Assembly: GCA_027488855.1 (NCBI GenBank)
Contig: JAIYAV010000208.1
Span: 1-64,000, forward strand
Length of the DNA stretch: 64,000 nucleotides
Reading direction: 5' to 3'
Origin: Saprospiraceae bacterium
GTDB taxonomy: Bacteria > Bacteroidota > Bacteroidia > Chitinophagales > Saprospiraceae
A program made the position numbers and the translations under genes. Shown here piece by piece: positions 1 to 64,000 of this stretch. Each line of letters starts with the position of its first letter. The first letter of the stretch is position 1. Under the pieces are notes generated by a model. The model made no database searches. It saw only the letters and a program-made list of their open reading frames with translations, and had not been told where the DNA came from.

Positions 1-16
1 ATTCAAATCACAATTT

Positions 17-316
17 TTATAAAATACTTGGCACCGAATAACAAATTGACGCTCCTATCAAAAGGGTGACCAATATCCCTAATAAATTGGCTTTTCTTAG
101 TTCCGGATCATCCTTATTGTCAATTAGCACCAACAGCATGCCGATAAAAATATGAATGACAATTGCCATAGCCATAAAAAGAACAAATCCACCATCCGCG
201 TAATTGGGGTGATGATCAGATTTGGCTTTTTCCTTGTACAACCAAACACTCAGAATGGTGCTGTAAAAGAGTTGGACGATAAGATGAGTAACGGCAACAC
301 TAATTGTTCTTTTCAT
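17..316 (-). CDS. small multi-helix membrane protein, paralogue of the preceding gene
   Basis: A protein of about 99 residues with three hydrophobic stretches, so probably an inner-membrane protein of three helices. It starts MKRTISVAVTHLIVQ. A longer reading from 415 would overlap the upstream gene, so I chose the ATG at 316, 14 bases after the stop of that gene. It resembles its neighbour at 331-645: both begin with an A-x-H-L-x-V-Q-x-x-Y-S-T pattern and end with an L-x-G-x-S-I-C segment followed by proline, which points to tandem duplication. It is the last gene of a leftward cluster with a radical SAM enzyme. I do not recognise the family and assign no function. Confidence 0.7.
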   Translation of the reverse strand: MKRTISVAVTHLIVQLFYSTILSVWLYKEKAKSDHHPNYADGGFVLFMAMAIVIHIFIGMLLVLIDNKDDPELRKANLLGILVTLLIGASICYSVPSIL

Positions 317-330
317 TTTATCCAAAAAAA

Positions 331-645
331 TTAGTAAAATCGATCTACAAATACCTCTGGAGCAGCGAAACAAATCGACCCGCCCAATAAAAACACAAAC
401 CCCAGACTTAACCAATGTGCTTGGGCATATTCTGGCTTGTCTTTGGGTTGATTAGATGCCAGAATAGCCATTGTGATTCCATGGCCAATCATAAACATAG
501 CTTGTGTAACCATAAACCCCATCCATGCATATACTTTAAAAAATTCTTCTTCGATACCTTGAAAATAAAAGAAGATAAGAAAAAATGTTGAATAAAGTAC
601 CTGCACTCCAAGATGAATAGCAATAATCTGCGTTTCTTTTTTCAT
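331..645 (-). CDS. small multi-helix membrane protein, tandem paralogue
   Basis: 104 residues, starting MKKETQIIAIHLGVQ, with three predicted hydrophobic segments and a short conserved C-terminal block (G-G-S-I-C). It shares its N-terminal and C-terminal motifs with the gene at 17-316, from which it is separated by only 14 bases. The radical SAM gene ends 21 bases upstream, so the three are probably co-transcribed. The family is unknown to me. The context suggests a membrane partner or a chaperone for the radical SAM and Lgt-like enzymes, but this is inference only. Confidence 0.75.
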   Translation of the reverse strand: MKKETQIIAIHLGVQVLYSTFFLIFFYFQGIEEEFFKVYAWMGFMVTQAMFMIGHGITMAILASNQPKDKPEYAQAHWLSLGFVFLLGGSICFAAPEVFVDRFY

Positions 646-666
646 GATTCGTTCATTTTAATTGAT

Positions 667-2076
667 TCAACCCTTATACATCGGCAACTCAATCAAAGTA
701 TCCAACTGCTCCAACCGCTCCTGGCCCCGATAAAACAAATTCATCGTTTCAAAAGGAATGATCCGCTGCAAATCGGGGTGGACGATGTGTACGCAAGACT
801 TCTTGATGGCCCGCACATCAAAATCCCAGGCATCGATGAAACGCATCACGATAATCCGAAAGAGATTCCCATAACTCAGTCCCGGCGCATAAATATCCGG
901 TAGGCAACACATGATCGACTCTAGTTTTTCCTCCGCCACGTCCACATTATTCCCAGTACTGAACAACTGGATCACCTGCTCGTGCAAACCCGAATCCTGC
1001 TCGTACACAATGGTGTTGCGCGAGTTGTCCAACAAATAACTGGGATCGATCAGGCGGGTCAGGGGAAAAACCTCCCCATTCAATTTCAAGGCGTAACCCA
1101 TGATCAAGGCATCAGGATTGCAGGGCACTGGAATCAGGTCTTCTGGCGTAAACAGTTCGGTTTGTTCCACGATGGCCCGCCGCACTTCGGTCATGGTCAT
1201 GCGGTCTTTGGCAGGGTCAAAATGCTCTACCCGGCCCGCGATTTGGGTAGGTTGGAAGGTCACACCCCGCACACAGGGCTGTTTTAGGGCATACTCGATG
1301 ATGGGGCCAATCTCCTGATCGTTGATGTTTTTTTGTAGGGTTACGACCAGGGTGGTCGACAAATTGAACTCGTTGAGGTGTTTCAGGGCGTTCTCCCGCA
1401 CCTCACGCAGGTCGAGCCCCCGCAAATGCACCAATGGGGCCTCCTCCAGGCTATCGAACTGCAAGTAGATTTCAAAATCGGGCTGATAAGTCGCCAAGCG
1501 TTGGGCAAATTCTCGATCCCGCGCAATGCGAATGCCATTGGTATTGACCATCACATGGCGAATGGGGCGGGCTTTGGCCAAGTCCAAGATGGCAAAAAAA
1601 TCGGGATGTAAAGTTGGTTCCCCGCCGCTGATTTGCACCACATCGGGTTCACCTTCGTTGGCCACGATCAGGTCGAGCATGGCTTCAATTTCGGCCAAAC
1701 TGCGGTGTCGCCCTTGCTGCGGCCCACTCTCCGCATAACAGGTCGGGCAAGAGAGGTTGCAGCGGTCGGTCACTTCCACGATGGTCAAACAGGAATGTTG
1801 CTCGTGATCGGTACACAAACCACAATCGAAAGGGCAACCGTGCTCCACTGGGGTATTGAAGCGCAGGGGGTACTCCGAAGCTTTGTTGTAGTTGCGGATG
1901 TTTTTGTAGTATTCGATGTCATCGGCAATTTTTACCTTAAAAAAACCGTGCTCCGGGCAGGTTTTGCGCATGATGACCTGGTCGTCCTCAAAGACAATTT
2001 TGGCGTCGATGCGGCGCAGGCACTCGGGGCAGAGGCTAATGGTGTAGTCGTAATAGGTGTAGCGGCTAATGGGCAT
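667..2076 (-). CDS. radical SAM protein of the MJ0619/tetraether-lipid-synthase-like family
   Basis: 469 residues. The radical SAM motif C-x3-C-x2-C is at C106, C110 and C113 (CNLSCPTC), followed by the SAM-binding GGEPT segment near residue 151. The N-terminal 100 residues carry many more cysteines: a CPEC knuckle at C16/C19, C40, and a second C-x3-C-x2-C at C81/C85/C88 (CPFDCGLC) plus C96. That cysteine-rich N-terminus, suited to a rubredoxin-like site and auxiliary iron-sulfur clusters, is the hallmark of the COG1964/MJ0619 family, whose studied member Tes couples lipid tails in archaea. Here the substrate is unknown. It lies downstream of an Lgt-like membrane enzyme and upstream of two small membrane proteins, which fits a lipid substrate. 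Family call is firm; the lipid role is inference. Confidence 0.88.
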   Translation of the reverse strand: MPISRYTYYDYTISLCPECLRRIDAKIVFEDDQVIMRKTCPEHGFFKVKIADDIEYYKNIRNYNKASEYPLRFNTPVEHGCPFDCGLCTDHEQHSCLTIVEVTDRCNLSCPTCYAESGPQQGRHRSLAEIEAMLDLIVANEGEPDVVQISGGEPTLHPDFFAILDLAKARPIRHVMVNTNGIRIARDREFAQRLATYQPDFEIYLQFDSLEEAPLVHLRGLDLREVRENALKHLNEFNLSTTLVVTLQKNINDQEIGPIIEYALKQPCVRGVTFQPTQIAGRVEHFDPAKDRMTMTEVRRAIVEQTELFTPEDLIPVPCNPDALIMGYALKLNGEVFPLTRLIDPSYLLDNSRNTIVYEQDSGLHEQVIQLFSTGNNVDVAEEKLESIMCCLPDIYAPGLSYGNLFRIIVMRFIDAWDFDVRAIKKSCVHIVHPDLQRIIPFETMNLFYRGQERLEQLDTLIELPMYKG

Positions 2077-2146
2077 GTGAAATAGGTAGATTTGGTTGAT
2101 TCAATGATTATCAGTCAATTAACAGACATATGCACGATTTTATACC

Positions 2147-2236
2147 CCGCCCCGAAAGTTTCAGACTTTCGGGGCGGTCAAGCAAAGCACTGTTTCGCTG
2201 TTTTACCTCCCCGAAGGTTTGGAACCTTCGGGGAGG
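2147..2236. repeat. doublet of CCCCGAAAGT-type hairpins
   Basis: Two hairpins stand in tandem. The first (2147-2177) has a 13 bp stem beginning CCGCCCCGAAAGT, the second (2206-2236) a stem beginning CCTCCCCGAAGGTT. They are separated by about 28 bases. The same arrangement recurs at 57387-57467 and a single related hairpin at 46514-46542. It sits between the Lgt-like gene and the radical SAM gene and may attenuate or process their transcript. Confidence 0.8.
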
Positions 2237-2267
2237 GGTTCTAGATTTGTGCACAAATCCTTGATTT

Positions 2268-3077
2268 CTAGGTTGCATCAACTTTTTCAAATAATCGTTT
2301 CGGTTGTGTTACGTATCGCCAATAATACAGCCAGCCCAACAAGGCAGCCGTTTGAATGGCACTCAATCCCCAGGGCCAAAGCTCCACGGGTTTGATGAAA
2401 TCCAGCAAAAAGCGAAAGCACAGATAATCCAGCATAAAGATTTTGAAACGCGCACCAGATGCCAGAGGGTATGCTCGCTCAAAGTTGTACATGACGATCC
2501 AAAACAGTCCCAGGTACAGCACTTCGTACAAGGCTACCGGATGCCGCCGCAAGCCATCCCCCAAATCCATTCCGGTAAAAAAGGTGGTTTCTATGCCGTA
2601 GGTAGGTTCAAATACGCCCATCGAAAAACAGCCAAAGCGCCCAATCATCATGGCCAAAATCAGAGGATAGGTGAACAAATCGCCCGATGAGCTTTTTTCC
2701 CCAATCACTTTTTTGATTGCCTCCACGCCAAATAAACCACCCAATAATCCCCCCACGATGGTTTTACTGGAAAACAAAGCCAGCAACCAAACCTCCAGCG
2801 GCTTTTGCACCGTAAACAATTGTGGCCCCGCTTCCAATACACCCAAAATACGAGTACCCAACAAGGCCCCAAAAGTAGCGCCGATCAAAATCCAGAGGCG
2901 ATTGGATTGCTCGATGTTGTCGCCTTGTTTGCCCCGCAGGTAAACAAAATAGCGGAACCCCACAAAATAGGACAAGGCTTCCAGCACTGCATGAAGCGGA
3001 ACACGGTCAAAAAGCAGCACCGGAAATTTGAGTAGAAAAAACAACATCCCGTCCAGATTTCCCCCCCAAGATGCCAC
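2268..3077 (-). CDS. Lgt-like (prolipoprotein diacylglyceryl transferase family) membrane protein
   Basis: 269 residues, mostly hydrophobic, with about seven membrane segments. It has the family signature region in altered form: M-I-G-R-F-G-C-F at residues 144-151 (the usual G-R-x-G-N-F/N-G-E motif) and H-P-V-A-L-Y-E at 179-185, where the family has H-P-x-x-L-Y-E, and an F-R-F-L-L-D-F block near 221. The arginine of the signature is kept but the asparagine that follows is a cysteine and the N-G-E part is missing. It is therefore probably a divergent paralogue that handles another lipid transfer and not the housekeeping Lgt. Translation could also start at residue 11 (3047). It heads the leftward cluster with the radical SAM gene. 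Confidence 0.8.
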   Translation of the reverse strand: MASWGGNLDGMLFFLLKFPVLLFDRVPLHAVLEALSYFVGFRYFVYLRGKQGDNIEQSNRLWILIGATFGALLGTRILGVLEAGPQLFTVQKPLEVWLLALFSSKTIVGGLLGGLFGVEAIKKVIGEKSSSGDLFTYPLILAMMIGRFGCFSMGVFEPTYGIETTFFTGMDLGDGLRRHPVALYEVLYLGLFWIVMYNFERAYPLASGARFKIFMLDYLCFRFLLDFIKPVELWPWGLSAIQTAALLGWLYYWRYVTQPKRLFEKVDAT

Positions 3078-3086
3078 TTTTTAGCT

Positions 3087-3094
3087 TAACTTTG
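3087..3094 (+). promoter_or_regulatory. Bacteroidota -7 element TAACTTTG
   Basis: TAACTTTG matches the TAnnTTTG consensus and ends 12 bases before the ATG at 3107, which implies a very short leader. No clear -33 TTTG is visible at the usual distance. Confidence 0.55.
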
Positions 3095-3106
3095 TAAGAA
3101 AAAAGT

Positions 3107-3769
3107 ATGAAACCATTTGAACGTTGGGAAACGGAAGAGGTGAAACTGACATTTGGGATCAAACAGCTAGATACACTTCCTGCCTTGGATGAGTGGATGA
3201 GTGCAGAGGAGCCTATTGATGATTTTGAAAGGGAAGTGTTGTTGCGCAATCACCGGGCTTTTCGGCGCAAAGCCAACCTATGGAATGAGGATGAAATCAA
3301 GTTTTTCTTCATCTCCCGCATCATCACTTTAGTTGATTTTAACAAGGAAGATGTTTATTCCACTTTTTCGCAGCGAACCCTAGAAGCTAGTGTGCGGGAT
3401 GTTAATAATAAAGAGGTTAAACTACGCGGTCGAGTAGAGTTTTTGGTGGCGCTCGGGGAACAAAAACCCAGACAACCTTTCTTTTTTCTGCATGAATACA
3501 AGCCGCAGTTTAAAAGTACCTCCAATGACCCGGTTGGACAGTTACTCATTGCGATGGTGGCGACGCAAAGTTTGAATGAACACCCAAGGCCAATGTACGG
3601 GGCTTACGTTGTAGGACAATATTGGCGTTTTGTGTTACTGGAAAATAAAGAATTTGCGATTGGTAAAACTTTTGATGCAGCTGAGGAAGAAGATTTGTTC
3701 AAAATATTTTCTATCCTAAGACGGAGTAAGGTCTACATAGAAAAAGAAGTCGCGGAACTTATGCTCTAA
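3107..3769 (+). CDS. hypothetical protein with a PD-(D/E)XK-like core
   Basis: 220 residues, soluble, without signal peptide. The centre contains R-V-E-F-L-V-A followed about 20 residues later by F-F-F-L-H-E-Y-K-P-Q, which fits the E...(D/E)xK pattern of the restriction-endonuclease-like fold, and a downstream Q-L-L-I-A-M helix that could supply the conserved Gln. Proteins of this type are common in Bacteroidota and usually occur as scattered single genes. I see no partner gene: the neighbour is a glutamine-synthetase-like enzyme separated by a terminator. Nuclease activity is inferred from the motif only. Confidence 0.7.
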   Translation: MKPFERWETEEVKLTFGIKQLDTLPALDEWMSAEEPIDDFEREVLLRNHRAFRRKANLWNEDEIKFFFISRIITLVDFNKEDVYSTFSQRTLEASVRDVNNKEVKLRGRVEFLVALGEQKPRQPFFFLHEYKPQFKSTSNDPVGQLLIAMVATQSLNEHPRPMYGAYVVGQYWRFVLLENKEFAIGKTFDAAEEEDLFKIFSILRRSKVYIEKEVAELML

Positions 3770-3781
3770 GTATTTAGTAGT

Positions 3782-3834
3782 GGGGCAAAATGAACACTTA
3801 TTTGTTTATCGCCCCTTAGTGCTTATTTTGCCCC
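3782..3834 (+). terminator. hairpin terminator
   Basis: GGGGCAAAATGAACACT (3782-3798) pairs with AGTGCTTATTTTGCCCC (3818-3834) with small mismatches, right after the stop of the preceding gene. It separates that gene from the ligase gene that starts at 3848. Confidence 0.6.
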
Positions 3835-3847
3835 AAAATTCGATTCC

Positions 3848-5203
3848 ATGACCAGCAAGGACATTGCCAGTACCCTCAACGCACTCCCCACTGACAAAGT
3901 AAAATACGCCATCGTCGACATCGATGGTATCCTGCGTGGCAAAATCCTGCACCGCAGCAAGTTCCTCAAAGGATTGGACGAAGGAATGGGCTTTTGCAAC
4001 GTGGTTTTTGGCTGGGACTCCAACGATGTCTGTTACGACAATACCAGTGCCAGCGGCTGGCATACTGGCTATCCCGATGCCATTTGTAATGTAGATTTGA
4101 ATACCCTCCGCTATGTGCCTTGGGAAGACAACATTCCTTTTTTCCTGGGCGATTTCAGTCAAGCCGAACCAGGAGTACGCGGTGCTTGCCCCCGTACTTT
4201 GTTGCGGCGCATTCGACAGGAGTGTTTGGATTTGGGGTATACGCCCATGTTCGCGCAAGAATTTGAGTGGTTCAATTTTAAAGAAACCCCACAAAGCTGG
4301 CACGACAAGGACTACCACTCCCCTACTCCACTTACACCGGGCATGTTTGGGTATTCCATCTTGCGGCCATCGGTCAATCCTCAATTTTACCACCAGCTTT
4401 TTGATGACTTACAAGACTTTGGCATTCCGCTGGAAGGGTTGCATACCGAAACAGGGCCGGGCGTATACGAAGCCGCCATCATTTTTGACGATATTCTGGA
4501 ATCCGCCGATCGGGCTACCCTCTTCAAAACCGGGGTAAAAGAAATTGCCTATCGCCACGGCATTATGGCGTCTTTTATGGCCAAATGGAGCGAAGAATTG
4601 CCGGGCTGTGGCGGGCATATCCACCAGAGTTTGTGGGATCCTGAACAAAAGCAGAACCTCTTTTACCAGGCCGATGCGCCCGAAAAGATGAGCGAATTGA
4701 TGACGCACTATGTAGCGGGTCAATTGCATTGTTTGCCCTACATTTTGCCCATGTTTGTACCCAACGTCAACAGTTACAAACGTTTGGTAAAGGGTTCCTG
4801 GGCTTCGGTGAGTGCCTCCTGGGGCATTGAGAACCGGACCACAGCGCTGCGGGTGATCAACCACGGCCACAAGTCGATGCGCCTCGAAACGCGGGTGCCG
4901 GGGGCGGATTCCAATCCTTATTTGGCCATGTCGGCTTGTTTGGCGGCGGGTCTGTACGGCATCAAAAATCGCCTGACGCTACCCGACCCGGTGCGCGGTA
5001 GCGCCTACGACAATACCAGCAATCCGCCCTTGCCTACTTCATTGTACGAGGCGGTGGATTTGATGAAAAGTTCTACCTTGGCGGCTGAATTGTTTGGCGC
5101 TGAATTTTGCGACCATTTCATCCGCACCCGTGAATGGGAATGGCGGCAGTTCAGCCAGGCGGTAACCCAATGGGAACTAAAGCGGTATTTTGAAATCATT
5201 TAA
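3848..5203 (+). CDS. glutamine synthetase family ligase (GlnA/PuuA-like)
   Basis: 451 residues covering a full glutamine-synthetase fold: a short beta-Grasp N-terminus and the catalytic domain. Key residues are present: E138/E140 (Q-E-F-E-W-F), E201 and E208 (T-E-T-G-P-G-V-Y-E), H257 in G-C-G-G-H-I-H-Q, R312 (N-S-Y-K-R-L), R330 (E-N-R-T-T-A-L-R) and R345/E347/R349 (R-L-E-T-R-V-P-G). It lacks the extra regions of the large GlnN type. It resembles the gamma-glutamylpolyamine synthetase branch more than housekeeping GlnA, so the amine it ligates to glutamate is uncertain. It is followed, after a 160 bp palindrome, by a kinase-like gene and a phosphatase-like gene in the same direction, which may form a pathway with it. 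Confidence 0.87.
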   Translation: MTSKDIASTLNALPTDKVKYAIVDIDGILRGKILHRSKFLKGLDEGMGFCNVVFGWDSNDVCYDNTSASGWHTGYPDAICNVDLNTLRYVPWEDNIPFFLGDFSQAEPGVRGACPRTLLRRIRQECLDLGYTPMFAQEFEWFNFKETPQSWHDKDYHSPTPLTPGMFGYSILRPSVNPQFYHQLFDDLQDFGIPLEGLHTETGPGVYEAAIIFDDILESADRATLFKTGVKEIAYRHGIMASFMAKWSEELPGCGGHIHQSLWDPEQKQNLFYQADAPEKMSELMTHYVAGQLHCLPYILPMFVPNVNSYKRLVKGSWASVSASWGIENRTTALRVINHGHKSMRLETRVPGADSNPYLAMSACLAAGLYGIKNRLTLPDPVRGSAYDNTSNPPLPTSLYEAVDLMKSSTLAAELFGAEFCDHFIRTREWEWRQFSQAVTQWELKRYFEII

Positions 5204-5230
5204 AAGTTTAGTAACTCACATTACGTAGTT

Positions 5231-5388
5231 AGCAGCTCCGCTGCTTATTTTTTTCACCACGACGACACGACGAACACGACGTTTTGCTCCGCACATCACG
5301 ACGCTAGCGTCGTGTTTTAAACGCACGAAGTGCGTAAATCGTCGTGCCCGTTGTGCCGTCGTGGTGAATAATAAGCAGCGAAGCTGCT
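5231..5388. repeat. 158 bp nested palindrome
   Basis: Outer arms of about 50 bases (5231-5281 against 5339-5388) match at roughly nine positions in ten. Inside lie an 18 bp perfect palindrome (CACGACGCTAGCGTCGTG, 5297-5314) and a short hairpin (ACGCA..TGCGT, 5321-5335). It has no ORF of note and fills the gap between the ligase gene and the kinase-like gene. It may be a mobile palindromic unit or an mRNA structure. Confidence 0.8.
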
Positions 5389-5457
5389 CCTCTGTGTATT
5401 GTGCGTTAGAAAGTTAAGGGGGGCTCAACCGCCCTCGACTTTCTCAACTCCTTACTT

Positions 5458-6498
5458 ATGCAGCCCGATTACCACGCCATTATCCGCTACGCCTGGACCG
5501 CTTACGACCCCTCGCGCCAAATCGAATCCACTACCGACATCAGTGCCAGGGTCTCTACCAACCATGTCTACAAGGTTACCTTTACGGACAAAAGTTTTGT
5601 GATCGCCAAGTTGTCTTACTTTGGGCGTTACGAGCATTTTGTGGAGGACCACCGCATCATCAACGTATTGGCTAATAACCTGCCAGCACCATTTGAAAAC
5701 CTGCTGGCGCGTTCGCTCATCAAGAGCACCAGCCTGTTTGTACACCGCTACATCCACGAAGACATTGATGTGTGGGTCGTGTTTTACCGGGCGGTACGCA
5801 TCAAAACCCGGCTGCCCCGTCGCCTGGAAGAGGATCACATCATCAAACTTGGCCGGGAGTTTGCCCAATTTCACAAAGCTTGCCATAGCATCCGCAACAC
5901 CTTGCCCAATTCCTCCAAAACCCTGCACACCGATATAGATCATTTGATGGAGGCCATTGATAGGAAAAATAGCCACTTGGGGGCGCATGTCGACAAAGAC
6001 GAACTCAAACGGCAATGTGACCTTTTTTACGAAAATGAAGACAAGCTGCGGCTACATCGCCTTGATCGTATCCCGGTTTTTGTGGACTGGAACATTGGCA
6101 ATTTTTCGGTAAGTTCCACTTTTCGATTATTTTCGCGCTGGGATTACGACTGGTTCCGCATCAGCAATCGCATGTTGGACTTTTATTTTTTCAGTCGGGT
6201 CGCTTCCAATGTAGGTGATCGCACCGTTTTTTCTTACAACATTGGGCCACTGATGGAAGAGCGTTTTTTGCTGTTCCTGAAGTCATACCACGCCCATTAT
6301 CCCCTGACCGAAACCGAAATCCGCAGCCTGAAAGAGGTCTACCGCTTCTTTTTGTTGCATTACGTCGTCGATTATGGCACGTACTTTTTTGCCCAAAACT
6401 ACTCAACCAAATTGCAGAAAGAGGCTTTCGAAGTACATTTTCCCTCTATTGAAAAGGGCTTCGATGCCGACAAGTTACTCAAGGCTTTAAAATTGTAA
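5458..6498 (+). CDS. APH/choline-kinase-like phosphotransferase
   Basis: 346 residues, cytoplasmic. The N-terminal lobe has a candidate ATP lysine in V-I-A-K-L-S (about residue 50). The catalytic region reads V-F-V-D-W-N-I-G-N-F near residue 216, where the usual H-G-D-x-x-x-x-N has lost its His-Gly but keeps Asp and Asn, and R-W-D-Y-D-W-F follows in place of the I-D-F-D metal-binding motif. This is the aminoglycoside-phosphotransferase/homoserine-kinase-like fold; the substrate is unknown. The stop is only 6 bases from the next ATG, so it is co-transcribed with a HAD-type hydrolase. A kinase paired with a phosphatase next to a glutamate ligase suggests small-molecule metabolism and not drug resistance. 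Confidence 0.75.
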   Translation: MQPDYHAIIRYAWTAYDPSRQIESTTDISARVSTNHVYKVTFTDKSFVIAKLSYFGRYEHFVEDHRIINVLANNLPAPFENLLARSLIKSTSLFVHRYIHEDIDVWVVFYRAVRIKTRLPRRLEEDHIIKLGREFAQFHKACHSIRNTLPNSSKTLHTDIDHLMEAIDRKNSHLGAHVDKDELKRQCDLFYENEDKLRLHRLDRIPVFVDWNIGNFSVSSTFRLFSRWDYDWFRISNRMLDFYFFSRVASNVGDRTVFSYNIGPLMEERFLLFLKSYHAHYPLTETEIRSLKEVYRFFLLHYVVDYGTYFFAQNYSTKLQKEAFEVHFPSIEKGFDADKLLKALKL

Positions 6499-6504
6499 GG
6501 TGGT

Positions 6505-7353
6505 ATGGAAAGAATTGATTCGTTTTTGGAAGTAGTTTCTGGCTTCAAAGCCGTTTTTTTGGATTCCTATGGGGTGATAAAAAACTATCGGGGGCTCATC
6601 GAAGGGGTACAGGAAACCCTGGACTTTATTCAGGCCAGGGGCATCGAGTTTCGCATCCTCACCAATGATGCCTCCCGCAGCCAAGAGCAACAGGCTGAAT
6701 CCTTTTTGCGACTGGGCCTGCAGGGTATTCCTGCGGAAAAAATTGTTACCTCGGGCATGATGGCCAAACAATACCTGCAACTCAAGATTAAAGGGGGAAA
6801 AGTAGCTTACCTAGGCACTGCCAACGCCGCTCACTACATCATGCAGGCCAACCTGGAGAGTGTAGCCATCGCCGATCTGGACAAACACGATCTTGAAGAC
6901 ATCAAAGCCATGGTCTTTTTGGACGATGAGGGCTTCGATTGGAACTTTGATATCAACCGCACAGTCAACCTCATCCGCAAAAAAAACATGCCCATCATTG
7001 TGGCCAATTCGGACAACCTCTACCCGGTTTCTCACAACGACGTATCCATCGCCACGGGGGGCATCGCCAAACTGGTGGAAAGCATCATCAACAAAAAATT
7101 CATCCATTTCGGCAAGCCCGACACCCAGATGTTCAACTTCGCTTTTGAAGACATCAATCGCTACAGTGAATACAACAAGGAGGAAATCCTCATGGTGGGT
7201 GACACCTTGCATACAGATATTCTGGGAGGAAACAAATTTGGCATCAAAACCGCACTGGTACTCAGTGGCAATACCAGCCCAAGTGAGATGGAAATGAACA
7301 TCCGCTCTACTGGGATCATTCCGGATTACATTTGTGAGTCGATTGTGGGGTAA
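6505..7353 (+). CDS. HAD superfamily class IIA (NagD-like) hydrolase
   Basis: 282 residues. HAD motif I is F-L-D-S-Y-G-V at residues 18-24: the nucleophile D20 is present, but the second Asp of the usual D-x-D is replaced by Tyr22. Motif II is I-L-T-N-D-A-S-R, motif III H-F-G-K-P-D and motif IV M-V-G-D-T-L-H-T-D with G-G-N. The cap lies between motifs II and III (class IIA), as in NagD and pyridoxal or glycolate phosphatases. Loss of the general acid may slow or change the phosphatase chemistry. It follows the kinase-like gene after 6 bases and is probably translated from the same mRNA. Confidence 0.85.
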   Translation: MERIDSFLEVVSGFKAVFLDSYGVIKNYRGLIEGVQETLDFIQARGIEFRILTNDASRSQEQQAESFLRLGLQGIPAEKIVTSGMMAKQYLQLKIKGGKVAYLGTANAAHYIMQANLESVAIADLDKHDLEDIKAMVFLDDEGFDWNFDINRTVNLIRKKNMPIIVANSDNLYPVSHNDVSIATGGIAKLVESIINKKFIHFGKPDTQMFNFAFEDINRYSEYNKEEILMVGDTLHTDILGGNKFGIKTALVLSGNTSPSEMEMNIRSTGIIPDYICESIVG

Positions 7354-7373
7354 AACGCATCACCTGGTCAGGC

Positions 7374-7536
7374 TAAGGAACGAGAAAAAATAACTGCCAC
7401 ATTTCCCTTCGCTCTTTTGACCTTATTCTTCCTATCTTTTTCGTTAAATAGGCTTGCTATTCGCCTCAAAAGATAGTCGACTAAGGTCAAAATAGCTTTG
7501 CTAAATGGTGGCATTTATTTCTTTCTCGTCCCTAAA
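7374..7536. repeat. MITE-like inverted repeat, copy 1 (AGGAACGG-type ends)
   Basis: The left end (taaggaacgagaaaaaataa..) and right end (..tttctttctcgtccctaaa) are inverted repeats of about 33 bases. The centre has a GGCTTGCTATTCGCCT stretch shared with copies at 33402-33559 and 53486-53642. No ORF inside. This copy is the most diverged of the three. Confidence 0.65.
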
Positions 7537-7573
7537 CAAATAGCGAATTTCATTGTTCCTATCTCCGTTTTAG

Positions 7574-8227
7574 ATGCAATACATTCAAGACTTAAGGCAA
7601 TATCTTATGATCCTTTCATTACCCGACATTGAAAAACTTCCCCGGATTCCTCGTTTGACCTTGATCAATGCCATTACTGGCTTTAAAAGTGGTAACTTGG
7701 TGGGAAGTGTTGGTGCCGATGGTGTACCCAATCTGGCCATTTTTTCCTCTGCGGTGCACATTGGTTCAGCACCACCTTTGATTGGGATTGTGACCCGCCC
7801 GGTAGACGGCGATTTAAAAACAACCCGGCATACCTATCAAAACATCCAGCATTCCCGGTTTTTCACCCTCAACCACGTGCAGGAAAACATCGTTCAGGCG
7901 GCGCACCAAACTTCGGCCAGTTATCCCGATGGGGTTTCTGAATTTGCTGCAGTCGGCCTAACTCCAGAGTGGCACGAAGGCATCCCCGCACCTTACGTGG
8001 CTGAGTCAAGCATCAAAATGGGCCTGGAATACGTAGAAGAATACCACATCAAGGCCAATAATACCATCTTGATCAGCGGCAAGGTGCTGGAGCTGATTTT
8101 GCCGGACAATTGTTTGGATGAAAAAGGCAATCTGGACCTGCAAGGAGCAGGCACAGTGGCAGTAAGTGGATTGGATGCTTACCACCGGGTGGAGCTGATT
8201 GAGCGTTTGCCATATGCGCGGGTTTAA
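7574..8227 (+). CDS. flavin reductase family protein (FMN-binding)
   Basis: 217 residues of the flavin reductase-like (COG1853) split-barrel family. After the D-I-E-K-L-P-R-I opening come L-I-N-A-I-T-G-F-K and N-L-V-G-S, the part that binds FMN phosphate in related proteins, then A-P-P-L-I-G-I-V-T-R-P, matching the conserved P-P-x-x-x-x-x-x-R strand. Homologues usually begin near residue 12, so M12 (position 7607) is an alternative start. It stands alone between a MITE-like repeat and an oppositely oriented gene. The electron donor and the partner oxygenase are not evident here. Confidence 0.82.
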   Translation: MQYIQDLRQYLMILSLPDIEKLPRIPRLTLINAITGFKSGNLVGSVGADGVPNLAIFSSAVHIGSAPPLIGIVTRPVDGDLKTTRHTYQNIQHSRFFTLNHVQENIVQAAHQTSASYPDGVSEFAAVGLTPEWHEGIPAPYVAESSIKMGLEYVEEYHIKANNTILISGKVLELILPDNCLDEKGNLDLQGAGTVAVSGLDAYHRVELIERLPYARV

Positions 8228-8233
8228 TCACCT

Positions 8234-8782
8234 TTAAAAATAAACACCCAGTTTCAGCGATGCTTCGGGGTTAAACAGGGGCAAGGTGAACAATTGCTGG
8301 TCTACGGGAACATCCTTATCACCTGCAATTCGCATGCTCATACCGGCCCAAGGTGAGAGGTAAAACTGCTTGCCCAATTTCAAATTGTAACCCAAGCTGC
8401 CATTCAGGAGGAAGTTGTTAAAATGGACAGTTTGGATGCGGGCATCGGTTTGGATGCGGCTCCGCCAATAAACTGGCCCGGCGCCAATCCACCAACCTCG
8501 CCAGCCAGGTTTCAAAAAAACGTCAATTACCGCAGCGTAGGCGGTGATGTGGTGCTTGGTGAAACCTTTTGGCGTGCTCCAATCCGGCTTATTGACATTG
8601 GCGGTCAAAACCCGGCAGCGCCAGTGGCCTTGACCAGCCCAGCCAGCAATAAAATAGCCACCCGTCAGGTAAGGAAGCGCATCCAGTTCAAGCCCGACAT
8701 TGAATGTATTTTCTTCGACTTTTTGGCCTCGACAAAGGCCAGTACAAGCCAGCAATAACAAGCACAGCATGACATTTTTCAT
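8234..8782 (-). CDS. exported protein, probable small outer-membrane beta-barrel
   Basis: About 182 residues from the ATG at 8782 (8800 is possible but only adds six residues in front of the signal peptide). The N-terminus M-K-N-V-M-L-C-L-L-L-L-A-C-T-G-L is a signal sequence ending before G-Q. The rest alternates polar and aromatic residues, with many Trp, Tyr and Gly, and ends in F (L-G-V-Y-F), as outer-membrane barrels do. No specific family recognised. The preceding gene in the same direction has its own terminator, so this gene is likely monocistronic. Confidence 0.65.
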   Translation of the reverse strand: MKNVMLCLLLLACTGLCRGQKVEENTFNVGLELDALPYLTGGYFIAGWAGQGHWRCRVLTANVNKPDWSTPKGFTKHHITAYAAVIDVFLKPGWRGWWIGAGPVYWRSRIQTDARIQTVHFNNFLLNGSLGYNLKLGKQFYLSPWAGMSMRIAGDKDVPVDQQLFTLPLFNPEASLKLGVYF

Positions 8783-8895
8783 GCTGTAAAAAAACGACAA
8801 GCCAATTGTTGATGCACTGACTTTTGAGCTGATGAAACCCTGTTTTTTGTCAATATTGGTTTGTTCGTTTTTTACCTGAAAAGCCTTTAAAACTC

Positions 8896-8939
8896 AGCAA
8901 AAAATACAAACAGGCCAGCTGAATGTGTCAACTGGCCTG
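8896..8939 (-). terminator. rho-independent terminator
   Basis: CAGGCCAG..CTGGCCTG forms a stem (8911-8939) that, read leftward, is followed by TTTGTATTTTTT. It lies 37 bases past the stop of the gene at 8976-9350. Confidence 0.8.
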
Positions 8940-8975
8940 CCTTTTATTCAATTACAGAATTTGTAAGCCAAAAAC

Positions 8976-9350
8976 TTACGCCTTTTTCAAGACCATTACT
9001 CCTTCTGGGCCACCGCGATCGGTACAGGCGTCACTTATTCTGGTCATGGTCATCGTATCGCCTTCCACTTTGAATGTGTACACTCCAACTCCCGTGCATT
9101 CGGTACCTTCGGTTTCCTGAATGGTCATTTTTGCCCCATCCATGGTGTATTTTCCTTTGGTTTCGATGTTGCCATCAGCACCAACGTCCAGGGTAAAAGT
9201 TCCCTCAGCAGAAATATCTACTTTTAGGGTAATCATGTTGCCACTTCCATCGGGAACCGACAATTTCCAAGAGCCTACGGGACTTTGAGCCATCAAGCTC
9301 AAGGGAGAAATCAACACAGCAAGAGTTAAAAAACGCAAGAATGGATTCAT
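8976..9350 (-). CDS. small exported lipocalin-like protein
   Basis: 124 residues. A signal peptide (about 20 residues, ending L-M-A-Q) is followed by S-P-V-G-S-W-K-L, the typical opening of Bacteroidota lipocalin-like domains (G-x-W), and a chain of short beta strands with repeated T-M-T or K-M-T motifs. Two cysteines (in E-C-T and D-A-C-T) could form a disulfide in the periplasm. Ligand unknown. It is monocistronic with its own terminator. Confidence 0.7.
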   Translation of the reverse strand: MNPFLRFLTLAVLISPLSLMAQSPVGSWKLSVPDGSGNMITLKVDISAEGTFTLDVGADGNIETKGKYTMDGAKMTIQETEGTECTGVGVYTFKVEGDTMTMTRISDACTDRGGPEGVMVLKKA

Positions 9351-9493
9351 AGGTGTATTTTTAAGTTATGTAAAACAAGTGACACAAGATAAGTTGGGCT
9401 TTCGCAGCAACTAAATGAGCTTAAAAATACGTCAAAAACCATTCAAAGTCAAGAGGTTATATAGCTGGAAGCATATAGTTTAACCGCTTCTTG

Positions 9494-9946
9494 TTAAACC
9501 CTGGGCATTTCCTCCCACTGCCATTCCAAAACTTCCCCATCGTCTTTGTCCCAAATGGTTCCCAAAAGTTTAAATCCATTTTTTTCCAAAATTCGATTGG
9601 ACGCAATGCCCTCCGGCAAGGTTCTGGCGGTAATGATTACGCCTGCATCAGCTTGTCGGGCCAGCAGCACCATCTGTCCACAAATTTCGGTGCCAATGCC
9701 CTGATTGCGATAGTTGGGGGATGTCCAGTAAGCTATTTCTACTTTGTTGTCGAGGGGTTGTCCCTTGTACCCTGCGCTACCCACTATTTCGCCATTATTT
9801 TGCGCAAAATACCCTATCCAGGGTGGAACAAATCCGATGATTTTGTAGTGATCTATGGTCATGGTAAGGATTTCCAGGCAGTCTGGCTTTCCGGCAAGTT
9901 CCTGGTTTTCGGCGAGGGTTTGTTGAATAGGAATCAATTCGAGCAT
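9494..9946 (-). CDS. GNAT family N-acetyltransferase
   Basis: 150 residues from the ATG at 9946 (M-L-E-L-I-P-I). A longer frame runs to 10033, but a -7 element at 9968-9975 lies inside that extension, so the shorter start is preferred. GNAT motif A is visible as Y-R-N-Q-G-I-G-T-E, the acetyl-CoA phosphate loop (Q-x-x-G-x-G), preceded by the strand V-E-I-A-Y-W-T-S; motif B has N-R-I-L-E-K-N-G-F. The acceptor substrate cannot be told. It is divergent from the SH3-type gene at 10069. Confidence 0.82.
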   Translation of the reverse strand: MLELIPIQQTLAENQELAGKPDCLEILTMTIDHYKIIGFVPPWIGYFAQNNGEIVGSAGYKGQPLDNKVEIAYWTSPNYRNQGIGTEICGQMVLLARQADAGVIITARTLPEGIASNRILEKNGFKLLGTIWDKDDGEVLEWQWEEMPRV

Positions 9947-9967
9947 GATGAAGGTGTTTAATTCATT

Positions 9968-9975
9968 CAAAAATA
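9968..9975 (-). promoter_or_regulatory. -7 element TATTTTTG for the acetyltransferase gene
   Basis: Reading leftward, TATTTTTG matches TAnnTTTG and lies 21 bases upstream of the ATG at 9946. It decides the start site against the longer frame. Confidence 0.5.
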
Positions 9976-10018
9976 GCCAAAAAGCATGTAATTTTATGTG
10001 CTTACTTTCCCAGAAGCA

Positions 10019-10026
10019 TACCTTTG
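10019..10026 (+). promoter_or_regulatory. -7 element TACCTTTG for the SH3-domain gene
   Basis: TACCTTTG fits TAnnTTTG, 42 bases upstream of the ATG at 10069. A frame starting at 10024 overlaps this element and is therefore unlikely to be the real start. Confidence 0.55.
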
Positions 10027-10068
10027 GGATCACTATTTATTGCCAACCTAATCAACCTTATTGAACAC

Positions 10069-10803
10069 ATGAAAAACAATGCGCTATTTTTCCTCTTCGC
10101 CCTGCTCTTGCTACCAGCTTTAGCCTTTTCCATCGGCAGTTACGCCGCCGGAGAAAAACTAACGGTACACGCAGCCAGCGGGCTCATCCTGCGCGGAACT
10201 GCCTCACCAACAGGTGCCAAAATCATGACTGTAGATTATGGTGCTTTACTAACCGTTCAAGCTGAAGGCCTCAAAAAAACGGCGCACTCGGTAACGGTGT
10301 TTCCAGGATTCACCATCAAGGGATTCTGGGTGAAAGTGAAAACCGCCGACGGCAAAACAGGTTTTGTATTCGATGGCTACCTCTCCAAGTACAAAACGCC
10401 CGGCAGCCTACCCAACGGTGACGATCCCAATGCCGATGATGCAGATGCAGGCACCATCCAGGAGCGCTACCTACAAATGCATTCCCCACGCAAAGGAGCT
10501 AAGGTGAATTTGCCCAAAGGTGAAACCCGTTATGACCGCTACAAAGTGGCCTACACCAACGGCGCGGAGGTAGAAGCCGACATGGGCGAAGGGGGCTCTG
10601 CGTACACCATTCGTTTTAACCCCGGCATGACCATTGAAGAAGCTTACCTGATTGGCAAAGCTATGTGGATGGAGGATGCAGAAAAGATCAAATCCAGTAT
10701 CGACAAGGGTAAAATTTCGCTGTTGAGTGGTGATGAATTGTATGCGATGGAGGTGTTTGTCAAGGCCGGGGTGGTGACATTGGTGATGCAGCACGCGGAT
10801 TGA
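10069..10803 (+). CDS. exported SH3-like domain protein
   Basis: 244 residues. Signal peptide M-K-N-N-A-L-F-F-L-F-A-L-L-L-L-P (about 20 residues) followed by a bacterial SH3-like domain: A-A-S-G-L-I-L-R-G-T, then G-F-W-V-K-V-K-T-A-D-G-K-T-G-F-V-F-D-G-Y, ending the domain near residue 115. The C-terminal half (about 125-244) has no family I recognise. Such proteins are periplasmic or surface-bound and often bind cell-wall peptides. Monocistronic, ending at a bidirectional terminator. Confidence 0.75.
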   Translation: MKNNALFFLFALLLLPALAFSIGSYAAGEKLTVHAASGLILRGTASPTGAKIMTVDYGALLTVQAEGLKKTAHSVTVFPGFTIKGFWVKVKTADGKTGFVFDGYLSKYKTPGSLPNGDDPNADDADAGTIQERYLQMHSPRKGAKVNLPKGETRYDRYKVAYTNGAEVEADMGEGGSAYTIRFNPGMTIEEAYLIGKAMWMEDAEKIKSSIDKGKISLLSGDELYAMEVFVKAGVVTLVMQHAD

Positions 10804-10821
10804 TTTTTAGCGAAATAAGGT

Positions 10822-10859
10822 TGCACTTCTTTTCAAAGTTTAAAATGAAAAGAAGTGCA
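10822..10859. terminator. bidirectional terminator
   Basis: A perfect 14 bp stem (TGCACTTCTTTTCA at 10822-10835 with its complement at 10846-10859) between two convergent genes, with T-rich sequence on both sides. Confidence 0.85.
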
Positions 10860-10879
10860 CTTTATTGTTTACAACATTA

Positions 10880-11380
10880 TCACTCCAATCTCCAACTACA
10901 CATCCCATCCACCTTATTCAAATGCACAAAGCCATTCTTCTGTAAAACAGACATGGAGGCAAAATTGTCCTCCGCCGTCTCGGCGTAAATGCATTTAACT
11001 CCTGGCTGAGCTTTCGCCCATTTGACCATTCCACCTACTGCTTCGGTCATGTAACCGTGGCCCTGATGTGCTTCATAAGTTCCAAAACCTATTTCGATCT
11101 GGCCATTCTGATCAGGCTCCCCGACAAAACACAAATCAGCCACCATTTGATTTTTCGCCCGATCAATAATCGTCCAAAGGGTGGAGTACAAATAATTGTG
11201 CCCGGGCCGGGCTACATTGGGCAGGATGGTTTGTTCCAGGGCTTCCTTGAGTTCGGGGGATATGGTGCGGGTACTGTCGTTCAGTTGAAGCTCTCTTTCC
11301 AGGGATTGGTCATTTTGGATGTATTTCAACAATTGGTCGTAGCTGAGGGGGCGAATGCGGAGTCGAGAGGTTTCAATCAT
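10880..11380 (-). CDS. GNAT family N-acetyltransferase, RimJ/RimL-like
   Basis: 166 residues. It opens with T-S-R-L-R-I-R-P-L, the standard first strand of the RimJ/RimL-type (Acetyltransf_3) branch. The acetyl-CoA loop is H-Q-G-H-G-Y-M-T-E-A-V, followed by motif B with I-Y-A-E-T-A-E-D-N-F-A-S-M-S-V-L-Q-K-N-G-F. Substrate unknown; homologues modify protein N-termini or small amines. It is monocistronic, with a -7 element at 11413-11420. Confidence 0.83.
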   Translation of the reverse strand: MIETSRLRIRPLSYDQLLKYIQNDQSLERELQLNDSTRTISPELKEALEQTILPNVARPGHNYLYSTLWTIIDRAKNQMVADLCFVGEPDQNGQIEIGFGTYEAHQGHGYMTEAVGGMVKWAKAQPGVKCIYAETAEDNFASMSVLQKNGFVHLNKVDGMCSWRLE

Positions 11381-11412
11381 GATGATTAGGGTTTTAGTTA
11401 TTGGTAGTGGGA

Positions 11413-11420
11413 CAAAACTA
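11413..11420 (-). promoter_or_regulatory. -7 element TAGTTTTG
   Basis: Leftward TAGTTTTG matches TAnnTTTG, 32 bases from the ATG at 11380. A TTTG sits about 15 bases further upstream (11436-11439), shorter than the usual 19-21 spacing. Confidence 0.5.
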
Positions 11421-11639
11421 CATTAACTTTTTAGCCAAACGTTTAAAAAATGGATTCGCCATCAAATAGCCACTTTAACGCTCTTTTGGATTAACAGTTC
11501 GTTAGGAAAAACTGCAATATTTTCCAAGACTCTCCGGATTCTGTGCATGAATATTTGTGCCGAACAATTATTCATTCACCCTGGTATTTGGACTGCAAAC
11601 TCGTTGCACCCGGGTATCGCCCTTTTCAATCCGACAAAC

Positions 11640-12509
11640 ATGAAAACCATTTTTTTGCACACTCTTTTTTGCCTGCTTGCCACTGCTACTTTTGCCCAAA
11701 GCACTCCTGAGCCAAAATTGTTGGGCCTTGTTGGCCTCAATGCCCTGCAGCAGGCACCTTATGCCAGTTGGTACAATCCGGGTTACCAAAACTACACGCC
11801 CAATCCAGGCATTGTTACCCAACTCAAACAACAGAACACGGCTTCCATCAGCATCAAAATCGTTTTTGGTAGCTGGTGCGGTGATAGCAAAAGGGAGTTA
11901 CCACGCATGATGAAGGTTTTAAACCAACTCAATTTCCCTACCCAAAAAATCACGCTGATCGGCGTCGACAATGCCGATAGTACCTACAAACAAAGTCCGG
12001 GCAGGGAAGACCAAGGCCTACAGGTTTTTAGGGTTCCGACTTTCATCGTTTACGAAAACGGTGTAGAACTCAACCGCATCAATGAATCGCCAGTAGAGAG
12101 CCTGGAACGAGATCTGCTGAAAATCCTGCGCAAAGAAGCCTACACTCCCAATTACCACAGCTACACCTACCTCACCAAATGGCTAAAAGAAGGTTTGTTG
12201 GCCGATGAAAACATCAATTACCTGGGTTTGGCCAATCAAGTCCGGCACAAAATTTCGGGGGAAAGTGAACTCAATGCGGCGGCTTATTATTGGTTGAACA
12301 GTGGCAACCCAAAAGCTGCCCTTACGGTTTTCCGGATCAACGCAGCCCTGCACCCCAATTCCGCCAATGTTTTCGACAGCTTGGGCGACGGCTATTTAAA
12401 AAATGGCAACAAGGAACGTGCCCTCGCTTTTTTTGAACAGGCCCTCAAATTGAATCCCAGCGTGGAAGAAACCCGCAACAAGTACAAAAAATTGTTAATG
12501 ATACAATAA
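11640..12509 (+). CDS. exported thioredoxin-like protein with C-terminal TPR
   Basis: 289 residues from the ATG at 11640. An upstream frame from 11547 would put 31 residues before a clear signal peptide (M-K-T-I-F-L-H-T-L-F ending T-F-A-Q) and was rejected. Residues about 60-165 are thioredoxin-like: I-V-F-G-S-W-C-G-D-S-K with C80 and Ser at the place of the second cysteine, and the cis-proline loop R-V-P-T-F. A single-cysteine C-x-x-S site cannot oxidise like a normal CxxC. The C-terminus has a TPR pair (D-G-Y-L-K-N-G-N..A-L-A-F-F-E-Q-A-L). It is probably periplasmic, perhaps binding or reducing glutathione-like mixed disulfides. Confidence 0.78.
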   Translation: MKTIFLHTLFCLLATATFAQSTPEPKLLGLVGLNALQQAPYASWYNPGYQNYTPNPGIVTQLKQQNTASISIKIVFGSWCGDSKRELPRMMKVLNQLNFPTQKITLIGVDNADSTYKQSPGREDQGLQVFRVPTFIVYENGVELNRINESPVESLERDLLKILRKEAYTPNYHSYTYLTKWLKEGLLADENINYLGLANQVRHKISGESELNAAAYYWLNSGNPKAALTVFRINAALHPNSANVFDSLGDGYLKNGNKERALAFFEQALKLNPSVEETRNKYKKLLMIQ

Positions 12510-12591
12510 GGAAGTTAAACGCCTGTTAATCGCTGGTTTCACTACTTAATTCACCAACTGGATGTCCTAGTTTAGCTCAAAATCAGGGGCT

Positions 12592-13083
12592 ATGTCGCAA
12601 CATTCATCTACGGTACAAAGTCGGCAAAGTCGCTTGTTTGATGGGCTCCTCCACAAACAAGCGACCTCTTGCGATCAAAAAATTCCTACCCATTTATACC
12701 AGGATTTTAGCCCTCGAATGCCAGCACCATGTATCCAAGAGCAGATCGTTTTGCCAAAGGATGCACACGCCATTTTTGATCAAATCATAGCTTACTTTGC
12801 AACACGATTAAAAGAAAAAATCACCCTGGATGACCTGTGTAAACGCTTCAATTGCGACAAGTTCAAACTCTTGCGCCAGTTCAAACAATACACCGGCCTA
12901 TCTCCAATCAATTACCTGATCTTTCTGCGCATCGAAACCGCCAAAAAACTGATGCTGAGCGATTTATCTCTGGTGCAAATCGCCCTAGAAAGTGGCTTTT
13001 ACGACCAAAGCCATTTCAGCAATTGTTTCCTAAAATTTGTGGGTCTAACACCGAAGGCATATCGAATGAATTGTCTGAAATAA
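12592..13083 (+). CDS. AraC-type transcriptional regulator
   Basis: 163 residues. The C-terminal 100 residues are the double helix-turn-helix of AraC proteins: I-T-L-D-D-L-C-K-R-F-N-C-D-K-F-K-L-L-R, then G-L-S-P-I-N-Y-L, and the second motif V-Q-I-A-L-E-S-G-F-Y-D-Q-S-H-F with G-L-T-P-K-A-Y-R at the end. The N-terminal 60 residues are too short for a normal cupin sensor domain, so it may respond through another protein or act constitutively. It precedes a tetR gene by 85 bases, but that gene has its own promoter. Confidence 0.85.
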   Translation: MSQHSSTVQSRQSRLFDGLLHKQATSCDQKIPTHLYQDFSPRMPAPCIQEQIVLPKDAHAIFDQIIAYFATRLKEKITLDDLCKRFNCDKFKLLRQFKQYTGLSPINYLIFLRIETAKKLMLSDLSLVQIALESGFYDQSHFSNCFLKFVGLTPKAYRMNCLK

Positions 13084-13111
13084 GCATCATCGCATATTTT
13101 TTTCAAATGGG

Positions 13112-13141
13112 TTTGAAAAAAATAAAATCCAATTATCTTTG
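13112..13141 (+). promoter_or_regulatory. tetR promoter (TTTG-N18-TATCTTTG)
   Basis: TTTG at 13112-13115 and TATCTTTG at 13134-13141, 18 bases apart, match the Bacteroidota -33/-7 pattern. The TetR operator begins directly at the -7 end. Confidence 0.7.
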
Positions 13142-13160
13142 TAGAGTGATTAGTCAATCT
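13142..13160. promoter_or_regulatory. probable TetR operator, copy 1
   Basis: TAGAGTGATTAGTCA (13142-13156), with half-sites GTGA and TCAA around four bases, recurs with one change at 13745-13759. It covers the presumed transcription start of tetR, which predicts autorepression. Confidence 0.7.
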
Positions 13161-13168
13161 AGCATTTA

Positions 13169-13729
13169 ATGGATAAAGTAAAGGAAATATTGGCGGCAGC
13201 GCTCAAGCTTTTTGTTGAATACGGATTTCATGGCACACCGACCAGTAAAATTGCTCAAGAGGCTGGGGTAGCCAATGGCACCTTGTTCCATTATTTCAAG
13301 ACCAAAGAAGACTTGGTCATTGCCTTGTACATCGATACCAAGACCCGTTTGGCACAGCATTTGATCGACAACGCCTTGCCGGAAAACACGCTCAAGGCCA
13401 GGCTGAAAAATCGCTATTCACAAGTGATGTATTGGGCTTTGGAGCATAGTACGGAATTCAGGTTTATCCAACAGTTTCATACTTCACCATTTCTTTCCCG
13501 CTTGTCTGCGGAAGAAATGTACCGACAGATGAAACCAGACCTCGACCTGATTGAGGAAGGGATTGCCACTAAAATCATCCAGCCAAGACCTGTTGATTTT
13601 ATCTTCAGCCTATTCTTCAACCACATTAACGGATTGCATCAATATTTGATCCATGCTAATCTATCTACAACTGAACAAAACAAACTGATTGAAGATACTT
13701 TTGACCTATTGTGGGGAATGATCATTTAA
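13169..13729 (+). CDS. TetR family transcriptional repressor
   Basis: 186 residues. The N-terminal helix-turn-helix is typical: I-L-A-A-A-L-K-L-F-V-E-Y-G-F-H-G-T-P-T-S-K-I-A-Q-E-A-G with recognition segment V-A-N-G-T-L-F-H-Y-F-K-T-K-E-D-L (residues about 10-55). The C-terminal 130 residues form the helical ligand domain and contain a His/Phe-rich stretch. It is transcribed from its own promoter; the matching operator sits both at its own start and in front of the iron-sulfur/molybdenum oxidoreductase genes 65 bases downstream, so it most likely represses them until an inducer, perhaps their substrate, binds. Confidence 0.9.
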   Translation: MDKVKEILAAALKLFVEYGFHGTPTSKIAQEAGVANGTLFHYFKTKEDLVIALYIDTKTRLAQHLIDNALPENTLKARLKNRYSQVMYWALEHSTEFRFIQQFHTSPFLSRLSAEEMYRQMKPDLDLIEEGIATKIIQPRPVDFIFSLFFNHINGLHQYLIHANLSTTEQNKLIEDTFDLLWGMII

Positions 13730-13744
13730 TTTTTTCCTTCAGAA

Positions 13745-13762
13745 TAGAGTGATCAGTCACTA
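13745..13762. promoter_or_regulatory. probable TetR operator, copy 2
   Basis: TAGAGTGATCAGTCA (13745-13759) repeats the site at 13142 with a single T-to-C change and here forms GTGA-tcag-TCAC, a better inverted repeat. It lies 35 bases before the first gene of the oxidoreductase operon. Confidence 0.7.
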
Positions 13763-13793
13763 CATGGTATAAATACAATTTAAAAGCTAAGTC

Positions 13794-14264
13794 ATGAAAA
13801 TAGATTTCAGCATCAATAAAAAACCCGTCAGCATAGATGTTGACCCCGAAATGCCCTTGCTCTGGGTGGTTCGGGATGAGTTGCACCTCAAAGCCACCAA
13901 ATTCGGTTGCGGAAAAGCCATGTGTGGTGCTTGTACCCTGCATGTGGATGGCGAGGTGTACCGTTCTTGTTCCCTGCCTGTGCAGTATGCCGCAGGTAAG
14001 GAGGTGACCACGCTGGAGGGCTTGTCTACTGAGACTCAGATTCACCCCATCCAGCAGGCCTGGATCGAGGAAGAGGTGCCCCAGTGTGGATATTGCCAAC
14101 CCGGCTTCATGATGGCCGCGGCAAAACTCATCCAGGAGATTCCCAATCCCAGCGACGAGGACATCAAAAGCAACATCAGCAACATTTGCCGTTGTGGTAC
14201 CCATCCCCGCATCATCAAAGCCATCAAAAGAGCGGCGGTTATTCAACAAGCATCAAAAATCTGA
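13794..14264 (+). CDS. (2Fe-2S) subunit of an isoquinoline 1-oxidoreductase-type molybdenum hydroxylase
   Basis: 156 residues, the usual length for IorA-type small subunits. The plant-type ferredoxin cluster is bound by C39, C44, C47 and C59 (G-C-G-K-A-M-C-G-A-C), and the second 2Fe-2S domain by C98, C101, C132 and C134 (C-G-Y-C-Q-P-G..C-R-C-G). It passes electrons from the molybdenum subunit encoded 4 bases downstream. There is no FAD subunit, which is usual in the IorAB group, where the acceptor is a cytochrome or quinone; none is encoded nearby. Expression is probably under the TetR repressor. Confidence 0.93.
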   Translation: MKIDFSINKKPVSIDVDPEMPLLWVVRDELHLKATKFGCGKAMCGACTLHVDGEVYRSCSLPVQYAAGKEVTTLEGLSTETQIHPIQQAWIEEEVPQCGYCQPGFMMAAAKLIQEIPNPSDEDIKSNISNICRCGTHPRIIKAIKRAAVIQQASKI

Positions 14265-14268
14265 CCCC

Positions 14269-16449
14269 ATGAGCGCTAAAGCAAATTCCAACAAAAGACC
14301 CTTTTCCCGGCGCAAATTCCTGCGCCGTACTGCCGTTGTCCTCGGAGGTTCAATCGTAGCGGGCTTCCTGGGCTGCTCGCCGACGCGCCGTTATTTGGCG
14401 CAGACCGTTGAACGTATGGACTTCCCTGCCATTATTTCCTCCATGAAACCTGATTTTTGGTTTCAAGTCTTGAGTGACAATTCCATTTTGTTCAAATCGC
14501 CTAAAATAGAAATGGGCCAGAATGTGATTACCGGCTTGGCAATGCTGGCCGCCGAGGAGCTGGAAATCCCGCTGGAGCGCATCAAAGTGGAACATGCCAG
14601 CACCAGCAGTGGCATCATTGATAGCCTGGGCACGGGTGGAAGCAATTCTACGCTGGCCTTGTACATACCAGTACGGGAAGTAGCCGCTACCATGCGCGAG
14701 ATGCTCAAAACTGCTGCTGCTGACCAATGGGGAGTAGCCCTGAGCAGCGTAAGCGCCAAGGACGGAGTATTGAGTAGCGGGGGCAAAACAATGACCTACG
14801 CTGAAATTGCGGAAAGCACCACGGAATGGAAAACGCCCAAAACCCCGAAATTAAAACCTTCATCTGCCTTCAAGTACGTCGGCAAAACGGTTAAAAGAAT
14901 TGACTTGCAGGAAAAAGTCATGGGCACGGCTTTGTACACCATCGACCATGGGCGCAATGGCCTACTGCATGCCATCACCCTCGAATGCCCCTATTTGAAT
15001 GGCAAAATCAAAAGCATCGATACGACCGAAGCGGCCAAAATGCCAGATGTGGTAAAAGTGATCCAGGAGGACGACCTAGTTGCGGTGGTTGCCATCAACC
15101 GATACGCAGCCGAAATGGCCGTGCGCAAGATCAAAGTGGAGTGGGACATCCCCAAAGCCTGGCAACAAAAAGAAATCATCGAGCTGGTCACGGTTGGCAA
15201 AGGCAGACGGGTCAACGTCCAGGACAAAGGCAGTGCCCGATCCATCCTTTCCAACAGCAAAGCCAAGGTTTTTGAACAGGCTTACCGCACCCCCATGGCG
15301 GCGCATGCCCAAATGGAAACTTACGGCACACTGGCCCACATTGAAAACGACGAGGCCAGCATCGTCATCGGCACCCAAGCCGCAGGTATGGTTCAAGGGC
15401 AACTCGCTAGCGCATTGGGGATAAAGAAGGACAAGGTAGATGTACAAACGCCTTACCTTGGCGGCGGTTTTGGCCGAAAAATGGGCCGGAATAACGCCAC
15501 TCAAGCCGCCAGGATCAGCAAAATCGTGGGTGCCCCCGTCAAACTGATCCCTACCCGTGAACAAGAGTTCCAAAATTCGGTGTACCGTCCCAATACCCAT
15601 CACGTGCTAAAAGCAGTGTTTGACGAACAAGGAGAACTTGAGGCCATCTCTCACGACCAAGCCACACCCGACATGGTCATGAAAGACCTGGGTGGCAATT
15701 TTGCCCTTTCTATGTTTGGCGCAGACTGGCTTTCAGCAGGCCATGGTGCAAGCATTTTATATCCCGTCAAAAATCGCTCGACTTCAATCTGGAATGTGGA
15801 AGTCCCCTACCCTTCTGGCATTTGGCGCTCGGTGGGCATATTTGCCAACACCTTTGCCATCGAGTCCTTTGTCAACGAATTGGCTCACCATACCAAGCAA
15901 GATCCGCTCGAAATGCGGCTGAAACTACTCCAGGGTGGCGATGAACTCAACCAACGCATGATCAAAGTTTTGGAAACGCTGAAAGACAAAACGGACTGGG
16001 GCACTAAATCAAAAGCTGGAGTTGGCCGCAGCGTCGCCATTTGTAACGACCGCAAAACCATTGCCGCTGCCGCCATTGAGGTTTCGATTGTAGATGGTGC
16101 CATCAAAGTGTTGAAAGTGACCGAGGTGATCGATTGTGGCATCGCCATCAACCCTGGCGGAATTCAGCAACAAGTGGAAGGCGCGATTATGATGGGCATC
16201 AGCGCGGCACTTTACGAAGAGATCACTATTGCCGATGGTAAAATAGCAGCGAGCAATTACCACGAGTACCCCCTGGCAACCTTGAATGACGTGCCCGAAA
16301 TTCAGGTAACGATCCTGGAAAATGCCCCCGAGCCTTTTGGTATTGGAGAACCACCCCTGGGCCCGGTTGCACCAGCCATTGCCGGGGCTTTGTTGGATTT
16401 GACGGGGAAGGCGTTGCGGTCTTTGCCGTTTAGGTTGGATGAAGGCTAA
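14269..16449 (+). CDS. molybdopterin-binding subunit, xanthine dehydrogenase family (IorB-like), Tat-exported
   Basis: 726 residues from the ATG at 14269, 4 bases after the small subunit. The N-terminus carries a twin-arginine signal, S-R-R-K-F-L-R-R, a hydrophobic stretch and a cysteine (G-F-L-G-C), so the enzyme is exported folded and perhaps membrane-anchored. The body has the molybdenum-binding glycine-rich loops (G-G-G-F-G-R-K near residue 400) and the catalytic glutamate in G-I-G-E-P-P-L near the end. It is an aldehyde or N-heterocycle oxidase of the periplasm; the substrate is not known. The start at 14194 would overlap the small subunit and lacks the signal, so it was rejected. Confidence 0.92.
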   Translation: MSAKANSNKRPFSRRKFLRRTAVVLGGSIVAGFLGCSPTRRYLAQTVERMDFPAIISSMKPDFWFQVLSDNSILFKSPKIEMGQNVITGLAMLAAEELEIPLERIKVEHASTSSGIIDSLGTGGSNSTLALYIPVREVAATMREMLKTAAADQWGVALSSVSAKDGVLSSGGKTMTYAEIAESTTEWKTPKTPKLKPSSAFKYVGKTVKRIDLQEKVMGTALYTIDHGRNGLLHAITLECPYLNGKIKSIDTTEAAKMPDVVKVIQEDDLVAVVAINRYAAEMAVRKIKVEWDIPKAWQQKEIIELVTVGKGRRVNVQDKGSARSILSNSKAKVFEQAYRTPMAAHAQMETYGTLAHIENDEASIVIGTQAAGMVQGQLASALGIKKDKVDVQTPYLGGGFGRKMGRNNATQAARISKIVGAPVKLIPTREQEFQNSVYRPNTHHVLKAVFDEQGELEAISHDQATPDMVMKDLGGNFALSMFGADWLSAGHGASILYPVKNRSTSIWNVEVPYPSGIWRSVGIFANTFAIESFVNELAHHTKQDPLEMRLKLLQGGDELNQRMIKVLETLKDKTDWGTKSKAGVGRSVAICNDRKTIAAAAIEVSIVDGAIKVLKVTEVIDCGIAINPGGIQQQVEGAIMMGISAALYEEITIADGKIAASNYHEYPLATLNDVPEIQVTILENAPEPFGIGEPPLGPVAPAIAGALLDLTGKALRSLPFRLDEG

Positions 16450-16464
16450 AGGTAATACCCGTAA

Positions 16465-16502
16465 AGACGCTGGGCCATGCAGAACTGCACGGCCCAGCGT
16501 CT
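16465..16502. terminator. bidirectional terminator
   Basis: A perfect 12 bp stem AGACGCTGGGCC..GGCCCAGCGTCT lies between the convergent oxidoreductase and msrA genes. Confidence 0.8.
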
Positions 16503-16531
16503 CTAAATGTTGGAGGCTGCCTGAAACCCCA

Positions 16532-17215
16532 TCAATGCTGCCCTAGCCCCGGTTTGAGTACATCAGCCAACTGAGCCTGCGCCCGCTTCAACCTCGGAAT
16601 AGACTCATTTTGCACATAACCACTTCCAGGGTTGTGCTGCACGTAGTCCTGGTGGTAGTCTTCAGCTACCCAAAATTTGGTAAATGCAGTGACCTCTACA
16701 GAAATGGGGCGCTTGTACTTTTTTGAGGCGTTGAGCGTAGCAATGTAACTTTCTGCCATTGCTTTTTCCACCGGGTTTTTGTAAAAAATAATCGAGCGGT
16801 ATTGTGAACCTATATCCGGCCCCTGGCCATTCACCTGGGTCAAGTCCCCCGAGGCAAAATACACCCTGAGCAAGGTTTTGTAATCGATCACCGTGGAATC
16901 GTAATACACTTCTACCGATTCTGCATGGCCAGTTAAGCCCGTATTGGATTGCTCATAGGTCGGATTTTCGGTGGTACCGCCTGAATAGCCAGAAATGACT
17001 TCGGCTACCCCATTGATGCTTTCGAATACGGCTTCTTCACACCAAAAACAGCCCGCTGCAAAAACGGCTGTATGGTATTTGGCCAGTTCGGCCGGGGGAA
17101 TTTTGGCAGCAGCGCGTGCTGCTGATGAAGTAGATGTTGGGTACCCTTTTTGCTGTCCGCATGAGCCGAGACTTAGGAGGATTGTGAAGGGCAGCAAAAT
17201 ATGGATCGTTTTCAT
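16532..17215 (-). CDS. msrA: peptide methionine sulfoxide reductase MsrA, lipoprotein
   Basis: 227 residues. The N-terminus is a lipoprotein signal with L-G-S-C (C19), so the enzyme is anchored in the periplasm or outer membrane. The MsrA signature G-C-F-W-C-E-E contains the catalytic C56, and the conserved segments G-Y-S-G-G, Y-E-Q-S-N-T-G-L-T-G-H-A-E and Y-H-Q-D-Y follow. No MsrB domain is fused. It repairs oxidised methionine of envelope proteins. Monocistronic, ending at a shared terminator. Confidence 0.95.
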   Translation of the reverse strand: MKTIHILLPFTILLSLGSCGQQKGYPTSTSSAARAAAKIPPAELAKYHTAVFAAGCFWCEEAVFESINGVAEVISGYSGGTTENPTYEQSNTGLTGHAESVEVYYDSTVIDYKTLLRVYFASGDLTQVNGQGPDIGSQYRSIIFYKNPVEKAMAESYIATLNASKKYKRPISVEVTAFTKFWVAEDYHQDYVQHNPGSGYVQNESIPRLKRAQAQLADVLKPGLGQH

Positions 17216-17356
17216 TGATCTTTGGTTTGAGTGAAAGTTTGTGGCTGAGTCAATTTGTAGTTTAAGGGTAACAGGGAATGGGTTGAAATAGTTGAAGGGT
17301 GGGTTTAGATAAAGTGTTTAATTTAAATGCCATATCTTGAAGTAAAATAGGAGAAA

Positions 17357-17962
17357 ATGTCCAATTCAAATCCATCTTTTCCGCACATTCTTGAAAGCTC
17401 GCGCATTACCCTGATCATTGCGCTCTCCGCTACTGAGATCGGCAAAGTTATGCTGCCCAACTATTTGCAGTTTGTAAATGCCAATACTGGCGAGCCTGTA
17501 GATTTTTTAAACGAGCAACCCACTTTTGAGGACGAGGTCGCTGCGTTAATCTATGCCAATGCCATCAACGATCTGATGCCCAAATTCATCCGCAAAGACC
17601 GTTGGCAGACTACAGACGGAAAAGAGCACGATATGTTGGTGATGGAACGTTTGTATCCCTTGCCCATCCACCACTTTGAGCTCGCCATAAGAACGGAAAT
17701 GATGCAGCAGTTTGAAGCAAAACTCAAAGAACTGCACGAAAATCGCTTTGTCCACGGTGATTTAATGCGTCCCACCAATTTCTACACCCGAGGTGATCAG
17801 GAATGGATGTTCAAAAATATCGTACAAACGGAAGAGGGACTCAGATTGATCGATGCTGGTTTTGGGAAAGTGCTTTCCAGAGAGAACATTGAATTGTTTG
17901 TTCACACCGAGCTTCGCGAGCGAGCTGAAGTTGACTATTTTAGGGAGTATTATCTTGGGTAG
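17357..17962 (+). CDS. small protein-kinase-like fold protein
   Basis: 201 residues, no signal peptide. The catalytic core of the kinase-like fold is visible: R-F-V-H-G-D-L-M-R-P-T-N-F near residue 133 (H-G-D..N catalytic loop) and L-R-L-I-D-A-G-F-G-K near 171 (D-x-G metal site). A glycine-rich loop is not recognisable and the N-terminal lobe is short, so it is either a reduced kinase or a pseudokinase; lipopolysaccharide-kinase and RIO-like proteins are the nearest types I can think of. It is alone in its transcription unit next to a possible small ORF. Confidence 0.65.
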   Translation: MSNSNPSFPHILESSRITLIIALSATEIGKVMLPNYLQFVNANTGEPVDFLNEQPTFEDEVAALIYANAINDLMPKFIRKDRWQTTDGKEHDMLVMERLYPLPIHHFELAIRTEMMQQFEAKLKELHENRFVHGDLMRPTNFYTRGDQEWMFKNIVQTEEGLRLIDAGFGKVLSRENIELFVHTELRERAEVDYFREYYLG

Positions 17963-18000
17963 TTTATTAATGTGGCTTCGACAAAAAGTAATGACATGAG

Positions 18001-18189
18001 TTGTACTATGCTGCGCCTACGACCAGCGGCATTTATGAGGATTTACTAGCTGCTGAAGACACTAAATCCATTGTAATTGATGCTTTGCTGAAGGAGTTGT
18101 ATCGATTGGAGCGGTACAGTGAAATATTGGATGTGGAGGCGTTGCGGAAGGGAATTCGGGAGCGATTTGGGATGGAGCTGGTGGTGTAA
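18001..18189 (+). CDS. possible small ORF or gene fragment
   Basis: 62 codons, opening at a TTG just after an in-frame TGA. The product is helical and charged (Y-E-D-L-L-A-A-E-D-T and L-L-K-E-L-Y-R-L-E-R-Y) and ends M-E-L-V-V. Codon use looks like real coding sequence, but there is no convincing start, so it is probably the 3' remnant of a broken gene. No family recognised. Confidence 0.35.
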   Translation: MYYAAPTTSGIYEDLLAAEDTKSIVIDALLKELYRLERYSEILDVEALRKGIRERFGMELVV

Positions 18190-18390
18190 CCCCTGGTTTG
18201 ATCCTTCCAACCGACCTCTAAAACAAAGCAAATGTATGCACCCTTTGTGATTTGGGCAGACGCCCACCCAATTCCAAGCAAATGATTATCAGTCAATTGA
18301 AATAAGTCAGACGTCTGGCCAATTTATTTCTCTTGCAAAACAGCACAAACATCCTACTCAATAGCCCCTGTGACTTAATGCAAGTATGGC

Positions 18391-18762
18391 TCAATTCACA
18401 ATGGTTACACCATATAAGGGAAAGGTTCCCTCGTTTAAGTCAGCGACCATTCCGGGCAAAAGCATTTTGATATTTTTCTCATACTGCTCCTTCCAAGTCT
18501 TTTGCAGGTACGCTCTTGCCTCTTCGTTGATAAACAGTTTTTCATCTTTGGTGATAAGCACCATCGCTATGTGGCCATTGTTTTCATTCACCACGAAAAC
18601 TAAATCGTTTTTGTCTTTTTTCATTCCTTCTGTCCAAAAGGCGATATGTTCTTCCATATCGTATTCGTACAAACTTCTATTCATCTCGCCATACTCCAGC
18701 AAGGCTTTATGCAGTGCTTGAAAAATGGTAGGTTTTTGAGGAATTTTGTTGTTTTTCTTCAT
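18391..18762 (-). CDS. conserved hypothetical protein
   Basis: 123 residues from the ATG at 18762 (another ATG three codons upstream at 18771 is possible). The sequence is soluble and mixed alpha/beta: a helical first half (F-Q-A-L-H-K-A-L-L-E-Y-G) and strands such as L-V-F-V-V-N-E-N-N-G-H-I-A-M-V-L-I. I do not recognise the family. Its start region abuts a truncated XisI copy on the other strand, in a stretch full of gene remnants. Confidence 0.6.
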   Translation of the reverse strand: MKKNNKIPQKPTIFQALHKALLEYGEMNRSLYEYDMEEHIAFWTEGMKKDKNDLVFVVNENNGHIAMVLITKDEKLFINEEARAYLQKTWKEQYEKNIKMLLPGMVADLNEGTFPLYGVTIVN

Positions 18763-18773
18763 GGTTGGCATTG

Positions 18774-18931
18774 AATTAACCCACTACTCCGACATCATCA
18801 AGCAAGTCATTACCGAATATGCTACTACCCGTAAATTGGTAAATGGCCCGAATACCGAGTTTCAATTGTTTTTCGATTCGGAATACGATCCCTATCAATT
18901 GTATCTTCACAATTCGGCCAAGCAAATGTAA
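18774..18931 (+). pseudogene. truncated xisI copy
   Basis: The stretch from about 18774 to 18904 is nearly the same as the first 45 codons of the intact xisI at 19575 (L-T-H-Y-x-D-x-I-K-Q-V-I-T-E-Y-A-T-T-R-K is shared). After Q-L-Y the frame runs into unrelated sequence and stops at 18931. The original start codon is missing. It looks like a partial duplication left by recombination. Confidence 0.8.
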
Positions 18932-18985
18932 AACTTTGAATTTTGAGAAAATAGGCCTATTTTTGTTTAAAACATGTAGGAGGCA

Positions 18986-19147
18986 GAAAGTATTATTAGT
19001 GGCCCTGAAATTTTCGGTGGTACTCCTGTTTTCAAAGGCACACGCGCTTCCGTCAAAACGCTGTTTGGTTAAATAATCAACAGAGTAAGCAACTTACAAG
19101 ATTTTTTGGAAGACTATCCATCGGTCAATCCTGTAGATGCAAATTAG
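18986..19147 (+). pseudogene. broken DUF433 antitoxin-like gene
   Basis: One frame reads I-I-S-G-P-E-I-F-G-G-T-P-V-F-K-G-T-R, the hallmark of DUF433, and then L-Q-D-F-L-E-D-Y-P-S-V near the end, which also belongs to that family. A TAA at 19070-19072 breaks the frame, and there is a TAG at 18977 with no usable start. DUF433 proteins usually act as antitoxins for a DUF5615 nuclease, which is absent here. Confidence 0.8.
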
Positions 19148-19173
19148 TTTCACCTTGATTACCGAATGATCAC

Positions 19174-19587
19174 ATGGCAAAAGATATTTACCACAACTCT
19201 GTAAAAGAAGCCCTAGTTAAAGACGAATGGATCATCACCCATGATCCGTACATTATTAGATTGGGAGGAAGAGATAGCGTCGAAGCAGATTTAGGTGCGG
19301 AGAAAATGGTGCAAGCCGAAAAAGGGAATCGACAAATTGTGGTTGAAGTCAAAAGTTTTCTCAACCGATCCATCATTCATGATTTCCATGGAGCCTATGG
19401 CCAATTTGTTTTCTACCAAAAGGCATTGGAAAAATTTGAGCACCATCGTGACCTATACCTTGCCATGCCCGTAGATGTTTTTAATGAATTGAATGAAAAA
19501 CCCTACTTTCAGGAATTCATGCAGACAGAGCTGAACATCCTTATTTTTGATCCCATTGAAAAACTGATTTTGGAATGGATAAATTAA
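19174..19587 (+). CDS. xisH: XisH family protein, PD-(D/E)XK-type
   Basis: 137 residues, full length for XisH. The name comes from the cyanobacterial fdxN excision element, but the family is much wider and has a restriction-endonuclease-like core: S-V-E-A-D-L-G-A-E with D39, then I-V-V-E-V-K-S-F with E58 and K60 forming the (D/E)xK pair. The partner xisI overlaps it by 13 bases, so the two are translationally coupled. No excision element, recombinase or nitrogenase gene is near, so the job here is more likely in a toxin-antitoxin or defence setting. Confidence 0.88.
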   Translation: MAKDIYHNSVKEALVKDEWIITHDPYIIRLGGRDSVEADLGAEKMVQAEKGNRQIVVEVKSFLNRSIIHDFHGAYGQFVFYQKALEKFEHHRDLYLAMPVDVFNELNEKPYFQEFMQTELNILIFDPIEKLILEWIN

Positions 19588-19919
19588 CCCACTACGCCGA
19601 TACCATCAAGCAGGTCATTACCGAATATGCTACCACCCGCAAATTGGTCAATGGCCCGAATACTGAATTTCAATTGATCTTCGATGCTGAACACCATCAC
19701 TACCAATTGTACCGTGTAGGTTGGGAAGGCCTGGAGCGGGTGCATTATTGTGTCTTCCACATCGACATCATCAACGACAAAATCTGGGTACAGGAAGATG
19801 CCACGGACTATGATATTGTGGGGGTGCTGGAGGAAGAACATGGAATTCCGAAAGAAGATATTGTGTTGGCTTTTCATGCGCCATATAAAAGGCCGTATAC
19901 GGGGTATGCGGTGGCGTGA
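19575..19919 (+). CDS. xisI: XisI family protein
   Basis: 114 residues, full length. Typical features: Y-A-D-T-I-K-Q-V-I-T-E-Y at the start, Y-Q-L-Y-R-V-G-W-E-G-L-E-R-V in the middle, the strand I-N-D-K-I-W-V-Q-E-D-A-T-D-Y-D-I, and the end segment G-I-P-K-E-D-I-V-L-A-F-H-A-P. It starts inside xisH. A damaged copy of its 5' half lies 0.8 kb upstream and a distant intact paralogue at 58775-59113. Function unknown beyond pairing with XisH. Confidence 0.88.
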   Translation: MDKLTHYADTIKQVITEYATTRKLVNGPNTEFQLIFDAEHHHYQLYRVGWEGLERVHYCVFHIDIINDKIWVQEDATDYDIVGVLEEEHGIPKEDIVLAFHAPYKRPYTGYAVA

Positions 19920-19970
19920 GGAACTTAATTTAGGAAATAGTGGTTAAATACTTTATCACAACTCAATGTC

Positions 19971-20210
19971 ATGAATAAGCTAAATCAATTATTAACCTTA
20001 ATCCTTCTATTTTTTATGTTAGGTTGCGCTGAGAGTGAGAATAACCCTGAATTCAAAATATACTTCCTTATTTTTGCGACACTCTCATTCCTCTCTGCCC
20101 TATATTTCGGAGCTTTGAGCACAAGTAAGCGAATGGAAAATTCTGATAGACCAGCTCAAGTGGCATTGTTTTCAACATTAGTATTTATAATTCTAATCAT
20201 AGCAGCTTAG
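19971..20210 (+). CDS. small membrane lipoprotein
   Basis: 79 residues. A lipoprotein signal ends at M-L-G-C (about C19) followed by A-E-S-E; two more hydrophobic segments follow (I-Y-F-L-I-F-A-T-L-S and L-F-S-T-L-V-F-I-I-L-I-I). It has no known family. Its last four bases overlap the stop of a DUF433 remnant on the other strand. Confidence 0.6.
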   Translation: MNKLNQLLTLILLFFMLGCAESENNPEFKIYFLIFATLSFLSALYFGALSTSKRMENSDRPAQVALFSTLVFIILIIAA

Positions 20211-20326
20211 ACCGCCCCCGAAGCCAAAAGCTCCAGAATAAGTTCCACGCTGATGCGGGTATCCTTGATGATGGGTTTGCCGCCCAAAATTTTAGGATTG
20301 GTCGTAATGTGTTCGAATTGTAACAT
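20207..20326 (-). pseudogene. N-terminal half of a DUF433 antitoxin-like gene
   Basis: 39 codons: an ATG at 20326, then the DUF433 opening H-I-T-T-N-P-K-I-L-G-G-K-P-I-I-K and I-S-V-E-L-I-L-E-L-L-A. Normal members are about twice as long; here the frame ends at a TAA right after A-S-G-A-V. The C-terminal half and a toxin gene are absent, so it is a truncated remnant, although the ORF itself is intact. Confidence 0.75.
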
Positions 20327-20360
20327 TTTCAGGAAATAAGTTTTTAGATAACCAGCCCCC

Positions 20361-20609
20361 TCACAGCCCCTCAATCTCCTCCTCACTCAGCCCCGTATAT
20401 TTTTTGATCTTTTCAACCGGTTCACCTCCCAGTTTCATCTCCCGAGCAATATCCAGTTCCTGCTCTTTTTTTGCTGCTCGGAGTTCCGCTCTAAGTGTGC
20501 GTGCCCAGGAATTTTCTTCACGTAAGTTCCAATAGTATACTTCATCCTTCTCTTTTCGAAAGAATTTTACAAACCAGTCAAATCGAATGAGTTCCTTCGT
20601 CTTTGCCAT
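20361..20609 (-). pseudogene. internally deleted Rpn/PD-(D/E)XK transposase-like gene
   Basis: 82 codons. The start (K-E-L-I-R-F-D-W-F-V-K-F-F) matches the opening of Bacteroidota Rpn-family nucleases (L-I-R-F-D-W-x-x-K), and the end (A-R-E-M-K-L..K-Y-T-G-L-S-E-E-E-I-E-G-L) is their C-terminal tail. The nuclease core between them, normally about 200 residues, is gone. The frame stays open, so a small protein could still be made. A -7-like TATTTTTG lies at 20643-20650. Confidence 0.65.
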
Positions 20610-20687
20610 AATGCACTAAAAGTAAAAGTTTTTATTTTCATTCAAAAATACAAAATTCAATCTATTGTTGCAAATTTTATTTTAAAA

Positions 20688-20719
20688 GAGAACACCCCAG
20701 CCCCAGCCAAGGTGTTCTC
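20688..20719 (-). terminator. rho-independent terminator of the alpha-2-macroglobulin gene
   Basis: GAGAACACC..GGTGTTCTC, read leftward and followed by TTTTAAAATAAAATTT, 10 bases after the stop codon. Confidence 0.85.
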
Positions 20720-20728
20720 TCCTTTGCA

Positions 20729-23700
20729 TTACTTCACCTCAACCCTTTCCCCACTCGAAAAGCTACTAAACTCAGGCGCATACATACACTGAATGCTACT
20801 GATCCCGTTCGAAAAAGTCCCTTTGTGCACCACCCGCAGCGGGTATTCAAACACATAAGTCCCTTTCCTTAGGTAATCAATGAAGAAGTGCGTAGCGGCG
20901 TCGCCAGTGCTTTCGTAGTAGCCCAGATTGTCCTGGTACTTGTATTGGCTCAGCACGTTCATCGGTTCGAAGCCGGAGGCGCGCATGTCTTTCAGGTGGA
21001 TGTATTCCATGTCGCGATCGGAGCGCAGTTCTACCCGTACGATCAGTTTGTCGCCGGGACGCAGGGGCTCGGTGGCGGTGATCTCGCGTAGTTTCAGTCC
21101 GGTGGCGGTTTTTTCCTCTTTGAAGAGTTTTTTGCGCAGGGTCAGTGGCGTTGCTTCGAAGCCTTTGATTTTGTCCAATTGTTCGAAGTATTGCCAGTAC
21201 ATAGCACCCCAGGCGATACCTGCGTTGGGATTGCTCACGCTCACCTGCTCCATGCCGGGTTGGATGTCTTTGCCCTTCCAGGAAGTTTTGAAGTAGCCCG
21301 TGCCCGGTTCGGCGTCGTTTTGCGCTTTGCCGATGCTGGCCTGAGCAGCTTTATTCTTCAGTTGTTTGAACTCCAGTTTGACGGGTTGCGCATCGGCCAA
21401 CATGTCCACCTTGCCTTGGGTGACCAGCAGGGCGTAGATCGCTTCCGACGTCGCTTTGGTGGTTTTCCAGTGGGTGGTCTGTTTGTTGCGCAGCAGCCAT
21501 ACTTTCAGTTCGTCCACCGCTTTGTCGTCTTTGCCGACCTCGGCAAAGAGTTCGATCATCAGCGACTGCGTTTCAACGGGGGCCTCGTACCAGTAGTAGC
21601 CCGCGGGCGATTTCCAGTACATGCCCAGCTCTTCCGAGCGGATGGCGCGTTCACCTAGCGATTTTACAATCTGTGCTGGAGTCGTTTTGTCCTCAAAGCG
21701 GTGCAGCGCCAGTGCCAACATCCCCTGCTGGTAATTGCCCTTTTTGGTCCAGTAGGTTTTGGCCTGCTGGATGAAGTAGTTCCGCGCCTCGGTTGCTTCC
21801 TTGGTGCTGGTCGCTTTGGGATAAAAGCTGCGGGTATATAGGTAGTGGATGTACATGTCCCAGAGGTTGTCGTCAGACAACTTCAGGCGTTTTTCCTTTT
21901 CCGCTTTTTTCAAGTCCTCATAAGCCTTGGCCACTTGAGCATCGCAGTATTCGATAGCTTTCAGCGCCATTTCATCACTCGCCAGTTTGGGTTTTACACC
22001 CAGTTTGGCCAGGTGGCCGAAGCCCGAAGCCAGGTGTTGGGTGATGTACCAGCTGCCCGTTCCACCGGGGAACCAGCTCCAGCCGCCGTCGGCCATTTGG
22101 CGTTCGCGCAATTTGCCTAGGGCTGCTACTTCCTCGTTGGCCATGCGGTCGAGGTCGAAGAGGATGGCGATTTGTTGGCGTTGTTTTTCTTCACTTTGTG
22201 CTTCCAGTACCCAGGGCGTTTCTTCCAGGAGTACCGATTTCAGTTCCTGATTGGCACGCAGGTTGCTCTGCAAGGCCGTTGCTGAGCCTTTCCACTTGTC
22301 GAACACCTGCCGGATTTTGGGGTGCTGATCGACTACGTGCGCAGCCAAAGTATTCGCATAATAGCGGCTAAAAATCTGCTCCGAACACTCGTGTGGGTAT
22401 TCCATCAAGTACGGCAGCGCCTTCACCGCCAACCAGGCAGGATTGGAAGTGAACTCCAGCGTAAACTGGTGCGGCTGCATGGTGCTTGACTTGAAGCCCT
22501 CGCCCATCGAAGCCAGGGTAAAGTTTTTGTTCTGCTTGCTGCGTACAAAAAGTGGCAAAGTCTCCGTCACCAGCATGCGGTTGCTCAGTACAGGCAAGGC
22601 ATTTTCCTCTCCGTCACTAAAGCTGCCCGCCGAAGCCATCACCCGGTAGGTCACCGCGCTGGCCCCACCCACGGGGATTTTCAGTTTCCAGGACAAGGGC
22701 GCTGATTGGCCAATCGCCACGGTAAAGGACTGCGAGCTATTGTTATTCGCCAATTGTGCATCGATTGCCTGACCATTCACGGCGTCAAACAATTGCAAGG
22801 AAGCCATACCCGTGAGCACTTGCCCGCTCAGGTTGCTCACCTTGGCGGTAAACTCTATCTCATCCCCCTCACGCAAAAAACGTGGCGCGTTGGGTTGTAC
22901 CATCAGTTCTTTTTGGGTCACCACCGAGCGGGTGGTGCTGCCAATCTTCAAGTCTTTGGTATGCGCCAAACCCAGGAATTTCCAGCGAGTCAGCGCCTCG
23001 TTCATCTTGAATTTGATGAGGATGGCACCGCTGGCATCGGTGGCCAGCTCGGGCATAAAAAAGACCGTTTCTTTGAGGTTGGTACGGGGCTGGAAGTCGA
23101 CGGGCATGGGCTTTGGCTTGGCTTCAGCTGCTGGCGTATCCTCCAGTTCCATACTGTCGTCTTTTGATTTCTTCTCTCTTGCATAAGCTTCAGGCTTCAG
23201 GTCGTGTGCTCCCGGGGGTGCTGACGGTGGTGCCATTGCAGGCTCTTCCTGACTCATACTGTAAGAAACATCCGGAGCACTTCGCGCCATGGTACGAGCG
23301 CGACCACCCATTAGCCGCACATCACCACCTTCAGCATCGTAAATATAACCAAACCAGTTCAGGCTCGGATACGCACGGCCAGCCACTTCTCCCTGATTGG
23401 TGCTGATGAAATAATTGGCGGAAGTTGCCCCAAAAGCCTGGTTGTTCCAACTGTACGAAGAGTAGGACTGGCTACCAAAAGGCCACATGTACCAACTGTT
23501 GGCGGCAAACTGATCCAGGGACTCATCGTACAGCGCAGCCACCATTTCTGCCGCTACTTGTTCCCCTTTCGGCCCGCTGATGCGCAAGCGCCATTCCTCG
23601 TCCTGACCGGGTTTGAGTTTGTCGCGGAAGCTCTGGTATTCTACTTTCAGTTCCTGATTGCTCCAGGGCACATTCAGGGTCAGGTGATCGCTGTAGGCGC

Positions 23701-26700
23701 GGCCATTCCATACGTAGGCGAGCAGGTACTGCACGTTGCCCCGGTCGGCTTCTTTCACCAGGTAACTTTCCTCTGCCCACTTTTGGAGGCTGATCCATTT
23801 GCGGTCGCGGATGCGGTTGTCTTTTTCGGTTTCAATCAGGATTTTGAGGTTCGGCAAACCGGAGTACATCATGAGGTCGGCCATTTCATCCGGCTCAAAG
23901 CTGCTTTGGTCCCATTCCCGCATCAGGATGGTATTGGCGGGTATTTGTTTGCTTACGCTGTTGTAGGCCTGGAAGTATTTGGTGATTTCAATCTTTTCTC
24001 CCTTGGCATCCTGCGTACTCAATTCCAATGCGTAATGACCCGCACTGAGGTTCATCATCGGCAACGCCAGGCTGTCGTTTTCGGCGGTATTGAAATTTTG
24101 CTCAAAAATCAAATCCTGCTTGGCCCAGTTTTCAGGTTTGTCCTCCTGTCCAAAAGGCAGGTTGGGGAAAGCTGCCCGGAAATCTTTTTCAGCAATACTG
24201 GGGCGATCCGGAGCATCCCACAAACGATTCTGATAAGGTTGTTCAGGCCCTTTCAAGCGGGAAATTTGGACCCGACCACTGGCTGCCTGAAATTGCCCGT
24301 CCAGGTTTTGGGTGCGGATGCCCAGGTAGTAGGCTTTGGCCTGGTTCATTTTTTCCGCCAGATCCAGTTCCACATTCAAACCAATGTAACCGATGGTCAC
24401 ACTGCGCTGGGCAGAGTGGGTTTCGCCAGTAATGTCCACCACATCGGCGTACACGGTGAATTGAAATTCGGGTTTATCCGCTGCCGCCACATTCCGGTCG
24501 GGAATGGCTTGAAAAGTAATATTGAACAAGCCCTGGTCATCGGTTTGGGTTTCACCCTGGGCAATTTCCTGCTCTTCGCTATTGCCGGGCCAGTAACCAC
24601 CCCAGCGCCACATCATCCACCAGGGAATGCGGGTTTGACGCACCACGCGGTAGGTCACCTTGGCCCCAGTGATGTTGTTGCCTGCAAAGGCTTTGGCGTC
24701 GCCTTTGACCGTGATTTGCTGATCCAGTTTGGGCTCCCCTTCCAATGGCTTCATGGCTACTTCGAAGGTGGGGCGTTTGTATTCTTCTACGTTAAAACTG
24801 GTAGCAGAAGCACCAATGCTGCTGATCAGGCTCATGCGCCCGCGCAGGCCGCCCGCAGGGGCTACGAAGGTGCCGTTGAAGGAGCCATACGCGTTGGTCA
24901 CCAGTTCTTTGCGTTCAATTTCCTGATTATTGGCATCAAAGAAGGTCACGGTTACTTTGGTGTTGGTCAAAATAACTGGCTTCTCATTGGGACGATTTTC
25001 CACCGCGATACCTTTATAATAGATCGTTTGTCCGGGGCGGTAAATGGCGCGATCCAGGAAGAAGTACGTGTTTTGGGTAATGTCTTCGCGCAGCTCCCGG
25101 CTATAACTGTAATAGCTGTCGTTCAGGAACAGGTAGTCCTTGCCTTGAATGAAACGCACCCGGATGGAGCGATCGCGGATATTGGAAGAAACGAAGCCAT
25201 CTGCATCGGTTTTGGCTTTGCCAATTTCTATGTCGTCGTAGGTGCGAGAGCTCCGGTTGTATTCATTGCTGAAAAAAGTGGCTTCCACGCCGGGGATTGG
25301 GTCGCCAGTTTGGCGATTGACCACCACCAAATTCAGGGCTCCCGTATCGTCGTTGCGGGTCAGGACACCAAAGTTGGAAACGTGGAAAAAAGCGATCGCT
25401 GGGCGACGTTCCTTGGTGCCCATGGCCTCATCGTCGGCAGCCAGGAGGATGTAAAAGCCCAGATCGAGACCATCGGCTTTGATTTCGGTGAAGTGTTCTT
25501 GCAGGTCACCATCGTCGGGTAGAGTGGCCATCCACTTCCGGATGGGTTTGAGTTTGCGCAGGAATGCATCTCCGTCTTCCTGGCGCATTTTGCGGTGTTT
25601 GTCGCGTTGTTCGGGAGTGAGCTGTACCAGGCGCAGGAAGGTTTTGCTCGCATTGCGGAAACCGATCTGAATCAATATGGGCTCTTTCGGGCTACTCACT
25701 TCCTCCAGTTGCAGGTTCACGCTGCGGTTGCCGAGGCTGGCGATCAGGTTTTTACACAACTGGGCACTATTCGATTTGGGGAATTTTTTGATGCAATCCT
25801 CACAAATCGTTTTGGCCTTTTTCAGGTCAAGGCGGTATTTCTCGGTGCTTTTGTCCTGGGCGTTGAACTGCCGACCCCGTTGGGCGAAGTGTTGCGCCAT
25901 GCGGTAAGTCGCGCCGCCAGCAGCAGGATGGGTTGGGTATTTTTTAACCAAATTTTCCAAAGCCGCCAGGTAAAAGTCGACTTTATTGGCCAAAGTAGAA
26001 TTTTCGTTTACAAAATCGAGGCGCAGCAAATCTGCATCAATCAGTGCATCGGGCGCAGGGTCGTTCAGGTGTACTTTGATGACTTCCTGGTACAACAACA
26101 AGGCGCGGCGCTGGTACGAAACCTCGTCTTTGCTGGGGAAGCTAGCCGAGGCAAAACTGGCCGCTTCGCCAAAGGCAGCAGGATTGTCGATGTAAAATTT
26201 ATAGGCTGGTGTGGCCACCCGGCTCCGTGAATTGGCAAAGTGGCTGATGGCACGGTGCGCCAATATGTCGAACAGCGTTGGCCGCAGGCCTTCAGTATTG
26301 ACTCCTGGCAACAAAATGGGGTCAAAGTTTTTCAGTGGAATGCTGCGCAAACCCTGTCCTTCCACTGATGCCAGGTAAAATTTGGCGCTTTCATCCTGGA
26401 TTTGCTCTGCCGACCAGGTAGCCAGGTCATCGGGCTTGTAATCGGCAATGGTGGTACGGTTGCTGAGGCGCCAGTAATTTTCGTCCTGGTATTTTTGGTA
26501 CAACTGCCCCAACATGGACTGGAGGATGTTTTTTTCCGGAAAAGCTGCCCCATTCACTTCTTCCCGCAGGCGGTTGATGGCCAGGATTTCACCGTTTTCT
26601 TCCAGATTCGCCAGGTATTTGCTGCGGTAGATCAGGGCTTTGAGGACTTGGGCAGATTCTTTCTCTTGTTTCGCTCGGGTGTAAAGCGCGTCTACTTTTT

Positions 26701-26887
26701 CCAGTGCGGTACGCAGTAGTCCCTGATTTTCCAGGGAATCGATCTGCTTCCATTCTTTAGGATAGTCTTTCAAGGTCATTTGGCGTTGGGTTGAAAAGAT
26801 GTTTTTGCTGAACCCCGTCAAAATGACGAGTGTACTGGCAAGAGCGAGGAGTGTCCATTGGATTATTGACTTCTGATTGTTTTTCAT
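20729..26887 (-). CDS. alpha-2-macroglobulin family protein with CxEQ thioester motif
   Basis: 2052 residues from the ATG at 26887 (a start ten codons upstream would add charged residues before the membrane anchor). A hydrophobic segment near residues 9-26 has no lipobox, so it is probably a signal anchor. Then come a helical region, several macroglobulin beta domains (Y-R-P-G-Q-T-I-Y-Y-K-G opens MG2), a flexible Met/Pro/Glu-rich stretch that could be the bait region, the A2M core (F-M-P-E-L..A-L-T-R-W-K) and the thioester domain with C-S-E-Q at about residue 1501. The protein should trap attacking proteases outside the inner membrane. No PBP1C gene is adjacent; a chagasin and a papain are divergent upstream instead. 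Confidence 0.92.
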   Translation of the reverse strand: MKNNQKSIIQWTLLALASTLVILTGFSKNIFSTQRQMTLKDYPKEWKQIDSLENQGLLRTALEKVDALYTRAKQEKESAQVLKALIYRSKYLANLEENGEILAINRLREEVNGAAFPEKNILQSMLGQLYQKYQDENYWRLSNRTTIADYKPDDLATWSAEQIQDESAKFYLASVEGQGLRSIPLKNFDPILLPGVNTEGLRPTLFDILAHRAISHFANSRSRVATPAYKFYIDNPAAFGEAASFASASFPSKDEVSYQRRALLLYQEVIKVHLNDPAPDALIDADLLRLDFVNENSTLANKVDFYLAALENLVKKYPTHPAAGGATYRMAQHFAQRGRQFNAQDKSTEKYRLDLKKAKTICEDCIKKFPKSNSAQLCKNLIASLGNRSVNLQLEEVSSPKEPILIQIGFRNASKTFLRLVQLTPEQRDKHRKMRQEDGDAFLRKLKPIRKWMATLPDDGDLQEHFTEIKADGLDLGFYILLAADDEAMGTKERRPAIAFFHVSNFGVLTRNDDTGALNLVVVNRQTGDPIPGVEATFFSNEYNRSSRTYDDIEIGKAKTDADGFVSSNIRDRSIRVRFIQGKDYLFLNDSYYSYSRELREDITQNTYFFLDRAIYRPGQTIYYKGIAVENRPNEKPVILTNTKVTVTFFDANNQEIERKELVTNAYGSFNGTFVAPAGGLRGRMSLISSIGASATSFNVEEYKRPTFEVAMKPLEGEPKLDQQITVKGDAKAFAGNNITGAKVTYRVVRQTRIPWWMMWRWGGYWPGNSEEQEIAQGETQTDDQGLFNITFQAIPDRNVAAADKPEFQFTVYADVVDITGETHSAQRSVTIGYIGLNVELDLAEKMNQAKAYYLGIRTQNLDGQFQAASGRVQISRLKGPEQPYQNRLWDAPDRPSIAEKDFRAAFPNLPFGQEDKPENWAKQDLIFEQNFNTAENDSLALPMMNLSAGHYALELSTQDAKGEKIEITKYFQAYNSVSKQIPANTILMREWDQSSFEPDEMADLMMYSGLPNLKILIETEKDNRIRDRKWISLQKWAEESYLVKEADRGNVQYLLAYVWNGRAYSDHLTLNVPWSNQELKVEYQSFRDKLKPGQDEEWRLRISGPKGEQVAAEMVAALYDESLDQFAANSWYMWPFGSQSYSSYSWNNQAFGATSANYFISTNQGEVAGRAYPSLNWFGYIYDAEGGDVRLMGGRARTMARSAPDVSYSMSQEEPAMAPPSAPPGAHDLKPEAYAREKKSKDDSMELEDTPAAEAKPKPMPVDFQPRTNLKETVFFMPELATDASGAILIKFKMNEALTRWKFLGLAHTKDLKIGSTTRSVVTQKELMVQPNAPRFLREGDEIEFTAKVSNLSGQVLTGMASLQLFDAVNGQAIDAQLANNNSSQSFTVAIGQSAPLSWKLKIPVGGASAVTYRVMASAGSFSDGEENALPVLSNRMLVTETLPLFVRSKQNKNFTLASMGEGFKSSTMQPHQFTLEFTSNPAWLAVKALPYLMEYPHECSEQIFSRYYANTLAAHVVDQHPKIRQVFDKWKGSATALQSNLRANQELKSVLLEETPWVLEAQSEEKQRQQIAILFDLDRMANEEVAALGKLRERQMADGGWSWFPGGTGSWYITQHLASGFGHLAKLGVKPKLASDEMALKAIEYCDAQVAKAYEDLKKAEKEKRLKLSDDNLWDMYIHYLYTRSFYPKATSTKEATEARNYFIQQAKTYWTKKGNYQQGMLALALHRFEDKTTPAQIVKSLGERAIRSEELGMYWKSPAGYYWYEAPVETQSLMIELFAEVGKDDKAVDELKVWLLRNKQTTHWKTTKATSEAIYALLVTQGKVDMLADAQPVKLEFKQLKNKAAQASIGKAQNDAEPGTGYFKTSWKGKDIQPGMEQVSVSNPNAGIAWGAMYWQYFEQLDKIKGFEATPLTLRKKLFKEEKTATGLKLREITATEPLRPGDKLIVRVELRSDRDMEYIHLKDMRASGFEPMNVLSQYKYQDNLGYYESTGDAATHFFIDYLRKGTYVFEYPLRVVHKGTFSNGISSIQCMYAPEFSSFSSGERVEVK

Positions 26888-27093
26888 CTTGGTATGTTTA
26901 TCTAGCACCGGATGCAAAGACTGATAAAATTACATAAATAAATGTTACGAAACGGGCTTTTTATGCCTCCGTTCCTTAACTTTTACAGGGCAGCATTTAT
27001 TGTTTGAAAGTTTTTTCAAAAAAAAATCAAAAAACTGGAACGCCCCCTCCCCTCTCCAACACCTACCTATGAACGTTCTCAAAAACCATCGCT

Positions 27094-27459
27094 ATGAAAT
27101 GGTTGATCAGCCTTCTCTTGATTCTGGCACAATGCCAAACTGACCCTGACATGATCCCTGAACAACACACCATTCGCGCCAAAGCAGGCGAAAAGTTTAC
27201 GATTGAGTTACCCGGCAGCATCGCGACCGGCTACAGTTGGGCTTTGGCCAATCCGCTGGACAGTACATTTGTACAGCTGGAAAGCCAAACCCATCAGGAA
27301 TCTGAAAAAACCACCGACGGAAAATCGGGCATGGATGTATTTGTGTTCAAAGCGTTGAAACAAGGCAAGACCACGCTGGATTTTGTGTACCGGAGGCCTT
27401 TTAACAAGCAGATTCCTGCGGACCCCAAACGAGAAAGCTACACCGTACAGATTGATTAG
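27094..27459 (+). CDS. chagasin-type (I42) cysteine protease inhibitor, lipoprotein
   Basis: 121 residues. A lipoprotein signal ends at L-A-Q-C (C14). All three inhibitory loops of the I42 family can be traced: S-I-A-T-G-Y-S-W at 42-49 (the N-P-T-T-G loop), G-K-S-G at 76-79 (the G-x-x-G loop), and R-R-P-F at 100-103 (the R-P-W/F loop). Such inhibitors block papain-type enzymes. The gene for a papain-like protease starts 90 bases downstream in the same direction, so the inhibitor most likely protects the cell from it during export. Confidence 0.85.
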   Translation: MKWLISLLLILAQCQTDPDMIPEQHTIRAKAGEKFTIELPGSIATGYSWALANPLDSTFVQLESQTHQESEKTTDGKSGMDVFVFKALKQGKTTLDFVYRRPFNKQIPADPKRESYTVQID

Positions 27460-27466
27460 AAAAAAA

Positions 27467-27499
27467 GGAGATGTTGCTCCTCAGAAGAACAATATCTCC
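27467..27499 (+). other. hairpin between inhibitor and protease genes
   Basis: GGAGATGTTG pairs with CAATATCTCC (one G-U pair) just after the inhibitor stop. It has no U-tract, so it is more likely an attenuating or processing structure than a full terminator. Confidence 0.5.
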
Positions 27500-27549
27500 G
27501 CCCCCCATAAGTCCCAAAATTCTATCACCAACCCTTTAAGCAGATTACC

Positions 27550-28932
27550 ATGAAAAAGTTAACCTTTGCGGGCTTCACCAAGCCGCTGTACCTTTTTGCA
27601 CTGTTGTTGAGCGCTTGCAGCATGTACGCTCAAGTTCAAGTTCCCCAGATCTACATCAACCGTGAAATTCAAGCACCTCAGCCCATCAGATTGGAGTTGC
27701 AACAACAGCGCCAGTTCATTCTGACCCAAAAATTACCATTTGCAGTAGGATTTACCTCAGTGTCTGGTCGCTCCATTCCCCAAATCACTGGTGAAAAAGA
27801 ACCGAACCCACAGCAGCTCCAGAGCATCAACACTTACCTGCGCACCAAAACCTTCACCATCGACCCCGGTGTATTGGCTTGTAATGCAGGTTTTTCGAAT
27901 TATGATGCACGCAGCAAAGGCCATATTACTCCAGTCCGCGATCAGAGTGGTTGTGGCAGCTGCTGGGCTTTTGGTACCGTTGCGGCCTATGAGTCCAACT
28001 TTCTAAAGGTAAACGGTGGTGCAGCAAATGCATTGAATCTTTCCGAACAACAAGTACTGTCCTGCTCTGGTGGTGGTGACTGCGGTGGCGGGATGTCCAA
28101 TCTGGTTTATCAGTGGTGGGTAGATGGCAACAACAGTGTAACAACCGAAGCTTCTTATCCTTACACCAATTCCTATACAGCTTGCCAGCCCAAACCAGCT
28201 ACCTCATACAAAGCTGAAGCCTGGGGCCTGGCTGATCCAGCCGCCACCTATGCGGGTGTTGCTTCAGTAGCCAAAATCAAGGAAGCCATTTGCAAATATG
28301 GTTCAGTTGCTTCCAGTGTAATGGTGGATGGTTTGTTCCAAAACTATGTAGCTGGAGTATTCTTTGGCTTTGCCAGCAACTACGGCGCTCCTTCTTCCAA
28401 CCATGTTGTACAAATCATCGGCTGGGATGACGCCAAAGGTGCCTGGTTGATCAAAAACTCCTGGGGAACCGACTGGGGTATGGACGGCCTGATGTGGATC
28501 AAATACAATGCGAACAACATCGGTCGCCGGGCAATATGGGTGAAAGCCAAAGCCAATCTGGTAATTAATCCTGGTGTTGTTGTAAACCCTGGCATCGCAG
28601 TAAATCCTGGTTTAGTAGCTGCCCTCACCGACAACTGGGTAAACGTTGATCCTAACACGGGCGGTTTGACCAAAATCAACTTTGTAGACAATGGCAACAA
28701 CATCGCCACCTGGGGTCAGTGCTCCCCTCAAGATTGTGACTGGGGCAAAGCGCCAGTAGCCCAAGTGAATGGCAATCCAAATTATACCCACACCGCCATT
28801 TACAACCAAGGCTTTGTGCTCCGCACCCTCTACATCTCCAAACAGGCCACGAGTGTGAAAGTGGTTATGGTGAGCAAATACAATGATGCAAGGGGCACGC
28901 AGACGTCGACGATGACGTTTAAGAAAGCGTAA
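27550..28932 (+). CDS. papain-family (C1) cysteine protease with C-terminal repeat domain
   Basis: 460 residues. The N-terminus is a signal with both an A-Q cleavage site and a lipobox-like L-S-A-C at C23. A propeptide-like region reaches about residue 115. The catalytic domain has Q132 and C138 in D-Q-S-G-C-G-S-C-W-A-F, H285 in S-S-N-H-V-V and N303 in I-K-N-S-W-G-T-D-W-G. A short N-P-G repeat linker (about 338-355) leads to a domain with W-G-Q-C-S-P-Q-D-C-D-W-G, known as a repeat unit in other secreted Bacteroidota proteins. No T9SS sorting tail is seen. Its stop codon touches a heptamer array. Confidence 0.93.
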   Translation: MKKLTFAGFTKPLYLFALLLSACSMYAQVQVPQIYINREIQAPQPIRLELQQQRQFILTQKLPFAVGFTSVSGRSIPQITGEKEPNPQQLQSINTYLRTKTFTIDPGVLACNAGFSNYDARSKGHITPVRDQSGCGSCWAFGTVAAYESNFLKVNGGAANALNLSEQQVLSCSGGGDCGGGMSNLVYQWWVDGNNSVTTEASYPYTNSYTACQPKPATSYKAEAWGLADPAATYAGVASVAKIKEAICKYGSVASSVMVDGLFQNYVAGVFFGFASNYGAPSSNHVVQIIGWDDAKGAWLIKNSWGTDWGMDGLMWIKYNANNIGRRAIWVKAKANLVINPGVVVNPGIAVNPGLVAALTDNWVNVDPNTGGLTKINFVDNGNNIATWGQCSPQDCDWGKAPVAQVNGNPNYTHTAIYNQGFVLRTLYISKQATSVKVVMVSKYNDARGTQTSTMTFKKA

Positions 28933-29058
28933 ATGAGAGATGAGAGATGAGAGATGAGAGATGAGAGATGAGAGATAAGAGATGGGAGATGAGAGATGAG
29001 AGATGAAAGCGGTAACGCAAATGCGCATCTTTCATCTTTCATCTCTCATCTCTCATCT
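28933..29058. repeat. inverted heptamer array A (TGAGAGA)
   Basis: Left arm 28933-29010 repeats TGAGAGA about ten times with few changes; the right arm 29028-29058 is the same on the other strand. Together they form a large hairpin with a short central loop. The array begins on the base after the protease stop and ends on the base before the permease stop, so it is the whole gap between the two convergent genes. Confidence 0.9.
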
Positions 29059-30255
29059 TTATTTTTTTTCACTTCTGAAGAAGAAGGCAAAGCCCAGCAA
29101 AATCACCACTGCCAGCCCAGCAGGTACCATCCAGATCGAAGTCCAGTTGTGCACCCCATCCGCATTGTACAGGTCTACTACATAGCCGCTGATGTAGGAA
29201 CCGATGAACATCCCGATGCCGTAAGTAGCCAGTGTAATCATACCTTGAGCGGAACTTTTAAAGCGCACCCCAGCTTGTTGTTCGGTATAAATTTGGCCCG
29301 TTACAAAGAAAAAGTCGTAACAAACGCCGTGTAGAATAATCCCTACGATCAGCATCCAATAATTGGCTCCGGCATCGCCATAAGCGAAACAGATGTAACG
29401 CAGTGCCCAGGCCAACATTCCTACCAGCAAGATCTTTTTAATACCATACCGAATCAAGGCTACGGGCAGAACCAACATGAAAGCAATTTCGCTGATTTGT
29501 CCCCAGCTCATTTTCCCGGCAGCACCTTCCATTCCCGCTTCGTTCAAAAAAGGATTGGCAAAATTGTAATAAAAGGACAGCGGAATACAAACCAGAATAG
29601 AGCCGATGAAAAAGATCAGGTAAGATGAATTCTTCAACATACCCAGCGCTTCCAGCCCCAGGATATCACTGATTGAAATTTTTTCTTCTTTACTTTTGGG
29701 AGGAGGAGTATTGGGGAGGAAAAAGCTAAAAACACCCAATGCGGCTGACGCAATCGCTCCGATCAAAAAGGTTTGATCCAGGGACTTGGTTTTTTCTAAG
29801 GCCAAATACGCAATAATGTTACCGACCACAATCCAACCAATGGTTCCCAATACCCGCACTGGGGGAAATTCTTTTGCCGTATCACTCATTTGTCTGAAAG
29901 CAACTGCATTGACCAGCGCCAAAGTGGGCATATACAACAACATGTATGTAAGGATCAAGGGATAAAAGCCGTTAAAAGTACTTTGTTGCCCCAGCAGGTA
30001 CAACACCACTGCGCCGATCAGGTGCAAAACGCCCAGGATGCGCTGGGCGGGAAAAAAACGGTCGGCAATCAACCCAATGAAGAATGGCGCAATAATGGCG
30101 CCGATACTCACGGTTTGATAGGCAAGACCAATTTGTACCCCAGTGGCTTGGAGGTTGTCGCCCAGGTAAGTCCCCATGGTCACATACCAGGAGCCCCAAA
30201 TCAGGAACTCCAAAAACATCATGACCATCAATTGAAAACGAGTCGTTGTACTCAT
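29059..30255 (-). CDS. nucleoside permease, NupG/XapB-type MFS transporter
   Basis: 398 residues, about twelve membrane helices. The N-terminal F-L-E-F-L-I-W-G-S-W-Y and G-L-I-A-D-R-F-F loop, and the central cytoplasmic loop, fit the nucleoside:H+ symporter family of the major facilitator superfamily. The late segment G-V-C-Y-D-F-F-F-V-T-G-Q-I-Y is its best signature. It would import nucleosides across the inner membrane. It is monocistronic and convergent with the papain gene. Confidence 0.87.
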   Translation of the reverse strand: MSTTTRFQLMVMMFLEFLIWGSWYVTMGTYLGDNLQATGVQIGLAYQTVSIGAIIAPFFIGLIADRFFPAQRILGVLHLIGAVVLYLLGQQSTFNGFYPLILTYMLLYMPTLALVNAVAFRQMSDTAKEFPPVRVLGTIGWIVVGNIIAYLALEKTKSLDQTFLIGAIASAALGVFSFFLPNTPPPKSKEEKISISDILGLEALGMLKNSSYLIFFIGSILVCIPLSFYYNFANPFLNEAGMEGAAGKMSWGQISEIAFMLVLPVALIRYGIKKILLVGMLAWALRYICFAYGDAGANYWMLIVGIILHGVCYDFFFVTGQIYTEQQAGVRFKSSAQGMITLATYGIGMFIGSYISGYVVDLYNADGVHNWTSIWMVPAGLAVVILLGFAFFFRSEKK

Positions 30256-30342
30256 ATTTTGTGAAAGGCTTGGGTGAAAAAGGTAAAATTATACTTGGGT
30301 AAAAGTAAAAAAGCCGGAATAACTTTTGGTGAAATTTTCTTT

Positions 30343-30350
30343 TAATTTTG
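30343..30350 (+). promoter_or_regulatory. -7 element TAATTTTG
   Basis: Matches TAnnTTTG, 77 bases upstream of the ATG at 30428. No properly spaced -33 element. Confidence 0.4.
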
Positions 30351-30427
30351 TGGAGGGGAAATAAAAACCCAGAATGCGCTAAATATTCCTAAATTTCGGA
30401 CATCTTCCAAACCAAATTATTCAATCT

Positions 30428-31426
30428 ATGAAGCTTACACCTTTTGCCAAAATTTTAATTCTGGCGCTGGTTGCTGTGGGAATCTTTTTTGGGGTACGTA
30501 AATTTTTACCACAAAATACAGCCACAACAACGACCAAAACTGAAGAAAAAACTTCTCCGGCCAGACCCGTAGAGGAAGAAAAAGAAAAACCAAGTACCAA
30601 ATCAAAGACCACCACTAGCCGCGCGGGCTTCAGTTATTTGCCTCCCGCTCCGGTCAATGGCAAACTGAAAGGGGTTGTAGAATTGGGCGCTTCCGGTTTC
30701 AACTCGTTTATCATCAATGTTGATGCTAAAAAAACCTGGAAACTTGAAAAAGCGGAGTTTGGCTCCAGTCTGGTTTACGAAAACATGGCTACCGACGACG
30801 ATGTGCGCGCTGGGCTCAAAAACTACATCGGCAACATGCTTGCTTTTGGGGTGTCACCAAAAGACATTCACTTCGTGGTGAGTTCGGGAGCACTCAAAAC
30901 GCCGGAAACCCAAAAAATCTCCAAGGGGCTCAAAGCACTCAAGTATTTCGTCAATCCAGTTACCGCTGAACAAGAAGGTGCCTATGCACTCAAGTGTGTA
31001 TTGCCAGCCTCGTATGCAAATGAAGCTTTTGTATTGGACATTGGCTCAGGCAACACTAAAGTTTCCTGGATGGAAGCTGGTGAGATCAAAAGTGGTGAAA
31101 CTTATGGTTCCAAGTACTACCAGAACAACGTAAGTGACCAAGCGGCTTACGATGAAGCTTCTTCTATCGCTGCACAAGTTCCAGCCTCCAAGCGCAAGGT
31201 TTGTTTCATCATCGGCGGCGTTCCTTTTGAATTTGCCAAAGCCATCCGCAATGGCAAAGAACGGTATACCGTACTGACTATACCTGAAGACATTAAAGCG
31301 GAAGGTGGCAAACAAAAATCGGGCTTGAACATTTACAAGGCTTTTGCCGATGAAACAGGCTGCAAAACCTTTGTATTTGATTGGGATGCCAACTTTACGA
31401 TTGGGTTCTTGCTAGACCTAAAGTGA
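30428..31426 (+). CDS. membrane-anchored Ppx/GppA-like (ASKHA fold) protein
   Basis: 332 residues. One N-terminal membrane helix (residues about 7-23), a Thr/Glu/Lys-rich linker to about 70, then a domain with two phosphate-loop-like motifs: V-V-E-L-G-A-S-G-F-N-S near residue 82 and F-V-L-D-I-G-S-G-N-T-K-V near 204. This is the actin-like ATPase pattern of exopolyphosphatase/GppA. It is shorter than true Ppx, and the first Asp (usually D-x-G-S-N) is Glu. The anchor and linker would put the domain in the periplasm, which is odd for an ATPase-like fold. Its TGA stop is the first unit of heptamer array B. Confidence 0.7.
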   Translation: MKLTPFAKILILALVAVGIFFGVRKFLPQNTATTTTKTEEKTSPARPVEEEKEKPSTKSKTTTSRAGFSYLPPAPVNGKLKGVVELGASGFNSFIINVDAKKTWKLEKAEFGSSLVYENMATDDDVRAGLKNYIGNMLAFGVSPKDIHFVVSSGALKTPETQKISKGLKALKYFVNPVTAEQEGAYALKCVLPASYANEAFVLDIGSGNTKVSWMEAGEIKSGETYGSKYYQNNVSDQAAYDEASSIAAQVPASKRKVCFIIGGVPFEFAKAIRNGKERYTVLTIPEDIKAEGGKQKSGLNIYKAFADETGCKTFVFDWDANFTIGFLLDLK

Positions 31427-31530
31427 AAAATGAAAAATGAAAAATGAAAAATGAAAAGAATACACCAAACGGTAGAATTCAAATGGTGCACCTATTTTTC
31501 ATTTTTCATTTTTCATTTTTCATTTTTCAC
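31424..31530. repeat. inverted heptamer array B (TGAAAAA)
   Basis: Left arm 31424-31457 is TGAAAAA repeated about five times, and its first TGA is the stop codon of the preceding gene. Right arm 31495-31530 is the complement. The histidine kinase gene on the other strand ends inside it: its last five codons and TGA (31513-31515) are array sequence. Confidence 0.9.
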
Positions 31531-33309
31531 TCTCTCCACCCCTTCCTTCCATTTCGGGATCAAAGCCCGAATTTTAGTCAATGAAATTGGTTTGACCACA
31601 TAATCATTCATTCCTGCTGCGAAACAAGCCTCCTGGTCTTCTGGGGCTGCTGCTGCCGTCATGGCGACGATATATGGTTGGGTGGTATCAAGCTTGCGCA
31701 AAGCTCGGGTTGTTTCAATACCGTCCAATTCTGGCATTTGAACATCCATAAAAATAAGGTCGTAATCCTGCTGGGTGAGCTTTTGAATCACCTCATTGCC
31801 ATTGTCTACGATGTCGATGTGATAGCCGAAGTGTTCCATGATCCGGGCGATCAATTTTTGGTTGAGGATGTTGTCTTCTGCAACCAAAATACTCAAGGGG
31901 TATACATCCGCTAATTTACCTTCCTCTCCCCCACCGTTATCGGGTAACTGAACAAGTGGAATGCCTGCTTCCAACTGCACACAAAAAGTGAAGGTAGTTC
32001 CCTGGTTCAGTACACTTTCTACGTTGATTTCGCCGCCCATCATCGTGACGATGGTTTGAGTGATGGCCAAACCCAGACCAGCGCCCCGGAATGGATGTTG
32101 GGTAGCCGTTTTTATTTCGGAAAAAGGACGAAACAACTTTGGCAGGTCTTCTTCGGAGATCCCTACACCAGAATCTTTTACTTCAAAAACAATACATATT
32201 TTACCCGGTACCTGCACCGCCTTTTTGGCCACTTTGATCTCAATACTCCCGTTGTTCGAAAATTTGATGGCATTGCTGACCAGGTTGACCATGACCTGAC
32301 GCAATCGATACGAATCCCCACGCAAATTTTCTGGTGTATTGGGGGCAATCAGCACGTTCAATGTCAATTGTTTGTTGCTGATTTTGGGCTCATTGCGGAA
32401 CAATACGAGCGTGCTGTTCATCAATGTGGTCAATTGAAAATCCTGGCTTTCTAGAAATAGCCGCCCCTGGTCAATCCGCGACATATCGAGCACATCACTC
32501 ACCAAATTGAGCAGGTGCCGGCTACTGATGCTAATGGTTTCCAGGTATTCTTGCTGCCGGGGACTGAGTTCGGTCTCGTTGAGCAAATCGGCAGTGCCTA
32601 TAATGGAATTGAGTGGAGTACGAATCTCGTGGCTCATATTGGCCAAAAACTCGGTTTTGGCACGTTCGGCTTTCTCCGCCTTTTCCTTTTCCTTGATGAT
32701 TTCTTCCTGGGAATGCTCCAGCCTTTCGGTGGTTTGAAGCAATGCTTTCCGGTCTTCTTCGTAGCTGCTTTTGAAAAAAGAAATGGTGAGTGCTAAAAAA
32801 ACAATCCCAAAGATGTAGGTATTGAACAGATCGAGTTGTAGCTGTAAATCAGTCTGATACAGTCGCAAGGTTTCGGGGTGATAGAGCTCGATCAATAAAA
32901 GAACCGTAGACAAGAGGGCTAAAGCAATAAAAAAAAGGGTGTTGTTTCTTTTTTTGATCAACAAGGCCCCTAATACTGCGAACATTGCCATCAACACCAG
33001 CGAAGGGCCCCGTACCCCGTAGTTGGCAAACCATGAAATAGCCAGAAAAACCCCGATCGACACCAGAAAATAAGGCCGAATTTGCCGATATAGATTTCTG
33101 TACCGCGACAAATAAAAGCAGATGGCGCTGACCAGCATGGTTCCACCGAGCATAGAATTGACAAACCAGTGGATACCAATGGTGATGTTCTGTATAAGGC
33201 CAACCCCCACGCTGACGAACGTGCCAAAAGTAACAATATCAGATAGTTTGTTCTCAAGTGGTACTGTGGTATCGTTCAAGCGCAGGAAACGGTTTAGGAA
33301 GTTTTTCAT
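31513..33309 (-). CDS. hybrid sensor histidine kinase
   Basis: About 598 residues (an ATG six codons further upstream at 33327 is possible). Residues about 25-185 form five or six membrane helices without a periplasmic sensor domain. Then a coiled coil, the HisKA domain with F-L-A-N-M-S-H-E-I-R-T-P-L-N (His at about 227), the HATPase with N-A-I-K-F-S and D-S-G-V-G-I and G-A-G-L-G-L, and a C-terminal receiver with I-L-V-A-E-D-N and L-I-F-M-D-V-Q-M-P. No separate response regulator is adjacent. The last residues V-K-N-E-K come from a heptamer array. Confidence 0.93.
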   Translation of the reverse strand: MKNFLNRFLRLNDTTVPLENKLSDIVTFGTFVSVGVGLIQNITIGIHWFVNSMLGGTMLVSAICFYLSRYRNLYRQIRPYFLVSIGVFLAISWFANYGVRGPSLVLMAMFAVLGALLIKKRNNTLFFIALALLSTVLLLIELYHPETLRLYQTDLQLQLDLFNTYIFGIVFLALTISFFKSSYEEDRKALLQTTERLEHSQEEIIKEKEKAEKAERAKTEFLANMSHEIRTPLNSIIGTADLLNETELSPRQQEYLETISISSRHLLNLVSDVLDMSRIDQGRLFLESQDFQLTTLMNSTLVLFRNEPKISNKQLTLNVLIAPNTPENLRGDSYRLRQVMVNLVSNAIKFSNNGSIEIKVAKKAVQVPGKICIVFEVKDSGVGISEEDLPKLFRPFSEIKTATQHPFRGAGLGLAITQTIVTMMGGEINVESVLNQGTTFTFCVQLEAGIPLVQLPDNGGGEEGKLADVYPLSILVAEDNILNQKLIARIMEHFGYHIDIVDNGNEVIQKLTQQDYDLIFMDVQMPELDGIETTRALRKLDTTQPYIVAMTAAAAPEDQEACFAAGMNDYVVKPISLTKIRALIPKWKEGVERVKNEK

Positions 33310-33401
33310 AGGAGAACGAGGTTTCATTTCCTTGCAACCTAAAGTTAAAAAGATTATTCATATTATACAATTTTTGAGCTTACGCGCCGAGAATTAAGCT
33401 G

Positions 33402-33559
33402 AGGAACGGAAATAAAATAAAGTAAACACTTGACAGGCTATTTTTTGATTTTGCTGCGTTACTCCTCAGTTGCGTAGACTGGCTATGCGCCTTCGTCGTG
33501 CCTTGCCAAATCAAAAAATAGCTCAGTCAACTTGTTTACTTTATTTCATTCCCGTTCCT
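33402..33559. repeat. MITE-like inverted repeat, copy 2
   Basis: 158 bp with ends AGGAACGG (33402-33409) and CCGTTCCT (33552-33559). The arms match over about 45 bases (AATAAAATAAAGTAAACA, then GCTATTTTTTGATTT). The centre holds GGCTATGCGCCTTCGTCGTG, also seen in the other copies. No transposase inside. Confidence 0.85.
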
Positions 33560-33626
33560 AAGAGACAGATTTTTCCGAATTACGCGGCATTATTATTATG
33601 TTTGTGGGAAATTATACTTGCAACCT

Positions 33627-34337
33627 ATGAAAGTGTTGATTTTCGGATTGGGTAATTTTGGTGCTTCCTTGGCTTTTCAGCTGACTGAAATGGGCCATGA
33701 GGTCATTGCCATTGACAAAAACCCGGATAAAGTTGAACTGATCAAAGATAAGGTAACCCGCGCGGTTACCCTGGATGGCACCAATTTGGTGGCTTTGCGC
33801 AACCTGCCTTTAAAAGATACCGATGTTGCCGTGGTTGCCATTGGTGAAAATGAAGGGGCCTCTTTGATGACCACCGCCAACCTAAAAACCCTGGGTGTAA
33901 AGCGGGTCATCAGTCGATCTTTGTCCAATACCCACGAAACAGTACTCGAAGCAATGGGCATCCAGGAAATCCTGCACCCAGAGTTGGAAGCTGCGGAGCG
34001 CTTGGCCAAAAAACTCAACCTTAAAACGGCCATTGAATCCTTTGACTTGGATCAAAATCACTCGGTGGTGGAATTGCACCTGCCCCCCTCTTTTGTAGGA
34101 AAAACCGTGCAAGAGGTTGATTTGCGCAAAAATTTCAACTTGAACATCGTCACCATCGTACGCAAGCGCATCAAGAAAAACTTGCTCGGCATCAATAAAG
34201 TCATTTACGTCTCCGAAGGAGTCGTCAAACCCGATACTATTTTTGAAGAAGGGGACATCCTCGTCGTCTTCGGCACCAATCCCGAAATCAAATCCCTGGC
34301 GGATACGCATGAGGTGGGACGAGAGGGGGGATATTAA
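33627..34337 (+). CDS. TrkA/KtrA-type potassium channel regulatory subunit (RCK)
   Basis: 236 residues from the ATG at 33627 (another three codons upstream). The Rossmann RCK_N domain opens V-L-I-F-G-L-G-N-F-G-A-S with the NAD-binding glycines, acidic I-A-I-D-K at the end of strand two, and A-I-G-E-N-E-G-A-S. The RCK_C domain follows from about residue 150 (V-V-E-L-H-L-P..E-G-D-I-L-V-V-F-G). Such proteins gate TrkH/KtrB potassium transporters in response to nucleotides. No channel gene is adjacent in the window. Confidence 0.9.
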   Translation: MKVLIFGLGNFGASLAFQLTEMGHEVIAIDKNPDKVELIKDKVTRAVTLDGTNLVALRNLPLKDTDVAVVAIGENEGASLMTTANLKTLGVKRVISRSLSNTHETVLEAMGIQEILHPELEAAERLAKKLNLKTAIESFDLDQNHSVVELHLPPSFVGKTVQEVDLRKNFNLNIVTIVRKRIKKNLLGINKVIYVSEGVVKPDTIFEEGDILVVFGTNPEIKSLADTHEVGREGGY

Positions 34338-34340
34338 AAA

Positions 34341-34440
34341 AGTGAAAAGTGAAAAGTGAAAAGTGAAAAGTGAAAAGTGAAAAATTATGCGGTGAAATCC
34401 CAATGGTATACCCACTTTTCACTTTTCACTTTTCACTTAC
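34341..34440. repeat. inverted heptamer array C (TGAAAAG)
   Basis: Left arm 34341-34385 repeats AGTGAAA about six times; right arm 34413-34440 is the complement. It starts 3 bases after the stop of the RCK gene and runs into the stop codon of aspA on the other strand (34437-34439). Confidence 0.9.
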
Positions 34441-35864
34441 TTGTTCGCTTTCAATTGCGGCCGGATCATATTCTCTGGCGACAATACTTTATCTAACTCA
34501 TCCTGGCTAAGCAGGTTTTGCTCCAAAACCAGATCATAGATGCTTCGATCGTTGGCCAGTGCCTCTTTGGATAAGGCGGTGCAAATTTCGTAGCCCAATA
34601 CAGGGTTTAAGGCAGTGACAATACCGATGCTGTTTTTGACCATATCCCAACAGCGCTTTTCGTTGACGGTGATGCCATCTATACATTTGGTACGCAGGGT
34701 TTGCATGCCATTCCTGAGGATATTGACGGACTCAAACAGACAGTGACCGATGATGGGTTCAAACGCATTGAGTTCCAATTGACCCGCTTCTACGGCCATG
34801 TTCACCGTCAGGTCGTTTCCCATCACGCGGAAAGCAATTTGGTTGACCACTTCAGGAATCACCGGGTTGACCTTGCCTGGCATGATGGAAGATCCCGGCT
34901 GCATGGGCGGTAAGTTGATCTCATTGAACCCCGTCCGTGGCCCAGAGGAAAGCAAACGCAAGTCGTTGCAGATTTTGGACAACTTGATCGCCAGGCGTTT
35001 TACGGCTGAGGAAAACATGATAAAAGCACCCGTATCCTGGGTAGCTTCAATCAAATTTTTGGCCTTCACCACTTTAAAGCCCGATACATCCCGCAAATGT
35101 GCGATTACCAGGCGTGCGTAGTTGGGCGATGTATTGATGCCCGTACCAATGGCGGTACCGCCCAGATTCACTTCTAAAAACAGGTTGGTATTGTTTTCGA
35201 TGCGGTCGATCTCTTCCTCCAGGGTAACAGCATAAGCTTCAAAGGTTTGGCCCATCGTCATGGGTACGGCATCCTGCAATTGGGTACGCCCCATTTTGAT
35301 GACGTGCTGGTACTGCTCACCCTTGCTGCGAAAACTATTGATGAGGGCCACCAGTTCCATCAACAACCTGGATTTACTTTTGATCAGTGCAATTTTTAAG
35401 GCCGTAGGATAGGCATCGTTGGTGGATTGCGACATGTTGACGTGGTTGTTGGGGTGGCAATGGTCGTAATCGCCTTTTTTGTAGCCCATAATTTCCAGGG
35501 CGCGATTGGCGATCACCTCATTGGCGTTCATGTTGGTAGAGGTACCTGCCCCACCCTGAATCATGTCTACTCTAAACTGGTCGTGAAATTTACCCGCAAT
35601 GATTTCATCGCAAGCGGCTACAATGGCATTTTTGACCTCATCGGACAAAAAACCAAGGTCGTAGTTCGCTAAAGTCGACGCTTTTTTCACTTCAGCCAAG
35701 GCCTCGATGAACTCCGGGAAAAACTGCATGGTCACGCCACTGATCTTGAAATTTTCCAGCGCCCGCTGGGTTTGAATGCCATAATAGGCATCCACAGGAA
35801 GGTGTTTTTCGCCCAGCAAATCATGCTCAAGACGAACGTTTGGATTGGCATTTGAAATAGCCAT
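34437..35864 (-). CDS. aspA: aspartate ammonia-lyase
   Basis: 475 residues from the ATG at 35864; the longer frame to 35903 begins inside the -7 element and was rejected. The fumarase/aspartase signature G-S-S-I-M-P-G-K-V-N-P-V is present, with V-V-N-Q-I-A-F-R-V-M-G-N-D behind it, which is the aspartase version, and M-S-Q-S-T-N-D and N-L-G-G-T-A-I-G-T-G in the other two conserved regions. It converts aspartate to fumarate and ammonia in the cytoplasm. The L-aspartase call is favoured over fumarase C. Confidence 0.92.
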   Translation of the reverse strand: MAISNANPNVRLEHDLLGEKHLPVDAYYGIQTQRALENFKISGVTMQFFPEFIEALAEVKKASTLANYDLGFLSDEVKNAIVAACDEIIAGKFHDQFRVDMIQGGAGTSTNMNANEVIANRALEIMGYKKGDYDHCHPNNHVNMSQSTNDAYPTALKIALIKSKSRLLMELVALINSFRSKGEQYQHVIKMGRTQLQDAVPMTMGQTFEAYAVTLEEEIDRIENNTNLFLEVNLGGTAIGTGINTSPNYARLVIAHLRDVSGFKVVKAKNLIEATQDTGAFIMFSSAVKRLAIKLSKICNDLRLLSSGPRTGFNEINLPPMQPGSSIMPGKVNPVIPEVVNQIAFRVMGNDLTVNMAVEAGQLELNAFEPIIGHCLFESVNILRNGMQTLRTKCIDGITVNEKRCWDMVKNSIGIVTALNPVLGYEICTALSKEALANDRSIYDLVLEQNLLSQDELDKVLSPENMIRPQLKANK

Positions 35865-35900
35865 AGTGTGGTATAATTTGGTCAGAGTTGAAAATTGCCA

Positions 35901-35908
35901 CAAATTTA
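35901..35908 (-). promoter_or_regulatory. -7 element TAAATTTG for aspA
   Basis: Leftward TAAATTTG matches TAnnTTTG and lies 36 bases from the ATG at 35864. Confidence 0.55.
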
Positions 35909-35942
35909 GCCATTCTTTGGGGGAAATGGGCTAGGAACGATG

Positions 35943-36015
35943 AAAAAAGAAAGCCCGCAAGAATCATCATGACTCCTGCGGGCTTCCATTTATGATCGTT
36001 TTGAGTAAAACGATC
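35943..36015 (-). terminator. terminator of the adhesin gene (two hairpins)
   Basis: Reading leftward after the adhesin stop: first a perfect 9 bp stem GATCGTTTT..AAAACGATC (35994-36015), then AAGCCCGCA..TGCGGGCTT (35951-35985) followed by TCTTTTTTC. The second is a classical terminator. Confidence 0.85.
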
Positions 36016-36021
36016 TTTATT

Positions 36022-39000
36022 TTATTTCACAATGGTAATGTCACCTTTGATGATGAGTCCATCGGAAATATCTAGTCTCAAAATGTAGTAATAAGTACCT
36101 GTTGGCAAGTCCTGACCGGAGTTATTGGTGCCTTTCCAATTGTTGACATAAGGTTTGGCCCGGTACACAATGTCGCCCCAGCGGTTGAAGATGACAATTT
36201 CGTTGTTTTTGTATTGTTCTGGTTGAACTTCAAGAACTTCGAAACGCAATTCATCGTTGGCACCATCACCGTTTGGCGTAATCCCGGTTGGAACCGCAAA
36301 TTGGTAGGTGTTATCCGACTTAACCTGGATTCTTACCGTCGCAGTATCACACAATTCGATACAGATTTTGTTACAAACCTTATAAACGAATTGATCCTTT
36401 CCTGAGCGGCCAGGCAATCCACGATATACGATGCTGCCGCCATTGATGGCATCGATGATCCCAAGGCTTGGGTCCTTCGCAACGGTAACAGTGTATCCTG
36501 GATTGGTAGGAATTTTGAGGTCATTGGCCACTACATTGATCGTTGCAGTAGGCTTGTCAGCAGTAGCTACAAAATTATCCAGACGATCCGCAATCGCATC
36601 AGGTACATCTTGACGTGTAATGTTCAATGAGTCCCGGCTATAGTTTGGACAGTCTTTTGTGGATAAAGACCAGATAAAGCGGTTGTTCCCTACCCCTAAA
36701 CCCATGGCCATGGTTCTGGACAAAGCAGGCATTTCAATGGTAGCACTAGTTGGCCCCGTCCATTGTCCGGTAGTACCCGCTGGCAAGTTACCAATCAGCG
36801 GTGCTTCATCGTTACAGGTAGTTGTATCCCGACCTGCGGAGGCACGAGGCAGAGAATTGTCCAGTGAAACCGTAACCATAGACTCACTCGTACACCCGTT
36901 ATTGCTATTGGTCACCACCAATTTGTAGGTGCCCGGTGCGTTGACTTGAGGAGTCAGGGTATTGTCAGGCGTAATGGTACCATTACCAGTCCCCACGGTC
37001 CATTTGTAGGTAATTCCCGCTCCGGTAGCTGATCCAGCCCCATTGAGGGATACTTTCACACCAGCACAAGCGATTGGTACCGGAGTGACTGCCTTAACAT
37101 CAGGTTTTTGCGAATCATCCGCAATGGTGGTTGTCGCCTTGGTAGAGCAGGAGTTTTGAGTATTCAAAATCGTCAACTCGTAAGTACCAGCTTTAGATGC
37201 ACTGATTTGTAGCGGATTGGCGCCAGGCGTTACTGCTTGTCCATCGGGGCCCTTCCAAGTGACCTGGAACAGTGCACCTTGCGAACCCGTAGCCGTCACT
37301 TGAACGGCTGGAGTTTTACAGGTAATGGCGGGAGCCTGAGCAATTGACGCCTGTGGTACTGCTCTATCCGATGTGACAATCAAACTATCTGCACGGAAAC
37401 AACCATTTGAGGTATCCCGAACAGTAAAGAGGTATACCCCTGCCTTGGTGATTTTTGCTTGAAGTGCATTGGCCGGAGCAGGAGTGGCGCCTCCACCTTT
37501 CGCAGTCCAGGTATACGTAAATTTGGTGCCTGTAGAAGAACCCGTAGCGTTCAAAGACAAGGTATCCGACTTACAAGTCAAATTTTGGTCCGCTCCAGCT
37601 TGAGCAACTGGGCGAGTAGTATCAGCGCTTATCTGGGCTGAACTTTCACCCACACAACCAGTAGTGGTATTGGTCACTTTTAAAGAATAGGCTCCAGCTG
37701 CATTTACTTTAGATTTGTTGGTGGTGGTGCCACTGACAATGTTACCCCCAGTTGTTGTCCAAGCAAAGGTATAGTTGTTGCCGGCGGGAGTAATGGTAGC
37801 CGCCAAATCGATGCTTGGCGTTTTACAGCTTACTTTTGCGGTGTTGCTGATGCTGACTTGTGGAAGGTTGGCATCTTGAATGACCACTGCCGAGTCGACA
37901 GCCGAACAACCACTCACCGTATCCAAGGCAACCAATCGGTAAGTACCACCAGCGGTCACACTGAGCTTGGTTGAATCTTTGGCTACAACCTGACCAGCTT
38001 TTGACCAGGTCAGGGTCAAATTCTTGCTACCTCCGGAAGTACTGGTCAAGGACAATTTTGGTTTGGTACAGGTCAAGGTGCCCCCTGCTCCTACGTCTAC
38101 TGTTGGAGTTGTTTTGTTGACTTTAACCACAACCGTATCATTGGAAACACAACTACTGGCGGTATTGGTCACCTTGAGAATGTAGGTTCCAGCTGCGGTT
38201 GCAATGGCGTTCAGGATGGTATCGGTACCTGTTACAAACTTACCTCCATCGGCGCTGCTCCACCTAGCAAGGAATTTAGTGGCATTGCTTACTGTGGTAT
38301 TCAAAACGGGTTTGTCCGTTTTACAAGAAATATCAACATCTTTGGATCCAATAATTTTGGGAAAATCTGGACTTGGCTTTACCAAAATGGTATCGATGTC
38401 CAGACAGCCATTGGCTTCATCTACGATCCGAAGGCGATACACCCCCTGTTTGGTGATGTCAAATTTGATGCCCCGGCTCAGAATAGTATTGCTTTCATCC
38501 AACCATTCATAAATAACCGGAACACTGTTCTTTGATTTACTCGCATCAAGGGTCACGGTTTCACCTTTACAGCCCAAAAAAAGATCTTCGCCCGCGTTTG
38601 CAATAGGTCGGGTTTGGGCACTTTTAACTTCTACCGTATCCACGGAGAAACAACGGGTGATGCTATCCCGAACTTCCAAGGTATAAAAACCTGGATTGGT
38701 CACTTTAGGATTAAGTGAGCTTACTTCAGCAGGGTTGATGGTCGTGCCTACTGGACCACTCCATTTGTATTTGAGTGTAGTTCCTTGGCTAGATTTGCTG
38801 CCATCAAGGCGGAGGTTTTCCCCTCTACAATCAAGCAAGACGTCATTTCCTGCATCTGCCCGCGGATTAATAGCATTGCTTACGACCACCGTATCTCGAC
38901 CCGCGCAGCCAGTCTTTTTATCCAAAACAGTAAACACATAGATACCCGGTTCATCCACGATGGTGAACGTTCGATCCGTAGTACCTGTGATCGATCCGGT

Positions 39001-41691
39001 AACTGCCGCCCAGTTGTAAACAATGTCTGCGCCTGTCGAACCACTTGCGTTAAGGCGCAGAGCACCAATACAACCTTTGGTGGTATCGCGTCCCGCATTC
39101 GCAGCAGGTACAACTTTGTTTTCCCCGATCATAAAGGTATCTACCCGAATAATTGCGTCCGCCCCCTGGCCACTAAATATACGCAATTGCACTCTTCCTC
39201 TGGGTAAATTGATTGCTTTAGGCGTGAATTGAAGGGGGCCAGCTTGATCCAGAACTGTCCAGGTATAAGAGAAATTTCCTTCCACACCAGTACCATTAAC
39301 CGCTTTCACTGCAATCGTACCATTGCTAAGACCGGGACAAGAAACCGAAGTAATTAAAGTATCAACAATCAAGATGGTGTCTTTGATACAAACTTCACCC
39401 GCTTTAGGGAACACACTGCCTACTCCATCCAATGTTGTCACCGAAGGGTTGGGACTGTTATTGATGTCGATTTTATAGCATTCATCAACGCCTCCGATCA
39501 ATTCAAAACACATGGTAAAAATGGTTGCAGAATCGGCCAAATCCTTGCCGGAAGGATCGTTGTAATCCACCGTCATTAACCCTACATTGGCTGAACTCAC
39601 ATCCAATTTAAACCCGGTCAACCCATTGGCAGGAGCCGCAGAAACAAATTTCAACGCAGTAGGCCAGTTGACTTTGAATTGGGTAGAGGTTACTTTTTTG
39701 AAGCTTTCTACCTTAAAATCTACACATACTGTGTCTTTAATGTATCCAGTATTTTCACCCATCAAAAGAAAGAATCCAGTTGGGTTTAAGATACAAACGT
39801 TGGTAGGTGCTCCCGTAATGCCTACGTTTTTACCGTTGGAAGTACTGAGAATGGCTTGGCTTTCCAGCGGAAAATCCAAAATTTCGATGTTGTTGTCGCA
39901 ATTGTCCTGGGTGCCCAACTCTCCGGGAGAAGGGCCAATGATTTTGTAACAAACCTGGAAAATCACCGTTCCTTCCGGTGCAGTAACGGGCGTTTGTGTT
40001 TCATAGTTAAACGTCAATGCGCCACCTGAAGCACCCGCCGTATCAAAATTGGTATTGAAACTTAATCCCGGAAGCCTTGTCGTATTGAGGTTTTTGACCT
40101 GGGTGAATTGAATGTCCGCTGGTTCCCAGCTCAACGAGAATTGAAAGTCAATAACATTTTGGAAATTACCGACCGTTACATTGGTACAGATCTCGTCACC
40201 AGGTTTGCCATTTCCTGCCGTGAGTACCACCCGTACCCCTGCAGGCTGTTTGATTTGCACTTCACAGTTGTTAGGTGCCAAACCTAAATTGAGCACACTT
40301 CCTCTTTGGGTAATGACTGCCGTGTTTCGATTCAATTGTACAGGTGCCTCAAGGATACTATCTCCGGGACTGGTTCCCCCTAAACCAACGGCTTTGAAAC
40401 AAACCGAAAAGACTTCTTCGCCGGCATTCAAGTTGGCAGAAAGGTTACCTACTGCGGTCCAGTTTAATCCCAAAACACCATTGGCAACGTTGGCTTTGTT
40501 AAAAAATGCATCACTCAAACCTGGCACTTTACCAGGGGTGATTACTCGAGTAAATTGCAGGGCATTGGCGTTCCATTCTGTGAGGAAATTCAAGGAATTG
40601 ATATTCGTCATCCCTTGTGGTGCAGTCACTTTGACACATACCTCTTGATTGATCTGCACTGGAGCGCCACAATCAATGGCCAATTTTAGGCCGGGAGGGT
40701 CACACTGGTCAATGGTGATGTACGTTGAGGTACCAATGATTGGAATCACTTCGCCTTCTTTGACCGTGTTGATGGCTTCTCTTTTGGTGGGTGTATCGGA
40801 GAACGAAACCTCAGCCAGGTCGGAGCCACAAGGGCCGATGATCTTAAAGTACACTTGAAAAATAGCGGTACTGTCTTTTAGTGTTGTACCATTTCCCAGC
40901 GGATCGATGTACGACCAGGAAACGGTTAAGTTCCCTTCGTCAATACTACCCAGCGGGTCATTAGGGCGTCCAAAACTACTTGTGGAGAGGTTCGTCAAGG
41001 CTTCCAATGGCACAACACTACTGAATTTCAATAAAGTAGTGTCATAGTTCATCGAAAACTGACAGCTGGTCAATTTGTCGAATCCACTCACTTTTACGTT
41101 GATGAATACAATATCACCAGTATTACCAGCAGCCTCTGTGGCGAAAAATCGAATTGGCCGAACACCAACGGCAACGTCTCCCACGGTTGAATTGGGATTG
41201 TAACCAATGGGAGAGCAATTATTGGCACCAAAATAGCGCCTGAAAATGATAGGGTCTAAATCTCTGGTAAAATCCCGATCATCGGTTGGCCCTACACTAG
41301 TGGCTTGCCCATATTTACCGATCACCTTGAAACATACTTCAAAGATGGATTCAAAGTCATTGACCGTAATCGAATTGGCTTCAGAACAAGTCCCAGGAGA
41401 CCAGTTCAGGAACAACAATCCCGATTTAGTGCGGCTAGCATTGAAATCAGCAAGGTCAAGACCAGGAAGTACCCCGGTAACCCGCACTTCCTTGAATTCC
41501 AAAATTGTACTGTCCCAACGAATGGGCAATTTCACTGAAGTGATGTCGGTAAAGTCTTTGACCGTCACTTTAATACAAATCTCTTCCCCAGTGTTTTTTA
41601 CCCCGGAAGAAAAGTTAACCGAGGGCCCTTGAGCCCAGGCCATCATTTGAACAGCTAGGACGAAACCTAGCAGAGCAAGAATTTTTTTCAT
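36022..41691 (-). CDS. giant T9SS surface adhesin, cohesin-like and SprB/PKD-like repeats with CHU_C tail
   Basis: 1889 residues from the ATG at 41691, which opens a signal peptide ending M-A-W-A-Q. Five cohesin-like domains of about 155 residues follow (each with E-I-C-I-K-V-type strands and an F-E-V-C-F-K-type strand), to about residue 780. Then a SprB-like unit (C-P-G-L-S-N-G-T-I) and about ten Cys-pair Ig/PKD-like units (A-G-x-D..C..L-x-A-S-x-S..Y-x-W). The C-terminus is the gliding-motility-associated type-B sorting domain (I-T-P-N-G-D-G-A-N-D and F-N-R-W-G-D-I-V-Y). The protein is exported by type IX secretion and attached to the surface. The PorP/SprF gene 70 bases upstream is its expected partner. 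Confidence 0.93.
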   Translation of the reverse strand: MKKILALLGFVLAVQMMAWAQGPSVNFSSGVKNTGEEICIKVTVKDFTDITSVKLPIRWDSTILEFKEVRVTGVLPGLDLADFNASRTKSGLLFLNWSPGTCSEANSITVNDFESIFEVCFKVIGKYGQATSVGPTDDRDFTRDLDPIIFRRYFGANNCSPIGYNPNSTVGDVAVGVRPIRFFATEAAGNTGDIVFINVKVSGFDKLTSCQFSMNYDTTLLKFSSVVPLEALTNLSTSSFGRPNDPLGSIDEGNLTVSWSYIDPLGNGTTLKDSTAIFQVYFKIIGPCGSDLAEVSFSDTPTKREAINTVKEGEVIPIIGTSTYITIDQCDPPGLKLAIDCGAPVQINQEVCVKVTAPQGMTNINSLNFLTEWNANALQFTRVITPGKVPGLSDAFFNKANVANGVLGLNWTAVGNLSANLNAGEEVFSVCFKAVGLGGTSPGDSILEAPVQLNRNTAVITQRGSVLNLGLAPNNCEVQIKQPAGVRVVLTAGNGKPGDEICTNVTVGNFQNVIDFQFSLSWEPADIQFTQVKNLNTTRLPGLSFNTNFDTAGASGGALTFNYETQTPVTAPEGTVIFQVCYKIIGPSPGELGTQDNCDNNIEILDFPLESQAILSTSNGKNVGITGAPTNVCILNPTGFFLLMGENTGYIKDTVCVDFKVESFKKVTSTQFKVNWPTALKFVSAAPANGLTGFKLDVSSANVGLMTVDYNDPSGKDLADSATIFTMCFELIGGVDECYKIDINNSPNPSVTTLDGVGSVFPKAGEVCIKDTILIVDTLITSVSCPGLSNGTIAVKAVNGTGVEGNFSYTWTVLDQAGPLQFTPKAINLPRGRVQLRIFSGQGADAIIRVDTFMIGENKVVPAANAGRDTTKGCIGALRLNASGSTGADIVYNWAAVTGSITGTTDRTFTIVDEPGIYVFTVLDKKTGCAGRDTVVVSNAINPRADAGNDVLLDCRGENLRLDGSKSSQGTTLKYKWSGPVGTTINPAEVSSLNPKVTNPGFYTLEVRDSITRCFSVDTVEVKSAQTRPIANAGEDLFLGCKGETVTLDASKSKNSVPVIYEWLDESNTILSRGIKFDITKQGVYRLRIVDEANGCLDIDTILVKPSPDFPKIIGSKDVDISCKTDKPVLNTTVSNATKFLARWSSADGGKFVTGTDTILNAIATAAGTYILKVTNTASSCVSNDTVVVKVNKTTPTVDVGAGGTLTCTKPKLSLTSTSGGSKNLTLTWSKAGQVVAKDSTKLSVTAGGTYRLVALDTVSGCSAVDSAVVIQDANLPQVSISNTAKVSCKTPSIDLAATITPAGNNYTFAWTTTGGNIVSGTTTNKSKVNAAGAYSLKVTNTTTGCVGESSAQISADTTRPVAQAGADQNLTCKSDTLSLNATGSSTGTKFTYTWTAKGGGATPAPANALQAKITKAGVYLFTVRDTSNGCFRADSLIVTSDRAVPQASIAQAPAITCKTPAVQVTATGSQGALFQVTWKGPDGQAVTPGANPLQISASKAGTYELTILNTQNSCSTKATTTIADDSQKPDVKAVTPVPIACAGVKVSLNGAGSATGAGITYKWTVGTGNGTITPDNTLTPQVNAPGTYKLVVTNSNNGCTSESMVTVSLDNSLPRASAGRDTTTCNDEAPLIGNLPAGTTGQWTGPTSATIEMPALSRTMAMGLGVGNNRFIWSLSTKDCPNYSRDSLNITRQDVPDAIADRLDNFVATADKPTATINVVANDLKIPTNPGYTVTVAKDPSLGIIDAINGGSIVYRGLPGRSGKDQFVYKVCNKICIELCDTATVRIQVKSDNTYQFAVPTGITPNGDGANDELRFEVLEVQPEQYKNNEIVIFNRWGDIVYRAKPYVNNWKGTNNSGQDLPTGTYYYILRLDISDGLIIKGDITIVK

Positions 41692-41761
41692 GGAAGAATG
41701 AATTTGGGACATGATGTCCATTTTCCAGTCTTAATTCAATTCATGGAAATGAACCGAGCTA

Positions 41762-42718
41762 TCAATTTTGGAACGACAAGGTTAAGTTCAATTCATGCGT
41801 CCCACCAGTAGAGGGGCCGAATGTACTGAAGTTGTAATCGAAACCATAGCCAAAGCGGAAAGTATTGTTTAACCCCGCATTTTCACCGAGTACAAACCCC
41901 GTTTCCAGGTGTACAGCTCCTGCCGAAGAACCACCTGCCCCGATCCAAAGTGCCGTTGGCATTTGATAGCGCAAGTTGACATCAACGTTGACTGGTGCAT
42001 TGGGGGTGTATTTCACCCACATGGATGGCTCCAGAAAACCATCATTGCGGAAAAACTTGTAATACCCGATTTGTCCGTAGAAGTGTTGGACCCTTTTGGT
42101 AAAAAACTCACCCTGATCATTGGTAAAGGTGAGATCCAAGCCAAAAGCCTGTGGAACGGAAAGGCCAGCGTAGAAGTAGTCATCCGAAAATCGACCACCT
42201 ACTGCTTTGTAAAAAAACATACCCACACCTACGTCAGGGAAAATTTGACCCTGGTCAGCTCCTGAAAGCGCATCGTTGTCATCCCGAAGTCTGATTTCAG
42301 AAGAGCGAACGCGGTATTGTACCATCCCCGCAGTGAGGCCAATCGACAAACCTCCATATTCGGGATCTTCGCTCAATACCCCGGCGATGCGACCGTAAAA
42401 ACCAGTGAACCCCGTAGGGCCAGTTTGGTCGTTGATCAATTGACCGCCGAACATCATGGCTACTCCGCTGCCGCTGGAATTCAGGTAGGAAGCGCGTAGC
42501 GTTTGAGTTTTGGGTGCAGCACCGCCGAAACCAGCCCACTGGCTACGGTACGAAGCCCCAACACTGATGTTGTTACCATATGCAAGAAAATCCGATTCAA
42601 CCGCTGCCGGGTTAATAATCGTCTGATTTTCACGATATTGGGTAAACAGGGAAAGCTGTTGAGCAAATGATACAGCGGTCGTCAATAAAAAAATGACAAG
42701 TAAACATACTCTGGTCAT
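41762..42718 (-). CDS. PorP/SprF family type IX secretion membrane protein
   Basis: 318 residues from the ATG at 42718, where a signal peptide begins (M-T-R-V-C-L-L, ending S-F-A-Q); a longer frame to 42751 overlaps the -7 element. The family pattern is clear: Y-R-E-N-Q-T-I-I-N-P-A-A-V near the N-terminus and Y-R-S-Q-W-A-G-F-G-G-A-P-K-T, then a 14-strand outer-membrane barrel. PorP/SprF proteins hold or present individual type-B cargo. The gene precedes the adhesin gene by 70 bases in the same transcript. Confidence 0.93.
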   Translation of the reverse strand: MTRVCLLVIFLLTTAVSFAQQLSLFTQYRENQTIINPAAVESDFLAYGNNISVGASYRSQWAGFGGAAPKTQTLRASYLNSSGSGVAMMFGGQLINDQTGPTGFTGFYGRIAGVLSEDPEYGGLSIGLTAGMVQYRVRSSEIRLRDDNDALSGADQGQIFPDVGVGMFFYKAVGGRFSDDYFYAGLSVPQAFGLDLTFTNDQGEFFTKRVQHFYGQIGYYKFFRNDGFLEPSMWVKYTPNAPVNVDVNLRYQMPTALWIGAGGSSAGAVHLETGFVLGENAGLNNTFRFGYGFDYNFSTFGPSTGGTHELNLTLSFQN

Positions 42719-42739
42719 GGGACGAGTTTTTGAGATGGC

Positions 42740-42747
42740 CAAAATTA
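42740..42747 (-). promoter_or_regulatory. -7 element TAATTTTG of the porP/adhesin operon
   Basis: Leftward TAATTTTG matches TAnnTTTG, 21 bases from the ATG at 42718. The stretch from 42748 to 43046 is AT-rich, with no gene or other clear feature. Confidence 0.55.
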
Positions 42748-43046
42748 CCAAAATTCCCTTTGCTTGGTTGTTAAATAATTTTCAGCCCCAAAAATATCTT
42801 TTTTTTACGTATTTGAATTATTTCCACGCAAAATTAAGGCCTCCGTGAAAGATAAAGGAAAACGATACACGTAAGTCACTGATAAAGGGCAAAAAAACCA
42901 TTGCAAGCAAAACCAACCTTCGCCAAATGCAGCCGAGTGGCTGTTAGACTTGTCTAGGGTATACCAAATCAGGCTGAATTTTAATCGAAGTACTATATGA
43001 ATGCAGTTTTTTAAAAAATATTTTAAAAAGCCGTAAAAAAACCTTT

Positions 43047-43169
43047 CAGCTATGAGCGGTTAGCGGTCAGCAATCAGCAGTTAGCCATGAGCAATCAGTG
43101 ATTCAACTGAAGCCGCTGATTGCTCATAGCTGATTGCTCATAGCTGATTGCTCATTGCTGACTGCTCAG
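43047..43169. repeat. inverted heptamer/14-mer array D (TGAGCAATCAGCTA)
   Basis: Right arm 43112-43169 holds three exact copies of a 14-mer (AGCTGATTGCTCAT) and one variant; left arm 43047-43100 contains degenerate heptamers of the nAGCnnT type in opposite orientation. The stop codon (TGA, 43166-43168) of the leftward gene upstream is the first TGA of the array. Confidence 0.85.
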
Positions 43170-46100
43170 TACGTTTTCCAGCGCGTTTTCAGCCCCTTCT
43201 TCACCCCCTTGGCCGCTTTCCCGCTGATGCTGAAAAATTGTTGGGCTTCTTTGAGGCTGGTTTGTGGATTGGCTTCATGGAAACGATCGGCCATTTTATT
43301 CACCAGTGACTTGAAGTTTTCACCAGCTGCACCTGAGCTGGCATAATGAGCATTGAGGATTTCACCAATTAACGGTATTTGGTCGGTAAACAGACAGTTG
43401 TGGCCAATGAAGTATTCCTCGAAGTCAAAGTGTTTGGGGTCGCGGAGGTATTGTTCCATGGGCTGGAGTTTGAAGCCAAAATTGCCCAGGTTATTGGTTT
43501 CGAAAGAACGTTCCAGTTTGCGGTATTGGCTTTCAAAAGCTTCCCAGTTTTTATTTTTTTCCAGGTTTTGGAACTCCAATTGAGCCAGTTCAAAGTCTTT
43601 GGGTGCTTCGTATTTGCGCAGTGCTTCGTTGATGGTATAAATGTCGAGGTCGCAATAAGTGGCAGCCTGACAAACCGTATATATCTTTTGGTAAATGTCG
43701 TAAGCAGCAGCAAACTTGCGTTGACTAATCAGCTGTTCGGCGTTTTTAACCCCCGTTTCGTACATTTCCCGCTCTTCAAAACAAGACGCTTTGGCGATGT
43801 TTTTATAACGGTTTTGCAGGGCGGTAGGCACTGGCAAGGGGTAGGAAGTCATGTATTGCCGGAATTTTTTTAGCGCTTCGTATTTGGCCTGTTGGTCGTA
43901 AGTCCGTTCTACTTCACTCAATTTTTTATCCAACAAATCGGCAAAGACCTGGTCGCGCAAGCGAACAGCGTCATCGCGCATGGTCAGGCTGCTGGTTTGA
44001 TTGGCATCGACCAATGGCTGCAACAAATCCAGGGCTTTTTGAGCATTGCCTTGGGCGATCAAAGTCTGGGCACGGGTCAGTTGCAATTTGAATTCCGTAT
44101 CCACAAAAGGATCTGGCTGCTTGTCGCTCACTTTGAGGTTGCGGGCCAAAATGACGTTCTCCTTGCGCAAACGGGTCAAAACTGCGGCAGCATCGTCCAG
44201 CGCACCAGAAGTGATCATCCCCTCCAATAGTCGCTTTTGAGCATCCACTTTGCGGCCAAAAAGAATCGGTCCCCGGGTTACAAACGCATTGGTCAAACTA
44301 TCACCGGACTGGGCCGTGGTGATGAAGGTACTCAGGTCTTCAAAAAGCACTACGCCCGCATCGATCTGGTCATTGCGCAGGTACTGATCGAGGTAGCCCA
44401 AGGTGCGCAAACTAAAACTCCGCCGCATACGCGCCACTTGCGCGGTTAGAGTTTCCGTCAAATAAGGGCGATATAAGGTGCGCACCGAATCCAGTGAGTT
44501 GAATCGGCGAATGGCCGTTTCGGCAGTGCCGGGATTGTACATCCAGCGTTCCGCTTCTTTGGCCAAAAAGCTGTAGTGATCCTGGCTCAAGCGGCGGCGT
44601 TCCTCCCTGCTGTTGTTTTGAGGAAGTGCACCAGTCATTTGTTGTTCCAGGCTTTCCACCTTGCCCAGGGCCCGGAAACCTTCCTGGAAACGCTGCTGGT
44701 CGCGCAGGTTACCGATCTTGCGCAAGTACTCCTGGTGCAAGTCAACGAGCATATCGTTCGTATTCAAAAACTGAAAGCCCGAGGTCCGCTGCATGTTTTG
44801 CAGGTCGCTAAGTGCAGTTTCGGCCTGGCTCAGGTTGTCGCTGCGCAGGTAATCCACAAAGCGGCGCTGGCTGTTGTCCGAATATTTGCGCAGGGCTTCC
44901 TGTTTTTCTCCCCGCAAGGAAGAGGTGGCATAACTATTGAAATAGCGTGGATTGGCATCGGCAAAAACAATCGCCTGGTTGTAGTAATTGTGGATCAGCG
45001 ACCAATCGTTGCCCTGCGCGGCCTGGCGGGCGCGTTGCTGCAAAACGGCCAATTCAGCTTGATAGGCTTGTTGAATCAAACTTTCCAGCTCCGCAAAGCA
45101 AGGGATTTGCTCCCGTTCATTCAACAGTTTACAGTATTCGCCCGCAAAAGTGCGCAGGTGGTCTTCCTTGAGGCGCAGCGTCGGTTGGCGGCCAGCATCA
45201 GCAATTGCATCGTCGCGCTCTTTGTAAATGACGCTGTTGATTTCCCGGTTGAGCTGTTCAGCCATGTAGTTGCGGTTGAGGCGAATGGCGTAGCGCAATT
45301 GCTCGATCCGGCGGCGGTAATCCAACTGCCGGCGACGGTACAAGATGTTTTGAACCTCAGTGCGGGCAGCTTCCCGAATTTTATAATCCAGGTCATTGAG
45401 TGACTTATCGCTGAGTTGGTATTTTTTGACAAAATCAATGGCGTCCAGGTAAGCATTTTCTTTGTCCTCAAAAGCTGAGGATTGCTCGATTTTTGTACGC
45501 AAGCGTGCCAATTCGTCTTCTTGCAGGCGGTACTTGCGGTCGCTGACTTCAGTTTTTTTCCCACTCAGGTAAGTAGGATTTTCATTGACCAGTGTTTCTA
45601 CCTCTCCCAAGGCTTTCCATTTTTCCTCAAAAGTGCGCCGATTGGCAATGTTGTTGAGCAGTTCGGTGTAGCGGTCGGCGTGCAATTTTTTCAACAAGTC
45701 TTCTGCCGTGGTCTGGCAGCTCCAGTTGAGCACGGCCAGGCTGTTTTTTTCACAAAAAGACTTGGCTTCTAAAAACTTGCTGCGTTTTTGTTCAAAACCA
45801 CTCGCGTTTTTCCCCGCATCAATCAGCGCGTCAAAACGCAACTGGGCATCTTTTTCCCGAATCCGTTCGCTGCAATTGTCGGTACTGTAGAGGTCGCATA
45901 ATTCTCTGGCCTCTTTGAGTCGGTCCTGGTTGTTGAGGTCGATCAAACGTTTCGTTTCACGGGCGAAGGCCGTTCTGAGCTGACTGTCACAATTGTCCAA
46001 CTTGGCCGTTGTACACAGTTCTTTGGCTTGGCGCAACAAACTGACAACATCTGCACTGCCCTGGGCTTTTTTGAGCAATTCGTCAAATTTGGCTTGATCC

Positions 46101-46288
46101 GTGGTAGCGGGGGGTGTTTTGATGGTATCCTCTTGGGTCGGTTTGATCTCGATTTGCGCACGTGGGCGGCCCGAGCTTTTTTTGAGCAAGGTATCCAGTT
46201 TTTGGGCAAAGCCAAACGTAGAGACCAACAATATACTTATGGTCAGTAGGAGTTTTTGACCTAAACAAGGGTTAAATAGCGTTTTCAT
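43166..46288 (-). CDS. large exported alpha-helical protein of unknown function
   Basis: 1040 residues from the ATG at 46288, where M-K-T-L-F-N-P starts a signal peptide ending F-G-F-A-Q; the longer frame to 46423 adds 45 residues in front of it and was rejected. The mature protein is nearly all helix, rich in Arg, Glu, Gln and Leu, with many R-x-x-Y-x-x-L repeats like TPR or Sel1 solenoids and short cysteine pairs near the N-terminus (E-L-C-T and N-C-D). It has no T9SS tail. It is probably periplasmic. I know no named family. It is a single gene, separated from the T9SS genes by array D. Confidence 0.7.
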   Translation of the reverse strand: MKTLFNPCLGQKLLLTISILLVSTFGFAQKLDTLLKKSSGRPRAQIEIKPTQEDTIKTPPATTDQAKFDELLKKAQGSADVVSLLRQAKELCTTAKLDNCDSQLRTAFARETKRLIDLNNQDRLKEARELCDLYSTDNCSERIREKDAQLRFDALIDAGKNASGFEQKRSKFLEAKSFCEKNSLAVLNWSCQTTAEDLLKKLHADRYTELLNNIANRRTFEEKWKALGEVETLVNENPTYLSGKKTEVSDRKYRLQEDELARLRTKIEQSSAFEDKENAYLDAIDFVKKYQLSDKSLNDLDYKIREAARTEVQNILYRRRQLDYRRRIEQLRYAIRLNRNYMAEQLNREINSVIYKERDDAIADAGRQPTLRLKEDHLRTFAGEYCKLLNEREQIPCFAELESLIQQAYQAELAVLQQRARQAAQGNDWSLIHNYYNQAIVFADANPRYFNSYATSSLRGEKQEALRKYSDNSQRRFVDYLRSDNLSQAETALSDLQNMQRTSGFQFLNTNDMLVDLHQEYLRKIGNLRDQQRFQEGFRALGKVESLEQQMTGALPQNNSREERRRLSQDHYSFLAKEAERWMYNPGTAETAIRRFNSLDSVRTLYRPYLTETLTAQVARMRRSFSLRTLGYLDQYLRNDQIDAGVVLFEDLSTFITTAQSGDSLTNAFVTRGPILFGRKVDAQKRLLEGMITSGALDDAAAVLTRLRKENVILARNLKVSDKQPDPFVDTEFKLQLTRAQTLIAQGNAQKALDLLQPLVDANQTSSLTMRDDAVRLRDQVFADLLDKKLSEVERTYDQQAKYEALKKFRQYMTSYPLPVPTALQNRYKNIAKASCFEEREMYETGVKNAEQLISQRKFAAAYDIYQKIYTVCQAATYCDLDIYTINEALRKYEAPKDFELAQLEFQNLEKNKNWEAFESQYRKLERSFETNNLGNFGFKLQPMEQYLRDPKHFDFEEYFIGHNCLFTDQIPLIGEILNAHYASSGAAGENFKSLVNKMADRFHEANPQTSLKEAQQFFSISGKAAKGVKKGLKTRWKTY

Positions 46289-46504
46289 ACCGCGGCAAAT
46301 TTGGTTGTTCGGGAGGTAAATGTCTTTAAAATTACCAATTAAGGACGCAAAGATCTTCAGCAAAGTTAATGCAGAAGAAAACTTTGCATTTTTCTTAACC
46401 AAGCAAGCCGAGTTTGTTATCAAATTTAAAGGTGATCCAATTTTTTATATTAAAAATTTTATAAAACATCAATTTGTATTTATTGAGCAGCTCAATGTGG
46501 TCCG

Positions 46505-46542
46505 TAAATAAAACAACCCGAAAGTTTGGAACTTTCGGGTTG
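46505..46542 (-). terminator. rho-independent terminator of the arabinose operon
   Basis: CAACCCGAAAGTT..AACTTTCGGGTTG (46514-46542), followed leftward by TTTTATTTA. It is 61 bases past the transporter stop and resembles the hairpins at 2147 and 57387. The region 46289-46504 upstream of it has no supportable gene. Confidence 0.85.
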
Positions 46543-46602
46543 TGAGTGCAGCAACAGTTATGGTTGCTTTCTAAAGAATAGCTATACTCCGTTCCTTATT
46601 TT

Positions 46603-48300
46603 TTACCAGAACTTGATGTAAATCGCGGTCAAGATCAAAAGGGTAGCCACGATCATTGCCATGATCTGTGGGCTCACTTTGAACATGCTTGCATCCAGTG
46701 CAAAAGCTTTTTCATTCACTTTTGGCCCAAACAAACTCATCACGATCATCACCAGCATGGTGAAACCAAAGGCTAGACCCATACAGATCAAAAATGGAAT
46801 TTCGAAGCCACCTTTGCCGTTAGGATAAGCCGTGTACAACCAGGTATGGTTGCCGAGTACGGCTGGAGCGTATTCATTGAAGAACACGGAAAGGATGAAC
46901 CCGACCAATACCCCGGCAACTGCTGCTGCTCCGGTGGTACGTTTCCAGAACATCCCCAAAAGGAACATCGCAAATACCCCTGGGCTAATGAATCCGGTGT
47001 ATTTTTGGATAAAAGTAAAACCACCCGCTCCACCAATGCCCAAAAGGTCATTCCAGGTCAGCGCAATGGCCAATACCATCGAGGCGACAATGGTCAAACG
47101 CCCTACCCAAACCAGTTTGCGGTCATCAGCCTCTTTTTCAAAGTACTTCTTGTAAATATCCAGGGTAAAAATAGTCGAAATACTGTTGGCTTTCCCTGCC
47201 AAGGAAGCCACAATGGCCGCCGTTAGTGCCGCCATCGACAAACCTTTCAGGCCCGCAGGCAAAAAGGTCAGAATGGCTGAATAGGCATTGTCGGTCAGGA
47301 ATTTGCCATCAGGTGCCATCTGTTCTTGTAGTTCACCATTTTGGTACAAGACATAAGCTGCAATACCCGGTAGCATTACAATGATGGGCATCATCAATTT
47401 GATGAAACCAGCAAACAAAATCCCGGTACGGGCAGTGTTCAGATCTGCGCCCAAGGCCCGCTGGGTAATGTATTGGTTACAGCCCCAGTAATTGAGGTTG
47501 ACAATCCATTGCCCGGCAAAATACATGGCGATGCCCGGTAAGAGCAGGTATTTGTTGATGTACTCCTGCGAGGATTCCGGTCCGGGTTTGGCCATGATCA
47601 TGTGAAAATGGTCATCGGCTTTTTCCATCAACAGATTGAATCCAGCAAAGACATTTTGGCCCATGCCAAATTTTTCACTCACCATCGTCAGCGCCAACCA
47701 GGTCGTCGCCAAACCACCAATGACCAGTACCAAAACCTGCAATACATCGGTGTACCCAATCACCTTCATCCCTCCAATGGTAATGAACAGCGCAAAAACC
47801 GCCAGTCCAATCATGATGAGGTGAAAGTACCCGCCACCAATCAGGTTGTTGATGGCCAGCGCACCGAGAAACAGGATAGAAGTGAGGTTGACAAAAATGT
47901 ACAGGAACAACCAAAAAATGGTCATGATCATACTCACCGTCTCATTGTACCGCGTTTTTAAAAACTGCGGCATGGTGTAAATATGATTTTTCAGGTAGAT
48001 CGGCATAAAAAATACCGCCACAATGATGAGGGCAATCGCGGCAAGCCATTCGTAGGCTGCCACCGCTATCCCTACAAAAAAACCATTCCCGGACATCCCA
48101 ATGAACTGCTCCGCAGAAATGTTAGAAGCAATCAAAGAAGCGCCAATGGCCCACCAAGTCAGTGATCCTTCAGCCAAGAAGAAGTCAGTGGTGGTGGTTT
48201 CTGCTTTCTTCTTGCGCTGGTAAATCCAGTATCCGTAGCCGACTACCAGAACGAAGTAGGCGAAAAACACTACCAAATCTACCGTTTGTAAAGTTTGCAT
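46603..48300 (-). CDS. sodium/sugar symporter (SSS family), probable arabinose transporter
   Basis: 565 residues with about fourteen membrane helices. Typical SLC5/SGLT features: the N-terminal W-W-A-I-G-A-S-L-I-A-S-N-I-S-A-E-Q-F segment and the SSS-signature region G-G-M-K-V-I-G-Y-T-D-V-L-Q. Members of this branch carry galactose, glucose or arabinose with Na+. It is the last gene of araB-araD-araA, 68 bases behind araA, so the likely substrate is L-arabinose. A terminator follows. Confidence 0.9.
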   Translation of the reverse strand: MQTLQTVDLVVFFAYFVLVVGYGYWIYQRKKKAETTTTDFFLAEGSLTWWAIGASLIASNISAEQFIGMSGNGFFVGIAVAAYEWLAAIALIIVAVFFMPIYLKNHIYTMPQFLKTRYNETVSMIMTIFWLFLYIFVNLTSILFLGALAINNLIGGGYFHLIMIGLAVFALFITIGGMKVIGYTDVLQVLVLVIGGLATTWLALTMVSEKFGMGQNVFAGFNLLMEKADDHFHMIMAKPGPESSQEYINKYLLLPGIAMYFAGQWIVNLNYWGCNQYITQRALGADLNTARTGILFAGFIKLMMPIIVMLPGIAAYVLYQNGELQEQMAPDGKFLTDNAYSAILTFLPAGLKGLSMAALTAAIVASLAGKANSISTIFTLDIYKKYFEKEADDRKLVWVGRLTIVASMVLAIALTWNDLLGIGGAGGFTFIQKYTGFISPGVFAMFLLGMFWKRTTGAAAVAGVLVGFILSVFFNEYAPAVLGNHTWLYTAYPNGKGGFEIPFLICMGLAFGFTMLVMIVMSLFGPKVNEKAFALDASMFKVSPQIMAMIVATLLILTAIYIKFW

Positions 48301-48368
48301 CGATCCAAATGTTTTGTTTGTTTAAAGAATCTATGTAGGTCGCGAATATAGGGAACTAATTTATATGG

Positions 48369-49868
48369 TTACATGCGGTGACCATAATATACTTCATTCC
48401 AGCGCAACTCATTTTTGAAGTCGTACAAATTGGTGCGCTCGTTGATCAATAGGTATTCAATGCCAGCGATTTCTGCAAAATCAGCCAGGTATTCGGCACT
48501 CAGGTTTTGGCTGTAACAGGTATGGTGGGCACCACCCGCCAAAATCCAGGCTGCGGCTCCGGTTTTGAGGTCAGGTTTCACCTTCCACAATACCCGGGCT
48601 ACCGGCAGTTTGGGCAGATCCTGCGCAGGTTCAATGGCTTCCACTTCATTGACGATCAGGCGAAAACGGTTACCCATGTCCACAATCGAGGCATTGAGGG
48701 CCGAGCCAGCTGGGCAGTTAAAGACCAAACGTACAGGGTCGGCCTTGCCGCCAATCCCGAGGGGATGCACTTCACAACTGGGCTTTTTGGCCGCAATGGA
48801 GGGACAAATTTCCAACATGTGTGAACCCAATACTTGCATGTTTTCAGGCTGAAAGTGGTAGGTATAATCTTCCATAAAGGAGTTGCCGCCAGGTAGGCCA
48901 GTCCCCATTACCTTCATCGCCCGTACCAGCGCGGAGGTTTTCCAATCTCCTTCGCCAGCAAAGCCATAACCCGCTGCCATTAAGCGCTGTGAGGCAATAC
49001 CGGGCAATTGAACCATGCCGTGCAGGTCTTCAAAGGTATCGGTGAATCCTTTGAAATTGCCCGCTTCCAGGAAGGTCTGCACGCCCAATTCGATGCGAGC
49101 AGCTTCGATGAGGGAACTGCGTTGAGCCCCCCCTTTTTGCAAGCTGGCTGAAAGGGTATAACTCGCTTCGTATTCTTCAATCAGTTGCTGGATTTGGGCA
49201 TCACTCACCGCATTGATGACTTGCACCAAGTCCCCTACCCCATGGGTATTGACGGAATAACCAAATTTGATTTCGGCTTCCACCTTGTCGCCTTCAGTGA
49301 CCGCTACCTGGCGCATGTTGTCGCCAAAACGGACAAACTTGCCGCCTTGCCAGTCATTCCAGGCTGCCGCTACCCGGCTCCATACACCCAGGCGATCCTG
49401 CACTTCGGGGTCTTGCCAATGGCCAACCACTACCTTGCGGTTCAGGCGCATGCGTGCACCGATGAACCCAAACTCGCGGTCGCCATGCGCCGATTGGTTG
49501 AGGTTCATAAAGTCCATGTCGATGCTCGACCAAGGAATGTCCTGGTTGAATTGGGTATGCAAATGAGCCAGGGGCTTGCGCAGAATTTTGAGCCCATTGA
49601 TCCACATCTTGGCGGGAGAGAAGGTGTGCATCCAGCAGATCAGGCCAATGCACTGCGGCGCAGAGTTGGCTTCGATGATGAGTTTGCTGATTTCTTCAGG
49701 CCCAACCACGATGGGTTTAAAAACGACCTTTACCGGGATATTTGCAGCGGCATCCAGTGCTTTGGCAATGGTTTCGGCGTTTTGAGCAACTTGTTTCAGG
49801 GTCTCAGGACCGTACAGGTGTTGGCTTCCGGTGACAAACCAGGCTTCGAGTTGTTTGAGTTGGATCAT
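48369..49868 (-). CDS. araA: L-arabinose isomerase
   Basis: 499 residues, the usual length. The start [14 protein letters not shown] is characteristic, and the metal-site residues lie in [25 protein letters not shown] and G-G-A-H-H-T-C-Y. It interconverts L-arabinose and L-ribulose in the cytoplasm. In the operon it stands third, after araD, with an 85-base gap holding two hairpins. Confidence 0.97.
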
Positions 49869-49899
49869 TTCATTTTGATTGTTCGATTATCGTTCGTTG

Positions 49900-49953
49900 G
49901 GGCGACCCTAGCGGTCGCCCTTGCAACCGTGGGGCAACCACGTAGGGTTGCCC
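49900..49953 (-). other. double hairpin in the araD-araA gap
   Basis: GGGCGACC..GGTCGCCC (49900-49920) and GGGCAACC..GGTTGCCC (49932-49953) stand 11 bases apart, the second touching the araD stop. Neither has a U-tract. They may set relative mRNA levels inside the operon. Confidence 0.7.
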
Positions 49954-50655
49954 TTACTGCCCATAATAGGCATTTTTACCATGCTTGCGTTCATAATGCT
50001 TTTGGATCAAGGCGTCCTTGAGGCGAGGCACATCTGGTCGGATGGTCACACTCAGGTAAGCCATGCGGGCAACTTCCTCCAGCACCGCGCTGTTGTACAC
50101 GGCTTTTTCCACTGTTTTGCCCCAGGTAAAGGGCGCGTGATTGCCTACCAGAATCATTTCTACCTCTTCGTAGCTGTAGCCCCGCCGCGCAAAATCGTTC
50201 ATGATCTGGAAACCCGTTTCGTACTCGTAGTTGCCCAGAATCATGGCGTCCTCCATGGGGGGCGCGCAGGGAATGTCCACGGTAAGGTGGTCTGCGTGGG
50301 TAGTGCCCAGTATGGGGATGTCCAGTTGGGTTTGAGCCCAGGCGGTAGCGTAGGTGGAATGGGTGTGCACGATGCCCCCGATGTTTTCCCAATGTTTGTA
50401 CAATACCGCGTGGGTTTTGGTGTCTGAAGAAGCACGTTTCGCGCCTTCAACCACCTGGGCTTCAAAGTCGAGAACGACGATGTCTTCGGCACGCAGGCTC
50501 GCATAAGGGACTCCGCTGGGTTTGATGGCAAAGACACCTGCCGAACGATCCGCTACACTGGCATTGCCAAAGGTGAAGAGCACCAGACCCAATTGGGGCA
50601 GCTGCATATTGGCTTCGTAACAAGCTTCTTTGAGGCTTTGGTAAGCGCTTTTCAT
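49954..50655 (-). CDS. araD: L-ribulose-5-phosphate 4-epimerase
   Basis: 233 residues, class II aldolase/adducin fold. The zinc ligands fit H-T-H-S (G-I-V-H-T-H-S-T) and the later H in V-G-N-H-A-P-F-T-W-G; the phosphate-binding start is T-F-G-N-A-S and K-P-S-G-V. It converts L-ribulose 5-phosphate to D-xylulose 5-phosphate. It is second in the operon, 130 bases behind araB, with a long hairpin in between. Confidence 0.96.
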   Translation of the reverse strand: MKSAYQSLKEACYEANMQLPQLGLVLFTFGNASVADRSAGVFAIKPSGVPYASLRAEDIVVLDFEAQVVEGAKRASSDTKTHAVLYKHWENIGGIVHTHSTYATAWAQTQLDIPILGTTHADHLTVDIPCAPPMEDAMILGNYEYETGFQIMNDFARRGYSYEEVEMILVGNHAPFTWGKTVEKAVYNSAVLEEVARMAYLSVTIRPDVPRLKDALIQKHYERKHGKNAYYGQ

Positions 50656-50701
50656 TTTGGGTGCTTTTCAATTTTTTAGACAGCTTCGCTGCCGGATTTT
50701 A

Positions 50702-50780
50702 AACCATCTTAAGACATCTAAGAGACACCTAAGCAGATATAGATGCCAGCTTAGGTGTCTCTTAGATGTCTTAGATGGTT
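50702..50780. repeat. long inverted repeat between araB and araD
   Basis: A stem of about 31 bp with one bulge (50702-50733 with 50750-50780) around a loop of 16 bases. Each arm holds 11-base direct repeats (CTTAGGTGTCT/CTTAGATGTCT). It could attenuate or stabilise the ara transcript, or be an inserted palindrome. Confidence 0.85.
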
Positions 50781-50785
50781 CAAAA

Positions 50786-52453
50786 TCAATTTTTTGTTTC
50801 TACAAAATCCCCGAATCGGCCGTATTCAGCGTAGAGTTTTTCATACAAAGCTGCATTGGCTGGAATGGGGTGGTAAATTTTATCAAAACCGTTGCCCATC
50901 ACCTGCATGGCACTCGCTACATCGGGGTATACTCCTGCGGCTACGGCAGCAAACATGGCTGCGCCCAAGGCTGGAGCTTGTTCTGAGCGGGCAATTTTGA
51001 TCGGGCGATTGAGTACATCGGCCAGGGTTTGCATGACCAGATCTGACTTTTTGGCAACGCCCCCCATACCAACTACGGCCTTGATGGGAATCCCTTCCGC
51101 TTCAAAACGGTCGACAATTTTTTTGGAACCAAAACAAATCGCTTCGACCAGGGCCTTAAATATCGCGGGAGCGTCGGAGCCCATGTTCAGGCCCATGATG
51201 GCCCCTTTCAGGCTTTGATCCGCATCGGGCGTTCGGCGACCATTGACCCAGTCCAGGGCTATAATACCCGTTTGGGCAACCGGAATTTTCGCGGCGGCGG
51301 CGCTTAGTTGGGCGATGATTTTGTCTTCCATTTCTTCCAGGAGGGCCACTTTTGTCGCCTCGTCCAGTACTTGGCTTTGCGGCAGCAATTGTTGCAGGGG
51401 CCAGGTAATGACTTGTTTGAACCAGGCCAACAAGTCGCCAAAGGCGGATTGTCCGGCCTCCAAGCCCATCATGCCCGGTACAATCGATCCATCTACTTGG
51501 CCGCAGATGCCGTGTACGAGTTTGTCCTGCACCTCGTCCAGGGGTGCTACGAGCATGTCACAAGTGGAGGTACCCATTACCTTGATCAGGGTATAAGCTT
51601 CGGCCTCACCGCCTACGGCTCCGGCGTGGGCATCAAATGTGCCGACACTCACCACCACGCCTTCGTGTAAGCCGAGGCGCGCTGCCCATTCGGCAGAAAG
51701 GTTGCCCGCAGCTTCATCAGCCGTATAGGTATCACGGTAGAGGCGCTCGCGCAGGCCCGCAAGTTTGGGTTCTAGGTGAGTTAAAAAGTCTTCAGAAGGC
51801 AGGCCATCCCAGGATTCGTGCCACATGGCTTTGTGCCCGGCGGCGCAGCGGCTGCGTTTGGTGCTCAGGGCATCCTCGCCACCGATGAGCAGGTGGGTAA
51901 TCCAGTCGCAGTGTTCCATCCAGGAATAGGCGGCTTGTTCTACGGCTTCGTCCTGGCGGATGGTATGGGTGATTTTGGCCCAAAACCACTCGGAAGAATA
52001 AATGCCACCTTCGTACATGGTGTAGTCGATGCCACCCCAGGTACGGGCTTTGTGGTTGATTTCTTCGGCTTCGGCCAAGGCAGTATGGTCTTTCCAGAGG
52101 ATGAACATGCCGTTGGGGTTTTCGGCAAATTCGGGCAAGAGCGCCAGTGGGGTCCCCTTTTGATCCACCGCAACGGGTGTGGAACCAGTGGTATCAACAG
52201 TGATGGCGACGACAAACCTGGGATCCAAACCCGGCAATTGCGCGAGGGTGCGGACGATGGCGTCTTCCAGGCTTTCTACATAATCGAGGGGATGCTGGCG
52301 GAACTGATTTTGGGCAGGCTTACAGTACAAACCTTTTTTCCAGCGTGGGTAGTAGGTGACGGCACTGGCCAATTCGGCACCATTGGCGGTATCAACCAGC
52401 ACTGCGCGGACCGAATCGGTGCCAAAATCAGCGCCGAGGACGTATCGATTCAT
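50786..52453 (-). CDS. araB: ribulokinase
   Basis: 555 residues, FGGY kinase family. The N-terminal phosphate loop is L-G-A-D-F-G-T-D-S-V-R, and the C-terminal domain has M-G-G-V-A-K-K-S near residue 465 and G-A-A-M-F-A-A-V-A near 510, as in AraB. A substrate-recognition stretch, W-K-D-H-T-A, occurs near residue 137. It phosphorylates L-ribulose. It is first in the operon, with a promoter at 52485-52515. The three ara enzymes and the transporter make a complete path to D-xylulose 5-phosphate. Confidence 0.96.
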   Translation of the reverse strand: MNRYVLGADFGTDSVRAVLVDTANGAELASAVTYYPRWKKGLYCKPAQNQFRQHPLDYVESLEDAIVRTLAQLPGLDPRFVVAITVDTTGSTPVAVDQKGTPLALLPEFAENPNGMFILWKDHTALAEAEEINHKARTWGGIDYTMYEGGIYSSEWFWAKITHTIRQDEAVEQAAYSWMEHCDWITHLLIGGEDALSTKRSRCAAGHKAMWHESWDGLPSEDFLTHLEPKLAGLRERLYRDTYTADEAAGNLSAEWAARLGLHEGVVVSVGTFDAHAGAVGGEAEAYTLIKVMGTSTCDMLVAPLDEVQDKLVHGICGQVDGSIVPGMMGLEAGQSAFGDLLAWFKQVITWPLQQLLPQSQVLDEATKVALLEEMEDKIIAQLSAAAAKIPVAQTGIIALDWVNGRRTPDADQSLKGAIMGLNMGSDAPAIFKALVEAICFGSKKIVDRFEAEGIPIKAVVGMGGVAKKSDLVMQTLADVLNRPIKIARSEQAPALGAAMFAAVAAGVYPDVASAMQVMGNGFDKIYHPIPANAALYEKLYAEYGRFGDFVETKN

Positions 52454-52484
52454 GTCAACTATTTTGTTCTTGCGATAATAATTG

Positions 52485-52515
52485 TAAAAGTAACAATTGT
52501 TACTGCTTGTGCAAA
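52485..52515 (-). promoter_or_regulatory. arabinose operon promoter with operator palindrome
   Basis: Leftward TTTG (52512-52515), 19 bases, then TACTTTTA (52485-52492), a one-mismatch -7 element. The perfect 14 bp palindrome GTAACAATTGTTAC (52490-52503) lies in the spacer and touches the -7 box, so a bound protein would block polymerase. No regulator gene is in the window. Confidence 0.75.
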
Positions 52516-52602
52516 TTTGGTGGAAGTTTTTTATCAGGATTGGGGATGCAAGGTAAAAAGTGGGTCGGACATGGTGACTTTTTTCTGGTCTTAATGCAAG
52601 AA

Positions 52603-52637
52603 TTTGAAGTTATTCAGGTGGAATCCCGCTAACTTTG
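52603..52637 (+). promoter_or_regulatory. queE promoter
   Basis: TAACTTTG (52630-52637) with TTTG at 52603-52606, about 23 bases apart. The ATG follows 22 bases downstream. Confidence 0.6.
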
Positions 52638-52659
52638 CGCCCTGTTAATTGGAGCTGGA

Positions 52660-53376
52660 ATGAAAAAAAGAAATACTTACAAAGTCAAAGAAATATTCTA
52701 CACCCTGCAAGGAGAAGGTGCCCAAGCGGGTCGCCCGGCGGTGTTTTGCCGTTTTTCGGGCTGCAACCTCTGGTCGGGCCGTGAAGAAGACCGCGCCAAG
52801 GCGATTTGCCAGTTTTGTGATACCGACTTTTGGGGCATGGACGGCGAAAATGGCGGGAAGTACAACGCGGAGGACTTGGCGGATCTGGTGATTGGTTTGT
52901 GGCCGGGGGGGAGTGAAAAGCGAAAAGGGGGAAGCGAAAAGCGAATAGCGAAAAGCGAAAAGCAGTTGGGGGATGTCTTGGATTTGGAGGGCAAGCCTTA
53001 TGTGGTGTGTACGGGGGGGGAACCGCTGTTGCAGTTGGATGAGGAATTGATTGCAGCTTTTCATGCACGGGGGCTGGAAGTGGCGGTGGAAACCAATGGC
53101 ACCGTGGCGGCTCCGGCGGGACTGGACTGGATTTGTATGAGCCCCAAAGCGAATACCGAGCTACTCATTCAAAGTGGGCATGAACTAAAATTGGTGTATC
53201 CACAGCCGGGCGCTGAACCTGAGTGTTATGAACAGCTTGATTTTGAACATTTTTACTTACAACCTATGGATGGACCGCTGGGACAACAAAATACGCGCCT
53301 AACTTTGGCGTATTGTATGGCGCATCCGAAGTGGAAGTTGAGTTTGCAGACGCATAAGATTTTGGGGATTGCGTGA
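52660..53376 (+). CDS. queE: 7-carboxy-7-deazaguanine synthase QueE, with in-frame heptamer-derived insert
   Basis: 238 residues. The QueE-type radical SAM motif C-x14-C-x2-C is at C35, C50 and C53 with the opening F-Y-T-L-Q-G-E-G, SAM motif C-T-G-G-E-P-L-L-Q near 117 and M-S-P-K near 158. It makes the 7-deazaguanine ring for queuosine. Residues about 83-103 (G-G-S-E-K-R-K..K-S-E-K-Q) are a low-complexity insert encoded by a degenerate AGCGAAA heptamer array, absent in other QueE proteins, just before P-Y-V-V-C-T. It lies on a surface loop and the rest of the frame is intact, so the enzyme may still work. No other que genes are adjacent. Confidence 0.92.
   Translation: MKKRNTYKVKEIFYTLQGEGAQAGRPAVFCRFSGCNLWSGREEDRAKAICQFCDTDFWGMDGENGGKYNAEDLADLVIGLWPGGSEKRKGGSEKRIAKSEKQLGDVLDLEGKPYVVCTGGEPLLQLDEELIAAFHARGLEVAVETNGTVAAPAGLDWICMSPKANTELLIQSGHELKLVYPQPGAEPECYEQLDFEHFYLQPMDGPLGQQNTRLTLAYCMAHPKWKLSLQTHKILGIA
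52911..52965 (+). repeat. heptamer array F inside queE (AGCGAAA)
   Basis: About seven degenerate units of AGTGAAA or AGCGAAA, single orientation. The TGA of the related array at 34341 is CGA in most units here, and the one remaining TGA is out of frame, so translation passes through. Confidence 0.8.
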
Positions 53377-53485
53377 TTGGCTGTTTCCAGCTTCTGGTTT
53401 GTTTTTGAAAAAAAATGAAAGTGTATCGGAGTATCGAGTAGCTTGTTTCATACTACTTGCTGAAGATAGTCGACCGGAATATGGC

Positions 53486-53642
53486 TTAGGAATAGAAATA
53501 AAGTAAACACCTGACCGGCTCTTTTTTGATTTGGCTGCGTTACTCGTCACAAGCGTAGGCTTGCTATGGGCCTTTTTCGTTTAAAAAAAAAAAAAAAAAG
53601 AGCCCAGTCAAACTGTTACTTTATTCTGAACCCGTTCCTTAG
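53486..53642. repeat. MITE-like inverted repeat, copy 3
   Basis: Ends TTAGGAA and TTCCTTAG, with arms sharing AATAAAGTAAACA..GACxGGCTCTTTTTTGATTTGGC. The centre carries AGGCTTGCTATGGGCC as in the other copies and a run of 17 A on the right arm. Otherwise the 335-base gap 53377-53711 has nothing I can name. Confidence 0.85.
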
Positions 53643-53711
53643 TATTCAAAGATACCGATGATTTTACAACAGGTCAAGAAGTCCATTTGGAAACAGGCGC
53701 AATTACTCTCC

Positions 53712-55355
53712 TTAGTGTTTACTTGATATAGGAGCTTCCACCCCCGTCATCTCCCAATGCCCTAAACTCACTGGAATATTACCCATGGCATTGAAGCGAT
53801 CCAGAAACTCTTTGATCTGAAAAGGCTCTTGTTTCAGCTCCTTCAAACGGGCAAAATCCATCATGGTATTTTCAATCAAGTACTTTCCAGTCAGGTAACT
53901 GGTGCCATACCCTGGCTGACGGAGGTAGAGGTGTTGTTCGAAAATCCGTAGTTCGGGTTCGGTTTTCATCCAGCCTCGGGGGGTGTAGTCCACATGTAGA
54001 CCTCCGGCCTCGGCCATGGTCATCTCGTTGGCGTGGGCGTAGAGGGAGCCCAGCCCACGGGCAGCCCGCTGGGCCAGCATGATGTGCACGATCTCGCGTA
54101 CCCGGGGATCATCCTTGTACAAGCCCGCCTGCAAGAACATTTCCTCTACAGCGGTGGCGATGCCTTCGTTGTGGGAGTCGAAAATGTTGTAGAGCAAGGG
54201 CGCACGGCGGATCTCATTGGCATGTGGTTCTTTATCCATTAGCGCCAATTCAAACCAGTGGTAAAAATGGGAGTACAGCGGGCGCGGGTCGTAATGCACG
54301 GTGATCCAGAAAAAATTGCGTTTTTCCTGTGGCACAAATTTGCCCAAATGGGCTTCCAGGGCTGGAGTGTAATAGTCTTTCATGCTCATGATCTCGTCAT
54401 TTTTGAGAAAATTGAGCAGGCTTTGTGCGGCGCGTTTGGCCAGCGCATCGTAAGCTTCGGGGGAGTCGACGGCGACGAGCTCAGGTAGTTTGCGGTTGGC
54501 GTGTTCTTCGAGCTTGAGGGCCGACCAGGCGCGGGCGAGTTCCCGTTTGAGGAGCAGTACTTCATCGTCCCAAGTCAGGGGCACGAGGTGGACGTTTTGC
54601 TGGTACCAGGTATAGTTTTCTTTGCCAATGCCGGAGGGGCCGGTTTTGGTTTTGGCCTCTTTTTCCAACCAACCAACGAAATGGTCGGTGGAGGCAATAC
54701 AGGTTTGGATGGTTTTCGCCAGTTGGGCGTCGGTTTTTACCCCAGGCAAATCCAGCATGGCCTTTAAATTGTCACTTTGGGAGCGAATGTCGCGAATCCC
54801 GGCAATCCAGAGGTCTTTGGCATTGCCAGTGAGGTTGAGTTGAGCTTGTTCGTTCAGTGCCGGGATAACCCACAAATCACTCAACAAACGCTCTTTTTCT
54901 TTTGGACTCAGAGGGAAAGTGTAGGTCCAAAGGTCAGTAACCCGGTGATGCGTTGGGCCTTCGTGCGCCGGCACATCGCTGCGGTCGGTATAGATGGATT
55001 GGTAAAAAGCGGGGTCACGTGCCCAGGGCTGGAGTACGCGCTGGTTGAAATCGTAGCCATTCATTTCCGCCCAGAGGATGGTCCAATCTACGCGTTGGGG
55101 AATGGTCCAGTTGCTGGTATCCATGGCCAGGAGTTTGGATTGGAGCTTTTTGAACTCGGGTTGGCGTTTTTGAAACGTGGCAGCGGTGTAATCGGGAGCC
55201 TCATCGCGTAAGGGCGGCGTTTCGAAGCTGCGCCAGGTTTTGAAGAGGGCAATGAGGTCGCTGTATTGGGCAGAACCTTTGTTGGTGGTGGCTGATTCGG
55301 ATTGACAGCTGCTGATCAAGCAGACAGCAAGGAGTAAGGCTAAGGAAAGACGCAT
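53712..55355 (-). CDS. DUF885 family lipoprotein, probable metallopeptidase-like
   Basis: 547 residues from the ATG at 55355 (M-R-L-S-L-A-L-L), where a lipoprotein signal leads to L-I-S-S-C. A longer frame to 55421 overlaps the next gene and was rejected. The DUF885 core is helical; [15 protein letters not shown] near residue 390 stands where the family has a Glu-rich E-G-W-x-x-Y-x-E segment, and the usual zinc H-E-x-x-H is not clear. Activity is uncertain. It follows the zinc-ribbon gene by 44 bases and may be co-transcribed. Confidence 0.8.
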
Positions 55356-55399
55356 GGTGAACTTGGTTTTGTGCTGAACAAGATACACCAGATTGTACA

Positions 55400-56131
55400 T
55401 CATCGGAAAATCCGTTGCCAAATTCTTTTTGGAAAAGACGGCCTCACTACCACAACTTCACCAGTTAATAAATTGGGATCATCGACCAAAGTGATTTTAA
55501 TTTTTTTGTCTGTTATTTCATCAAGATTGATTTGTAAGTTCTCAAAACCGAGATACTTGGTATTCAAGACCTTTGCTTGCATCAAATCAGCAGGCACTAC
55601 TAACCTGAACTCACCATCTACATCAGAGACAGCACCAATTGTAGTATTTCCAATTTGGATGATTACATCCGAAAGTGGTTCATTGTCTTCCGATACAACG
55701 GTTCCAACAATTTCAGCATTGGTGGTATATTTTTTATCGATGGATTTATTCACTATTTCATAATGTGATTTATGGTCCTTACAGTTAGAATGGTTGATCC
55801 CTTTGCTGGTTTGACAGGAACTGGCTGTAAGTAGGGTGCCTAATGCAAGGGTGCTTAGGGATTGTTGAAGAGAAGCCCTCGGTGGCTGTTTGAGGCTCCT
55901 GTTTAGTTGGTTTAGTTGCTCTTCTCTAAAATGCCCACAGGTTTTTACCTTCCTTTTTTGCTCAAAATATCCAATGATTTCTTGATCGGATAGTTGAGTG
56001 AAATCAATGACCTCCTTTTGGCAATCCTGGCAATAACGGCCTCCCGAAACAGGTTCCATGGCTTCCCATTTTTGGGAGCAGGTAAAGCCTAATTTGATTG
56101 CTTGGATGTGTTTGTTTTGATTGTTACTCAT
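55400..56131 (-). CDS. zinc-ribbon-like N-terminus with transmembrane segment and CarboxypepD_reg-like domain
   Basis: 243 residues. C18, C34, C37 and C65 form a likely zinc site ([21 protein letters not shown], a common Bacteroidota motif). A hydrophobic stretch ([15 protein letters not shown]) at about 90-107 crosses the membrane. Residues about 135-215 are a CarboxypepD_reg-like beta sandwich ([14 protein letters not shown] and [10 protein letters not shown]). The cytoplasmic zinc part and the outside domain suggest an envelope sensor or adaptor; its role is not known. Confidence 0.75.
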
Positions 56132-56232
56132 AACTTCTTCGCTGCCTCCACCAATGTTTTAAACTCGGATTTAAAGACGTTTTTACCTTTTACTGCATAA
56201 GATAACAACAAAAAATCGTGCAAGCAAAACAT

Positions 56233-56495
56233 TAGACTTGAGGTGAATTAACTATCAATAAGTTACACACTTAGGCGTGACGACTAGCGGCAGCGCCGCC
56301 AAAACGTCTGTAGCATTTAGACCCTGCAATGCTGTTAAGGTACGTAGTACCGGAACAAAGGGCAATGGTTCCGGTACTACGTACCTTAAAATCTATCTTC
56401 GTTCCTTGAGCTACAGACGTTTTGGCGGCGCTGCCGCTGGTCGTTATGCCTAACGATTCACCCAATTACCTGATAATCAACTCGCCTCAAGTCTA
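56233..56495. repeat. 263 bp nested palindromic element
   Basis: Outer ends TAGACTTGAGG and CCTCAAGTCTA; arms 56271-56314 and 56410-56453 match at 41 of 44 bases (AGCGGCAGCGCCGCCAAAAC in the middle); an inner 20 bp perfect stem lies at 56337-56356 and 56368-56387. It occupies almost all the gap between the zinc-ribbon gene and sseA, ending 1 base before the sseA stop. Confidence 0.9.
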
Positions 56496-56496
56496 T

Positions 56497-57327
56497 TTAA
56501 CATTTGTTCCTCGACCACTCACTCCAGGAGCCAACATAGAGTTTTGGAATCTCCAAACCAGCCTGCGCTACCGCCAATAAGGTGTGACAAGCCGTCACCC
56601 CCGAGCCGCAGTGGACGATCACTTGATCGGCGGGCCTTTCGGCAAAAGCTTTCTGATACATGGCTTTTAACTCGGCAGGCGACTTAAATAAACCATCCGC
56701 ATCTAGGTTTTCACTGAAGGGGATATTGATGGCTCCGGGAATGTGCCCGGCAATCAAATCAATGGGCTCTACCAAACCGAGGTACCGGTCGTGGTCCCGT
56801 ACATCGATAACCAGGTAATCGGGATTTTGAGCGACTTGTTCCACCTCGGCAATATCGGCCTGGGGCAATTGCCAGGCGTTGATGGGGTACAGGAGGCTTT
56901 CTTTGGGGTGCTCCAGGCCAGTACTCATGGGAAAACCAGCTCGCTCCGCAGCCTGAATGCCACCGTCGAGGACTTGAACCCTGGAATGTCCGATGGCGAG
57001 GAGCATCCACCAAAAACGGGCTGCGGCATTGGCCCCACTTTTGTCGTCGTATACTACCACGTGGCTTTGTGGGCTGATGCCGAGTTTGCCCAAGGTTTCG
57101 GAAAATTGGGTCAGGGTAGGCAATGGGTGCCTGCCACCCTGGGACACATCCGCTTTGATGTCGGCCAATTGACGGTCGAGGTCTACAAATAGGGCACCCG
57201 CTAGGTGTTTTTGGGTGTAATTTTCCCGGGCATTTTTGCCGTTGGTGGCGTCAATGAGGACCAGGTCTGGGGAGTTAGCGAGTTGCAGGAGTTCGTTGGC
57301 TTGGATGAGGGGGCGTTTGGGATGCAT
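56497..57327 (-). CDS. sseA: 3-mercaptopyruvate/thiosulfate sulfurtransferase, two rhodanese domains
   Basis: 276 residues. Two rhodanese domains; the N-terminal one is inactive, the C-terminal one has the catalytic C240 in H-C-G-S-G-V-T-A, the loop typical of mercaptopyruvate sulfurtransferases (C-G-S-G-V-T). The domain-linking strands V-V-V-Y-D-D and V-I-D-V-R-D, with the family's G-H-I-P-G-A, also fit. It transfers sulfur from 3-mercaptopyruvate to cyanide or thiols in the cytoplasm. Monocistronic. Confidence 0.92.
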   Translation of the reverse strand: MHPKRPLIQANELLQLANSPDLVLIDATNGKNARENYTQKHLAGALFVDLDRQLADIKADVSQGGRHPLPTLTQFSETLGKLGISPQSHVVVYDDKSGANAAARFWWMLLAIGHSRVQVLDGGIQAAERAGFPMSTGLEHPKESLLYPINAWQLPQADIAEVEQVAQNPDYLVIDVRDHDRYLGLVEPIDLIAGHIPGAINIPFSENLDADGLFKSPAELKAMYQKAFAERPADQVIVHCGSGVTACHTLLAVAQAGLEIPKLYVGSWSEWSRNKC

Positions 57328-57386
57328 GGTTGTCAGTTTTTAGGTTTTAGAAAAAAACTAAGGGAATGTGCTCAAATCTAAAATCT

Positions 57387-57467
57387 CTCCCCGAAAGTTT
57401 TAGACTTTCGGGGAGTTAAAGTAGCGGTACTTTGCTCGACAGCCCCGAAAGTATAAAACTTTCGGCG
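57387..57467. repeat. doublet of CCCCGAAAGT-type hairpins, second copy
   Basis: Hairpins at 57387-57415 (CTCCCCGAAAGT) and 57442-57467 (CCCCGAAAGTATAAAACTTTCGG), 27 bases apart. The spacer GAGCAAAGTACCGCTACTTTA (on the other strand) resembles the spacer of the doublet at 2147, so the whole unit was probably copied. Confidence 0.8.
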
Positions 57468-57534
57468 AGGGGTTTAGATCGTGCATAGGTCACTAATTAT
57501 TTGGTAATCAACTCGGCACAAGCTTATTGGCTTT

Positions 57535-58080
57535 TCACCTAATTGTCTGATAAAATGTAGCCAAATGATGCTTCAAGATTTCCAGCAATGCCGCAAATGA
57601 AATTTTCAAACCATTGCTACTGATGCTCAAAGGTGTTCCGTACTGCCGGTAGTTCATGGCCATCAATTTTCGCTTCCAGCCATTGCTTTGCCGATCAAGG
57701 TAATCCTGCGGGTTTTTGACCAAAATGAGGATTAGTCGCTGGCTCTGGATTTGCTGTACCTGAATATCTACAATGTCGTGCCATAAAATTAGACCTAGGG
57801 AAAGCCCGCCGGAGTTGTCGCTTATGCCCTGCTCATTGATGATTAATCCTGGACGTGAGTCGAAAAGTTTACGGATGATCAGGATGGTAATGCCGCCGAA
57901 AAATAGAATAGAAACCAGGCCTAAAACCATCAAGAAAGTAGATTCCAGCGAGGAACCCGTTCTGCTCGGTGGTGCCAGCACAAACCAAAAACCAATGGCG
58001 ACAAAGGCGAACGCGCCAAGGGTGGAGAGCAAAAGTTTGCCTTTGGATAGGGGGATGGTGATGGGTAGCTTGGTGGTCAT
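57535..58080 (-). CDS. STM3941-type membrane protein
   Basis: 181 residues with two membrane helices (about 20-38 and 50-70). The layout matches STM3941-type proteins: an opening P-I-T-I-P-L-S-K-G-K, then L-I-I-N-E-Q-G-I-S-D-N-S-G-G, and a hydrophilic PH-like C-terminal domain (I-L-W-H-D-I-V-D-I-Q-V). Function unknown. It follows the exported gene at 58123 by 42 bases in the same direction. Confidence 0.7.
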   Translation of the reverse strand: MTTKLPITIPLSKGKLLLSTLGAFAFVAIGFWFVLAPPSRTGSSLESTFLMVLGLVSILFFGGITILIIRKLFDSRPGLIINEQGISDNSGGLSLGLILWHDIVDIQVQQIQSQRLILILVKNPQDYLDRQSNGWKRKLMAMNYRQYGTPLSISSNGLKISFAALLEILKHHLATFYQTIR

Positions 58081-58122
58081 GTTGAGCCGTAGATTGTTTG
58101 AGGACGAAGATAATTTATTGAT

Positions 58123-58740
58123 TCAATTATTGTTTCGATTGATGGCAAAGACGACAACCGAATTCGGCAACAATTGAATAAATTTTTCTTTTGGTTTTAT
58201 AGATTCTAAAGTGTCGCCGTTGCGTTTCATACCGTTTATAAGGGTACGAAAGTTGCTTAAAATCAACACCTTTTCAATTTTTAGGATCAGATATTCCGTC
58301 TCTTTTTCGGCTTTATAGAAATATTTCACACCATCAATAACCGCATCACTGGCCCCATCCAATAGCCCAACTTGAAAAGTATCCTTGGAAAGCTTTATGA
58401 TTAATTCGTTGCCATAGTTGTAGGTATTGTATTCGATGCTGGTTTTGCCGCTGGTGGTTGAAGCTCGATACCTTTTGGTGCTCACATCGTAAATTTCTTC
58501 AACCTCAGCTTCGATGTTTAAGAGGGCTTTGCTGCCTTGGAAATCCAAAATCACTTCCTGCAATTCGGTATTCTTGATGAACAAAATACCATTGGCAGTC
58601 CCATTAAAGTTACCAGTTTTTACTTTGCTGAAGACGCTATTGAATGCTTTGTTGTTGATTAGGGTTTGGTTCCCTTGAGCAATGAGGGGAAGGCTTAACG
58701 CGAAGAAAATTAGGAAGAGTGCAGAATTTAAGTAAGGCAT
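58123..58740 (-). CDS. exported protein of unknown function
   Basis: 205 residues from the ATG at 58740 (a start seven codons upstream is possible). Signal peptide M-P-Y-L-N-S-A-L-F-L-I-F-F-A-L ending L-I-A-Q. The mature part is beta-rich and ends with V-V-V-F-A-I-N-R-N-N-N. No known family; it may be a small periplasmic or outer-membrane protein. It lies 34 bases behind the orphan xisI gene. Confidence 0.6.
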   Translation of the reverse strand: MPYLNSALFLIFFALSLPLIAQGNQTLINNKAFNSVFSKVKTGNFNGTANGILFIKNTELQEVILDFQGSKALLNIEAEVEEIYDVSTKRYRASTTSGKTSIEYNTYNYGNELIIKLSKDTFQVGLLDGASDAVIDGVKYFYKAEKETEYLILKIEKVLILSNFRTLINGMKRNGDTLESIKPKEKFIQLLPNSVVVFAINRNNN

Positions 58741-58774
58741 ACTTATATAATCATTGAACATTCGATTATGAAAT

Positions 58775-59113
58775 TCAAGACACCGCCAACCCCAAATGCC
58801 GTCTCACCTCTGGCGACCTAAAAGAAGGCACAATATCCTCAGCAGGAACCCCTGCTTCCAGTAATTCATCAATCACACCTTCTTCAGTCCAATCTTCCTG
58901 AATCCAAATTTTCCCATTTTTGATGTCAAAATGAAGTGTACAACCATGTAAGCGTTTGGTGCCATCCCAGCCTATTTTCATCAAGTAATAATGATCGCCT
59001 TTTTCATCAGTTACTACCTGAGCTTCGTACTCGTCGATATGTCTGGTTGGAGGATACACGTGAGCTTGAATGATGTTTTTGATGATTTCGCGGTACCGAG
59101 CTATTTTTTCCAT
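58775..59113 (-). CDS. orphan XisI family protein
   Basis: 112 residues with the full XisI pattern: Y-R-E-I-I-K-N-I-I, Y-Y-L-M-K-I-G-W-D-G-T-K-R-L-H-G, the strand I-K-N-G-K-I-W-I-Q-E-D-W-T-E-E-G-V, and G-V-P-A-E-D-I-V-P-S-F. No XisH gene is next to it, unlike the pair at 19174-19919. Orphan XisI genes could be antitoxin-like spares or have a job of their own. Confidence 0.85.
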   Translation of the reverse strand: MEKIARYREIIKNIIQAHVYPPTRHIDEYEAQVVTDEKGDHYYLMKIGWDGTKRLHGCTLHFDIKNGKIWIQEDWTEEGVIDELLEAGVPAEDIVPSFRSPEVRRHLGLAVS

Positions 59114-59136
59114 AGCAAGTTTATAAATTCCTTTAC

Positions 59137-59144
59137 AGCAAAAA
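59137..59144 (-). promoter_or_regulatory. -7 element TATTTTTG
   Basis: Leftward TATTTTTG matches TAnnTTTG, 23 bases from the xisI ATG at 59113. Confidence 0.45.
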
Positions 59145-59289
59145 TACAGTTTTTAAAGTGGATTTGTCAATGGAATTCTACCACAAGATCAGAACCTGTT
59201 CAAAAAAGGTAAGCGCTTTGCCTAGCCATGTAATAGCGACATTTACCAGGTAACGGTTCACGATAAGCTCTACCCTCAAGTAGTACCAT

Positions 59290-60381
59290 TCATCCTTCTA
59301 TCGAAACAACCTCACTCAGCGGCAAAGCCTGACAGGTCAAAATATAACCCGCTGCCACTTCCCCATCAGTCAGCGCACCCTGCTTTTGCATTTGAACACT
59401 TCCACTCGTGCAGTGCAGCTTGCAAGTACCACACAGGCCTCGCTTGCAAGAATGTGGCAAAGGGATTTGCTGGGCCAATGCCGCTTGTAAGATGGTTTCA
59501 GCATCACCTACTTCAAAATGGTAGACGCTCTTGTCGATTTGGGCGGTAACTTTTGCCTTTACTGCACTGCCTTGAGCGTTTTTAGCATCCAGCACAGAAG
59601 CTTGTTCCTGAGTTGGTTGTCGATTAAAAATCGCTTCATAACGCGTTTCGTAATCTTTGAATTCAGTGCCCATCCATTTGTCCCACCAAGTGAAGTACAG
59701 GGCATAGTTGCCGTCAAAGAACTGGTGGTGCATGTTGTGATGGGTGGAGGGCGTTTTGTATTTCAAGATGGGGATTTTGGTCCACCCTTTAGGATATACT
59801 TCGTATCCCAAATGCCCAACCACATTGTTGAGCATGTCATACAGTTGCCAGGCAATGATTACCCCAATGTGTAGAGGGAATATAAATGGCAACAAAAAGC
59901 CCATCGCATTTTCCACCAGCGCTTCAGATGGATGAAAAGAAAAAGAAGTGAGGGGCGAAGGGTCGGTACTTTCGTGGTGTACCCGGTGAAAGATAGGATA
60001 CAGTTTAGGGTGGTGCATGGCGCGGTGCGACCAGTAAAAAAAGGTGTCATTGAGGAAAAGCAGCAGGGCAAAACTCAGGGGCAGCCACCACCATCCGTAT
60101 TGATCGGGCTCAGAATACAAGCGGGTGTAACCCTGCGATTGCAAATACAACAGTGCAATGTCCATCCCCGCAAAGACGAGCAGGCTACTGCCCGAGTGCC
60201 ATAAGTCGTGCTTGAAATGATGGATAGTCGCCTGGGGCTGGGTTTGAATCCGAATGCGTTGAAATCGCTTCTTCCAGATCACCCAAAAAATGAGAAAAAG
60301 CGGCACACTGAATAAGAGGTAAAAAATGGCCTGCTCAAAAAATGCCTCGAAGAAATGTCCAATTAAATCCTGAAAACTCAT
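59290..60381 (-). CDS. fatty acid hydroxylase/sterol desaturase fused to a 2Fe-2S ferredoxin
   Basis: 363 residues. Residues 1-250 are a membrane di-iron enzyme with four or so helices and the histidine motifs H119-R-A-M-H123-H124, H132-R-V-H135-H136 and H214-H215-N-M-H218-H219 (plus other His between). Residues about 275-363 are a plant-type ferredoxin with C312, C317, C320 and C350 (S-C-K-R-G-L-C-G-T-C). Fusion lets the enzyme bring its own electron carrier. The substrate may be a fatty acid or carotenoid lipid. A perfect FNR-type box lies 90 bases upstream, next to a Crp/Fnr gene. Confidence 0.9.
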   Translation of the reverse strand: MSFQDLIGHFFEAFFEQAIFYLLFSVPLFLIFWVIWKKRFQRIRIQTQPQATIHHFKHDLWHSGSSLLVFAGMDIALLYLQSQGYTRLYSEPDQYGWWWLPLSFALLLFLNDTFFYWSHRAMHHPKLYPIFHRVHHESTDPSPLTSFSFHPSEALVENAMGFLLPFIFPLHIGVIIAWQLYDMLNNVVGHLGYEVYPKGWTKIPILKYKTPSTHHNMHHQFFDGNYALYFTWWDKWMGTEFKDYETRYEAIFNRQPTQEQASVLDAKNAQGSAVKAKVTAQIDKSVYHFEVGDAETILQAALAQQIPLPHSCKRGLCGTCKLHCTSGSVQMQKQGALTDGEVAAGYILTCQALPLSEVVSIEG

Positions 60382-60469
60382 GGTTGGTCGGGTTAAACGT
60401 TGTGAATGATTGACCCTGCAAAGTTCTGGATTGGTTGCTTGGATGTCTTTGAGCTATGTCAAAAAGCAA

Positions 60470-60485
60470 TTTGATCTAGATCAAA
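60470..60485. promoter_or_regulatory. FNR/CRP-type operator TTTGATCTAGATCAAA
   Basis: A perfect 16 bp palindrome containing TTGAT-N4-ATCAA, the FNR consensus. It is 90-105 bases from the hydroxylase ATG and about 50 bases beyond a near -7 element (leftward GAACTTTG, 60419-60426), which would put it near -62, a class I activator position. Confidence 0.7.
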
Positions 60486-60500
60486 AAAACGAACAATTGC

Positions 60501-61070
60501 TCACTGTTTACCCGATCGAATCCTGCTCAAAGTCTCCTGCGAAATGTTGAGGTAAGAGGCAATATGTCCCAGACTGATGCGGTTGGTGATATTGGGAAAT
60601 TGCCCGAGCAGCTTTTCATAACGTTGCCGGGCATTCAAGAACTGCAAGTCGCTGAGCCGATCTTCCATTTGAGGGACGTAGTAGGTTTCAAAAAGTTTGA
60701 TGTACCACAAAGCCAGGGCATGGTGCTGCTGCAACAAGCGCTTTAATACCGCGTAGTCGATGGCGTATACGCTGGAATCCTCCAGGAGTTGAATGCTCTC
60801 CAACGCCGGGGTTTGTTGGATCAAACTGGAGGTGTCGGCAATGATATCGGGTTCAAAAGAGAACCAAACATTGACCTCTTTTCCCTCCTCATCGGTATAA
60901 AAATACCTCACCGCCCCCTTGACCAAAAACCAAAGCTGATGACAGGTACGGCCTTGTTTCAGTAGGTAGTAATTTTTGGGGAACTCGTAAAACTGAAAAC
61001 TAGCCACTAACTCATCCTGGAGTTGTGGTGATAATGGATGGATTTTTTGGATGAATGACTTTAGTTCCAT
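60501..61070 (-). CDS. Crp/Fnr family transcriptional regulator
   Basis: 189 residues: cyclic-nucleotide-binding-like domain (residues about 20-115, Y-L-L-K-Q-G and V-K-G-A-V-R-Y) and a winged helix whose recognition helix reads I-S-Q-E-T-L-S-R-I-R. The E-x-x-S-R pattern matches FNR, which reads TTGAT. FNR-type iron-sulfur cysteines are absent (one Cys only), so oxygen sensing by a cluster is unlikely. The box at 60470 lies right behind its stop and before the hydroxylase gene, which is the probable target. Confidence 0.9.
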   Translation of the reverse strand: MELKSFIQKIHPLSPQLQDELVASFQFYEFPKNYYLLKQGRTCHQLWFLVKGAVRYFYTDEEGKEVNVWFSFEPDIIADTSSLIQQTPALESIQLLEDSSVYAIDYAVLKRLLQQHHALALWYIKLFETYYVPQMEDRLSDLQFLNARQRYEKLLGQFPNITNRISLGHIASYLNISQETLSRIRSGKQ

Positions 61071-61117
61071 AGGCTCAAAAATACACTTGTCAGTTGAATA
61101 CTAATTGCTCAATTCAT

Positions 61118-61257
61118 GTTCAAAAGTGAACGCACAACCTAGCCCTGCAAGGGCGTCATCTCTCAAGGAAGGGTGCAGCCCTTTTGGGTTCAAAAGTGAA
61201 CGCACACTCTAGCCCTGCAAGGGCGCCATCTCTCAAGGAAGGGCATAGCCCTTTCGG
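61118..61257 (+). repeat. 70 bp tandem direct repeat, two copies
   Basis: Copies at 61118-61187 and 61188-61257 begin GTTCAAAAGTGAACGCAC and contain AGCCCTGCAAGGGCG and CTCTCAAGGAAGGG. They differ at only a few bases. Each half has inverted-repeat character (AGCCCT..AGGGC). It stands 48 bases beyond the regulator's start, in the gap before lysR. Confidence 0.9.
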
Positions 61258-61295
61258 GTACCCCCCCCAGCAGTGCAAACATCATAATATCGCCC

Positions 61296-62213
61296 TCACA
61301 CCAGCGTCCCTTCCCCGATCCCCCCCACCACCGCGCGCACCAGCGGCGATCCATTTTTCCCCAGATAAACCAGTGCACTATCAATCGCCACCGAAACGAA
61401 AGGACTATCATCCAGGTGCACCAATTCCTTCACCACAATATTCGGCTCCCTACTCAGGTCATAAGCCGAAGAAATAAAGGCAATACCCCGGCCCACTTCC
61501 ACCAAACTGATCAGCAGTTCCAAAGAAGACACCTCCTGCACAATTTTGCCCATGCGGCTAAATCCCGCCAATTGGCACATTTTTTCAATCTCATCGTACA
61601 CCGGATGCAGGCTGCGGGTGATTTCCACCCAACGTTCATCGCGCAGGGATTCCAGACTGATGGAGGCTTCCAGAGCCCGTGGATGTTGTTGAGAAAGGAT
61701 GACGCGTAGGCTACCTTTGTTGATGACCTTGGCATTGAGTTCCGTGTAGTGCAGCGGGAGTAGCGTCAGGCCCAGGTCGATTTTTTCGGCCAATACGGCT
61801 TCCTGCACACTCTGAGGCGTGGGGAATTCCACCAGTTTGACCTCCACATTGGGAAAATCCCGATTGAGCACTTGCAGCAATTCCACGATGCGTTCGCGCA
61901 AGGCGGTTTTGTACACGCCCACATGTAGCACTTGCTGGTGCAGACCAATTTCGCGGGCTTGTTCGATGGCTTGTTGGCTGAGTTGCAGAATCTTTTGCGC
62001 AGCCTGGAAAAAGTGTTGCCCGGCTTCGCTGAGCTCTACTTTGCGCAGGTGCTGGCGACTGGCGCGGATAAAAAGCTCCACCCCAATCTCATTTTCCAAC
62101 AAAGCAATTTGTTGACTCAGCGCAGGTTGAGAAACATACAGCCGCTGGGCCGCTTTACTGAAATGCAGTTCCTCGGCCACGGCCACAAAATAGCGCAATT
62201 GACGTAGTTCCAT
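61296..62213 (-). CDS. LysR family transcriptional regulator
   Basis: 305 residues. N-terminal winged helix M-E-L-R-Q-L-R-Y-F-V-A-V-A-E-E-L-H-F-S-K-A-A-Q-R-L and S-Q-P-A-L-S-Q-Q-I (residues 1-60), then a periplasmic-binding-protein-like effector domain (V-G-V-Y-K-T onward). It is divergent from hpd, whose promoter region it shares, so it most likely regulates tyrosine breakdown or the hpd gene alone. A LysR-type dyad is at 62222-62236. Confidence 0.92.
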   Translation of the reverse strand: MELRQLRYFVAVAEELHFSKAAQRLYVSQPALSQQIALLENEIGVELFIRASRQHLRKVELSEAGQHFFQAAQKILQLSQQAIEQAREIGLHQQVLHVGVYKTALRERIVELLQVLNRDFPNVEVKLVEFPTPQSVQEAVLAEKIDLGLTLLPLHYTELNAKVINKGSLRVILSQQHPRALEASISLESLRDERWVEITRSLHPVYDEIEKMCQLAGFSRMGKIVQEVSSLELLISLVEVGRGIAFISSAYDLSREPNIVVKELVHLDDSPFVSVAIDSALVYLGKNGSPLVRAVVGGIGEGTLV

Positions 62214-62221
62214 GATTCAGT

Positions 62222-62246
62222 ATAAGTTTTGCTTATGACAAAATTA
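62222..62246 (-). promoter_or_regulatory. lysR promoter and LysR-type dyad
   Basis: Leftward -7 element TAATTTTG (62239-62246), then the dyad ATAAG-N5-CTTAT (62222-62236) in the lysR leader, 9 bases from the ATG at 62213. The position predicts autorepression. Confidence 0.6.
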
Positions 62247-62295
62247 GAAAATTGTATTGGTTTGAGTGAAGCTTTTGGAGAAACTTTGTGGGGAC

Positions 62296-62425
62296 GAAGT
62301 TGAAAAGTTGAAATGTTGAAGGGTTGAAAAGAAGTCCAAAAGTTTATAACTTCTTAGTACAAATGGTCTTTCATCCTTCCCAACATTTCAACTTTATTCT
62401 CTTCAACTCTTCAACATTTCAACTT
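62296..62425. repeat. inverted heptamer array E (GTTGAAA)
   Basis: Left arm 62296-62334 repeats GTTGAAA or TGTTGAA about four times; right arm 62380-62425 holds the complement (CAACTCTTCAACATTTCAACTT). It lies in the divergent promoter region between lysR and hpd and ends 7 bases before the hpd ATG. Confidence 0.75.
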
Positions 62426-62432
62426 AAATCAC

Positions 62433-63566
62433 ATGCCACTCATTCTCGAAAATCCCCAAACCGCCCTGAATAACGACCAAGATTTCCTGCCGCTGCTCGG
62501 CACCGACCACCTCGAATTTTACGTCGGGAATGCCAAACAATCTGCCCATTTTTATGAACACGCCTTTGGCTTTGAAATGATCGGCTACGCCGGGCCAGAA
62601 ACGGGCGTAAAGGATCGCGCCTCATACGTGTTGCAGCAAGGCAAAATCCGTCTGGTGCTTACGACCTCCTTGGTGCCCTCTTCCGAAATTTCGGAACACG
62701 TGCGCCGCCACGGCGATGGGGTCAAAGTAATGGCCTTGTGGGTGGAAGATGCCCGCCTTGCGTACGCAGAAACCCTGCGTCGAGGTGCTGAATCCGCTGC
62801 TGAGCCCAAAGTTTTGCAAGATGAAAATGGTGAAGTTGTCATTGCTTCCATCAAAACCTACGGCGATACCATCCACACCTTTGTAGAACGCAAAAACTAC
62901 CGTGGCGTATTCTTGCCCGGTTTTGTAGCGCGCAAAAGTGCTGCCTTCCGTGGCAGTGTTGGCTTGCAATACGTGGATCACTGCGTGGGCAACGTGGAGT
63001 TGGGTCAAATGAACCAGTGGGTAAACTTTTATGAAGAAGTGATGGGCTTCAAACTCCTACTCACCTTCGACGACAAGGACATCTCCACCGAATACTCCGC
63101 CCTGATGTCCAAGGTAGTCTCCAACGGCAACGGCTACATCAAATTCCCCATCAATGAACCAGCCGCTGGCCGCAAAAAATCACAGGTGGACGAATACCTC
63201 GACTTTTACGGTGGCCCGGGCGTACAACACATCGCCGTAGCCACCCACGACATCATCCAAACGGTAGGGGAATTGCGCAGTCGGGGCGTGGAATTCCTGG
63301 AAGTACCAGCCAGTTATTACGATGACTTGTTGGAACGGGTAGGTAAAATTGACGAAGACCTGCAACCCCTCAAAAACCTAAACATCCTGGTGGATCGCGA
63401 TGAGGAAGGTTACCTCCTGCAAATCTTCACCAAACCCGTAGAAGATCGCCCTACCTTGTTCTTTGAAATCATCCAACGCAAGGGAGCGGTTTCTTTTGGC
63501 AAAGGCAATTTCAAGGCGCTCTTTGAAGCCATTGAGCGGGAACAGGCGCGGAGAGGGAACCTGTAG
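62433..63566 (+). CDS. hpd: 4-hydroxyphenylpyruvate dioxygenase
   Basis: 377 residues. Two vicinal-oxygen-chelate domains; the iron ligands are H183 (Y-V-D-H-C-V-G-N), H266 (G-V-Q-H-I-A-V) and E345 (T-L-F-F-E-I-I-Q-R). It converts 4-hydroxyphenylpyruvate to homogentisate in tyrosine catabolism. The next pathway genes (hmgA, fahA) are not in the window. It is divergent from a lysR gene, and its upstream region holds heptamer array E. Confidence 0.96.
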
Positions 63567-63571
63567 TTTTG

Positions 63572-63634
63572 ACTTCGCTTCGGCTACGCTCAGTGACCAA
63601 ACTATTTTGTCCGTTCACTGAGCGGAGCCGAAGT
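63572..63634. repeat. hairpin repeat (CTTCGGCTxCGCTCAGTGA)
   Basis: CTTCGGCTACGCTCAGTGA (63578-63596) pairs with its complement at 63615-63634 at 19 of 20 positions, between the stops of the convergent hpd and the partial gene. It probably serves as terminator; a further GAAGCGGAGCCAAG follows. Confidence 0.75.
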
Positions 63635-63664
63635 GCCGGGCAAAATAGCCGAAGCGGAGCCAAG

Positions 63665-64000
63665 CTAAAACGCCTCAAGCTTCCATTCCTCAATGTTTTT
63701 ACTTTGGCTGGAAATGTTCACCCCGATACCAAAAACTGGCTTGCCTTTTTGCCAAAAAGCCTGGTAATAAGCTTTGCGCCGAATTTGAGTTAGTGCGGCT
63801 TCAGCGCTTTCATCCAGTTTGAACTCAAAAATGTAAATGTGAGTGGGCGTCTCCACCACGGCATCTACCCGCCCATCGCTGGTACAAACTTCACTTTGCA
63901 CTTTGAGGCCCATATAGGTAAACAAGAGGTGAATAGCGGCGTGGAAAAATTTCTCTGGGTATTGTTCGTGCAATTGATAGGGTATCGTTTTGAACATGGC
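63665..64000 (-). CDS. C-terminal part of a PD-(D/E)XK nuclease-like protein (DUF1703/AAA-ATPase-like), partial
   Basis: The gene runs off the right end; about 111 codons are visible. The C-terminal domain has the restriction-endonuclease-like core: S-D-G-R-V-D-A-V-V-E-T with Asp, then Y-I-F-E-F-K-L-D with the E-x-K pair, and Q-I-R-R-K-A-Y-Y near the end. This tail is typical of Bacteroidota proteins with an N-terminal AAA-like ATPase domain and a PD-(D/E)XK tail. The M at 63997 is probably internal. The role is unknown. Confidence 0.8.
   Translation of the reverse strand, partial: AMFKTIPYQLHEQYPEKFFHAAIHLLFTYMGLKVQSEVCTSDGRVDAVVETPTHIYIFEFKLDESAEAALTQIRRKAYYQAFWQKGKPVFGIGVNISSQSKNIEEWKLEAF

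Follow-up and report, generated by a model that had tools for sequence, protein, structure and literature searches.

Co-Occurring Genes for an Lgt Paralogue, a Tes-Like Radical SAM Enzyme and Small Membrane Proteins with a Conserved Tail Cysteine: A Possible Lipid-Modification System in Bacteroidota

At the left end of the window, i.e., the analyzed stretch of 64,000 nucleotides from a contig of a Saprospiraceae bacterium, a divergent paralogue of prolipoprotein diacylglyceryl transferase (Lgt), here named LgtL, is encoded next to a radical SAM protein related to tetraether synthase (Tes) and two small membrane proteins. This raises the question of what the two enzymes act upon, and whether the small proteins are their target. 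An earlier note had described a single gene cluster. This holds, as the open reading frames of the window place LgtL, the radical SAM gene, small protein 1 and small protein 2 in this order as four adjoining genes on the minus strand (Table 1), and the set is conserved in other genomes. The conserved cassette, the Lgt family of the first enzyme and the Tes-type, cysteine-rich N-terminus of the radical SAM protein were thus recognized correctly, but the near-invariant cysteine in the tails of the small proteins was overlooked; both small genes lie outside the coordinates given at the time (667-3077).

Table 1. Features at the left end of the window (positions in nucleotides).
Feature	Position	Strand	Remarks
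LgtL	2268..3077	-	269 aa; listed start codon GTG; diverged paralogue of prolipoprotein diacylglyceryl transferase
Tes/TrsS-like radical SAM enzyme	667..2076	-	469 aa
Small 3-helix membrane protein 1	331..645	-	104 aa; Cys92 (codon 370-372) in LLGGSIC
Small membrane protein 2	17..316	-	99 aa from internal ATG; Cys92 (codon 41-43) in LIGASIC
Left edge of contig C195	1..11		Identical to last 11 bases of contig C380

An internal ATG at residue 11 is a possible alternative start of LgtL, and an alternative 132-aa frame of small protein 2, starting with TTG, overruns gene 1. Contig C380, from the same genome, carries a third small-protein copy at its end (5116-5403). Since both contig ends have the 11 bases in common, the array of small genes probably continues there.

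A lack of co-occurrence in other genomes had been named beforehand as a refuting outcome, and it did not arise. Among 395 Bacteroidota genomes, including our own, the radical SAM gene is found in 31 and LgtL in 32, and all 31 are common to both (Fisher p 3e-44 without our own genome, relatedness being ignored). The remaining genome, G075, carries LgtL without the radical SAM gene. Within 60 genomes, our own and 59 relatives, strong matches to both proteins occur in the same eight (our own and seven others), which argues for a gene set beyond chance. This count leaves out weak radical SAM matches in 35 further genomes (best E 8.8e-11 versus ≤1.6e-210 for the strong ones) and weak Lgt matches in three genomes, none better than E 3e-4. 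In G030, a contig end leaves only part of LgtL.

Linkage was studied in 88 loci: the window, seven further loci and the 80 best out of 582. At least two contigs occur twice among them (L039/L064 and L041/L091). In this set, a small membrane protein gene follows the radical SAM gene in 82 loci, and LgtL lies within the same analyzed locus in 78. In the analyzed stretch of the other ten (L039, L051, L052, L053, L057, L064, L075, L080, L092, and L125) LgtL was not found; that of L053 includes just 309 nt ahead of the radical SAM gene, and in G018 (L039/L064) LgtL is located on another contig while the small gene still adjoins the radical SAM gene. With starts chosen by rule, the genes overlap or are at most 20 nt apart at 56 of 76 junctions between LgtL and the radical SAM gene, and at 67 of 82 between the latter and the first small gene. 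In divergent genomes the set is extended by membrane proteins of DUF4395 and ICMT type. Carriers of the set include Chitinophaga rupis, Mucilaginibacter rigui and Niabella pedocola.

The small genes come as one to four divergent tandem copies. Elsewhere among the 16,692 frames of the 88 loci a single match to the small family was obtained, in a search that is partly circular, as the 70 seeds of its profile come from these very loci. No small gene was found downstream of the radical SAM gene in L051, and neither a small gene nor a tail with the cysteine motif was seen beside that of G328 (L132). A narrower profile, A3, matches 13 of the 60 nearest genomes at E 0.01. These comprise six of the eight LgtL genomes, with G026 (where the contig ends) and G059 (copy upstream) being missed, and seven of the 52 others, namely G019 with a strong match (1.6e-10) to an orphan small protein without LgtL, and six with weak ones (E 0.001 to 0.009). 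In the phylum sample, A3 matches 20 of 31 LgtL genomes, some matches being far from the set, e.g., in G075. Tails with the motif were recognized by eye in L126, L127, L128, L131, and L134, which A3 misses; the tail of L130 was left out.

That the first enzyme is a divergent member of the Lgt family, as had been claimed, is confirmed by its score against Pfam LGT (PF01790) of 57.9 bits, above the cut-off of 24.9. Against the Lgt equivalog TIGR00544 of NCBIfam it reaches 21.7 bits, below the cut-off of 118.9. With Foldseek, the sole PDB match of the LgtL model at E ≤ 0.001 is E. coli Lgt, 5azb (E 4.9e-6, TM about 0.5, rmsd 6.3). LgtL shares with this enzyme the fold and four residues of the phosphatidylglycerol site: R147, E185, Y218, and R222 correspond to R143, E202, Y235, and R239 of Lgt and are kept in all 45 rows of an alignment drawn from the 77 LgtL found at that stage. 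Judged from these residues, LgtL may transfer diacylglyceryl from phosphatidylglycerol to a cysteine. In contrast to Lgt, an equivalent of His103 in the HGGL motif, which is essential in E. coli and belongs to the proposed peptide site (PMC4728403), is absent from all 45 aligned rows, N146 is replaced by an invariant cysteine (Cys150, in GRxGC), and the gene is linked to those for a radical SAM protein and microproteins. As each of the 32 LgtL genomes carries at least one further PF01790 gene, LgtL is not the housekeeping Lgt. PF01790 membership would also fit an ordinary extra enzyme for lipoproteins with incidental neighbours; this is very improbable in view of the near-strict co-occurrence and linkage, the missing His103, the invariant Cys150 and the additional PF01790 genes.

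In Pfam, the radical SAM protein scores 84.1 bits against Radical_SAM and 76.8 bits against the HMPTM zinc ribbon. The earlier note had compared it to tetraether synthase, and this likeness stands in part. Tes (GDGT-MAS, 7tol) is its best solved relative by sequence (E 2.6e-70), and the cysteine-rich N-terminus of Tes type is verified by the ligand motifs, which align to 7tol in the same order: rubredoxin-type ligands C16-C19-C40-H43 (C-x2-C-x20-C-x2-H), N-cluster cysteines C81-C85-C88 (C-x3-C-x2-C) and radical SAM cluster cysteines C106-C110-C113 (CX3CX2C). All these cysteines and the rubredoxin histidine are invariant in the 45 aligned rows, out of 88 members. In the C-terminal region C319, C390, C391, M411, and C428 are invariant, and candidate ligands of a C-terminal cluster are among them. 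M411 is the conserved equivalent of the labile Met439 of Tes, a residue whose exchange in M439A leaves Tes active (PMC9433317). The other cysteine positions of the C-cluster region are shifted, and the CC pair 390-391 is without counterpart in the compared stretch of 7tol. Further differences to Tes are the NCBIfam score of 287.2 versus a cut-off of 450, the replacement of Tyr459, invariant in Tes, by isoleucine (I431) in all 45 aligned members, and PFE in place of PF-Cys. Due to these two exchanges, joining of alkyl chains is a candidate activity only.

The best NCBIfam match is TrsS (NF045646), which extends over nearly the full length with 331.9 bits but likewise stays below its cut-off (490); the protein of the divergent locus L126 reaches 359.2. 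The radical SAM protein of the window lies closer to TrsS than to Tes, and a grouping with a non-lipid subfamily, the other refuting outcome named in the earlier note, may still apply. No peptide-recognition domain was found with Pfam or NCBIfam. In the radical SAM tree, whose midpoint root serves for drawing only, the actinobacterial branch is very long (5.87), those of Tes, L136, and L128 are also long, and the Lgt-linked members may or may not form a single clade. Distances of LgtL and radical SAM proteins correlate at 0.81 over 43 loci, a value reached in none of 2000 label shuffles; shared species ancestry alone can explain this correlation.

The small proteins have two to three helices and are poorly conserved: the two in the window are 31% identical, and mean column identity is 21% over 58 rows. 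The only invariant column of this alignment is a cysteine in the tail. Of 131 copies, 128 have it at the motif column and three do not. Any cysteine within the last 18 residues occurs in 129 of 131 copies. The control consists of 46 further small membrane ORFs at these loci, with frames of at least 70 residues that may include non-genes; seven of them have such a cysteine. The motif, L-[IV]-G-F-S-x-C, lies near the predicted outer end of the last helix. Position -4 is G or S in 127 of 129 copies, resulting in a GxxxC helix face, and a canonical lipobox, [LVI][ASTVI][GAS]C, is present within the last 18 residues of three of the 131. Mean Lys/Arg numbers along the chain are 2.1, 0.5, 2.3, and 0.4 in 72 three-segment copies and 0.3, 4.2, and 0.1 in 57 two-segment copies, a bias which predicts the tail on the outside in both forms. 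In the model of small protein 1 (pLDDT 84.7), helix 3 extends 11 residues beyond Cys92, so this residue may be buried in the membrane instead of sitting at its border. The model has no significant Foldseek match (best E 1.5), and nine small proteins, the pair in the window and seven from other loci, have no Pfam or NCBIfam match above curated cut-offs. Owing to the near-invariant tail cysteine and the position after the radical SAM gene, the small proteins emerge as the most probable target instead of mere neighbours.

The set reaches beyond Bacteroidota. Three actinobacterial records contain LgtL, the radical SAM protein and a small protein together; GRxGC is present in all three LgtL, and all five small-protein tails read CTG[LI]NP. 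A radical SAM match occurs in ten plasmid records, of which nine, all except that of Halalkalicoccus, were examined. Relatives on an M. vanbaalenii plasmid and on haloarchaeal plasmids have a SAM methyltransferase neighbour, which is absent at the locus in the window.

We propose, with somewhat less than even confidence, that the genes encode a lipid-modification system dedicated to membrane microproteins, with the small proteins as substrates. In these, the final helix is predicted to cross from the cytoplasm to the outside. The motif cysteine near its outer end would thereby place a single thiol close to the outer side of the inner membrane, the site of Lgt action. LgtL would transfer a diacylglyceryl group to this cysteine using the retained phosphatidylglycerol site, possibly with the GRxGC cysteine as a relay. 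The radical SAM enzyme, with its tetraether-synthase architecture, would then target an alkyl chain, either in the donor lipid or in the one already attached, e.g., by C-C or C-S coupling. Several observations speak against this reading: the rarity of the lipobox, the loss of the essential histidine, the helix continuing past Cys92, the three copies without the cysteine and the exceptions G075, G019, L051, and G328. Moreover, the radical SAM enzyme is presumably cytosolic, whereas the cysteine is predicted outside. A farther-reaching version, in which a cysteine-relay Lgt lipidates the tail cysteine and a Tes-type enzyme joins lipid tails into crosslinked or membrane-spanning protein anchors in Bacteroidota and Actinomycetota, appears quite unlikely.

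The Tes architecture and metal-site residues would also suit a pathway for free lipids, close to the lipid-modifying cassette suggested in the earlier note. LgtL would then pass diacylglycerol to an acceptor that is a small molecule, fatty-acyl chains would be coupled or modified by the radical SAM enzyme as by Tes, and the small proteins would serve as membrane scaffolds. Along this line, the HGGL histidine of the proposed peptide site is lost (PMC4728403) and Tes binds bacterial phospholipids (PMC9433317). However, such a pathway leaves the single conserved cysteine of otherwise poorly conserved proteins unexplained, and the radical SAM protein stays under the Tes cut-off and is devoid of Tyr459; we regard it as a possible but unlikely alternative.

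The arrangement of the small genes, abutting the radical SAM gene in one to four divergent tandem copies like precursor genes, and adjoining it even where LgtL is elsewhere (L039/L064), recalls RiPP maturation. The radical SAM enzyme might form a thioether or other bond at the cysteine before membrane insertion, LgtL adding lipid later or elsewhere, and a lipoprotein-RiPP hybrid was reported in a Chryseobacterium study (PMC12636315, preprint). Yet no peptide-recognition domain is present according to Pfam and NCBIfam, and the closest solved relative is a lipid enzyme, which renders this explanation unlikely. If the small proteins were instead partner subunits that anchor the enzymes or feed them electrons, the cysteine would serve as a ligand (metal, haem or redox) or as a contact between subunits. 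The GxxxC face, the modelled helix running beyond the cysteine and the additional membrane proteins of divergent genomes are in line with this, while the predicted outside position and the high divergence of the one to four copies, unlike a fixed subunit, make it improbable.

No description of the gene set was found in open-licence literature. The dyb RiPP-lipoprotein hybrids resemble the proposed system in that a small protein is made with help of the lipoprotein pathway, but they use an MNIO enzyme, an N-terminal signal and a canonical lipobox, and the word 'radical' is absent from the preprint (PMC12636315). Skillet-1 lipocone systems likewise have a dedicated enzyme that is predicted to lipidate a lipobox-like motif in a non-canonical way; there, the residue is serine instead of cysteine, and the lipocone enzyme is not an Lgt paralogue (PMC12419801). 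Our findings suggest a route, so far undescribed, by which lipid is attached to membrane proteins.

For bacterial Tes homologues, synthesis of branched tetraethers has been proposed (PMC8941075), while their tetraether activity is described as unconfirmed (PMC11868695), and homologues also occur in bacteria not known to make such chains (PMC9433317). One branch of them now gains a specific partner enzyme and a putative protein substrate with one residue singled out. If the cysteine is lipidated, this would constitute a bacterial lipoprotein pathway outside the signal-peptide lipobox rule, which would occur in a large phylum and on mycobacterial plasmids and would assign a function to small membrane proteins that, in the nine cases tested, match no family above cut-off.

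The gene set at the left end of the window is composed of LgtL, a divergent paralogue of the prolipoprotein diacylglyceryl transferase Lgt, a radical SAM protein and two small membrane proteins. The left edge of the window is a contig end (C195), and the genome encodes a third small-protein copy on contig C380. Since the first 11 bases of the window are identical to the last 11 of C380, the small genes of both contigs are read as one broken tandem array. Between the LgtL and radical SAM genes lie two perfect inverted repeats, alike in sequence, which may act as terminators or represent a REP-like repeat. A 220-aa protein encoded directly divergent from LgtL (3107-3769) gave no hit at E 0.01 in either Pfam or NCBIfam. 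A glutamine-synthetase-like gene, a 346-aa ORF for which Pfam gave no match, and a HAD-IIA phosphatase gene are consecutive on the plus strand (3848-7353) and possibly constitute a small gamma-glutamyl pathway.

Coordinates of the gene set and of the inverted repeats (window positions unless stated)
Feature	Position	Strand	Location
LgtL, divergent Lgt-like membrane protein	2268-3077	minus	window
Radical SAM protein	667-2076	minus	window
Small membrane protein 1	331-645	minus	window
Small membrane protein 2	17-316	minus	window
Third small-protein copy	5116-5403 of contig C380		right end of C380, same genome
Inverted repeat arms	2147-2159/2165-2177		window
Inverted repeat arms	2206-2219/2223-2236		window

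The earlier note had asked whether these genes occur together in other genomes, and they do. Among 395 Bacteroidota genomes, own genome included, the radical SAM profile matches 31 (E ≤1e-100) and the LgtL profile 32 (E ≤1e-20), and all 31 radical SAM genomes are also LgtL-positive. With the own genome excluded, Fisher's test gives p = 3e-44, a value that overstates the independence of the genomes. The additional LgtL genome is G075, whose LgtL (L129:6656-7498) stands beside neither a radical SAM gene nor a recognised small protein. In a sample of 60 genomes (own and 59 relatives), strong radical SAM matches are present in eight, the own genome and seven relatives, and strong LgtL matches in the identical eight, a count which omits weak matches, to the radical SAM protein in 35 other genomes and to Lgt in three; in one of the eight, G030, a contig end leaves only a fragment of LgtL.

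Linkage was studied in 88 radical SAM loci, namely the window, seven loci and the best 80 of 582 relatives; owing to this choice the set is biased to close relatives, and at least two contigs are doubled. LgtL and the radical SAM gene share one fetched locus in 78 of the 88. Where a full LgtL is on the same strand (n=76), the two genes overlap or are separated by at most 20 nt in 56 cases, counted with start codons picked by rule.

In 82 of the 88 loci, the radical SAM gene is followed directly by the gene of a small membrane protein, as identified with a profile made from 70 seeds; the copies total 130, one to four per locus. Four of the six other loci are contig ends. In L043 the small protein is encoded upstream, adjoining LgtL, and this copy is the sole further profile match in the 16,692 stop-to-stop frames that the loci contain; in L051 the profile search found no small gene. 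The tie to the set is imperfect at whole-genome level: G019, a genome in which no LgtL and no strong radical SAM match was found, carries a strong orphan copy (L152:6381-6737).

The commonest tail over 131 copies reads L-[IV]-[GS]-[FL]-[SG]-x-C. The motif column is Cys in 128 copies, the remainder being one Ile and two gaps, and at least one Cys occurs within the last 18 residues of 129 copies, compared with 7 of 46 other small membrane ORFs of the loci. When 58 rows are aligned (mean column identity 21%), the tail Cys is the sole invariant column. As a canonical lipobox is found in only three of the 131 copies, the placement of the Cys is lipobox-like, not a lipobox. Hydrophobic segments number three in 72 copies, two in 57 and four in two, and positive charges are predicted to put the tail outside in both the two-segment and three-segment forms. 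For small protein 1 of the window, three helices are predicted (pLDDT 84.7), with the Cys in helix 3. This modelled helix extends 11 residues beyond the Cys, which may therefore lie inside the membrane instead of at its edge.

LgtL matches PF01790 above cut-off, and every one of the 32 LgtL genomes in the phylum sample carries at least one further PF01790 gene. LgtL is an Lgt-fold protein, with a structure model of pLDDT 93.1; among PDB entries, E. coli Lgt (5azb; TM ~0.5, rmsd 6.3) alone matches at E ≤0.001. For E. coli Lgt, PMC4728403 reports that R143/R239 bind and activate phosphatidylglycerol, that His103 is essential, and that the HGGL motif is a proposed binder of the lipobox peptide. 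We compared 45 of the 77 LgtL then found, numbered against E. coli Lgt. The equivalents of R143, E202, Y235 and R239 are invariant, and 44 of the 45 have E or D at the position of E243; N146 is replaced by Cys in all 45, and the HGGL His103 is absent from the aligned proteins. Donor-site residues are kept and the acceptor side is changed. The earlier note's reading of an Lgt-family enzyme is supported.

The radical SAM protein aligns with the tetraether synthase (Tes) structure 7tol at E 2.6e-70 (profile 1.2e-81). PMC9433317 describes for the 7tol enzyme a rubredoxin site, an N cluster and a radical SAM site; the Cys of these sites and the rubredoxin His are invariant in 45 aligned of 88 members, and the labile Met439 is conserved. 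In contrast, all 45 have Ile in place of Tyr459, a residue reported to be completely conserved among the archaeal enzymes, and the CC pair 390-391 is without counterpart in the compared 7tol stretch. NCBIfam ranks the radical SAM (seleno)protein TrsS (331.9 bits) before Tes (287.2 bits), each below its own cut-off. By sequence the protein accordingly belongs within the Tes/TrsS superfamily while passing neither family test; the Tes-type Cys-rich N-terminus proposed in the earlier note is supported. The function of bacterial Tes homologues is described as unconfirmed (PMC8941075, PMC11868695, PMC9433317), and proteins of the present family may be among the 456 bacterial homologues that PMC8941075 counts.

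More distant relatives reveal other arrangements. In three divergent Bacteroidota genomes (L126, L127, L128) the radical SAM gene is followed by an ICMT-family membrane methyltransferase, recognised by Pfam in each of them, then by a DUF4395 protein, which Pfam recognises in L126 and L128 and which was identified by eye in L127, then by LgtL and finally by a small protein, with tails such as LLFGAC and IFGSC. LgtL with GRxGC and without HGGL occurs in three actinobacterial records (M. avium, M. branderi and Nonomuraea, the last filed as a plasmid, 11.9 Mb long), whose radical SAM relative is without the N-cluster Cys. Each encodes one or two membrane proteins, and their five tails read [ILVY]CTG[LI]NP; in the Nonomuraea Cys-tail protein the N-terminal part is long and rich in proline, and hence this protein is not a microprotein. 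The radical SAM relatives of L136, L139 and L142-L144 (an M. vanbaalenii plasmid and four haloarchaeal plasmids) have a SAM methyltransferase neighbour instead, which is another pairing of the Tes/TrsS superfamily; DUF547 and redoxin-type genes adjoin in three of the four haloarchaeal loci.

The tail Cys thiol is predicted near the site where Lgt delivers diacylglycerol. Residues and topology suggest that LgtL S-diacylglycerylates this Cys, and only family chemistry suggests that the radical SAM enzyme alters a lipid chain. With moderate confidence at most, we regard the two steps together as the simplest joint reading: a nearly fixed thiol is predicted near the Lgt delivery place, and LgtL keeps the donor site with a changed acceptor side. 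Rival readings are a free-lipid pathway, maturation of the small protein directly by the radical SAM enzyme, and small proteins that act structurally or in redox chemistry.

LgtL and the radical SAM protein each belong to an enzyme family already known. The earlier note knew of no described system with this set, and we likewise found none in the open-licence literature by title and abstract, an earlier description elsewhere being possible. The gene set, the tail-Cys proteins and the His103-less Lgt paralogue beside a radical SAM gene fit no described system found, and none of the families against which the components were compared (Lgt, Tes, TrsS, canonical lipoproteins) is matched on every feature.
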